Assembly (NCBI GenBank): GCA_016342385.1
Contig: JAEINM010000002.1
Coordinates: 1 to 37,075, forward strand
DNA length: 37,075 nt
Source of the DNA: Spirochaetaceae bacterium
GTDB taxonomy: Bacteria > Spirochaetota > Spirochaetia > DSM-2461
Direction: 5' to 3'
Part shown: positions 1 through 37,075 of the stretch, piece after piece
Layout: every line of letters begins with the position of its first letter
Numbering within the stretch: the stretch's first letter is position 1
The notes under the pieces: model-generated
The model's input: the letters and a program-made list of their open reading frames with translations, nothing else
Told to the model about the DNA's origin: nothing
The model's database searches: none
Position numbers and translations under genes: made by a program

Positions 1-2357
1 TTCAGATCTTCACGCTTGATGACTCCAATTGTCGTTCCAGGCACTATTGTGGCTATATTTCTAAGGGCAATTCGTTTACCTTCAACAATCAGCTGAAGAT
101 TCTGTAAACTCTGTAATGAGTCTCTTGAATCTTCTTTATACCTGACGTTAATGTCGTATTCATCATCACCGACTCTATATTTACCGACAGATGATCCATT
201 GATAGCACTCCTGATAGTCGATGCAATTGCCTGTGTGCTCAATCCATAAAAAGCGGCTTTTTCTCTATTAACTTCAATGAGAAACTCAGGTTCTGAAGCT
301 TCAAAATCTGTATCTGCAATTTTTACCTCATCATATTCTCTTATAATAGATAAAAGGCGAGTACTCAATTCCCCAAGAATTGTATAGTCATCTCCGATCA
401 CCCTGTATGAGATATCATTTCCACCCATACCCGTATCACTTTCAACAATAATATTGGCACCGGTAATAGTGGCAAGATTCTGACTCAACGCCACCTGGGC
501 ATCTTCACCGGAAATTTCCCTATCATTGTAATCGGTATAATTTACGGTAATAGATGCATCACCTCCTGCATTGGTATTTGAGGTAAAACTGGCTAATGAC
601 GCAGGTGATGTTGGTATAACTGCTTCTATTCTCTTAACGATTTGATCGGTCTCCTCTATTGAGGTTCCGCTGGGAGCATCAATGCTAACCCGAACCTGAC
701 CGGGATCCATATCGGGAAAAAATACAGGTTCTTTCCCGAAAAGGCCATAGAGGACCATTCCAACAATGCAGATGACTACTGAAATGACAATGAACCGCAC
801 TGCTCTTTTTATAGAAAAAGTGAGTACTTTATAATAGCCATGCTGAAGTTTTCCGAAAAAACCGCCTCCATCTACCATCTTTTTTTGTGCTTTATCTGAT
901 ATTCTTAAAAATTTGGAACAAAATACTGGTGTGATTGATAAACCGACAGCTAAAGATGCCAGAAGAACAATAATGACTGTTTTGGGAATGAAGGACATGA
1001 ATTCACCCATTATTCCCGGCATAAATAAAATAGGAAAGAATACCAGACAGGTTGTCATCGTTGATGCGATAATGGCTCCCGCCACCTCTTTTGTACCATC
1101 AATGGCAGCCTCTTTCCGTGCTTTACCCATTGCTGCATGGCGGAAAATATTCTCAACTATAACGATTCCATTATCCACCAGCATTCCCAGGGCCAGAATA
1201 AGACTGAATAATACCATCTGATTGAGAGTTATACCTAATAGCTGTAGAACAAAAAATGAGATTAACATGGAAAATGGTATGGCAATGGATACAAATATGG
1301 AATTAGTTTTTCCCAGAAAGAGGAATGTCACCAGTAAAACCAGAATAATACTGGTGAACATATTGTTCTCGAGGTCGGCAATCATATTATTGATAATATT
1401 TGAATTATCACTGGTTATAATAATCTCTCCACCGCTGGGCATTTGAGATTCCATCTGATTAATAATTACTTTTGCACTATCGATTAACGCTAAGACATTA
1501 GCACCGACCTTTTTCTTAACCTGAAGAGTAATGGCGGATTCACCATTAATTCTCGCATAGGATTCAGGATCCGCCGGCTTAAAAGAGACATTTCCCAGAT
1601 TGCTCAATTTAACCTTTTTCCCTTCAGACTGCACTATTATATCAGCAAATCCATAGGGATTTTTTATCTCGCCTGTTACAGAAAGAGAATAGTTTTTCCT
1701 GCTGTTTTTTAAGATTCCTCCGGGAATCGTCGTGTGTTCACTCATTATAGCATATTGAACATCGTCTATAGAAAATCCGTAGTGTTCCAGTTTTACCGGA
1801 TCCAGTTCGACAGCTAGTTCCCATGTCTGATCTCCAGACATGGTTGTATCTAAAACTCCATCAACAGTGTTTAACTGCTCCTGTAAATCTTTTGAAAAAC
1901 TATCCAGGACAGCAACTCCTTTGGGGTGAGAGAGTACAATTGTCAGTACCGGTGCCCAGTCTGACATAGTCACTTCTTTTACAACCGGTTCATTGGCATC
2001 TTCAGGAAGATCACTTTTTACACTGTCTACACGGTCTTTAACTAACCTCAGAGCCTCTTCGACAGTTTTATCAGCAGAAAACTCAAGCCATATGGATGAA
2101 TAACTCTGATAAGTGCTTGATGAAATTAGTTCAAGCCCATCGAGACCGTTGAGTTCGTTCTCTATTTTTGTGGTTATGAGAGACTCAATATCACCGGCAG
2201 ATACGCCACCATAAGCAGTATTGACCATAATCCATGGGACTTTGATCTCCGGTTCAGCTTCTCTCGGCAGGGTTTTATAGGCATTAACGCCGACAATAAC
2301 AATTAGCAGGGCAAAACAGAGAACAGGTATGAATTTGTTTACAAGAAATTTGATCAT
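1..2357 (-). CDS. RND-family multidrug efflux permease, C-terminus off the left edge
   Basis: Inner-membrane proton-driven pump of the AcrB/MexB (HAE1) superfamily. About 785 residues are visible of the usual 1,000 or more, and the protein continues past base 1. The start at 2357 gives a cytoplasmic MIKFLVNKF and one membrane helix ending near residue 28. A long periplasmic porter region follows (EAEPEIKVPW, YGGVSAGDIES). From about residue 335 there is a cluster of membrane helices, including the TM4 motif GMLVDNGIVIVEN near residue 395. Most AcrB proteins have two aspartates here (VDDA), whereas this one has VDN with a single Asp, as many environmental RND pumps do. A second periplasmic block starts after KEPVFFPDMDPGQV. 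It begins one base after the adaptor gene stops, so the two are surely one operon. Substrate cannot be read from sequence. Confidence 0.93.
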   Translation of the reverse strand, partial: MIKFLVNKFIPVLCFALLIVIVGVNAYKTLPREAEPEIKVPWIMVNTAYGGVSAGDIESLITTKIENELNGLDGLELISSSTYQSYSSIWLEFSADKTVEEALRLVKDRVDSVKSDLPEDANEPVVKEVTMSDWAPVLTIVLSHPKGVAVLDSFSKDLQEQLNTVDGVLDTTMSGDQTWELAVELDPVKLEHYGFSIDDVQYAIMSEHTTIPGGILKNSRKNYSLSVTGEIKNPYGFADIIVQSEGKKVKLSNLGNVSFKPADPESYARINGESAITLQVKKKVGANVLALIDSAKVIINQMESQMPSGGEIIITSDNSNIINNMIADLENNMFTSIILVLLVTFLFLGKTNSIFVSIAIPFSMLISFFVLQLLGITLNQMVLFSLILALGMLVDNGIVIVENIFRHAAMGKARKEAAIDGTKEVAGAIIASTMTTCLVFFPILFMPGIMGEFMSFIPKTVIIVLLASLAVGLSITPVFCSKFLRISDKAQKKMVDGGGFFGKLQHGYYKVLTFSIKRAVRFIVISVVICIVGMVLYGLFGKEPVFFPDMDPGQVRVSIDAPSGTSIEETDQIVKRIEAVIPTSPASLASFTSNTNAGGDASITVNYTDYNDREISGEDAQVALSQNLATITGANIIVESDTGMGGNDISYRVIGDDYTILGELSTRLLSIIREYDEVKIADTDFEASEPEFLIEVNREKAAFYGLSTQAIASTIRSAINGSSVGKYRVGDDEYDINVRYKEDSRDSLQSLQNLQLIVEGKRIALRNIATIVPGTTIGVIKREDL

Positions 2358-2358
2358 T

Positions 2359-3408
2359 TTAAGCCTCTTTATTTATAACTGCGACCTGTTGAGAATCGAC
2401 TATGAGGTGAAGTCCTTCGTGAACGATGATTTCTCCTCCGTTCAATCCGGAAAAAACAACGCATTCAGTTACATCCGATGGTCCCAATTCCACGTAGCGT
2501 TTGATAACTGTCTCACCTTCAAGAATCATAACGTAATCCCCGCTGTCTTCTCTTATTATGGAATCTGCCGGCAGTACAATATGATCGTCGTATCTATTTC
2601 GAAGAAGTTTTACTTTAGCAGTCGTCCCTGATAGAATCTTACTATCTTCATTATTGACAAGTATTGTTGCAGAAAATGTCAGATTTCTATCGGAACTTTT
2701 TCTGGAAAAGCGAACTAACTCACCCTCCCAAATTCGGCCTGGAAATAGATCCAGGGTAATCTGTGCGGGACTCCCCTCTTGAATACCTTCCATATCGGCT
2801 TCGGGTATTCCGATTTTAATTTCAATTTGTGAGAGATCTTCAATTAAAAAGGATTCATGCCCCGGACTGATCTCATCATCAGTATCAATATTTCTCGATA
2901 CAACGACTCCTGATATGGGAGCTATACAAAATGCACCGTTATAGGCTTTTTCCGCATCGAGCAGCTGTGCTTTGCTATTGAGCCACTGGAGATGAGCCTG
3001 ATCCACATTTATCTGGGAACTAGTACCGCTTTGGAGGAACCGTTTTAAAGCATTGTAATTGTCATGGCTGATTTTCTCATTTAAGATTGCCGAATCAAGT
3101 GTTAGCTGTGCTTTCTCTGATGAAATCAAAGACAAAGATTCGCCTTCAGAGACCAATGATCCCTCAGCGACATTAACCGACTCTACAGTTCCGCCAGTCA
3201 TACTGATTATGGAGGCTCGCTTGACTCCCTGAACACGGCCATAATACTCTCCGTATTCATAATAATCAGCTCTTTCCACTTTCAAAGTTGAAACTGGTGT
3301 TAAAGATATTTCTTTTTCAGATACAGTTGATTTTTCATTATTTCTGTTACAGCTGATAAAAAGTAATGTACATACTGCACATAGTATCCCGACACTTTTC
3401 TTCATCAT
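2359..3408 (-). CDS. Efflux RND periplasmic adaptor subunit (HlyD/MexA family), lipoprotein
   Basis: Membrane-fusion protein linking the downstream RND permease to an outer-membrane channel. I choose the start at 3408 (or the adjacent ATG at 3405) because AGAGGA lies seven bases upstream. It gives MMKKSVGILCAVCTLLFISC, a lipoprotein signal with lipobox FISC. The open frame extends to 3501 but that longer N-terminus has no ribosome-binding site. After the lipid anchor comes a biotinyl-lipoyl-like half (GGTVESVNVAEGSLVSEGESL), a short alpha-helical hairpin, the second lipoyl half (GAFCIAPISGVVVSRNIDTDD), then beta-barrel and membrane-proximal domains. It is about 350 residues, normal for the family. 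It is the first gene of a two-gene unit with the permease. No TolC-type outer-membrane gene or regulator is visible beside it. Confidence 0.92.
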   Translation of the reverse strand: MMKKSVGILCAVCTLLFISCNRNNEKSTVSEKEISLTPVSTLKVERADYYEYGEYYGRVQGVKRASIISMTGGTVESVNVAEGSLVSEGESLSLISSEKAQLTLDSAILNEKISHDNYNALKRFLQSGTSSQINVDQAHLQWLNSKAQLLDAEKAYNGAFCIAPISGVVVSRNIDTDDEISPGHESFLIEDLSQIEIKIGIPEADMEGIQEGSPAQITLDLFPGRIWEGELVRFSRKSSDRNLTFSATILVNNEDSKILSGTTAKVKLLRNRYDDHIVLPADSIIREDSGDYVMILEGETVIKRYVELGPSDVTECVVFSGLNGGEIIVHEGLHLIVDSQQVAVINKEA

Positions 3409-3682
3409 TATTTTATCCTCTACAAAAGAACACATGGTTCCAAGATTACTATTAGAAAACAAGATAGTAAAAAAAATGCCACTTGATAAAGTGAAAATCA
3501 TGGTTTTTTTAAATTGTAAACTGAAATTTAATATTTTCTAAAGAATATAAATGGAATTGTTAAATAAGACGACTCCTTTTTTTGTATATTTAAATTTTAA
3601 AATTATGTGTTCCATATAAAAATCATAAAGTATAATTGATTCCTATATTTGTAATAGAATTAACTATATGCCGGGAGTTGTT

Positions 3683-4465
3683 GTGAATAAAATCTTAATC
3701 TGTTGTATTGGATGCCTAATACTCGTCTTTGTTTTCAGTTGTGATACTTCTCTATCGGATGGCACAGATATACTGAGTTTTACCATTACCGGGATTGTGG
3801 GAAAGGCGGAAATAGATCCCATTAACAAGACAATTGACTTTCGTATACGGCCGATTAACCTTGTTGGTCTAAATCCTGTTATTACTGTAACAGAAGGAGC
3901 CATTTTTACTCTTGAGGGAGATCTTGTCGATGGTAAAGCAGTAGATTTAATAGTTACTGCAGAGAATGGGAAAGAAGCAAAATGGAGTATTACAGCAAAT
4001 ATGAATCGTGGCATCTACTATGAAATAGATGGTATACCCCACTCATTTTCTTATGGTTTTACCGATAATACCAACATAATAACAGCTGAAGAATGGGGAA
4101 ATGGTGAGCCTTGTATAACTTCAGACTTACGTATTTTTGCAGCTACCCATATATTCCATAAAAATTTAGTTTCCTATAATCCCGATGAATTTGTCATAAT
4201 CACCTTAAGCTCATTTAGCGCTGGAAATTATGATGAGAGCGACGTCGGTTTTTTATATTCCTTTGATGAAGACCAGAATAATTCTGCTGATTCGGGAATC
4301 ATAACAGTATCAATGAGTCTTGTTCTAGAAAATGAAAGCACTTTAGGTGATGATCTCTATGGAAGTTTTAATCTAATCGGAGAAGATCCTTTCCTTACTG
4401 TACCTATTCCTATAAATGTCACAAATGGTTATTTTAAAGTGCTTTCTATAGTTCATGCATTTTAA
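3683..4465 (+). CDS. Hypothetical lipoprotein
   Basis: Not recognised as any named family. The GTG at 3683 is preferred because GGGAG lies five bases upstream (3673-3677). An ATG at 3668 is in frame but has no ribosome-binding site. The product starts VNKILICCIGCLILVFVFSC, a lipoprotein signal with acceptor Cys in VFSC. The next ~75 residues (FTITGIVGKAEIDPINKTI, then FTLEGDLVDGKAVDLIVTA and GKEAKWSI) follow the pattern of small Ig-like/DUF5018-type domains found in secreted lipoproteins. The rest has acidic stretches and no known motif. It is transcribed divergently from the efflux pair across about 270 bases and points toward the ppdK terminator. It is probably exposed at the cell surface or in the periplasm. 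Function unknown. Confidence 0.72.
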   Translation: MNKILICCIGCLILVFVFSCDTSLSDGTDILSFTITGIVGKAEIDPINKTIDFRIRPINLVGLNPVITVTEGAIFTLEGDLVDGKAVDLIVTAENGKEAKWSITANMNRGIYYEIDGIPHSFSYGFTDNTNIITAEEWGNGEPCITSDLRIFAATHIFHKNLVSYNPDEFVIITLSSFSAGNYDESDVGFLYSFDEDQNNSADSGIITVSMSLVLENESTLGDDLYGSFNLIGEDPFLTVPIPINVTNGYFKVLSIVHAF

Positions 4466-4604
4466 AATATAGGATGTATGATTTATCTCTATAAATTATA
4501 ATGAGGAAAAAGTTCCAATTTTTTTAATCCGATATTCTTTTCCGAAATTTTCTCACTATTGAAAATCCACCTATTTCTCAGATATTATTGAGAGGGAAAT
4601 TTAT

Positions 4605-4644
4605 AAAAAAAGCCCTCCCGTTTTTCTGAAAACGGGAGGGCTTT
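4605..4644 (-). terminator. Rho-independent terminator of ppdK
   Basis: The arms AAAGCCCTCCCGTTTT (4609-4624) and AAAACGGGAGGGCTTT (4629-4644) are perfectly complementary around a four-base loop. Read on the minus strand the hairpin is followed by a run of T (4605-4611 on the plus strand is A), which is a textbook intrinsic terminator 20 bases past the ppdK stop. The plus-strand side lacks a comparable T run, so the convergent lipoprotein gene may be terminated less efficiently. Confidence 0.92.
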
Positions 4645-4664
4645 GGTAATATTAAATATAAAAA

Positions 4665-7331
4665 TTATCTGTTGTTAATAACAGCATGTGCTGCAGCAAG
4701 TCTTGCTATGGGAACTCTGTAGGGAGAACAGGACACAACGTTAAGTCCCGCTCTATAGCAGAAGTCGATAGAAGACGGTTCACCACCGTGCTCTCCGCAG
4801 ATACTTGTTTTAAGGTCGGCTTTAGTCTGACGACCTTTAGCAACACCCATGTTAACAAGCTGCCCGACACCATCCTGGTCGAGAACCTGGAAGGGATCAT
4901 CTTTTAGAACTTTCTTGTTGATGTATTCCGGAACGAATCCACCGACATCATCACGAGAGTAACCAAAAGTCATCTGAGTAAGGTCATTTGTACCGAATGA
5001 GAAGAAGTCAGCGTATTTAGCCACTTCATCAGCCGTTAAAGCTGCTCTAGGAATCTCAATCATTGTACCGATCATATACTCAACTTTCGAACCGGTATTT
5101 TTTAGAACTTTATCAATGACAGCCTGAGCATTTTCTCTCAGAACTTTTAGCTCACTGACAATACCCACAAGAGGAATCATGATTTCAGGAAAGACTTTAA
5201 TACCTTTCTTAGTCATTGTAGCTGCTGCAGTCATAATCGCTTCTACCTGCATATCATAGATTTCAGGATAAGTGATTCCGAGACGACAACCTCTGTGACC
5301 AAGCATAGGATTCTGCTCTGAAAGACCTTCCAGTCTTATTTTAAGAGCTTTAGCATCCATACCCATTTTCTTAGCAAGAGAATTGATTTCATCATCTGTG
5401 TGTGGAACAAATTCGTGTAGAGGAGGATCGAGAAGACGTACAGTAACGGGAAGTCCGTCCATAGCTTCGAAGATTCCTTCAAAGTCTGTAATCTGGAGTT
5501 TCAGGATTGCTTTAAGAGCTTCTTTTCTCTCTTCAACAGTGTCGGAAACAATCATAACGCGGAATGCTTCAAGTTTTTCACCTTCGAAGAACATATGCTC
5601 AGTTCGACATAGACCAATACCTTCAGCTCCGAATTCTCTGGCTTTCCGTGCGTCTTCAGGAAGATCTGCATTGGTTCTTACACCGAAACCATCTTTTATT
5701 CCCTTTCTTCTTGCACCGAGTCGAACTTCATCAGCCCAGCCTAGGAATGTATTGAGGTTACCTGACAGTTCAGGAACTATCAGTTTTGCAGTACCCGAGT
5801 AAACATTACCATCAGTACCATTTATTGTGAGAGAATCACCTTCTTTATATATTTTTCCATCTATAGTGGCTGTTTTATCAGAGACTGAAATAACAACGGC
5901 TTTACATCCGGCAACACAGGGGCGCCCCATTCCTCTGGCAACAACAGCTGCGTGGGAAGTCATACCGCCAGTGGCTGTCAGGATACCTTCAGCAGCATTC
6001 ATTCCACCGATATCTTCAGGAGAAGTTTCTTTTCTTACAAGAATAACTTTTTCACCTTTAGCTTTTGCAATTTCTGCCGCTTCTGCAGTAAATACGATTG
6101 TACCTGCAGCAGCACCTGGAGATGCGTTGAGACCTTTTGCAATAGATACAAGATCTTTCTCATAAGCAGGGTCAATCATAGGGTGAAGGAGCTGATCCAA
6201 CTGGTCAGGAGAGACCATGATCAGGGCTTCTTCTTTAGTCCGCATTCCTTCATTTACCAGGTCAACTGCTATGTTTACAGCAGCATTTCCGGTTCTTTTT
6301 CCATTCCTTGTCTGGAGGAGATACAATTTCCCTTCCTGAATAGTAAACTCAAGGTCCTGCATATCTTTGTAGTGGCCTTCCAGTTTATCTTTAATATCTA
6401 CAAGTTCTTTGTATATAGCGGGATTCTGATCTTCAAGAGTAGACAGTTTCAGAGGAGTTCTTATTCCGGCAACAACATCTTCACCCTGGGCATTCATGAG
6501 ATATTCACCATAAAAATAGTTTTCACCAGTAGAAGGGTCTCTTGAAAAACAAACACCAGTACCGGAAGTGTCTCCATAGTTACCGTACACCATAGACTGA
6601 ACGTTTACGGCAGTACCAATCAGATCGGCAATTTTATTAATTTCTCTATATTTAATAGCTCTTTCGTTATTCCAGGAACCGAATACCGCATCGATTGCGG
6701 CCCAGAGCTGCTCTTTCGGATTTTGAGGGAAATCTTTTCCTGTGGTTTTTTTGTAAACAGCAAGATATCGCTGAACAACTTCTTTCAGGTCATCTGCATC
6801 AAGGTCAGTATCGAACTCAACACCTTTTTCTTTTTTAACAGATTCGAGAGCAACTTCAAAATCATGATGTTCACAACCGCTTACAACATCGCCATACATC
6901 TGAATAAATCGTCTGTATGAATCCCAGGCAAAACGAGGGTTACCTGTGTTTTTTGCGATACCCTCAACAGCTTCTGTTGTTAAACCAAGGTTCAGGACTG
7001 TGTCCATCATTCCCGGCATGGAAACCGCGGCACCTGATCTGATAGAAACGAGTAAGGGATCATTGGGATCACCAAGGGTTTTACCCATCTCTTTTTCAAG
7101 TTTAGCAAGATTTTCATCAACCTGTTTTTTAATATCATCTGTATAAGTACGGTTGTTATCGTAATAACTTTTACAAACTTCAGTTGCAAGAGTAAATCCG
7201 GGAGGGACAGGTACACCAAGATTTGTCATCTCACAAAGATTAGCACCTTTTCCACCAAGAAGGTTTTTCATAGATGCATCACCTTCGGTAGCATTTTTAC
7301 CGAAATAATAGACCAGTTTCTTATCACTCAT
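4665..7331 (-). CDS. ppdK: Pyruvate, phosphate dikinase
   Basis: Cytoplasmic enzyme interconverting pyruvate, ATP and phosphate with phosphoenolpyruvate, AMP and pyrophosphate. In anaerobes with pyrophosphate-linked glycolysis it often runs in the ATP-forming direction. It is 888 residues, the standard length. The N-terminal nucleotide-binding domain opens with GGKGANLCEM. The central phosphohistidine domain has LTATGGMTSHAAVVARGMGR with His460 as the carrier. The C-terminal PEP/pyruvate barrel has ICGEHGGEPSS with the catalytic Cys at about 845. All key residues are present. It is monocistronic as far as seen, with its own strong promoter (7367-7395) and terminator (4605-4644). The ribosome-binding site (AAGGA) sits rather far upstream of the ATG. 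Confidence 0.98.
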   Translation of the reverse strand: MSDKKLVYYFGKNATEGDASMKNLLGGKGANLCEMTNLGVPVPPGFTLATEVCKSYYDNNRTYTDDIKKQVDENLAKLEKEMGKTLGDPNDPLLVSIRSGAAVSMPGMMDTVLNLGLTTEAVEGIAKNTGNPRFAWDSYRRFIQMYGDVVSGCEHHDFEVALESVKKEKGVEFDTDLDADDLKEVVQRYLAVYKKTTGKDFPQNPKEQLWAAIDAVFGSWNNERAIKYREINKIADLIGTAVNVQSMVYGNYGDTSGTGVCFSRDPSTGENYFYGEYLMNAQGEDVVAGIRTPLKLSTLEDQNPAIYKELVDIKDKLEGHYKDMQDLEFTIQEGKLYLLQTRNGKRTGNAAVNIAVDLVNEGMRTKEEALIMVSPDQLDQLLHPMIDPAYEKDLVSIAKGLNASPGAAAGTIVFTAEAAEIAKAKGEKVILVRKETSPEDIGGMNAAEGILTATGGMTSHAAVVARGMGRPCVAGCKAVVISVSDKTATIDGKIYKEGDSLTINGTDGNVYSGTAKLIVPELSGNLNTFLGWADEVRLGARRKGIKDGFGVRTNADLPEDARKAREFGAEGIGLCRTEHMFFEGEKLEAFRVMIVSDTVEERKEALKAILKLQITDFEGIFEAMDGLPVTVRLLDPPLHEFVPHTDDEINSLAKKMGMDAKALKIRLEGLSEQNPMLGHRGCRLGITYPEIYDMQVEAIMTAAATMTKKGIKVFPEIMIPLVGIVSELKVLRENAQAVIDKVLKNTGSKVEYMIGTMIEIPRAALTADEVAKYADFFSFGTNDLTQMTFGYSRDDVGGFVPEYINKKVLKDDPFQVLDQDGVGQLVNMGVAKGRQTKADLKTSICGEHGGEPSSIDFCYRAGLNVVSCSPYRVPIARLAAAHAVINNR

Positions 7332-7366
7332 AGTCAGCTTTCATCCTTATAATTGTTTTCACAAAA

Positions 7367-7395
7367 ATCATAAAGGCTATGAAAACTGCTGTCAA
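7367..7395 (-). promoter_or_regulatory. Predicted sigma-70 promoter of ppdK
   Basis: On the minus strand TTGACA (7395-7390) is separated by 17 bases from TATGAT (7372-7367), close to full consensus. Transcription would start near 7360, leaving a leader of about 30 bases that contains the AAGGA site. This agrees with ppdK being expressed separately from the sigma-factor gene upstream. Confidence 0.75.
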
Positions 7396-7457
7396 TAGAA
7401 AGAGTCGTAAAGGGTAAAAAAATAGCAGCTATATGTCCTTACTGGATAAAGAATAAA

Positions 7458-7485
7458 GCCCCCCTACTGAATAGTGCCGGGGGGC
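7458..7485 (-). terminator. Terminator hairpin after the sigma-factor gene
   Basis: A GCCCCCC/GGGGGGC stem (7458-7464 and 7479-7485) has a further ACT/AGT pairing inside. It lies 21 bases past the sigma-factor stop. On the minus strand it is followed by TTTATTC, a short, imperfect T tract, so termination may be partial. Confidence 0.7.
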
Positions 7486-7505
7486 CTGGTTAGTTCTTCT
7501 TGAGT

Positions 7506-8378
7506 TTAAGCAACATAGGCTTCAAGATATTGTTTTCTCGAAGGATGCTGAAGCCTGGAAATGGCTTTCTTTTCAATCTGTCTAATTCTCTCTTTTGTCA
7601 AATTGTATTTATCTCCAATCTGTTTAAGAGATAGAGGTTTCTCGTGATTTAAACCAAAGCGGAACTGAAGAATTTCGGCTTCTTTTTCTGAAAGCGTAAG
7701 AAGTACACTGTTAATATCTTCAACAAGAGATTTATCCATAAACTCTTCTTCCGGTAATTTGTGTCCCTGATCTTCTATAAAATCACCTAGATTGGAAGAA
7801 TCACGATCAGTGTAAACAGGTGTATCGAGAGAAACAAGATCTCTGGATATATTCACCAGGTCATCAACAATATCTTTTGATAGATGAAGTTCCTTGGCTA
7901 TTTCCTCGTTTTCCGGTTCTATTCCCTTTAGAGATGTTAATTCTCTTCTCTTTTTTTCTATCTGAAGAAGTTCATTAGATCTGTTAAGAGGGAGTCTGAT
8001 CATTCTGGACTTTTCGCATATGGCTTTTAATATAGACTGTCTTATCCACCAGACCGCATAGGAAATAAAATGATATCCTTTGTCGGGATCAAATTTATTA
8101 ATTGCATTTATTAGTCCTATATTGCCTTCATTTATCAAATCATCAAGAGGTAGACCCTGATTCTGATATTTTTTTGCCACATTAACGACAAAACGGAGAT
8201 TTGATTGGATTAGTTTATTCTGAGCATCCTTATCTCCCGTAATAGCTTTTCTGGATATTATATCTTCTTCTTCTCTTGTTAAAAGAGGAATCTTATTAAT
8301 TTCTTTCAAATAGATTGATATTATACTTTTATCTTCGGAATATCTGTTTTCATTTTTGTTAGCAGTATTTAATGACAT
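7506..8378 (-). CDS. Sigma-70 family RNA polymerase sigma factor (group 2, RpoS/RpoD-like)
   Basis: Directs RNA polymerase to promoters. The start at 8378 is chosen because AGGAGG lies five bases upstream. The open frame extends to 8459 but that N-terminus is hydrophobic, has no ribosome-binding site and covers the predicted promoter. The 290-residue product has region 1.2 (YLKEINKIPLLTREEE), region 2 (NLRFVVNVAKKY, DLINEGNIGLINAI, then YHFISYAVWWIRQSI), region 3 (RLPLNRSNELLQIEKK) and region 4 (SEKEAEILQFRFGL with the helix-turn-helix LTKERIRQIEKKAISRLQH). It lacks the long acidic region 1.1 of primary sigma factors, so it is an alternative, probably stationary-phase or stress sigma. RpoS is a fair guess, not proven. 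The inverted repeat at 8432-8480 suggests it is itself regulated. Confidence 0.93.
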   Translation of the reverse strand: MSLNTANKNENRYSEDKSIISIYLKEINKIPLLTREEEDIISRKAITGDKDAQNKLIQSNLRFVVNVAKKYQNQGLPLDDLINEGNIGLINAINKFDPDKGYHFISYAVWWIRQSILKAICEKSRMIRLPLNRSNELLQIEKKRRELTSLKGIEPENEEIAKELHLSKDIVDDLVNISRDLVSLDTPVYTDRDSSNLGDFIEDQGHKLPEEEFMDKSLVEDINSVLLTLSEKEAEILQFRFGLNHEKPLSLKQIGDKYNLTKERIRQIEKKAISRLQHPSRKQYLEAYVA

Positions 8379-8431
8379 AAAGCCTCCTGTAAAAATACTT
8401 GCAATTATGGTGCCAAAAAAAATGAATTTCG

Positions 8432-8480
8432 GAATATAATAGTTAATATCTTGTAACATAACAAATTAACTATTATATTC
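8432..8480 (-). promoter_or_regulatory. 16-bp perfect inverted repeat over the predicted promoter of the sigma-factor gene
   Basis: Arms GAATATAATAGTTAAT (8432-8447) and ATTAACTATTATATTC (8465-8480) are exact reverse complements with 17 bases between them. On the minus strand a promoter can be read as TTGTTA (8464-8459), 17 bases, TATTAT (8441-8436). The -35 lies in the spacer and the -10 inside the downstream arm. This is the geometry of a repressor operator. It is unlikely to be a terminator for the TPR/SEC-C gene upstream because the stem is almost all A-T and no T run follows directly. Confidence 0.6.
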
Positions 8481-8566
8481 TGCATAAAATAATTAGCAGA
8501 TACAATATCATCTAAAGAGAAGTGTGTCATATTTACTCAATTAGAAGTTTTCGTATATATTGTGAG

Positions 8567-9238
8567 TCAAAAATCCCCAACTTCCAATTCTTCACTTGTT
8601 TTAATGCGTCCGCAGCATTGACTAAAGAGTATACCGCTGCCGCAAAGACATAAATCATTCATAGATAATTGATGTCCCGAATGAAAATCCGTATAAATGA
8701 CTTCATTATCTTTTTCTAAATAGGATATATCTGCAACGGGAAAGATAATGTTCTGATTGCGGAAAAATTTCAGTTTTCTATCAACAGACATATGGTCAAA
8801 AATACCAGATTGCAGCAGATTCACCCAGTGTTGAGAGATAATATCCTTGATGACATCTTTTTCTACTTCAGAACAAAAGCGGCTTACCTTTTTCATTTTA
8901 ATATATTTCTCTAACTGAATACTCATAAATGCCGCTTTATCATCTTCAATGTTAAATGTATGGACCGGTTGACCATATTTATTGGAGTGTCTTTGGATCA
9001 TTTCTGTCGAATGTCCGTTGTCTTTTAATTCTCTTGCAATATGCCAACAACGAAAAGCGGAGTCAGAACGTCCTAACTTTTTTAATGTCACACCGAGATA
9101 AAAAAGTGATTTTTCCAATCCGGATTTAGAAGACACAGGACATTGTGTAACAGCTGATTCAAAACATTTTAAAGCTTCCTTCAGATTCCGATCCGATAGA
9201 TAATTTTTCCCTTTTTTAAATTCTTTTTTCCAGTACAT
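8567..9238 (-). CDS. TPR-repeat protein with C-terminal SEC-C-type zinc motif
   Basis: Role not known. The first ~70 residues form TPR-like helices (NLKEALKCFESAVTQCP, then KSLFYLGVTLKKLGRSDSAF). A middle helical region of ~100 residues is not recognised. Near the end CLCGSGILFSQCCG matches the SEC-C signature (C-x-C-x-S-G ... C-C), a short zinc-binding module best known from the SecA C-terminus and from proteins thought to bind ribosomes or nascent chains. The gene is cytoplasmic by sequence, has no signal peptide, and lies upstream of the sigma-factor gene on the same strand. A weak GGAG lies about 13 bases before the start. A role in protein quality control or in tethering to the ribosome is inference only. 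Confidence 0.8.
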   Translation of the reverse strand: MYWKKEFKKGKNYLSDRNLKEALKCFESAVTQCPVSSKSGLEKSLFYLGVTLKKLGRSDSAFRCWHIARELKDNGHSTEMIQRHSNKYGQPVHTFNIEDDKAAFMSIQLEKYIKMKKVSRFCSEVEKDVIKDIISQHWVNLLQSGIFDHMSVDRKLKFFRNQNIIFPVADISYLEKDNEVIYTDFHSGHQLSMNDLCLCGSGILFSQCCGRIKTSEELEVGDF

Positions 9239-9304
9239 AGTAATAAATAGTCTCCGCCATTAACTTACTAATTTTCAATAAAAAGGGCAAATTTTCTTTT
9301 TATC

Positions 9305-9334
9305 TTGACCTTTGAATATTGAAAGTTTTATATT
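9305..9334 (+). promoter_or_regulatory. Predicted sigma-70 promoter of groS
   Basis: TTGACC (9305-9310) is followed after 17-18 bases by TTATAT/TATATT (9328-9334), about 40 bases before the groS start. No CIRCE element (TTAGCACTC-N9-GAGTGCTAA) is present, so HrcA control of the usual type is not supported. Confidence 0.65.
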
Positions 9335-9372
9335 GTCTAAAGATACTTTTAATTAGTAAAGAGGTTTGAATA

Positions 9373-9639
9373 ATGACAGTTAAGCCATTAGGTGATCGTG
9401 TTCTTATTAAAATGAAAGAAGTTGAAACGAAAACAGCTTCCGGTCTGTATATTCCACAGACTGCACAGGAAAAAACGACAACAGGAACAGTAGTTGCAGT
9501 TGGCGATGATAAAGAAGTTATTACAGTAAAAGTCGGGCAGGATGTTATGTATGACAAATATGCCGGTACTGCAATTACAATCGATAACGTTGATCATCTT
9601 ATTGTTTCAATGGGTGATCTAATTGCTATTGTTGAATAA
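9373..9639 (+). CDS. groS: Co-chaperonin GroES
   Basis: Heptameric lid of the GroEL folding chamber in the cytoplasm. The 88-residue product is full length. It begins [12 protein letters not shown] and carries the mobile-loop region ([15 protein letters not shown]) that contacts GroEL, then the conserved [23 protein letters not shown] and a C-terminal DLIAIVE. AGAGG precedes the ATG by eight bases. Unlike the common arrangement, no groEL follows: the gene ends in a strong terminator and the next gene is on the other strand. groEL must therefore lie elsewhere in the genome. Confidence 0.97.
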
Positions 9640-9659
9640 TTAGAACGTTACAATCTGTA

Positions 9660-9691
9660 TAAAAAAAGGCTGCACCCGCAGCCTTTTTTTT
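9660..9691. terminator. Bidirectional intrinsic terminator
   Basis: Stem GGCTGC (9668-9673), loop ACCC, stem GCAGCC (9678-9683), with an A run before and a T run after. It can terminate groS on the plus strand and the convergent operon ending at 9699 on the minus strand. Confidence 0.93.
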
Positions 9692-9698
9692 ATTCTTT

Positions 9699-10109
9699 TT
9701 ACAGAAACCCGCCTTTTATCAGATCTCCCAGCATATGAACCACAGATCCTGTCTGTTCTGTCTTTTCTGAAAGCTTTCCCCCTGAATATCTGAAATAGAG
9801 AAGCAGCCCTTTTCCATTGGGAGATATAATCATATGATGTATCTCCAAATGAGGATACAGTTCAGCCAGTGAACAGATCTCAGATTCTGGGGAAAACCCT
9901 TCAGTTAAAAACAAATACACAAGGGAATGATCGTCCTTTTTTTTCCAACTGGCATCCGCTGCTGCAAAATCTAAGTTTTTATCCATTTGGGACAAATGGA
10001 AAACAGATCTAAGACTTTTTATCTGTTTTCTGAACTTTTCAGATTTTTTATCATCGGAAAATCCCTTTATTTCTATTTGATTAACAACAGTTCCTTCCAA
10101 GTAGATCAT
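9699..10109 (-). CDS. Hypothetical 136-residue protein, coupled to the DHOD-like gene
   Basis: Not recognised. The product is soluble, with no signal peptide or membrane helix. Visible features are a charged N-terminal half (DDKKSEKFRKQIKSLRS), a likely alpha/beta core (HSLVYLFLTEGF, LEIHHMIISPNGKGLLLYFRY) and a short helical tail. The ATG overlaps the stop of the dihydroorotate dehydrogenase-like gene by four bases (ATGA), so translation is probably coupled and the two products likely act together. It is the last gene before the bidirectional terminator. Confidence 0.75.
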   Translation of the reverse strand: MIYLEGTVVNQIEIKGFSDDKKSEKFRKQIKSLRSVFHLSQMDKNLDFAAADASWKKKDDHSLVYLFLTEGFSPESEICSLAELYPHLEIHHMIISPNGKGLLLYFRYSGGKLSEKTEQTGSVVHMLGDLIKGGFL

Positions 10110-11092
10110 CCTTCATCGCGGATTGATTTCAGATATTGAAGTCTTTCATAGAATTCTTCTTTTACATCGGTATTGGATTCCATAGAGCCCTGAAAATCGG
10201 ATATAGCATCATATCCTTTGCTCTCCATCCATTTCTCTATACTAGTGAGCATTTCACTGATATAAGATAATCCCTTTTTATAGAGAACTGAACACAACTG
10301 AACTGTATTGGCACCGGCCATAAGTATTTTTACGGCTTCTTCCCAGTTGTGAATACCAGTTGTTGCTGATATTTCACAGTCTTCAAGTTGTGACGCTATA
10401 ATTGCTGTCCATCTCAATAAAGGGGGGAATTCTGCTTCTGTAGAATATCTTGAACCGGTTTTCATCTGCATTGTATCGATATCAATATCAGGATTGTAAA
10501 ATCTGTTAAACATTACGATACTATCAGCACCGGCATTGTGTAATCTGTAAACCATATTCGGAATGGATGTGAAATTTTGTCCGATTTTCACAGAAATAGG
10601 AATTTTTATCTTACCTTTAATCTGTTTAAATATGGCGACATATTTATCTTCAAGAATATCGGGATCTTCCCGATAGTTGTGAGCCATCAGCCCTATATTG
10701 AGTTCCAATGCATCAGCACCCATTTTTTCGACTGTTTCAGCATAATCTGTCCACCATTCTGTGGAGTAACAGTTTAATGAAGCTATTACAGGTATGGACA
10801 ATTCTTTTTTTGCCTTTTTTATTAATGCGAAGTTTTTATCTGCACTGTACAACATACCTGTTTCCTGAAGGTATGCATAAGCTTCAGGGTGGAGCATATC
10901 ATCAAAATTCTGCCCCATTTTTTTTACTTCCGATGTCATATCCTCTTCAAAAAGAGATTTTAATACTACAGCTGAAGCACCGGCTTTTTCCGCTTTTTTC
11001 AGGCTTTCAATTGTCGATGTTAATCCGGAACTGGATAATATAAGAGGATTTTTTAATTTCAATCCTAAATAGCTGGTAGATAGATCGGCCAT
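10106..11092 (-). CDS. Dihydroorotate dehydrogenase-like FMN protein
   Basis: A 328-residue TIM-barrel flavoprotein of the PyrD/dihydropyrimidine dehydrogenase superfamily. The opening LGLKLKNPLILSSSGLT and the later GADALELNIG, IPISVKIGQNF, GADSIVMFNRF and LMAGANTVQLCSVLYKKG match the beta strands and phosphate-binding end of this fold. The class 1 dihydroorotate dehydrogenase loop N-x-S-C-P-N, which carries the catalytic Cys, is here ELNIGLMAHNYR with no Cys. It may therefore not oxidise dihydroorotate, and pyrD is not assigned. Similar proteins are often annotated only as DHOD-like. AGGAG lies upstream of the ATG. It follows the helicase gene by 57 bases and overlaps the 136-residue gene. 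Confidence 0.88.
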   Translation of the reverse strand: MADLSTSYLGLKLKNPLILSSSGLTSTIESLKKAEKAGASAVVLKSLFEEDMTSEVKKMGQNFDDMLHPEAYAYLQETGMLYSADKNFALIKKAKKELSIPVIASLNCYSTEWWTDYAETVEKMGADALELNIGLMAHNYREDPDILEDKYVAIFKQIKGKIKIPISVKIGQNFTSIPNMVYRLHNAGADSIVMFNRFYNPDIDIDTMQMKTGSRYSTEAEFPPLLRWTAIIASQLEDCEISATTGIHNWEEAVKILMAGANTVQLCSVLYKKGLSYISEMLTSIEKWMESKGYDAISDFQGSMESNTDVKEEFYERLQYLKSIRDEG

Positions 11093-11149
11093 ATATGCAA
11101 GGTCTCCTTTTTTTATACAATTGCATAACTATAATACAGGGATATTCCC

Positions 11150-13591
11150 TTAGTTTCCACAAAGAAAATCTTCTATTTCCAATAAAATTGCTTCACTGTT
11201 TTTAATAGACCGGGAAGCCGGCGGCAGAGAATTAATAAAAATGGAGCCATATCTTTTTTTGACAACTCTCGAATCGAGGATCAACACTATACCCTTATCG
11301 CTCTGACGTCTCATCAGTCTGCCGAAACCCTGCTTGAATTTCATCACAGCTTCCGGCAGAGACAATTCCATAAAGGGATTTCCTCCCCTATTCTTTATGG
11401 CTTCCATCCTCGCCATAACAACGGGATCCGAAGGAACTCTAAAAGGAAGACGACAGATAATGACGAGTTTAAGTGATTCTCCGGGAGTATCAACTCCTTC
11501 CCAGAATGAATCTGTAGCGAACAAGACACTGGATACATTCTTTCTAAAATTATTGAGCAATCTCGTTCTATCATCATCACCTTGACGGTAAGCTGTTATG
11601 CCGAATTTCTGTAAGAGTGGCTGTAGATTGTTGTAAACTTTTTTCAGCATTTCATATGATGTGAATAAGAGTAATGCCCCTCCCTCTGAGAGCTCCAGTG
11701 CTTTTCCTGATATATCACATATAAACTGCACATAGAGTTCACTTTCTTCAGGCAGGGGGGCATCTGAAGGGACTGCCAGGAGGACACGATTTTCATAATC
11801 AAATGGCGAGGAAAACATCCTGTTCAACAGTCTGTCAGGATCGGTGAAATTCAGGCCGACTCTCGACTGCCAGAAATGAAAACTATTTTTTACTGTCAAA
11901 GTCGCTGAAGTACATATGACAGTTTTAAACTGCTCAAAAACGGTTTCATTCATCATGGAGGCAATATCCAAAGGTGTAATGACAAAGCGCTCAAAAAAAT
12001 CGCCGCTGCTGGTCCGCTTTTTCTCTATCCAGAATACAGATTCACCATATTCACTATAATTCCTGAATTTTTCACAGAATGAAGCCGATTCCTGCATTCT
12101 TCTTATAATAGCCTTGAATTCATAGACAAGAGAGTTTTCTTCATCATCGGGAGAAATCATTTTTAAGACATCTGTACATAATTCTGTCAGGAGCAGGAGA
12201 TTGTTCTGTAATTCCCCTATGGGTGCCAATACTCCGGACTGCAGATTCTCTCCCATATCTTCTGTAATTCTCCGATTGTAACTCTCTCCTGTAAAATCTC
12301 TTGATATACTGTCCAGAAGTTCTGCTTTCACACGGACATTGTTGATCTGCTGGGGAATATCCACAAGTGTTGAAGCGGGACCTGTTAAGGCTTCCATTCG
12401 TACAATAATTCCCAGAGCTTTGCCTCTTTTTTGTCTATAGAGGCGATTGAGTAGCTGAAAAATAGAATATTTACTTAATGATTCAGAGAAAAAGGATGTG
12501 GCGCTAGTTTCTATATTATGCGCCTCGTCAAAAATAATACGGTCATAAACGGGCAATACAGCGCCACTTTCATATCCCATTCCTGCCATTCTGAGACCCA
12601 GGTCGGCAAAAAGGAGATGGTGATTGACAACGAGTATTCCCGCAGAAGAGGCTTCTCTTCTGGCCCTCATAACAAAACAGCTTTCGAAGTGTGAACAACG
12701 CATACCGCTACATGTATCAGATTCACTGCAGACCTTTGACCAGAGAGATTCATCGGGATGGAAATTTAATTCTGTTCTACTTCCTGTTGCTGAGATTTGA
12801 GACCAGTGGTAAATAATTTTTAAGGGATCATCATCATCGAGAAACAGGCTGTTCTCATCGAGCTGCTCTTTCAACCTACTGTGACAGATATAATTCCTTC
12901 GCCCTTTGACCAGTACAGCTTTAATTTTTGAACCTGTCATTTTCTTAACCAGAGGAATATCTTTTTCGATAATCTGCTGCTGCAGATTGATTGTAGCAGT
13001 GGAGATGACTACCCTTTCCTCATTTTCATCGGCCCAAGTTAAGGCGGGGATGAGATAGGCAAAAGATTTTCCAACTCCCGTACCAGCTTCGGCGGCAATA
13101 ATCTTGTCTTCGTTAAACCCTCTGCATATGAGCTGTAGTAAATCCGTTTGAGAAGATCTATATTCATAATTGTCACTTATGGCATCGAGAGCTCCTCCCG
13201 GCATCAGTATAGAACTGAGAGATTCCTCATCAATAGAGATATTTCTTTTTCTTTTTATCGGTTCTGCAACGGCATAAAACCGCTTGAGATCGTTATCGAC
13301 AATAAAAAAACCGATTCCCTGATTTCCCAGGGAAGAGGCAACGGATAAATCAGCCTGACTCGGCTGGAGAACACCTGATGGGTGATTGTGAATTATGACA
13401 TCCCCTTTTTCCATATGGGGGAAAAGGGCCGGAACTTCCTGGTCAGTTCCCCTTGCCGCTACGGAAATGTGAGAAATCAAACCCTCTTCATCGAGTTGTC
13501 CCCACCATAAAACCTCATTAAACTCTGCTTCCTGTACATCGTTTATCATAAGAGAAAGAGCTTGCTGAGTAAATCTACCGGAAATTTCCAC
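11150..13591 (-). CDS. DinG/XPD-family Fe-S helicase with N-terminal RadC-like JAMM domain
   Basis: ATP-dependent DNA helicase of superfamily 2, 813 residues. Residues ~1-110 form a JAB/MPN domain: Glu26 and the JAMM motif H68-N-H70-P-S-G ... S78-x-x-D81 followed by GIGFFIVDN, closest in look to RadC. The helicase follows with Walker A AEAGTGVGKS (167-176), an iron-sulphur domain with Cys236, Cys294, Cys299 and Cys305 (spacing x4 and x5, as in E. coli DinG), DEAH at 355-358, and motif VI QGFGRLMRR near the end. The start is GTG with no clear ribosome-binding site, six bases after the punA stop, so it is probably coupled. DinG family members unwind R-loops and forked DNA. The JAMM domain could act as a peptidase or only as a binding module. 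I do not assign dinG because of the fusion. Confidence 0.92.
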   Translation of the reverse strand: MEISGRFTQQALSLMINDVQEAEFNEVLWWGQLDEEGLISHISVAARGTDQEVPALFPHMEKGDVIIHNHPSGVLQPSQADLSVASSLGNQGIGFFIVDNDLKRFYAVAEPIKRKRNISIDEESLSSILMPGGALDAISDNYEYRSSQTDLLQLICRGFNEDKIIAAEAGTGVGKSFAYLIPALTWADENEERVVISTATINLQQQIIEKDIPLVKKMTGSKIKAVLVKGRRNYICHSRLKEQLDENSLFLDDDDPLKIIYHWSQISATGSRTELNFHPDESLWSKVCSESDTCSGMRCSHFESCFVMRARREASSAGILVVNHHLLFADLGLRMAGMGYESGAVLPVYDRIIFDEAHNIETSATSFFSESLSKYSIFQLLNRLYRQKRGKALGIIVRMEALTGPASTLVDIPQQINNVRVKAELLDSISRDFTGESYNRRITEDMGENLQSGVLAPIGELQNNLLLLTELCTDVLKMISPDDEENSLVYEFKAIIRRMQESASFCEKFRNYSEYGESVFWIEKKRTSSGDFFERFVITPLDIASMMNETVFEQFKTVICTSATLTVKNSFHFWQSRVGLNFTDPDRLLNRMFSSPFDYENRVLLAVPSDAPLPEESELYVQFICDISGKALELSEGGALLLFTSYEMLKKVYNNLQPLLQKFGITAYRQGDDDRTRLLNNFRKNVSSVLFATDSFWEGVDTPGESLKLVIICRLPFRVPSDPVVMARMEAIKNRGGNPFMELSLPEAVMKFKQGFGRLMRRQSDKGIVLILDSRVVKKRYGSIFINSLPPASRSIKNSEAILLEIEDFLCGN

Positions 13592-13597
13592 TATATA

Positions 13598-14425
13598 TTA
13601 TTTACTGTTCAATTCCTGAACTATTCCCATAATTAATTCGACCATGTCATTCTGGACTTTTTTTCCTGTTTCAACAACCTCTTCGTGATTTAAAGGTTGA
13701 TCCAGTATGCCCGCCGCCATGTTTGTGGCACAGGAAAGGCCTATAACTTTCATCCCCAGCCAGTTGGCAACGATAACTTCCGGAACAGTTGACATACCCG
13801 CCAGATCGGCTCCGATGATTCGTGCCATTTTAATCTCTGCGGGAGATTCGTAGGAAGGACCTGTGAAGGCAGCATATACACCCTCTTTGAAGTCAGAGGG
13901 ATTAGAGAGAGTTTTTGCTGCAATCTTTTTGACAATAGTTCTCAATTCGGGAGTATAGGGATTACTCATATCGGGGAATCTGGCGCCCATCTTATCATTG
14001 TTGGGACCAATGAGGGGATTAGTTCCCATTAAGTTGATATGATCGTTCAGAAGAACAATATTGCCCGGAGAAAATGATTTATTCACTGCACCGGCAGCAT
14101 TGGTCACTATGAGGATTTCAACGCCTAAACCATGGAGCAGAGCTGTGGGAAGAACAACTTCATCCATAGTCCATCCTTCATAAAAATGGAAACGGCCGGC
14201 AAGTGTCACTGTATTTTCACCTATTTTCAGAAGACCTTTATGGCCAGCTACAGAAGGCTCCGGAAATCCTTCAATCTGACTGTATGGGATTTCAATACCA
14301 TCCAGTTTTTCAGAAATTTCCGCAAGACCGGAACCGAGAATCAATCCGATTTTAGGTTTTGCATCTGTTACTTTTCTTATGGATTTGACAGCTTTTTCCA
14401 CTCTGTCAGAAAAATCATTTCTCAT
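13598..14425 (-). CDS. punA: Purine-nucleoside phosphorylase (trimeric type)
   Basis: Cytosolic salvage enzyme splitting inosine, guanosine and deoxy forms with phosphate into base and (deoxy)ribose 1-phosphate. It is 275 residues, standard for the trimeric PNP class. Motifs in order: IGLILGSGLAEISEKL (phosphate loop), EGFPEPSVAGHKG, GRFHFYEGW, LIVTNAAGAVN, the FTGPSYESPAEIKM segment, GADLAGMSTVPEVIVAN, and CATNMAAGI with the base-contacting Asn. AGAGGTG lies eight bases before the ATG. It sits between sbcC (81 bases upstream) and the helicase gene (6 bases downstream), so it is likely in the same operon. That may let the cell recycle purine nucleosides released during DNA degradation, which is inference. 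Confidence 0.96.
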   Translation of the reverse strand: MRNDFSDRVEKAVKSIRKVTDAKPKIGLILGSGLAEISEKLDGIEIPYSQIEGFPEPSVAGHKGLLKIGENTVTLAGRFHFYEGWTMDEVVLPTALLHGLGVEILIVTNAAGAVNKSFSPGNIVLLNDHINLMGTNPLIGPNNDKMGARFPDMSNPYTPELRTIVKKIAAKTLSNPSDFKEGVYAAFTGPSYESPAEIKMARIIGADLAGMSTVPEVIVANWLGMKVIGLSCATNMAAGILDQPLNHEEVVETGKKVQNDMVELIMGIVQELNSK

Positions 14426-14506
14426 ATTTTATTCACCTCTTTTACTCTATTAAAGCAGAAATATAATCATTTGAATCTTTTTATTCAAGAATGACCCCTC
14501 TAATTG

Positions 14507-17500
14507 TCAGACAATTTCGAGAATACTGCGTCCACCGGCCAGTTTTTTAACTTTTATCTGTACTGAAATACGTTCTCTTATGGCTTCGATATGAGAAATT
14601 ATTCCAATTAATTTACCGCTGGATTGGAATGTTTCCAGAGCCGACAAGACGATTTCCAATGTATCGGGATCAAGGGTTCCAAATCCTTCATCGAGAAAGA
14701 GGGAATCAATTGTTACTTTATTCCCTACCAGTTCAGACAAACCCAATGACAGCGAGAGGCTGACGAGAAAACTCTCTCCTCCTGATAATGTGGTGGAAGG
14801 CCTGACAGTATCCGCCTGCCAGCAGTCAACAATTTCAATCTCAAGTTCTTTCTGGGAAGATCTTTCGATTCTGTATCTGTTGTTCAACTTTAGCAAGTGA
14901 TTATTCGCAAGATAGACCAGTTTTTCCAGAGTCAGACCCTGTACAAATCTTCGATATATTTTCCCATCGGCACTGCCGATAAGATTTTTTATTTTTGACC
15001 ACTTGAGGCAGTCTTTCTCCTGATTTTCAATCTGTAGGGATAAACCTTTGAGCTTTTCTCTTTTGTTGTTATCGCTCATGAGTTTTTCATCGAGTATTCC
15101 AATACCCCTTGAAGTTTCTTCTATCTCTTCTTTTAGCAATTTAAGATTACCTGATACATTCTCTAAGAATTGAATAGGGGGTTCTGATTTTTTATGCCCT
15201 TCTTCTACAGTCCTGGCATTGTGATATGCTTCCTCAGCACGTATTCTCTTTTCCTTAACACTTTCCAGTTGATCTCTTACCCTTATCATATCCTCTTCAA
15301 TGTCTTCTTTTTCAAAGTCTGACAGGTCAAGTTTTTCTCTTGACAGTATTGTTTTTAACTGAGAATCCAGGTCTGTTAACTGGTTAGTCATCTCGGGCAG
15401 TTCTTTGAGGTAATTTTCACAATTTCCCTTAATCAGAGATAGTTTTTCTCTCGTTTCCCCTATTTCTATCTTGGTATTTTCCAGCTCTTTTTCGCTACCC
15501 TCTTTAAGATTTCTGATTTTTTTTCTGATGGATTCAAGTGATTCCGTTCCGGATATTGTCTCTATTTCTGATTTTAGTCTGAGAATTTTAGAATTCATTA
15601 GTGCATTCTCATCGATTAATTGTTTCTGCTGCCGGGATAATTGGATCGTCTGAGCAGAGAAATTTTTCAAATTATTCTGAGTTTCGGATAAGTGCATCCG
15701 GATCTGAATGAGTTCATCACTTTTTGAGACATAAGCATCGCGGTAACTTTTAAGTAAACCTACCAGATTAGTCGTATCGGCGGTTAATTTAAGAGGTTGT
15801 ACTAGAGGATTGATAGAATCTTTCAGACATATCATTTCATTTTGCAGATCCAAGGTGTGAATACTTTTTTCATATTTTTTGTCTAAATGCTCACATGTCT
15901 CTTTCAGTATGCGCTCTTCATCTAATAAGCTGTTGTATTCATATTCCCAATTATTGTATTGAGCAATTTCACTTTCATTGAAGGAGTATATTTCATTAGC
16001 TGCATCTCGATGGGAAGGATGAAGATCGGGGAAAAAAGGTTTTTTATTTTCCGCCCATTCCTGTTCGAGCATTTCCTGCTTGACAGCTTGTTCCCGGAGG
16101 TCTTTTTCATTTATGCCTAACTGCTCATTGAGAACGTCTTTTCCCGATTCCAGTTTTTGAATTTCATTGCGAATCCTTTCCAGAATAATTTCATAATCTC
16201 TAGTGTCATCGCTTTCTGAAAAGGATGGCAGATCATGAACAGTGGCTCTGCATACTGGGCAAATATCTCCTTCAGAGAGATCTTTTCTAATAATTTGGGC
16301 ATGATTTACCATAGATTGTATCTTCTGTTCATCTTTGGCTAGGGAAAGTTCGTTTTTCTTTTTGTCCAGCTGAACAAGAGTTTTATTGAGAGCTGCTTCG
16401 CATTTCTTTTTGTTTTCCAGTAGATTTTTTTTATTTTCTATTCCTTTATTGTAACTTTTTCCAATGGGGCTTAATTTGAGTAGTATTTCTTTCTTTTTGT
16501 CTAATTCTTCTCTATTGGACGGTTTTTCATCTTTTACTTTTCTAATTTTAAAGGACAGAGATTTTAAAGCCTGTTTTTCCTTATCCAGACGAATCTTTAA
16601 CCGCTCTATATTCTGGATTGTCCCTTTTTTGAAAGAAGAAAGCTCACTCAAAAGTGACAGATAACGCGGTATCTTTTCTTTTACAAGAGGAAGGAAATCC
16701 ATTATTTCACCATATCCGGGATGAGATTCCAAATATTCCCTAAGAGCCATCTCTTTTTTGTTCAGAGTGGTTAGAAGCACTTCACAACTGTGAATGTTTT
16801 CCTCATTTTCCCGCATCTGATTTTTCAGATCTGCCATTCTTTCATTACTTTTTGAAAGAGTTTCTCTTTCAGATTCAGATCTCTGCTGAAGAATCTGGAT
16901 TTGTTCGATATTGTTCTGCAGTTCTATTATTGTTCTGCTGTTCTCAGATAGTGATTCTTTTTTATTTTCCAGGTCAACATATAGTTTCTCCAGTGTAATA
17001 TTGAGAGAGTTCTCCTGATTCTCAGAATCAATAAGTTCATTCTTTTTTCTGGATATTTCTTTACGGAGAGAAATATAGGATTTATATACAGGAAGATTAT
17101 TCACTATTCGTAATTTTTTTTCATATTCAGCTTTTAAGGGTTCCACTTCATTTTCAATTTTCTGAACCCTTTCCAGTTCATACTTTGCTCCGTCAACCCT
17201 ATTTTTTAATATGACATCCTGTTCCAGCCATTTCTGACTTTCCGAATAGGTAGTTATTTTATTTCTGATCTCTTCTCTTTTGTTATGAAGCGTATCCAGC
17301 GCGACAGTATACTCATTGCGCAGAGATACGTTTAGAATTTCCGTATCTCCCAGTTTTTCTTTTAATCTATCCAGTTTTTCATCTTCAATTTTAGAACGGT
17401 TAAAGGCTTCGATACTAATTCTTGTATAAATTTCACTACCGGTCATTTTTTCAAGAAGATCGGCTCTTTCGTTAACGCCAGCAATTAAGAAAGAAGCGAA

Positions 17501-17965
17501 ATTTCCCTGAGCCAGTAAAATTGACCGGGTGAACTGTTCATAATCCAGTCCGGCAATCTCCGTTACAATAAGAGGCACATTACTTTTTTTCTCTTCAATT
17601 ATTTCTTCTTTGTCACCATTTATCCGTGTTATGAACATCTTGGAATTCTGCAGTTTTCCGTCGGATTTGCCTCTGGATCTCCTTTGTTCCCATCGACTTC
17701 TATAGGTATTTCCGTCAATGGAAAAAGTCAGTTCGGAAAAACATTCACCACAGTGGCGGCTCATTATTTCATCGGGGTTTTTCAGCCGTGGTGTTCTGCC
17801 GTATAAAGCCAGGCATATGGCATCAAATATGGTTGATTTTCCGGCTCCGGTGGGACCCGTAATAGCAAAGAGTCCCGACCCGTTAAAGGGTTTTTTATTA
17901 AAGTGAATATCTGATCTTCCCTGAAGAGAATTCAGGTTTAAAATTGAAAGAGTTTCAATTTTCAT
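14507..17965 (-). CDS. sbcC: Exonuclease subunit SbcC (Rad50-like ATPase)
   Basis: Large SMC-like ATPase that partners SbcD to cut hairpins and process blocked double-strand ends. I choose ATG 17965 because GGGG lies nine bases upstream and it begins MKIETLSILNLNSLQG, the family N-terminus. An ATG at 17986 is in frame but less likely. Domains: Walker A GPTGAGKS (37-44), Q-loop around SILLAQGNFASFL, about 800 residues of coiled coil with the zinc hook CPVC near residues 569-572, ABC signature LSGGESFLVSLS, Walker B DSLFLDEGFGTLD, and the H-loop IISH. About 1,150 residues, normal for the family. It overlaps the sbcD 3' end by 11 bases, as is usual for this pair. Confidence 0.97.
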   Translation of the reverse strand: MKIETLSILNLNSLQGRSDIHFNKKPFNGSGLFAITGPTGAGKSTIFDAICLALYGRTPRLKNPDEIMSRHCGECFSELTFSIDGNTYRSRWEQRRSRGKSDGKLQNSKMFITRINGDKEEIIEEKKSNVPLIVTEIAGLDYEQFTRSILLAQGNFASFLIAGVNERADLLEKMTGSEIYTRISIEAFNRSKIEDEKLDRLKEKLGDTEILNVSLRNEYTVALDTLHNKREEIRNKITTYSESQKWLEQDVILKNRVDGAKYELERVQKIENEVEPLKAEYEKKLRIVNNLPVYKSYISLRKEISRKKNELIDSENQENSLNITLEKLYVDLENKKESLSENSRTIIELQNNIEQIQILQQRSESERETLSKSNERMADLKNQMRENEENIHSCEVLLTTLNKKEMALREYLESHPGYGEIMDFLPLVKEKIPRYLSLLSELSSFKKGTIQNIERLKIRLDKEKQALKSLSFKIRKVKDEKPSNREELDKKKEILLKLSPIGKSYNKGIENKKNLLENKKKCEAALNKTLVQLDKKKNELSLAKDEQKIQSMVNHAQIIRKDLSEGDICPVCRATVHDLPSFSESDDTRDYEIILERIRNEIQKLESGKDVLNEQLGINEKDLREQAVKQEMLEQEWAENKKPFFPDLHPSHRDAANEIYSFNESEIAQYNNWEYEYNSLLDEERILKETCEHLDKKYEKSIHTLDLQNEMICLKDSINPLVQPLKLTADTTNLVGLLKSYRDAYVSKSDELIQIRMHLSETQNNLKNFSAQTIQLSRQQKQLIDENALMNSKILRLKSEIETISGTESLESIRKKIRNLKEGSEKELENTKIEIGETREKLSLIKGNCENYLKELPEMTNQLTDLDSQLKTILSREKLDLSDFEKEDIEEDMIRVRDQLESVKEKRIRAEEAYHNARTVEEGHKKSEPPIQFLENVSGNLKLLKEEIEETSRGIGILDEKLMSDNNKREKLKGLSLQIENQEKDCLKWSKIKNLIGSADGKIYRRFVQGLTLEKLVYLANNHLLKLNNRYRIERSSQKELEIEIVDCWQADTVRPSTTLSGGESFLVSLSLSLGLSELVGNKVTIDSLFLDEGFGTLDPDTLEIVLSALETFQSSGKLIGIISHIEAIRERISVQIKVKKLAGGRSILEIV

Positions 17966-19175
17966 CGCAATTATCCCCTTCTTCAACCTTTATCATCAGT
18001 TCATTGTACAAAGGAAGGAGATCACTGATATCGTCTTCTGTTAAGCCGGATTTCTCACATCTTTTAATAAACACTTCTTCCACTGTCAGATCTTTGATCT
18101 CAATCGATCTCTCCGGTGATAGAATATTCTCTCCCTCTACTGTTAAAACCTTAATTCTCAGAAACTCAAAACCTTTACCCAAGGCTCTTTCATTCATCAG
18201 TTTATTAATATCTCCAATAGCCTTTCCTCCTGAAATTTCAGCATCTGCCCAGAAAGGTCCATCGGGGGGATCAAATTCGTCCAGTTGATTGATGACTTCC
18301 TCAAAATCCCCTTTAAATCGTATCAACTTTCTAAATTCAGGTACTTGTACAGAAATGACATTCAGTAGTTCAGATCCATTGAATTCTGAAATAAGTACCT
18401 GCTTGTCACCCTTTTCTCCGAAGTCCATATGCAGGGGAGAACCGCAATATCTGAGATCTTGTCTTGAAGCAACTTTTTGAGGCTTGTGAATATGACCCAA
18501 AGCCGTATAATCAAATCCGTCACTAAATATATCAGCGGGAATAGATCCTAGATTTCCAACATAGAGATCTCTCTGACCGGCTCCCGAAAGGCTGCCTGTA
18601 ATGAATAAATGACCCATGGCAAGAATTGGTATATTAGACTGATCTTTTACCTCAAGAGCTCTATGAAGAGTTCTTCTATAGTATGTCATTATACCATCTA
18701 TGACCGCGGTTTCTCTCTCCTGCCAGAATTCTCCGGCTTTTGGTATATGAACATCTCTTTCCCGTAGAAAAGGGACAGCACAGACTATCGCCATTGGCTT
18801 TCCACTAGAATCTCTTATGGTTATAACATCATCTTCGGGAGTATTACCTGTACCTCCATTGACATATACAGAAAGATGTCTGAGTAACTCTTTCGGGGAA
18901 TTGAGTTTCGTAATTGAATCGTGATTTCCCCCGATAATGACAGTGGCATGGCAGCAGCTTTCCCTGATGGAGCAGAGAAAATCATAATAGAGCATTTCGG
19001 CACTGTTCGGAGGATTTGTACTGTCAAAAATATCACCGGAAACCAGCAATATATCAATAGACTCTTTGTCTAAAGTTTCTCTGAGCCACATAAGGAATTC
19101 TTTTTGTTCATCTATTCTCTCTCTGTCGCATAATCGGGCCCCAAGATGCCAGTCAGAAGTATGTAAAATCCGCAT
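17955..19175 (-). CDS. sbcD: Exonuclease subunit SbcD (Mre11-like nuclease)
   Basis: Metal-dependent nuclease subunit of SbcCD. The 406-residue product has the calcineurin-like phosphoesterase motifs in order: SDWHLG (residues 7-12), VSGDIFD, GGNHDS, AMGHLFITG and ALGHIHKPQ, which supply the two-metal site. The C-terminal third is the capping and SbcC-binding region. It is the first gene of the proposed operon sbcD-sbcC-punA-helicase-DHOD-like-orphan, with a plausible promoter just upstream (19209-19236) and an AAGGTGA ribosome site. Confidence 0.97.
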   Translation of the reverse strand: MRILHTSDWHLGARLCDRERIDEQKEFLMWLRETLDKESIDILLVSGDIFDSTNPPNSAEMLYYDFLCSIRESCCHATVIIGGNHDSITKLNSPKELLRHLSVYVNGGTGNTPEDDVITIRDSSGKPMAIVCAVPFLRERDVHIPKAGEFWQERETAVIDGIMTYYRRTLHRALEVKDQSNIPILAMGHLFITGSLSGAGQRDLYVGNLGSIPADIFSDGFDYTALGHIHKPQKVASRQDLRYCGSPLHMDFGEKGDKQVLISEFNGSELLNVISVQVPEFRKLIRFKGDFEEVINQLDEFDPPDGPFWADAEISGGKAIGDINKLMNERALGKGFEFLRIKVLTVEGENILSPERSIEIKDLTVEEVFIKRCEKSGLTEDDISDLLPLYNELMIKVEEGDNCDEN

Positions 19176-19208
19176 GAATTGTATTATTCACCTTTTTGAT
19201 CAATATAG

Positions 19209-19236
19209 ATAGTATCCAGCATTTATATAGGTTCAA
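19209..19236 (-). promoter_or_regulatory. Possible promoter of the sbcD operon
   Basis: On the minus strand TTGAAC (19236-19231), a 16-base spacer, then TACTAT (19214-19209). Both boxes have two mismatches to consensus or fewer. No SOS box (CTG-N10-CAG type) is evident next to it. Confidence 0.4.
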
Positions 19237-19369
19237 TCATAGTATTGCTCTATTGAGTAAATGATATTTTCCTATATTTCAGGACAATATCATTTTAATA
19301 AAGAAATCCTATACTTTAAAAGCACTATTTGATATTTTTACCCTGTCATCGGGGTTTTCAATATATCTT

Positions 19370-19398
19370 TTGACAAATTGTCAGACATATCATATTCT
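19370..19398 (+). promoter_or_regulatory. Predicted promoter of the nucleotidase gene with overlapping palindrome
   Basis: TTGACA (19370-19375), 17 bases, TATTCT (19393-19398). A perfect small palindrome TGACAA-A-TTGTCA (19371-19383) covers the -35 box and could be an operator. Further down, the leader can form alternative 7-bp hairpins just ahead of the AGGAG ribosome site at 19431-19435. Confidence 0.6.
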
Positions 19399-19440
19399 GA
19401 ATGGTGAATGTAACTAGTTCCATTCACAAAAGGAGTGTAT

Positions 19441-21249
19441 ATGAAAAAAAGTGTATTGAAAAAAGTTTTTTTGCCAATACTGGTAATCTCGACATTACTA
19501 TTTGCGGCCTGTCAGACCTCACCGGGAAGCGGTGAAAAACCTCAGGATTTTGTTTTAACTATTTTTGAGACCACCGATACCCATGGTGCTCTTCTCCCCT
19601 ATGATTTTATAAACGATAAGGATTCACCTACTTCTCTGGCTCAGGTGTACAGTTTGATAAAAGAAGCCAGAGCTGTTGAAGGTCAGGAAGTTCTATTACT
19701 CGATAATGGTGATATTCTTCAGGGACAACCCATTGTCTACTATTCCAATTTTGAGGATGTAAATAATCCTCATGTAGCCTCTGAAGTGATGAATTATATG
19801 GGTTATGATGCCGGTTCAGTCGGAAATCACGATATCGAAGCCGGTCATGCTGTTTATGATAAACTTGTAAAAGAATTGGATTTTCCATGGCTTGCAGCAA
19901 ATGTTGTTGACAAAAAAAGCGGGGAACCCTATTTCGAGCCCTATACAATTATCAACCGAAAAGGTGCTAAGATCGCTATCCTCGGATTATGTACACCTGG
20001 TGTTCCTACCTGGCTACCTGTAAATTTGTGGGAAGGAATGGAATTTAAAGGGATGGTTGAAACGGCCAAATTATGGATACCAAAAATCCAGGCAGAGGAA
20101 AATCCTGATCTGATTATCGGTTTATTTCATGCCGGTACAGATTTTGAATATAGTGGATATTCAGCAGATGATGTGATGAATCCCAATGCTTCACTCCTGG
20201 TTGCAGAGCAGGTTCCCGGATTCGATATCATATTTACAGGTCATGACCATCAAACTCATAATGATTGGGTGGAAAATTCAGATGGTGGCAAAGTTCTCAT
20301 TTTAGGTTCATTAAACGCAGCCAGAGCCATTGCTTCTGCGGAAATTGATATGGATTATAATGAAGAAACAGGTCTATGGAAGAAAACAATCTCCGGGTCT
20401 ATTATAGAAGGGGAAGAGCTTGTTGCCGATCCTGATTTTATCAATCAATTTGCCTCTGTAAAAGAGGAGATAAAATCTTATGTAAATAAACCTATTGGTA
20501 CATTTACATCTACCATCTCTACAAGAGAATCTATGTTTGGAGATTCTGCTTTTGTAGATCTTATTCATAGAATCCAGCTGGAGATAACCGGAGCAGATGT
20601 ATCATTCGCAGCCCCATTATCTTTAGATGCCAGCATATCTGAAGGTGAAGTTTATGTTCGTGATATGTTCAATTTATACAAATATGAAAATCTTCTTTAT
20701 ACAATGGAATTAACTGGTAAAGAGATAAAAGATTTTCTTGAGTATTCTTATGCATACTGGTTTTCCACAATGGAAGGCCCCTCTGATCATTTGATTAATT
20801 ATAAACGGGATGCCGATGGAAATATGATCTGGAATGAGAGATATTCTACTTATGATACAGCGACAAGATATTACAACTATGATTCTGCCGCTGGCATTGA
20901 TTATACAGTTGATGTTTCTAAACCGGAAGGATCACGTGTAGAAATCAGTGGTTTCTCCGATGGAAAAGCTTTTGTGGAAGGTGAAAAATACAAAGTTGCC
21001 ATAAACTCATACAGAGCCACTGGTGGTGGTGGTCATCTAACCAAAGGTGCCGGAATAAAATCAGAAGATCTTGAGGGACTCACTCTGACATCTACCGATA
21101 AGGATTTAAGATACTATCTCCTGAAGTGGATAGAAGGTCAGGGAACCGTTACTCCTTCAGCAATCGGCAACTGGTCAGTGGTACCGGTTGACTGGTGGGA
21201 GACCGCCAAAGAAGTAGACTATAAAATACTTTTTGAAGGTGCAAAATAA
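19441..21249 (+). CDS. 5'-nucleotidase / 2',3'-cyclic-nucleotide phosphodiesterase family lipoprotein
   Basis: Exported metallophosphoesterase that releases phosphate from extracellular nucleotides. ATG 19441 follows AGGAG by five bases and gives MKKSVLKKVFLPIL ... LLFAAC, a lipoprotein signal with lipobox FAAC. N-terminal metallophosphatase domain: TTDTHGALLPYD, LDNGDILQGQP, VGNHDIEAGHAVYD, LFHAG and TGHDHQTHND supply the two-metal site. The C-terminal 5'-nucleotidase domain (from about residue 335) contains NSYRATGGGGHL, which resembles the CpdB/YfkN branch (2',3'-cyclic phosphodiesterase plus 3'-nucleotidase) more than UshA. 602 residues, full length. It is monocistronic, flanked by its own promoter and terminator. 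Exact substrate preference is uncertain. Confidence 0.93.
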   Translation: MKKSVLKKVFLPILVISTLLFAACQTSPGSGEKPQDFVLTIFETTDTHGALLPYDFINDKDSPTSLAQVYSLIKEARAVEGQEVLLLDNGDILQGQPIVYYSNFEDVNNPHVASEVMNYMGYDAGSVGNHDIEAGHAVYDKLVKELDFPWLAANVVDKKSGEPYFEPYTIINRKGAKIAILGLCTPGVPTWLPVNLWEGMEFKGMVETAKLWIPKIQAEENPDLIIGLFHAGTDFEYSGYSADDVMNPNASLLVAEQVPGFDIIFTGHDHQTHNDWVENSDGGKVLILGSLNAARAIASAEIDMDYNEETGLWKKTISGSIIEGEELVADPDFINQFASVKEEIKSYVNKPIGTFTSTISTRESMFGDSAFVDLIHRIQLEITGADVSFAAPLSLDASISEGEVYVRDMFNLYKYENLLYTMELTGKEIKDFLEYSYAYWFSTMEGPSDHLINYKRDADGNMIWNERYSTYDTATRYYNYDSAAGIDYTVDVSKPEGSRVEISGFSDGKAFVEGEKYKVAINSYRATGGGGHLTKGAGIKSEDLEGLTLTSTDKDLRYYLLKWIEGQGTVTPSAIGNWSVVPVDWWETAKEVDYKILFEGAK

Positions 21250-21274
21250 TCATTTAATTTAAAAATATATCTAT

Positions 21275-21310
21275 AAGGTGGATAGTTTCAGTGCTATCCA
21301 CCTTTTTTTT
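21275..21310 (+). terminator. Intrinsic terminator after the nucleotidase gene
   Basis: GGTGGATAG (21277-21285), an 8-base loop, CTATCCACC (21294-21302), then eight T. It lies 27 bases after the stop codon. Confidence 0.94.
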
Positions 21311-21473
21311 GATTTGTATTAATTTTTTTTATTTTTTTTATATGCAATGAATCATCTCAGAGTATTTTCTAATATTACAAACAGTACTTATATATTGATA
21401 TCTCTATATAAGTATTTTACAATCTTCGGCTTTTTGTATATCTTTGTATTAGTTTATTTTTTAGGAGTCATAA

Positions 21474-23192
21474 GTGATAAGAAGAGTTATAATATCATTT
21501 TTCATATTAATATCTTTTTCCCAGGTTCATGGGCAATTTTTAAATAATCAGGAGATACCTGAAGTTGATGTCATTATTGAAGTAATCCCCAATGAACTTA
21601 TGAGTGGAGATTCTTTCACTATTTACGCTTCGTATACAATACCAGAACATTATCACATGTTTCACAATGAAGAACTATTTAATATTTTTATTGATAATAA
21701 TGCAGGTTTTGTCGTATCAGAGACTGATTTTCCTATGGAAGAATCAGAACCTCTTTTAGGACTTCCCTCCTTTAGCGGGACTGTTACAATTTCAAAAATG
21801 ATATTAATTCCTGAGAATTATAAATCCGGTGATTTTTCACTAGAGATTCGAGCTGCATACCAGATCTGTGAAGATGATGGAACCTGTCTTCTTCCGGATT
21901 CTTTTATTGACACCAGGAATATTACCATTATAAACAATCAGGATACTTCTAAATCATCATCTTTAATATGGACAATAATGTGGTATATACTACTCGCTTT
22001 TGCCGGTGGATTAATTCTGAATGTAATGCCATGTGTTCTTCCGTTACTCTCGGTAAAAGCCTTAAACCTCGTAGAGCAAAGTCATCACGACAGGAAAACG
22101 ATACTAGTCTCATCATTATTATATGGTCTTGGAATTCTCATCTCTTTCCTCTCTCTGGCACTTGCAGTCATCATCCTAAAAAGTTCAGGAGAATTGTTCG
22201 GTTGGGGATTTCAGTTTCAGAATCCCCTCTTTGTCCTATTTCTATTGACTATAATATTTGTCTTCTCTCTTTCCCTCTTTGATGTTTTCACTTTAAATGC
22301 TCCCCGGAAAAGTATGACTAAAGCTTCGGAATACAGTGTCGGGAGAAGTTATAGTGGTTCTCTATTAACCGGAATTTTTGCCGTTCTTATCGCAACCCCC
22401 TGCACAGCACCATTTATGGGTGCTGCATTGGGATTTGCTTTTTCCCAGACTCCTCTTGTTATACTCCTGATCTTTTCATCACTCTCCTTCGGTTTTGCCC
22501 TCCCTTTTATTTTATTGGGATTAAATCCAAAGTTAATCAAAAAAATCCCCAAGCCGGGAAACTGGATGAATACATTTAAGGAGATCATGGGATTTCTGCT
22601 GCTGGGAACAGTTGTCTATCTGCTGACAACTCTCCACAGTTTAATCGGAGCATCAATAAAAGGTGTATTGTGGTTTTTGCTATTTACAGGTCTTTCAATA
22701 TGGATCTTCGGAAAATTCGGTTCTGTAATTGAAAAAAAATCAAAGAGGATTATTGCGGCAATTGTAGCTATAGCCCTTATCGTCTTTTCTGCTATGACCT
22801 TTGTAAATCTTGAAAGTAAATCTGAAAAATCTTCAATTGAAGGAGGATCATGGCAGGTTTTTTCTTCAGAACTCGTACAAAATTACCGTTTGGAAAATAA
22901 AGCGGTTTTCATAGACTTTTATGCAGACTGGTGCACCTCCTGTAAAGTTAATGATGCAACTGTACTCAATACCAAGAAAATCTCTAATCTTTTTAAAGAA
23001 TATGATGTGCAGTTATTAAAAGGAGATTTTACAGCCGGAGATCGGGAAATTGCCCAATGGTTATCGGACTTTGGACGGGCGGGAGTTCCACTGTACATAT
23101 TGTTCCGCCCTGGGGAAGAGGCGGTTGTTTTCCCTGAATTTCTTACCCAGTCCCAGTTAGAAGAGGAGATTAAAAAAATTCGATTGGAATAA
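21474..23192 (+). CDS. dsbD: Thiol:disulfide interchange protein DsbD
   Basis: Inner-membrane protein that carries reducing power from cytoplasmic thioredoxin to periplasmic thiol proteins. GTG start, with AGGAG six bases upstream. Signal peptide MIRRVIISFFILISFSQVHG. The N-terminal alpha domain has the Cys132-x5-Cys138 pair (ICEDDGTC). The eight-helix CcdA-like core begins near residue 165 and has NVMPCVLPLLS and IATPCTAPFMG, one Cys each. The C-terminal thioredoxin domain has DFYADWCTSCK with Cys487 and Cys490. All six redox cysteines are present. 572 residues, close to E. coli DsbD. The MATE exporter gene follows by 77 bases on the same strand. Client proteins are not evident nearby. Confidence 0.95.
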   Translation: MIRRVIISFFILISFSQVHGQFLNNQEIPEVDVIIEVIPNELMSGDSFTIYASYTIPEHYHMFHNEELFNIFIDNNAGFVVSETDFPMEESEPLLGLPSFSGTVTISKMILIPENYKSGDFSLEIRAAYQICEDDGTCLLPDSFIDTRNITIINNQDTSKSSSLIWTIMWYILLAFAGGLILNVMPCVLPLLSVKALNLVEQSHHDRKTILVSSLLYGLGILISFLSLALAVIILKSSGELFGWGFQFQNPLFVLFLLTIIFVFSLSLFDVFTLNAPRKSMTKASEYSVGRSYSGSLLTGIFAVLIATPCTAPFMGAALGFAFSQTPLVILLIFSSLSFGFALPFILLGLNPKLIKKIPKPGNWMNTFKEIMGFLLLGTVVYLLTTLHSLIGASIKGVLWFLLFTGLSIWIFGKFGSVIEKKSKRIIAAIVAIALIVFSAMTFVNLESKSEKSSIEGGSWQVFSSELVQNYRLENKAVFIDFYADWCTSCKVNDATVLNTKKISNLFKEYDVQLLKGDFTAGDREIAQWLSDFGRAGVPLYILFRPGEEAVVFPEFLTQSQLEEEIKKIRLE

Positions 23193-23269
23193 TTTTTATC
23201 TTCCTGTGGATAATATAGAAAAAAGAAATAATAATATAATAAATTTAAAAACAAATTTTTAGGAATCAA

Positions 23270-24613
23270 ATGAGAAATAAACTTTTAAAAAATCTACAGG
23301 GATCACGATACGTCTTATCTCTTGCTTTACCGGTTATGGGGACTCAAATTGCCAATACAATGGTTCAGCTTGTAGATACCATGTTTATCGGAAGAATTGA
23401 TGCTCTATCTTTAGGTGCTGTTGCATTAACAGGTACTCTTATCTGGAATTTCCAGATGATCTCTGAAGGTTTCTCAACAGGTTTAACCGCAACAATATCA
23501 AGAAGAATAGGTGAAAAAAAACCGGAAAAGGCATCAGAATTTCTCCGGACGGGATTATTATCTATTTTGATATTTTCGCTGATATTATTACCTCTTGTTT
23601 ATTTCGGATCGGAAAAATTATTATCATTAATTCGCGTTCCCGAAGATTTATTGACATTAGGCAATAGTTATTTCAAGACTTTTATGATATTTCTCCCATC
23701 TATATTTGGTTTGACTGCCATTCAGGCCGCTTTTAATGCCAGTGGTGAGACAAAGACAACGATGAAAGTCAGTATTATGATGAATATAATCAATATTATA
23801 ATGGACTGGGCGCTTATTTTCGGTCATTTAGGACTACCTGCATTGGGTATAGCCGGCGCGGCCTATGCTTCGGGAATCAGCTTTACATTCGGATTTATCT
23901 CATTGCTTTTTATCAGTTTTTTCAGAGAATGGAGTCCCCTTAAAGGATCGATAATCTATTCGTGGAAACATTTAAAGCTAATTGTTAAAATTGGAATACC
24001 GGCGCTTATCAGTAATATGGCTATGGCTATAAGTCAGATGTTAGTTATGGTGTTGGCAGTAACACCTCTTGGAAGCCTAAGTCTTGGAGCTTTCAATATA
24101 GTTATGAAACTGGCATCAGTCTCATTTATGCCGGGATTTGGTTTTGCTATTGCCGCATCGACCAGCACGGGACAATCTCTCGGTGAAGGAAATCCACTTA
24201 AAGCAAGAAAAATGACCATGATTGCGGCATTTTACTGCGTTTTAGTTATGGCTATTATCAGTATTACCTATTTTATAATTCCAGACCTGATGATTTCAAT
24301 GTTCACTACAGATCAAATTATCCTCTCAATGGCAAGAGATGCCTTGAGAATCTATGCTATATTTGCCGTTTTTCTTGCTCCGGCAATGGTTTTCGGTGGA
24401 ACCATTAGAGGGGCAGGTGATACAACTTTTGCAATGGTTGTTATGTTAATCAGCCGATTTATTCTCCGTTTGCCTGCCGCATGGATATTGGGTATTTATT
24501 TTGATGGTGGTCTTACAGGAGTCTGGTTAGCAATGTGCCTGGATTTTCTTGTGAGAGGAGCTATAATGTGGCTTCGTTTTAAGGGCGGAAAATGGGAAAA
24601 GGCCGTAGCCTGA
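23270..24613 (+). CDS. MATE family efflux transporter
   Basis: Integral membrane exporter of the multidrug and toxin extrusion (NorM/DinF-like) family, driven by sodium or proton gradients. 447 residues with twelve hydrophobic segments in two homologous halves. The N-terminal half has LALPVMGTQIANTMVQLVDT and MFIGRIDALSLGAVALTG. The second half starts near residue 240 with IGIPALISNMAMAISQMLVM and contains GFGFAIAASTSTGQSLGEGNP, which mirrors FSTGLTATISRRIGEKKP of the first half. AGGA precedes the ATG. It is possibly co-transcribed with dsbD. It is convergent with, and only five bases from, the 53-residue minus-strand gene. Substrate unknown. Confidence 0.95.
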   Translation: MRNKLLKNLQGSRYVLSLALPVMGTQIANTMVQLVDTMFIGRIDALSLGAVALTGTLIWNFQMISEGFSTGLTATISRRIGEKKPEKASEFLRTGLLSILIFSLILLPLVYFGSEKLLSLIRVPEDLLTLGNSYFKTFMIFLPSIFGLTAIQAAFNASGETKTTMKVSIMMNIINIIMDWALIFGHLGLPALGIAGAAYASGISFTFGFISLLFISFFREWSPLKGSIIYSWKHLKLIVKIGIPALISNMAMAISQMLVMVLAVTPLGSLSLGAFNIVMKLASVSFMPGFGFAIAASTSTGQSLGEGNPLKARKMTMIAAFYCVLVMAIISITYFIIPDLMISMFTTDQIILSMARDALRIYAIFAVFLAPAMVFGGTIRGAGDTTFAMVVMLISRFILRLPAAWILGIYFDGGLTGVWLAMCLDFLVRGAIMWLRFKGGKWEKAVA

Positions 24614-24618
24614 TCCCA

Positions 24619-24780
24619 TTAGTCCTGCCACATGACTTTAATTTTTTCCTGGCCGATCTTGTCGGTAATAATGTCGGCAAGCCGCAATAATTCCGGTTTA
24701 CAGCAATCAACAGTTTTACCATCATTTAATCTCTTTTTAAGTTCTGCGGCAAATTCAGAAATGCTTATCTCTTTTTCCAT
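24619..24780 (-). CDS. Small 53-residue protein, unknown
   Basis: A short gene easily missed by length cut-offs. ATG at 24780 is preceded by GGGAG with a six-base spacer. The 53-codon frame ends in TAA five bases from the MATE stop. The product starts MEKEISISEFAAELKKRL, is mostly helical and charged, and has a central DCCKPE with two adjacent cysteines and a C-terminal KVMWQD. There is no signal peptide or membrane helix. It is divergent from the dynamin-like GTPase gene, with the strong hairpin at 24841-24877 between them. Codon use and the ribosome site make it look real. Function cannot be assigned. Confidence 0.65.
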   Translation of the reverse strand: MEKEISISEFAAELKKRLNDGKTVDCCKPELLRLADIITDKIGQEKIKVMWQD

Positions 24781-24840
24781 ATATTTCTCCCTATAAATTA
24801 ATTATTCATATATTCTTTTCAAAAGCAAGAAATTATTTAC

Positions 24841-24877
24841 TTCTGTAGTGTACGGTATGCGACCGTACACTACAGAA
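24841..24877. repeat. Perfect 16-bp inverted repeat (hairpin) between divergent genes
   Basis: TTCTGTAGTGTACGGT (24841-24856) and ACCGTACACTACAGAA (24862-24877) are exact reverse complements around the 5-base loop ATGCG. It is much richer in G and C than the flanking sequence. No T run follows on either strand, so it is not a standard terminator. It lies 47 bases before the GTPase start and 61 bases before the small gene. It may be an operator, a leader-RNA hairpin, or a dispersed REP-like element. Confidence 0.85.
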
Positions 24878-24923
24878 AATTTCATTAGGAACTTAGAGGA
24901 TTATCATATATATTAATGGCTAT

Positions 24924-26660
24924 ATGAAAGCTGAACTGATTAATAAAAAATATAGAAGATATAAAGACGATATAGAAAATATTCTCAATGAGTTACTACC
25001 GGTTGTAAAAGATCTGGACTTACAGGAAATACAAAGTGATATTCAAAAACTCTATGAAAGCCTTGAAAGTCCCTTTATGTTTGTGGTGATCGGGGAAGTA
25101 AAGTCGGGAAAAAGTTCTTTTATAAACTCCCTGACCGGAGAAAATATCTGTGCCGTCGATGCTGATATCTGTACAGATAAAGTTCAGCAGATAGTCTATT
25201 CCAAAGAACCCTTCATCGATCATAAGGAAAAGTTTTTTGACATAAAGGGCATTAATGCCGAGATTTTAAAGGATATTTCTATAGTCGATACGCCAGGTAC
25301 TGATTCTGTCATATCAGACCATGAAAAAATCACCAGAAAATTTGCACCAAACAGCAATCTGATTTTTTTTGTTTTTCCTGCCATCAATCCCCATCACAGT
25401 TCATCATGGGAAATGCTGAATATAATGAAAGATCTCTGGAGCAGGAATATTGTTTTTATCGCTACCCAGGCGGACCGCTGTACAGATAAGGAGATCGAAG
25501 TTAATTGTCAAAAAATACGCCATTATGCTGCAGAACGGGGTATTCCCGATCCTGTTATATTTACCACATCATCCAAACGGGAGATTGAAGGTGAATTGGA
25601 AAATAGTGGATTTCAAGCTGTCAGAGATTTTATCACCGATACGACATCGGGCGGAAAACATATGATTATGAAACTCAATGATAGAGCAAAAATAGCTTCT
25701 ATTATATTTGAAAAACTGGATTCTGTTTTACAGAAGAGAAATGAAATCCTTACTATAGATAAAAGACTTAAGGAAAAGATTACAGATAAATATACAAGCG
25801 GTAAAGAAAACTCCATAAAGGAAATTGAAAAAATATTGAGCCGCATGACTTATGTATTCGAGCGTACTTCGGGAGATTTTCTGCATAAATTAAAAAGAGC
25901 CCTTTCTACAGGTAATATTCTAAAACAGGCTCTACCCATTGTGAGGTTTAAAAACAGCAAATCAAAAATTGATAGGAATTTTCTTGAATCTCTTATAAAA
26001 GATATGAATACAAGCCTTGAGAAGGATCTGTCTATTGAAGCTTCGGACAATGCCGCCTATTTTATCGACGGTATAAAATACCGATTCAGTGAAATTATCA
26101 GGGAAGTTGATAAGGCCAGAGACCACTATACGGAAAAAGAGGGCTTACAGGCTCTTGATCGTTTCAGCAGTAAAAGGGAAGAAATCTTAACTGAATTATT
26201 AAATGGCCTGACAGAAATGTCTGAGGATGCCTCATTAATTCCTGCCCTGGAAAAACACAACCCGGCCATTGGAGATACTGTGCTGAAAGGTGGAGCTATC
26301 GCCGCGGCAGGAGCTCTCCTGGCTATAATTGCACAAGGTGCTGTATTTGATGCTACTGGAGGGATTCTGTCAGCCTTGGGGATTCTGGGAGCCGGGGGAA
26401 TTATTCTGTTTAAGCGCAATCGACTGATAAAAGAATTTAAAAAAAATATCCAGGTATCAAATGATAAATTCCACAAAGAGCTTAAAACTCGTTTTGAGCG
26501 AAGGCTCGGGCTGATATTCGGAGACATTAAGAGACTATTTGAAAATCTCGACAATCACATTTCAATTGAATCTGGAAAGCTGGAAATCGCTGAAAGTACG
26601 TTTATTGAACAGCAGAAGATGTTGTTCAAAATTACAGAAGAGATAAAAAAAATACACTGA
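24924..26660 (+). CDS. Dynamin-family GTPase
   Basis: Bacterial dynamin-like protein, 578 residues, probably acting on membranes. The N-terminal helix is followed by a GTPase domain: P-loop GEVKSGKSS (57-65), switch I Thr near 84 in CTDKVQQ, G3 DTPG (122-125), and G4 as TQAD (181-184) in place of the usual T/N-K-x-D. After a long helical stalk (residues ~230-440, with coiled-coil-like charge) comes a hydrophobic double segment from about residue 452 (GGAIAAAGALLAIIAQGAVF, then GGILSALGILGAGGIILF), the likely membrane-insertion paddle, ending in basic KRNRLIKEF. A final helix returns to the stalk. Only one copy is present, whereas many bacteria encode dynamins in pairs. It may serve in membrane repair, remodelling or phage defence, which is inference. 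Its stop abuts the convergent GH42 stop. Confidence 0.88.
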   Translation: MKAELINKKYRRYKDDIENILNELLPVVKDLDLQEIQSDIQKLYESLESPFMFVVIGEVKSGKSSFINSLTGENICAVDADICTDKVQQIVYSKEPFIDHKEKFFDIKGINAEILKDISIVDTPGTDSVISDHEKITRKFAPNSNLIFFVFPAINPHHSSSWEMLNIMKDLWSRNIVFIATQADRCTDKEIEVNCQKIRHYAAERGIPDPVIFTTSSKREIEGELENSGFQAVRDFITDTTSGGKHMIMKLNDRAKIASIIFEKLDSVLQKRNEILTIDKRLKEKITDKYTSGKENSIKEIEKILSRMTYVFERTSGDFLHKLKRALSTGNILKQALPIVRFKNSKSKIDRNFLESLIKDMNTSLEKDLSIEASDNAAYFIDGIKYRFSEIIREVDKARDHYTEKEGLQALDRFSSKREEILTELLNGLTEMSEDASLIPALEKHNPAIGDTVLKGGAIAAAGALLAIIAQGAVFDATGGILSALGILGAGGIILFKRNRLIKEFKKNIQVSNDKFHKELKTRFERRLGLIFGDIKRLFENLDNHISIESGKLEIAESTFIEQQKMLFKITEEIKKIH

Positions 26661-28685
26661 TCAGGAACTTATTTCCAGGATTCTGATATTTCCAGATTCT
26701 ATGATTAACCGGTCATGAATTTTCTGGCCTGTAAGAAGATCTATATAAGAATTCTGCATTATATCAATTGATGCATTTTTTATAGAAAAATTCAGAATAA
26801 AGGCATATTTTTTTCCATTTTGCTCTCTTATATTCAATTCAACACCTTCGGGAAGAGAAAATAAAGAATTGATGTTCTGTCTTAAACATATTTTACTCAA
26901 AAAAGCTTTTTTAAAATCAGGTTCTGTTTCAGTTCCTATATACCATGCTTTACCCTTTCCGAAATAATTATAGGTAATGGCAGGATATCCCTTTCCCAAA
27001 GCGTCACTGAATACGGCAAATATTTCAGCATCAACTATATGGATAATATCATACCAGAGCCTGGCTTTACTTGTTTCGGGAATGGTATCATCTATATCTG
27101 TAAGTGCAATTGTTGTTTTCATATCCGGAGTTAAAGGACAGAACTCCTCAATTGTTATTCCCAGTAATTCTTTTAAAGGACCGGGATATCCTCCGGGGAA
27201 AACACCATCCCATTCATCGACAATAGAACTGGAGAAAGTCGTTATATATTCACCGCCATCAGCAGTAAATCTTTTTATCTTTTCTGCATACCCCTCCTTC
27301 GTCATATATAAAAGAGGTGCTAGTAATATTTTATAGCCTTTCAGATTACTGTCTGTTCCGACTATATCCACAGGAATATTCATCTCATACAACGGTTTAT
27401 ACCAGTTTAAAATCTGGTCTCTATAAGTGACAGATTTACTCTGCCTGTCTTCATACTCAAATGCCCACATGTTTTCATAGTCAAATACGATGGCTATATC
27501 AGCTTTTCTTGTACTACCGGTAATACAATTGAGTTTTTTTAGTTCATGACCCAATTGTCTCACTTCTCTGAAAATTCTGGAATTACCGTCACCACTATGA
27601 GTTATGCAGGCGCTGTGAAATTTCTCAGCTCCCCGCAATGACTGACGCCATTGAAAAAACATGACTCCATCGGCACCGCGACCTACTGCCTGATAGGAAT
27701 ATAGCCTCATTAAACCGGGATGTTTATTGACGTTGATATCTCTCCAGTTAACCTGCGCAGGAGCCTGTTCCATAAGAATAAAAGGTCTACCGTTACCAAA
27801 GCCTCTCATTAAATCATGATCAAAAGCATTTAATGCCGGATTATAAGATGGCGCCGGATCGGGATAAGAGTCCCAGGATATAATATCGATCTCTTTTGCC
27901 CATTTGAAATAATCCAGCTTATCTATCCCCATTAAAAAATTCGTGGTGATTTTTAATTCTGGAGTTATTTGTCTTAATATTTCATATTCCATGGAGTAAC
28001 AATCAAGCAGGCTGTCGGACATAAATCTTTTATAATCCAGAACATGGGAGGGATTTTTCTTTCCCATTGTTGCCCGGGGAGGATATATTTCATCCCACTT
28101 GTAATAATACTGGCTCCAGAAACGGGTTCCCCATTTTTCATTGACTATACCAACGGATTTATAGCGTTTCTGCAGCCATTTTCTAAATGAAACTGCACAA
28201 TTATCACAGTAGCATTCTGCAGTGTGGCATCCATATTCATTGTTGATATGCCACATGGCAAGCGCCGGATGATTCTTATAACGTGCAGCTAGTGTTCGCA
28301 CTAAATGAGATGCCGCATTGCGCCATGACCTACTATTGGGACAGTAAGTCTGTCTGGAACCGTGAGTCATCTTCACTCCATCGGCACTGACTGGCATAAC
28401 ATCGTCATAAGCTATTGATAGCCAGGGAGGCTGGGAAGCTGTGGCTGTTGCCAGATCGACATAGATACCATTACTATGAAGCAGATCCATTATTTTATCG
28501 AGAAAAGTAAAATCAAAAGTATTCTCATCAGGCTGCAGTAGAGCCCAGCTGAAAATTGCCAGGGAGACAAAATTCACACCGGCCTCTTTCATCAGTTCCA
28601 TATCCTGAACCCAGACATCTTCAGTCCACTGTTCAGGATTGTAGTCTCCACCATAGCAGATTGAGTGTATATTTTTATTTATCAT
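26661..28685 (-). CDS. Beta-galactosidase, glycoside hydrolase family 42
   Basis: Cytoplasmic retaining beta-galactosidase, 674 residues, with no signal peptide. The N-terminal GGDYNPEQW is the family hallmark. The acid/base is Glu150 in MWHINNEYG and the nucleophile is Glu306 in FILMEQAPAQVNW. The four zinc cysteines of the Thermus A4 enzyme are conserved: Cys115, Cys158, Cys160 and Cys163. The TIM barrel is followed by the trimerisation domain (from about residue 395) and a small C-terminal beta domain. It ends the operon SBP-permease-permease-GH42, with a 19-base gap from the permease gene. It would hydrolyse imported galactosides, perhaps plant galactan or galacto-oligosaccharides rather than lactose, as many GH42 enzymes do. 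Confidence 0.96.
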   Translation of the reverse strand: MINKNIHSICYGGDYNPEQWTEDVWVQDMELMKEAGVNFVSLAIFSWALLQPDENTFDFTFLDKIMDLLHSNGIYVDLATATASQPPWLSIAYDDVMPVSADGVKMTHGSRQTYCPNSRSWRNAASHLVRTLAARYKNHPALAMWHINNEYGCHTAECYCDNCAVSFRKWLQKRYKSVGIVNEKWGTRFWSQYYYKWDEIYPPRATMGKKNPSHVLDYKRFMSDSLLDCYSMEYEILRQITPELKITTNFLMGIDKLDYFKWAKEIDIISWDSYPDPAPSYNPALNAFDHDLMRGFGNGRPFILMEQAPAQVNWRDINVNKHPGLMRLYSYQAVGRGADGVMFFQWRQSLRGAEKFHSACITHSGDGNSRIFREVRQLGHELKKLNCITGSTRKADIAIVFDYENMWAFEYEDRQSKSVTYRDQILNWYKPLYEMNIPVDIVGTDSNLKGYKILLAPLLYMTKEGYAEKIKRFTADGGEYITTFSSSIVDEWDGVFPGGYPGPLKELLGITIEEFCPLTPDMKTTIALTDIDDTIPETSKARLWYDIIHIVDAEIFAVFSDALGKGYPAITYNYFGKGKAWYIGTETEPDFKKAFLSKICLRQNINSLFSLPEGVELNIREQNGKKYAFILNFSIKNASIDIMQNSYIDLLTGQKIHDRLIIESGNIRILEISS

Positions 28686-28704
28686 ACTCTACCGTAATAG
28701 TTCG

Positions 28705-29922
28705 TTAACCTTTAACTCCACTTGACATTATACTTTTCAGGTAATATTTCTGCATGGCAATAAAGACAAGAACAGGTGGTAGTATAGTCACTGCTGCTCC
28801 TGAGAGTATAAGATTCAACTTATCGGAAGAGCGTCCCTGCAATTGACTTAGAGCCAATGTCAAAACGGAATTTTCACTACCAATCTTGATAATAATCAGA
28901 GGCCACAGAAATGAATTCCATGCATACAAGAAGGAAAAAGTCGCCAGAGTAGCTATACCGGGCATAATGGCCGGGATAAAAATCTTCCTCAGCATTAGCC
29001 ATCGTGAAGCACCGTCAATATGAGCCGCCTCTTCAATTTCCAGTGGAATAGTCATAAAAAACTGGCGCATGAGAAATGTCCCGTATACAGAAAAGATCCA
29101 GGGTATTACTAAAGCTGTTGCTGTATTCACCCATGAAAGAGCCTGCATAACCTGATATAACGGTATAATCAGTACAACGAAAGGGATCATATAAGTTCCC
29201 AGATACAAGAGAAATAATTTATCTCTTCCGGGGAATTTGAGACGGGCAAAAGCATATCCACCCATTATACTGGTAATAAGCTGACCACAGACGACCAGGA
29301 TTGTGACTAATGTTGTATTGGTAAGACTTTTATAAAGTCCCTGAAGTTCAAAGACGTCTCTGTAGTTTTCCGGATGTGCTGAAAGTTTTTCAACTGGTTC
29401 AGATAATCTGAGATTTGCATAAATGACTTCGGTCTGATTTTCAGGATTGACAAATTTTCCCACAGCTGTCTGTGAAATTTGTATCATTGGAATAATTTGT
29501 CCATTGACATCGACATTCCAAAGACCAACGTCTTCCCCCTGATAAGTGATTTTTTCCTGATCATCAAAATATCCACCTTTGGGAGTGACTTCTTTTGAGA
29601 ATCTTTCATAAGTTATGTCCGGTGAATCGGGATCTGCATAGACTCCAATTCTGATATTTTTTTCAATCAGAGCAAATTCTTTTTTCTCCGTCTCCCCTTC
29701 TGCGGTCAGGTAGAATATGGGAAGTTCACCTGTAAATCCCTCGATGGTCTCCATTTTCTGGTCTCTCGGGAGGAGCTTTGGGGGAGATCTGAATGTATCA
29801 GTAGGTGTCTTGAGGGATGTTGTCAGCATATAAGTAAAGGGAAATAACATAAAATAGGCAATTACTATTAATACTATATATATTATCGAATTTCTGATTT
29901 TTTCTTTAGTTTTAGTCTTCAC
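28705..29922 (-). CDS. Carbohydrate ABC transporter permease (MalG type) with large extracytoplasmic insertion
   Basis: Second inner-membrane permease of the sugar importer. GTG at 29922 is chosen because AAGGAG lies six bases upstream. A TTG at 29928 is too close to that site. Six membrane helices are present. The coupling EAA loop EEAAHIDGASRWLMLRKIFIPAIMPG contacts the ATPase. MalG proteins are usually 275-300 residues but this one has 405. The extra ~140 residues lie between helix 1 and helix 2 (after FRSPPKLLPRDQ up to YRDVFELQGLYKSL), a hydrophilic, acidic extracytoplasmic domain (GVYADPDSPD, NVDVNGQIIPMIQIS). It follows the MalF-type gene by 12 bases. Confidence 0.93.
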   Translation of the reverse strand: MKTKTKEKIRNSIIYIVLIVIAYFMLFPFTYMLTTSLKTPTDTFRSPPKLLPRDQKMETIEGFTGELPIFYLTAEGETEKKEFALIEKNIRIGVYADPDSPDITYERFSKEVTPKGGYFDDQEKITYQGEDVGLWNVDVNGQIIPMIQISQTAVGKFVNPENQTEVIYANLRLSEPVEKLSAHPENYRDVFELQGLYKSLTNTTLVTILVVCGQLITSIMGGYAFARLKFPGRDKLFLLYLGTYMIPFVVLIIPLYQVMQALSWVNTATALVIPWIFSVYGTFLMRQFFMTIPLEIEEAAHIDGASRWLMLRKIFIPAIMPGIATLATFSFLYAWNSFLWPLIIIKIGSENSVLTLALSQLQGRSSDKLNLILSGAAVTILPPVLVFIAMQKYYLKSIMSSGVKG

Positions 29923-29934
29923 TATCAACTCCTT

Positions 29935-31596
29935 TTAATAAATATCATCTGCTGACTTCTGTCGTCTGTACTGGAAAAATGTAACAATAAAAATCAGAAG
30001 AAATAAAACCCAGGCTGTTGCTGAAGCATAACCCTGTCTAAAGTTTTCAAAACCGCTCTGGTAAAGATAAAAAACAACAGTTAGAGTGGCATTATTAATG
30101 TATTCCGGATTACTAGTTGCTATATAGACCTGTTCAAAAAGCTGAAGGGCCTGTATAGAAGTAGTAGCAACGACAAAAAAGGTTGTCGGTGCCAGCATGG
30201 GTATAGTAATTTTAAAAAATTTCCTTACCGGTCCAGCTCCGTCAATAGTACTGGCTTCATAGAGACTTTTGGGAATATTCTGCAAACCGGCTAGAAATAG
30301 TACTGTATTAAATCCAACCGTCTGCCAGACCGCCATAATGGCAATGGCGAAAAGCGCGATATTGGGATTACTTAACCAATTGATATTTTCCCAGACAATA
30401 TCATGAATTAAAAATATATTCAAAAAATCTACAACCTGGGAAAGTCCGTAATTGATAAAACCGACTATTCCGTTATATAACCATTTCCAGATAAGAGCCA
30501 CTCCTACTATGGCGGCAATTGAAGGAATAAAAAACAAAACTCTGAAAAGTTTCATCCCCGGAATATCACTATTGAGAATATTGGACAGGATTAGGGCAAA
30601 AGCAACACTCAGCGGCACAGACATAAGAGCAAATCTTATCGTATTTCCGAGAGCTATCCAGAATAGGTTATCTTTTGCTCCGATAACAAACCATTTTCCA
30701 AATAGTGAAAATCTACTCAATTCAGAAAAAATAGCGGCATCCATGACCTGATTCAGGGGCTGGCTCTGGGAAGAAAGACTCGCTGCAGAAAGGGTGAATA
30801 TATTAAGGTAATTACCTAATCCAATAAATTGAGGAGGATCAGGGCTCAAAACATCCCAATGGAAAAAACTCATAAAAAAAGAAAGCAAAAGTGGTCCTGC
30901 AAAGAATATGAGAAATCCCAGTAGATTCGGAGTCAGAAAAAGATAACCGGCAATCGCTTCTGAATGCCTTCCCGATGTTACATAGTATTTCTGAAAAGGA
31001 CTGGAGTTTAATACAATTGAGATTATTCCCAATAAGATAGTTCCGAGAAATAACCCTATGGTAATGGAATTGTTCAAGTTCAGTAAAATACGGAAAAAAA
31101 TCTGAAGGAGCTCTATCTGAACTATGAATAGGATAGCAATAGCACCTATGACAGAATTGGAGACTATATTATATATCCTGTTTTCTGAATTTCTAAAAAA
31201 AGCCGATTTGATCCACCCTTTAATAATGAAAGATATAATAAGAATAATCAGAGTAAAAAATCCTTGTGGAAATGTTTTGGCCAGATCATTGATGATCAGG
31301 AAAAATCCCAGACGCTGTATTGTTCCGATAGCACAGATCAGAAATACTATGTAATTGACTGCTAGAGCCCAGAATCTGGAATTCTTTTTATTTCCAAGCA
31401 TCTTAATACCGGCAATAGATGACACTATAGCGACACCTGATAAAACCAGCAGGGCAATTATTTTAACCATTTGACTCAAAGAGGGATTCATTACCACTGC
31501 CATAGCGATGACAACGGAAGTAAAGGTTAAAATGAAATTCCAGAAGGATATAATTGAAACTAACGCGCGTATATTTTTATTAATAAATGAGTTCAT
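29935..31596 (-). CDS. Carbohydrate ABC transporter permease (MalF type) with extra N-terminal membrane helices
   Basis: First permease of the sugar importer. ATG at 31596 has AGGAG five bases upstream. The conserved core begins near residue 213 (AIAGYLFLTPNLLGFLIFF) and carries the EAA loop SLYEASTIDGAGPVRKFF near residues 455-472. Before the core lie about 200 residues with six hydrophobic segments (around residues 16-36, 43-66, 78-100, 112-130, 143-170 and 177-197) and no known motif. The total is 553 residues against ~290-310 for ordinary MalF-like proteins of this group. No ATPase gene occurs in the operon, so a shared MsmK-type ATPase is likely. Confidence 0.92.
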   Translation of the reverse strand: MNSFINKNIRALVSIISFWNFILTFTSVVIAMAVVMNPSLSQMVKIIALLVLSGVAIVSSIAGIKMLGNKKNSRFWALAVNYIVFLICAIGTIQRLGFFLIINDLAKTFPQGFFTLIILIISFIIKGWIKSAFFRNSENRIYNIVSNSVIGAIAILFIVQIELLQIFFRILLNLNNSITIGLFLGTILLGIISIVLNSSPFQKYYVTSGRHSEAIAGYLFLTPNLLGFLIFFAGPLLLSFFMSFFHWDVLSPDPPQFIGLGNYLNIFTLSAASLSSQSQPLNQVMDAAIFSELSRFSLFGKWFVIGAKDNLFWIALGNTIRFALMSVPLSVAFALILSNILNSDIPGMKLFRVLFFIPSIAAIVGVALIWKWLYNGIVGFINYGLSQVVDFLNIFLIHDIVWENINWLSNPNIALFAIAIMAVWQTVGFNTVLFLAGLQNIPKSLYEASTIDGAGPVRKFFKITIPMLAPTTFFVVATTSIQALQLFEQVYIATSNPEYINNATLTVVFYLYQSGFENFRQGYASATAWVLFLLIFIVTFFQYRRQKSADDIY

Positions 31597-31707
31597 ATTT
31601 TCTCCTGTTAAAAATTATATTTAAGTTGTCCAGGATGACAAGCTACAAGAAATATAATTTGTTATAGCTTCTCAACCTGGCCCTTAATCAAATCATCAAG
31701 GGCAGAT

Positions 31708-31739
31708 AAAAAAGGGTCAGGAATTTTCCTGACCCTTTT
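31708..31739 (-). terminator. Intrinsic terminator between binding-protein and permease genes
   Basis: AAAAGGGTCAGGAA (31710-31723) pairs with TTCCTGACCCTTTT (31726-31739). On the minus strand the hairpin ends in a T run. It lies 14 bases after the binding-protein stop and 112 bases before the permease start. This is the usual partial terminator that keeps binding protein more abundant than permeases. A second weaker hairpin (GCCCTT/AAGGGC, 31680-31703) follows. Confidence 0.85.
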
Positions 31740-31752
31740 CTGATATTAGATC

Positions 31753-33057
31753 TTATTCGAAAGTTTTATCCAGTTCGTCCTGAATGCTGCCCGCGAAATC
31801 GTCAATCGACATTTCTCCCAGCAATACAGAAGCCATTTTTGCTCCGAGTATAGAATCGAACTCAGGCCAGCTGCCTTTCCATAGAGGGCCTTCAGCAACA
31901 GGGTTATCTGCAAGACCATTGAGGAATGCCTGGTTATTGGCCGGAGGTGTAAAGGTAAGGAATGCATCTAAGGCATCCTGACTCTTTCTACTTGGGATGT
32001 TAGCACCAAGTTCAGCTATCTGAGCCTGTACTTCAGCTGAAGTCAGTTTCTGAAGAAGTTTAAAAGCCGCTTCAGCATTAGGTGTATTTTTATTCACAAC
32101 ATAAGCACCCCAGAAAAGCCAGTTTCTAGCTGATCCTGAAGGACCTTTTGGAAGTTCAACAACATCCCAGTCAAAATCTACACCGCTTCTCATTCCAGGA
32201 GTTGCCCATCGGCCATTCTGAAACATACCGACTTTACCAGCACGGAATGGAGGTTCAGGATCTTCTCCCCAGGGTGTAGCATATCCGGCAGAATAGAATT
32301 TCTGCTGAAATTCCAGACCGGCCAATGATCCTTTAGTGTGCATCATAGAAGCTGTTCTGTCATCATTATAGAAACCGCCCCCGCCTGCATGAGACCAGAC
32401 TCCCGCAGGACCCCACCATGCGCTCTGACCATAACCATAAACATCATCTCCCAGAGCTGAAATCGCTGCCATTACCTGATAAAAAGCATCCCATGTCCAT
32501 TTCCCCTGTTCTGCCAGGACTCGTGGATCAGGAGCACCTGCTTCTGCAATCAGATCAAGATTGAGATATAAAGCGAAAGTAGATACATCTCTTGGAATTC
32601 CCCAGAGAGCTTCTCCGGCTTTTCCGGTTTTAGGATTATAAGTCATGTGATACATAGGACCGGGATAAAAATCACTGTCTTTATGATCAGTTTTATCAGC
32701 GACTTCTCTCATATCCAGTAAAAGATCTCTTTTTACAAAATCTGCAATATCTGTTCCGGGAATCCAGAATAGATCCGGTGCAGTTCCAGAGACAAGTTCT
32801 GTTTTCAGAACATCCTGATAACTGGACGTTTCGCTTCCACCGGGTTCATAAACAAGAGTAATTCCATCAAGTTCTGCACTTATCTGGTCACTGATAGATT
32901 GATACACAGCAATTTCTTCCTGATTATCCGGTCTGGTTCTCCAGTGTAAGACAATGTCTTCTCCAGTTGCTGCGGCTTCCTGCTGCCCCCCAGCAAATAA
33001 TGAAGCAGCACTTAAAACTAAAATCGTAATCATTAAAATAGAAAATACTTTTTTCAT
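31753..33057 (-). CDS. ABC transporter sugar-binding protein (solute-binding family 1)
   Basis: Periplasmic binding protein of the galactoside importer. ATG at 33057 follows AAGGAG. The signal peptide MKKVFSILMITILVLSAASL ends in FAGGQQEA with no Cys, so signal peptidase I would cut near FA/GG. This FAGGQ ending is common in spirochaete binding proteins and is a taxonomic clue. The mature protein has the two-lobe type-1 pattern: SYQDVLKTELVSGTAPDLFW near residue 80, ALWGIPRDVSTFALYLN, GKVGMFQNGRWATPG, and the C-terminal helices AEAAFKLLQKLTSAEVQ. 434 residues, typical. It is the first gene of the transport/GH42 operon and is separated from the rest by a partial terminator. Binding specificity is inferred only from GH42. 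Confidence 0.95.
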   Translation of the reverse strand: MKKVFSILMITILVLSAASLFAGGQQEAAATGEDIVLHWRTRPDNQEEIAVYQSISDQISAELDGITLVYEPGGSETSSYQDVLKTELVSGTAPDLFWIPGTDIADFVKRDLLLDMREVADKTDHKDSDFYPGPMYHMTYNPKTGKAGEALWGIPRDVSTFALYLNLDLIAEAGAPDPRVLAEQGKWTWDAFYQVMAAISALGDDVYGYGQSAWWGPAGVWSHAGGGGFYNDDRTASMMHTKGSLAGLEFQQKFYSAGYATPWGEDPEPPFRAGKVGMFQNGRWATPGMRSGVDFDWDVVELPKGPSGSARNWLFWGAYVVNKNTPNAEAAFKLLQKLTSAEVQAQIAELGANIPSRKSQDALDAFLTFTPPANNQAFLNGLADNPVAEGPLWKGSWPEFDSILGAKMASVLLGEMSIDDFAGSIQDELDKTFE

Positions 33058-33081
33058 AATTTCTCCTTTATTAGTTACTTC

Positions 33082-33144
33082 ATTCTTACTCTAAGTAAGT
33101 AATCCGTCAACAATAGGATTTTCAACTCTATATAAAAATATGAA
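33082..33144 (-). promoter_or_regulatory. Predicted activator-dependent promoter of the galactoside operon
   Basis: On the minus strand TTGACG (33110-33105) is followed after 17 bases by a poor -10, AAGAAT (33087-33082). The 17-base sequence CTATATAAAAATATGAA (33128-33144, plus strand) lies upstream of the -35, centred near -61, a usual AraC-type activator position. The same 17 bases recur exactly at 34232-34248 beyond the AraC gene. A small palindrome CTTACT-CTA-AGTAAG (33085-33099) overlaps the -10/spacer region. Confidence 0.5.
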
Positions 33145-33200
33145 TATAATAGATGAGATTTCCCTATATAACAGAAAAAAATAAAAAAGGAGTACTAACT

Positions 33201-34067
33201 TTAAGTGGCCGGGTGGAGATATTTCTGATGCAGGTGAAGTTCTCTGAATTTACCGGGACTGATGCCTTCTATTTTTCTAAATATACTACAGTAGTAACTT
33301 GAGCTTTCATAACCTGAACTCAAAGAGACTTCTTCAATTTTCATATTGGGATTTTTCAGCAGGAGATCTTTGCTTTTATTAATACGGACGTTATTCAAAT
33401 ATTCTATAGGTCTTTGCTTAATTATTTTTTTAAAAAGGATACAGAGATATTGGGGTGTAACAGATATGATTTCTGATAAATCTTCAATCGAAATAGTTTT
33501 TTCATAGTTTTTATCTATATATATGAAAACGGGATTGAGACGACTGTGAAGACTGGAGACGGTATCGCCCTCTCCGTCAATATGGGCATACTTTAAAAAA
33601 GATATGAGAAATTCATAAACAATAGCAGAGGCTTCAAGACCTTTCATGGGGCTGGAGGATCTGAGAAGGTCTAATGATTTGCGTATCTTACTGGTGAATA
33701 TCTCACTTTGAACGACAGAATATACACCTGATCTATCTATATGAATGTAATTTAAGAATTCTTCAATATGATAGCCATTAAATGTAAACCAGTTAACTAT
33801 CCAGGGAAAATCAATGGCATGATACTCATGAGGTACATCGGGGAATATTAGTATTCCCTGATTTTCTCCAACCAGCAGAGTCTCCCCATTTATATTAACT
33901 TCACCGGACCCTTTCACAACCTGAATCCATTGATAGTGGGGATACCCTTCAGGACGCTCATGGGGATCCAATTCCTGGTGAAAATCAAATCCCGCACCTA
34001 CCAGATAAAAGGGGAGCTTTTTTTCAGTCTCAGAAAGCATTGCAAAGATAAAATCACCTGTACTCAA
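33201..34067 (-). CDS. AraC family transcriptional regulator
   Basis: Likely sugar-responsive regulator of the adjacent operon. TTG at 34067 is preferred because GGGGAGG lies six bases upstream. A GTG at 34082 is in frame but is inside that site's upstream context with no site of its own. The N-terminal ~150 residues form a cupin-like sensor (DPHERPEGYPHYQWIQVVKG, VPHEYHAIDFPWIVNWFTF). The C-terminal ~100 residues carry two helix-turn-helix units (ISIEDLSEIISVTPQYLCIL and IEEVSLSSGYESSSYYCSIF), ending RKIEGISPGKFRELH, the AraC signature. 288 residues, standard. Same strand as and upstream of the binding-protein gene. It probably responds to a galactoside and may autoregulate through the inverted repeat at 34238-34268. 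Confidence 0.93.
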   Translation of the reverse strand: MSTGDFIFAMLSETEKKLPFYLVGAGFDFHQELDPHERPEGYPHYQWIQVVKGSGEVNINGETLLVGENQGILIFPDVPHEYHAIDFPWIVNWFTFNGYHIEEFLNYIHIDRSGVYSVVQSEIFTSKIRKSLDLLRSSSPMKGLEASAIVYEFLISFLKYAHIDGEGDTVSSLHSRLNPVFIYIDKNYEKTISIEDLSEIISVTPQYLCILFKKIIKQRPIEYLNNVRINKSKDLLLKNPNMKIEEVSLSSGYESSSYYCSIFRKIEGISPGKFRELHLHQKYLHPAT

Positions 34068-34082
34068 AAGAGACCTCCCCAC

Positions 34083-34457
34083 AATAAATGATTCAAATTT
34101 TAATATTATATTAATATATCACAATCTGTCTCTCGGGAGAAGAAAAAATTTTGTCCCTTTGAAGGATATAAAAAAAAGAAAAACATAATAATATTTGAAA
34201 CTACTTTCTTATTTTTTATGAAATATTAAAGCTATATAAAAATATGAAACTAGAAAATTCATATTTTTCTCTAATTATTTAAGAGAACTATTGCGCGATT
34301 AATAAAGCTGCCATATGATTCAAATACGTTTTTGATACACTGACTCTATGAGATTTTTATTTTCAAAACGGCACTGTCCAGGAAACATGCCATTTTTAGA
34401 AAAGTTTAATGACAAAGATCCAATGAGAAATAAATATAATAAAACAGGAGAGAGAAC
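34083..34457. other. AT-rich divergent intergenic region with leader-size open frame
   Basis: This 375-base region separates the AraC gene from the GT-B-like gene. It holds the 34232-34268 repeat. Nothing resembling an RNA gene is visible. A 37-codon frame runs from ATG 34348 to a TGA that overlaps the next start codon (34458-34461, ATGA). It starts MRFLFSKRHCPGNMPF but has no evident ribosome site, so it is not called as a gene. The AGGAG at 34446-34450 serves the ATG at 34458. Confidence 0.6.
34232..34268. promoter_or_regulatory. Candidate AraC-type operator: 17-base repeat plus inverted repeat
   Basis: CTATATAAAAATATGAA (34232-34248) is identical to 33128-33144 on the other side of the AraC gene. 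Its last 11 bases, AAAAATATGAA (34238-34248), are repeated in inverse as TTCATATTTTT (34258-34268) with nine bases between. Location between divergent genes suits autoregulation. Binding is inferred. Confidence 0.5.
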
Positions 34458-35993
34458 ATGAAAATGGAGAATGGAAAATACACTTTATATGGAAATCCCA
34501 TAAGTCGATCCGAAACAAAAAAAGTCCAGAAATGGCAGAACATGTTCAAAAAGAAATTTAAGTATAATCCCGATGAGAAATACAATCTCAGTCTGGTTGA
34601 AAATAAACAACTCGGTCCTATATTTGGATTACAGAATATTGTCCGGGATCAGAAGGGTGATCCTATTAAACCGGGTAAAGGAGTTATTATTTCAACCATA
34701 AGAATGGGATTCGGACATTATAGAATTGCCATGGCCGGTGTTTCCGCTGCAAAAGCCATGGGGTATACACCCTATTGGCTGGATTTATTAGCTATCCCAG
34801 GTATGCCGACTCATATTATAAATCACTGCAATACATGGTACAGCAGGTTTTCCAGAATATCCCAGAGAAGCTCCTGGTTTAACAGACATATATGGGAACC
34901 TGTAACTACAGGGGAGAAAACTTTACCTGTATTAAATGCTATTTTAAATAGCTGGATCGTGGGCTGGCCATGGCGTTTTCTGAAAACAAATGTCAAAGAT
35001 TATATGATGTCGGAATTAATCGGCAATCTTCACAAGGATCTTCCTTCGGATATGCCGGTTCTCACTGCTCATATGTGGAACTGTATGGCTGCTGTTTCCG
35101 GGGGTATGACAAATGTTGTGGATATGATGTTTGATAATTGGCCCATGGCTTTTCAACTCACGGAAGGAGCTAAACATGCCGTTCAGTCACCTTCGGGATA
35201 TTATGGTTTCAGAGCTATGAGAGGATTTGATTCTAAAGGTAAAATCCTCAAAGCTACTCCTTCCGATGCCATTCACTTCACCGGCCATCATGTCGACCAT
35301 GAACTGGTTCACAATATAGAAGCAGATTGTCAGGCGAGAATGGATAGAGCCGCTAAAGGGGCGCCCCGACGTTTCATGATTACAATGGGGGGCGCCGGAG
35401 CTCAGAAAGAACTGTTCAAAGCTGTTATCGATCACGCTATTCCTTTGATAAAACAAAATAAAATTACATTATTTGTCAATCTTGGCGACCACGGGGATAA
35501 CTGGGAGTGGCTCAAAGGAGAAGTTCAGGATTCTATGGATCTTATAACCACTCACTTTGACTGGGAAGACACAAAGCAATTTACCGATGATATTCGTGAA
35601 GGAGATGCAAAAGGTCTCCATATATTTCTTCATGATAACACTTTTCACGGTGTATACGCCACGAACTACCTTATGAGAGTTACAGATATTATGATTACAA
35701 AACCCAGCGAACTGGCTTTCTACCCTATTCCCAAAATTTTTAATGAAAGGGTTGGAGGTCATGAAATGTGGGGGGCTGTAAGAGGTTCGGAAGTGGGTGA
35801 TAGTACTGTTGAAGTGGCTACCATTCCGCAACTCATTCAGGCGATTGATCTGCTGACTCATGAAGATGATCTTCTTAAGATGTTTTGTGACTGTATCGTG
35901 AAAAATAAGAGTATCGGCATATATGACGGTGCCTATCATAGTGTCGCACTTGCAACAGGAACAACTTTTGACAGATCTAAACTCAAGAACTGA
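34458..35993 (+). CDS. Conserved-looking protein of GT-B glycosyltransferase type, unassigned
   Basis: A 511-residue cytoplasmic or membrane-associated protein I cannot assign to a named family. AGGAG lies seven bases before the ATG. IRMGFGHYRIAMAGVSAAKA (from residue 81) followed by YTPYWLDLLA resembles the G-x-G-H-x-R-A loop at the start of MurG/MGDG-synthase-type GT-B enzymes. The second half has FMITMGGAGAQKELFKAVI (from 306) and DIMITKPSELAFYPIPKI (from 410), similar to the donor-binding GG loop and the T-K-P-G segment of that fold. Many Trp and His residues lie between (HMWNCMAAVSGG, FTGHHVDHELVHN). It is monocistronic with its own terminator. A sugar transfer to a lipid or cell-wall acceptor is inference. 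Confidence 0.85.
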   Translation: MKMENGKYTLYGNPISRSETKKVQKWQNMFKKKFKYNPDEKYNLSLVENKQLGPIFGLQNIVRDQKGDPIKPGKGVIISTIRMGFGHYRIAMAGVSAAKAMGYTPYWLDLLAIPGMPTHIINHCNTWYSRFSRISQRSSWFNRHIWEPVTTGEKTLPVLNAILNSWIVGWPWRFLKTNVKDYMMSELIGNLHKDLPSDMPVLTAHMWNCMAAVSGGMTNVVDMMFDNWPMAFQLTEGAKHAVQSPSGYYGFRAMRGFDSKGKILKATPSDAIHFTGHHVDHELVHNIEADCQARMDRAAKGAPRRFMITMGGAGAQKELFKAVIDHAIPLIKQNKITLFVNLGDHGDNWEWLKGEVQDSMDLITTHFDWEDTKQFTDDIREGDAKGLHIFLHDNTFHGVYATNYLMRVTDIMITKPSELAFYPIPKIFNERVGGHEMWGAVRGSEVGDSTVEVATIPQLIQAIDLLTHEDDLLKMFCDCIVKNKSIGIYDGAYHSVALATGTTFDRSKLKN

Positions 35994-36020
35994 TTAAAAA
36001 AAGCTTATATAAATAAAATA

Positions 36021-36065
36021 AAAAGCCTCACTCACGCTCTGAAATGAGAGGGAGTGAGGCTTTTT
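36021..36065. terminator. Bidirectional terminator between convergent genes
   Basis: AAAAGCCTCACTC (36021-36033) pairs with GAGTGAGGCTTTT (36052-36064), with a further CTCT/AGAG pairing inside. A run on one side and T run on the other allow termination of both the GT-B-like gene and the BatE-like gene ending at 36071. Confidence 0.92.
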
Positions 36066-36070
36066 GTCTC

Positions 36071-36859
36071 TCAATCTATCAGATCCGCCGTATCACCGGG
36101 TATCCAGCATGTTCTTCCATCGCTTAATTCAATAAAAAACCAGCCATTTCTCTCATTTAGCAATAAAAATTCCACTCCTTCAGTGAGAGGCCGGGTAAAA
36201 CTGCTGTCATATCCCTCACTATCGCCTTTCCTGGCAATGACTTCTGGGGAGATGATAACACCCTGTTCCTTCGAACTAATATCGATCAATATGGATATAC
36301 AGAATATGAGCAGAATAATACTCAATATATACTGTACGTTTCTGATGATTTTATTAATATTAAACAGCAAAATAGAAGCACAGGCAATAGTCAGGAATAA
36401 TAAGACAATCATTGAGATAACACGCATTTGAAAGGACAGATCATAATGAATGAAAAAAAGCGTCTTTACTATGGGATTTGCCTCTATCCTTTCAATATGA
36501 TTTTCAACTTCGCTTCTTGCCAATTCCAGATTATTTTTAATATTGCTGTTTGAAGGAAGCCGGTTTAATGCTTTCCTGTAGTTCAATATGGCTCTTCCAA
36601 TATTTCCGGATTTGAACCATCCATTTCCGGCATTGTAGTAAAGATAGCCATTATCCAAGTTATAATCTTTGGCAGCCTGTTCCAGAGACAGAGCTGAACG
36701 GATGAAAAACTCCGATCTATCAGGCTCTTCGGCGGTAATAGCTTTTCTAAAATATTGTTCAGATTCTTTTAATAAGGGATAGTCATCCACAGGGGAAATA
36801 GAAGACTGTGAACAGGAACAAAGAAATATGATAAATATAGAAAGTATGATTTTATTCAT
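36071..36859 (-). CDS. batE: BatE-like TPR/SH3 lipoprotein
   Basis: The 262-residue protein starts MNKIILSIFIIFLCSC, a lipoprotein-type signal with Cys at 14 or 16. TPR repeats follow (GYLYYNAGNGWFKSGNIGRA, ILNYRKALNRLPSNSNIKNN). Two closely spaced membrane helices come next (ISMIVLLFLTIACASILLF and VQYILSIILLIFCISILI). The end is an SH3-like domain (VIARKGDSEGYDSSF, EGVEFLLLNERNGWFFIEL, GRTCWIPGD). This order matches BatE of Bacteroides/Leptospira Bat (aerotolerance) operons, whose exact function is not settled. The ATG overlaps the stop of the upstream gene (ATGA), as expected for batD-batE coupling. The symbol is by architecture and position. Confidence 0.8.
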   Translation of the reverse strand: MNKIILSIFIIFLCSCSQSSISPVDDYPLLKESEQYFRKAITAEEPDRSEFFIRSALSLEQAAKDYNLDNGYLYYNAGNGWFKSGNIGRAILNYRKALNRLPSNSNIKNNLELARSEVENHIERIEANPIVKTLFFIHYDLSFQMRVISMIVLLFLTIACASILLFNINKIIRNVQYILSIILLIFCISILIDISSKEQGVIISPEVIARKGDSEGYDSSFTRPLTEGVEFLLLNERNGWFFIELSDGRTCWIPGDTADLID

Positions 36860-37075
36860 TTTAACTCCTGACTTAAGGAATAGAATGTTGTAAGAATTTT
36901 GCGATTGTCCAGCTGTATATTTTCAGTAGAAAATTCAGCCTTTTCAAAGTCTGATAAAATATCTCTTACGGCTGATGAAATTTCCACATCATTGTTTTTT
37001 GAGACTAAAATTCTGTATATTTCTTCGGGGCTCACATATCCTGCATCAAAAGCACAGTATCTTTCCAGAAAATCT
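36856..37075 (-). CDS. C-terminal end of a Bat-operon protein, probably BatD, cut by the right edge
   Basis: Only 72 codons plus stop are visible, so the frame is short and easily overlooked. It reads DFLERYCAFDAGYVSPEEIY ... through to TTFYSLSQELK and ends in TGA four bases into the batE start overlap. The segment is soluble and helical. By position in Bat operons it should be the tail of BatD, a membrane-anchored protein. The rest lies outside the window, so the identity is inferred from context. Confidence 0.65.
   Translation of the reverse strand, partial: DFLERYCAFDAGYVSPEEIYRILVSKNNDVEISSAVRDILSDFEKAEFSTENIQLDNRKILTTFYSLSQELK

Follow-up and report, generated by a model that had tools for sequence, protein, structure and literature searches.

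A RadC-type JAMM domain fused to a DinG-type Fe-S helicase in Spirochaetota: a conserved putative active site and repeated loss

The window analyzed here, a stretch of 37,075 nucleotides from contig JAEINM010000002.1 of a Spirochaetaceae bacterium (assembly GCA_016342385.1, fragmented into 557 contigs), carries on the minus strand, at 11150-13591, an open reading frame with a GTG start that encodes a protein of 813 amino acids. In this protein, a RadC-type JAMM/JAB domain (approximately residues 1-115; 13247..13591, minus strand), assigned from the Pfam RadC profile, a structure model, and conservation, is followed by a short variable linker (residues 116-126; 13214..13246, minus strand) and by a complete YoaA/DinG-type Fe-S helicase (residues 127-813; 11150..13213, minus strand), assigned from NF053712, Helicase_C_2, and the match of its model to DinG 6FWR. 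The linker is the least conserved of the three segments, with a mean conservation of 0.42 at residues 116-125 vs about 0.61 on either side, calculated over 57 sequences. The gene forms part of a co-directional series on the minus strand, composed of sbcD (17955..19175; Pfam Metallophos and SbcD_C), sbcC (14507..17986; AAA_23 and SbcC_Walker_B), a purine nucleoside phosphorylase gene ending 6 bases upstream of JAMM-dinG (13598..14425; PNP_UDP_1, 1.1e-48), JAMM-dinG itself, and a downstream dihydroorotate dehydrogenase-like gene (10106..11092; DHO_dh, 1.7e-12); sbcD and sbcC share 32 bases, and the gaps after them measure 81, 6, and 57 bases.

A first-pass annotation of this DNA had placed the fusion gene in one operon with SbcCD, and the genes are indeed adjacent and co-directional in the window; the arrangement is nevertheless not conserved outside the genus, as the neighborhood comparison found SbcCD adjoining JAMM-dinG only in the window's own genus (L033 and L080). 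A functional link to SbcCD through conserved context was thus rejected outside the genus. Purine nucleoside phosphorylase lies beside DinG in many distant Spirochaetota, Borrelia-like genomes included, whether the helicase is fused or unfused, and neither this gene nor SbcCD is specific to the JAMM domain. The dihydroorotate dehydrogenase-like gene likewise lies downstream in several other genomes of the family, and GroES downstream of DinG is common among relatives. At 8567-9238 of the window, near groES, a protein with TPR and SEC-C motifs is encoded, which many relatives also have, together with groES, on the downstream side of DinG.

In the N-terminal domain, E26 precedes the JAMM spacing HxH-x7-S-x2-D, formed by H68, N69, H70, P71, S78, and D81; from this motif, E26 is assigned as the putative catalytic residue, H68, H70, and D81 as the ligands, and S78 as the remaining member of the site, at the positions previously claimed. 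The Pfam RadC profile (PF04002; cut-off 22.1) scored 23.4 bits on the whole protein and 29.6 bits on residues 1-115, the segment for which a JAB/MPN and RadC profile search had been proposed; the single-sequence match is short, covering only residues 65-89, and all 30 aligned relatives (30/30) match PF04002. The full-length RadC families were missed (NF000642, 26.1 vs a cut-off of 180; TIGR00608, 20.7 vs 133.85), and by sequence the N-terminal part is a RadC-type domain, not a RadC protein. Compared with RadC itself (UPF0758; 2QLC), it has the HNHPSG and PS-x2-D motifs, the upstream K/R-G motif, and the JAMM fold, but the N-terminal half of RadC is missing from it, and it is joined to a helicase. 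The host genome also encodes a separate RadC (G000:C47); when the two are compared by profile, E26 and the HNHPSG/PS-x2-D block line up. In a structure search with the AlphaFold2 model of residues 1-125 (pLDDT 87.4), RadC 2QLC came first, ahead of Rpn11 and of JAMM proteins of the AMSH type and from archaea. In that model, strand 26-33 begins with E26, strand 65-70 closes with H68 and H70, and D81 is near the start of helix 79-89, the placement expected of a JAMM site. The first-pass annotation had proposed to abandon the assignment if neither a profile match nor a JAMM fold was obtained; the profile matched and the fold was predicted. As judged from motif and model, the domain is very likely a working hydrolase with a single bound zinc ion. 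It is acidic in all 102 sequences compared, with a median net charge of -8 (range -13 to -2), equivalent to about -7 charges per 100 residues vs -1 for the attached helicase, and besides the ligands it contains no fully invariant basic residue, R47 being present in 88/102. This uniform acidity speaks weakly against a DNA-gripping, autonomous DNA-binding nuclease, the argument being weak because the helicase could supply the grip on DNA.

The helicase part matched NF053712 (YoaA) at 1e-171 and Helicase_C_2 at 1.7e-48 in the profile search, the equivalog cut-off of the former being missed (572.9 vs 680). Its motor motifs are Walker A at 170, DEAH at 355, and QGFGRLMR (motif VI) at 754, and the four cluster cysteines, as had been noted, are all present (236/294/299/305) and invariant in 57/57 sequences. 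With the full-length AlphaFold2 model (pLDDT 88.5), DinG-ssDNA structures were retrieved first, with DinG 6FWR at the top, so that the claimed fusion of a RadC-like JAMM domain to a DinG-type helicase was borne out on both sides: PF04002 above its cut-off with 2QLC as the top structure, and 6FWR. The C-terminal helix of MD2 (799-811), the counterpart of YoaA alpha7, is predicted in this model. An N-terminal exonuclease like that of ExoDinG gave no Pfam match in the window protein, and HolC, the partner of YoaA, gave no PF04364 match in the host genome, which is 88% complete, so that a gene may have been missed. A second helicase of this genome (G000:C174; L220:1611-3953) is Rad3-like and 780 amino acids long, and comparable secondary matches were seen elsewhere in the family. 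Among other DinG relatives, one from Gemmatimonadota (L073) has a DnaQ-type exonuclease in the N-terminal slot held here by the JAMM domain, and another from Planctomycetota (L075) is extended at its N-terminus by about 130 residues that match no Pfam family.

The JAMM-DinG architecture is already known. The earlier description of known DinG fusions as bearing a 3'-5' exonuclease is outdated: in the consulted text of PMC5512222, RadC-DinG fusions are noted by Aravind's group and cited as known in 2017, and in that of PMC11981726, Cheng 2025 names a 'RadC-like DinG' subgroup with a predicted Zn site and similarity to JAMM proteases, stating that it has yet to be studied. The published model, from Desulfuromonas soudanensis, shares with the window protein the N-terminal RadC-like domain with conserved E/H/H/D, the YoaA-like helicase with its Fe-S cysteines, the C-terminal helix, and the failure to find HolC (PMC11981726). 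The window protein shows each of these features (the fusion, E26/H68/H70/D81, the motor motifs and Fe-S cysteines, the predicted helix 799-811, and no HolC match) and by sequence is a further RadC-like DinG, in this case from Spirochaetota. The helicase core, Fe-S cysteines, and motor motifs are also common to Escherichia coli YoaA/DinG and Staphylococcus aureus ExoDinG, whereas the N-terminus differs, since a JAMM domain is found in the window protein, no N-terminal domain in YoaA/DinG, and a DnaQ exonuclease in ExoDinG. In the consulted part of PMC11981726, JAMM loss, degenerate JAMM domains, phylum-wide spread, and acidic character were not found, and relative to that text the new elements appear to be the spread in Spirochaetota, the co-inheritance of JAMM and helicase, the repeated loss with a remnant, two broken JAMM domains, and the acidity.

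Regarding conservation, the residues E26, G48, H68, N69, H70, P71, S78, D81, G92, and G94 are invariant in 57 sequences, and E26, H68, H70, S78, and D81 are all kept in 100/102 non-identical JAMM domains with a median pairwise identity of 40%. Chance is excluded as the origin of the site because 57/57 relatives and 100/102 non-identical domains keep all five residues, and their retention at this level of divergence suggests that catalysis is under selection; the JAMM site looks like a selected active site rather than a relic. The two exceptions are a Fusobacterium vincentii protein (L177:7995-10463), where the substitutions E26S, H68R, H70T, and D81E are found in a domain of retained JAMM length that is still recognized by the JAMM profile (18 bits across 109 positions), and the protein of G228 (L178), a genome of the Treponemataceae group, where HNHP has become HRSR and E26 is lost. 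The helicase signatures are intact in both, and since the two proteins lie in different parts of the helicase tree, separate breakage events are indicated. These broken-JAMM DinGs parallel the pExoDinG group, which carries a pseudo-exonuclease (PMC11981726, consulted text), the parallel being drawn in this analysis. The Fusobacterium record (NZ_CP084075.1) is labelled as a plasmid, yet with 2.1 Mb it looks like a chromosome. Another JAMM-DinG (L195; G076:C12, ~4185-4275) carries about 20 additional in-frame residues, DEKSPHPPFERGSQGDLALRA, within the active-site loop, after HNHPS and before SEAD; the DNA encoding them belongs to a short repeat dispersed through that genome, where it has 19 matches with this copy counted.

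The spread of the fusion, which the first-pass annotation had suggested following, extends to about 122/296 sampled Spirochaetota genomes in more than 30 family codes (fused domain counted at E below 1e-15). The helicase itself is found at E <= 1e-60 in 255/296 genomes, a figure in which some weaker matches may be other DinG types, and occurs without the JAMM domain in the Borrelia-like small genomes (family code f20) and in code f9. The identities of JAMM and helicase are strongly correlated over 69 fused proteins (r = 0.90, with shuffles never above 0.22), which indicates that both are inherited as one unit and, by sequence, fits one ancient, vertically inherited fusion. On the helicase tree, a quick tree with some long branches (L194, L197, and L219), fused and unfused states require 12 changes, and at least 8 by well-supported branches; the number is approximate, and the unfused tip L031 begins at a contig edge and should not count among the changes. 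The JAMM domain has been lost repeatedly while the helicase was kept. One helicase (L192) starts with a remnant corresponding to JAMM residues 97-125 and still has purine nucleoside phosphorylase upstream, a direct trace of the loss, or possibly a frameshift or assembly error in a draft genome. The 54-aa N-terminus of L062 was also considered as a remnant and rejected, as it has no JAMM match and reads like a translated tRNA sequence; a second match in the relative G001 (C231, an ORF of 551 aa) is an ABC transporter protein and a false match. DinG relatives on viral contigs are without the domain, none being found by a scan with the JAMM alignment, and among the listed records of the plasmid collection only the Fusobacterium one matched into the JAMM domain.

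A Zn hydrolase with a conserved site, tethered to a ssDNA motor, is the firmer part of the interpretation drawn from sequence and models, firmer than any choice of substrate. The favored reading, with a probability of roughly 0.4, is that the RadC-like DinG would be an ATP-driven, ssDNA-tracking Fe-S helicase whose JAMM domain acts on protein more probably than on DNA. The helicase would carry the hydrolase to stalled or damaged DNA, the motor would pull on a protein bound or crosslinked to the DNA, and the JAMM domain would then cut a peptide or isopeptide bond in that protein. This would unite in one chain the tasks that in humans fall to FANCJ, which unfolds the adduct, and SPRTN, which cuts it. 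In the consulted text of PMC12279946, FANCJ, a related Fe-S helicase, unfolds a DNA-protein crosslink for the metalloprotease SPRTN; the likeness is one of working only, an Fe-S helicase coupled to a DNA metalloprotease, as the human proteins are separate, SPRTN has an unrelated protease fold, and crosslink repair here is an analogy only. The proposal that takes this analogy furthest, a helicase-protease in one polypeptide that would unfold and cleave proteins covalently attached to bacterial DNA, is considered rather unlikely. A protein substrate is favored by the JAMM proteases being the nearest solved folds after RadC and by the acidity of the domain throughout, and the JAB domains with biochemistry are peptidases of ubiquitin-like proteins (PMC5512222, consulted text); a demonstrated protease activity of a RadC-type JAMM domain was not found in the literature searched. 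Counted against it are the repeated loss, which shows the domain to be dispensable in many lineages, the DnaQ-type exonuclease in the same slot of L073, and the argument that RadC-type domains have no ubiquitin groove. SRAP/YedK adducts, tried as the substrate, found no support, SRAP being present in about 20/122 fused genomes vs 61/174 others, with no positive link.

The exonuclease of L073 and the greater resemblance of the domain to RadC than to JAMM proteases point in another direction, to a nucleic-acid or nucleotide hydrolase that replaces the DnaQ exonuclease of ExoDinG and trims the strand exposed by the helicase; Aravind's group favored a nucleic-acid role for RadC from its fusions, DinG among them, and from the absent ubiquitin-tail groove (PMC5512222, consulted text). 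This alternative is possible but doubtful, given that the domain is acidic in 102/102 sequences, that the conserved residues are those of the mononuclear JAMM site and include no fully invariant basic residue beyond the ligands, and that the literature searched yielded no nuclease activity for RadC. The broken sites of Fusobacterium and G228, fused to intact helicases, mean that those domains must serve something besides catalysis, and the JAMM domain might be mainly a regulatory or docking module, like the MPN-minus domains, with a structural or sensing metal site; the lack of a HolC match would agree with a need for another recruiter. Such a role seems improbable, as 100/102 domains keep the catalytic Glu and the Ser besides the ligands, and E26 would be superfluous in a site of purely structural function. 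Finally, the short Pfam match and the 557-contig assembly could suggest that the region is not a real JAMM domain or that the fusion is an assembly artefact, a reading refuted by the occurrence of the fusion in about 122 genomes, several of them in one or two contigs, by the confidently predicted JAMM fold, and by the co-inheritance of both parts.

RadC occurs widely among bacteria, and there is dispute over what it does. If the helicase-protease reading were true, it would give the first function for a RadC-type JAMM domain. The version tied to a helicase, whose behavior is known, offers a handle on the chemistry, as the partner on DNA is given and natural versions that are active, lost, or broken can be compared. 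A protease would mean that bacteria own a helicase-coupled protease for DNA-bound proteins, and a nuclease that a protease fold has been turned to DNA. Stand-alone RadC copies are apparently numerous in one sampled genome (G182), with eight JAMM/RadC profile matches, several of them in ORFs of 195-279 aa.
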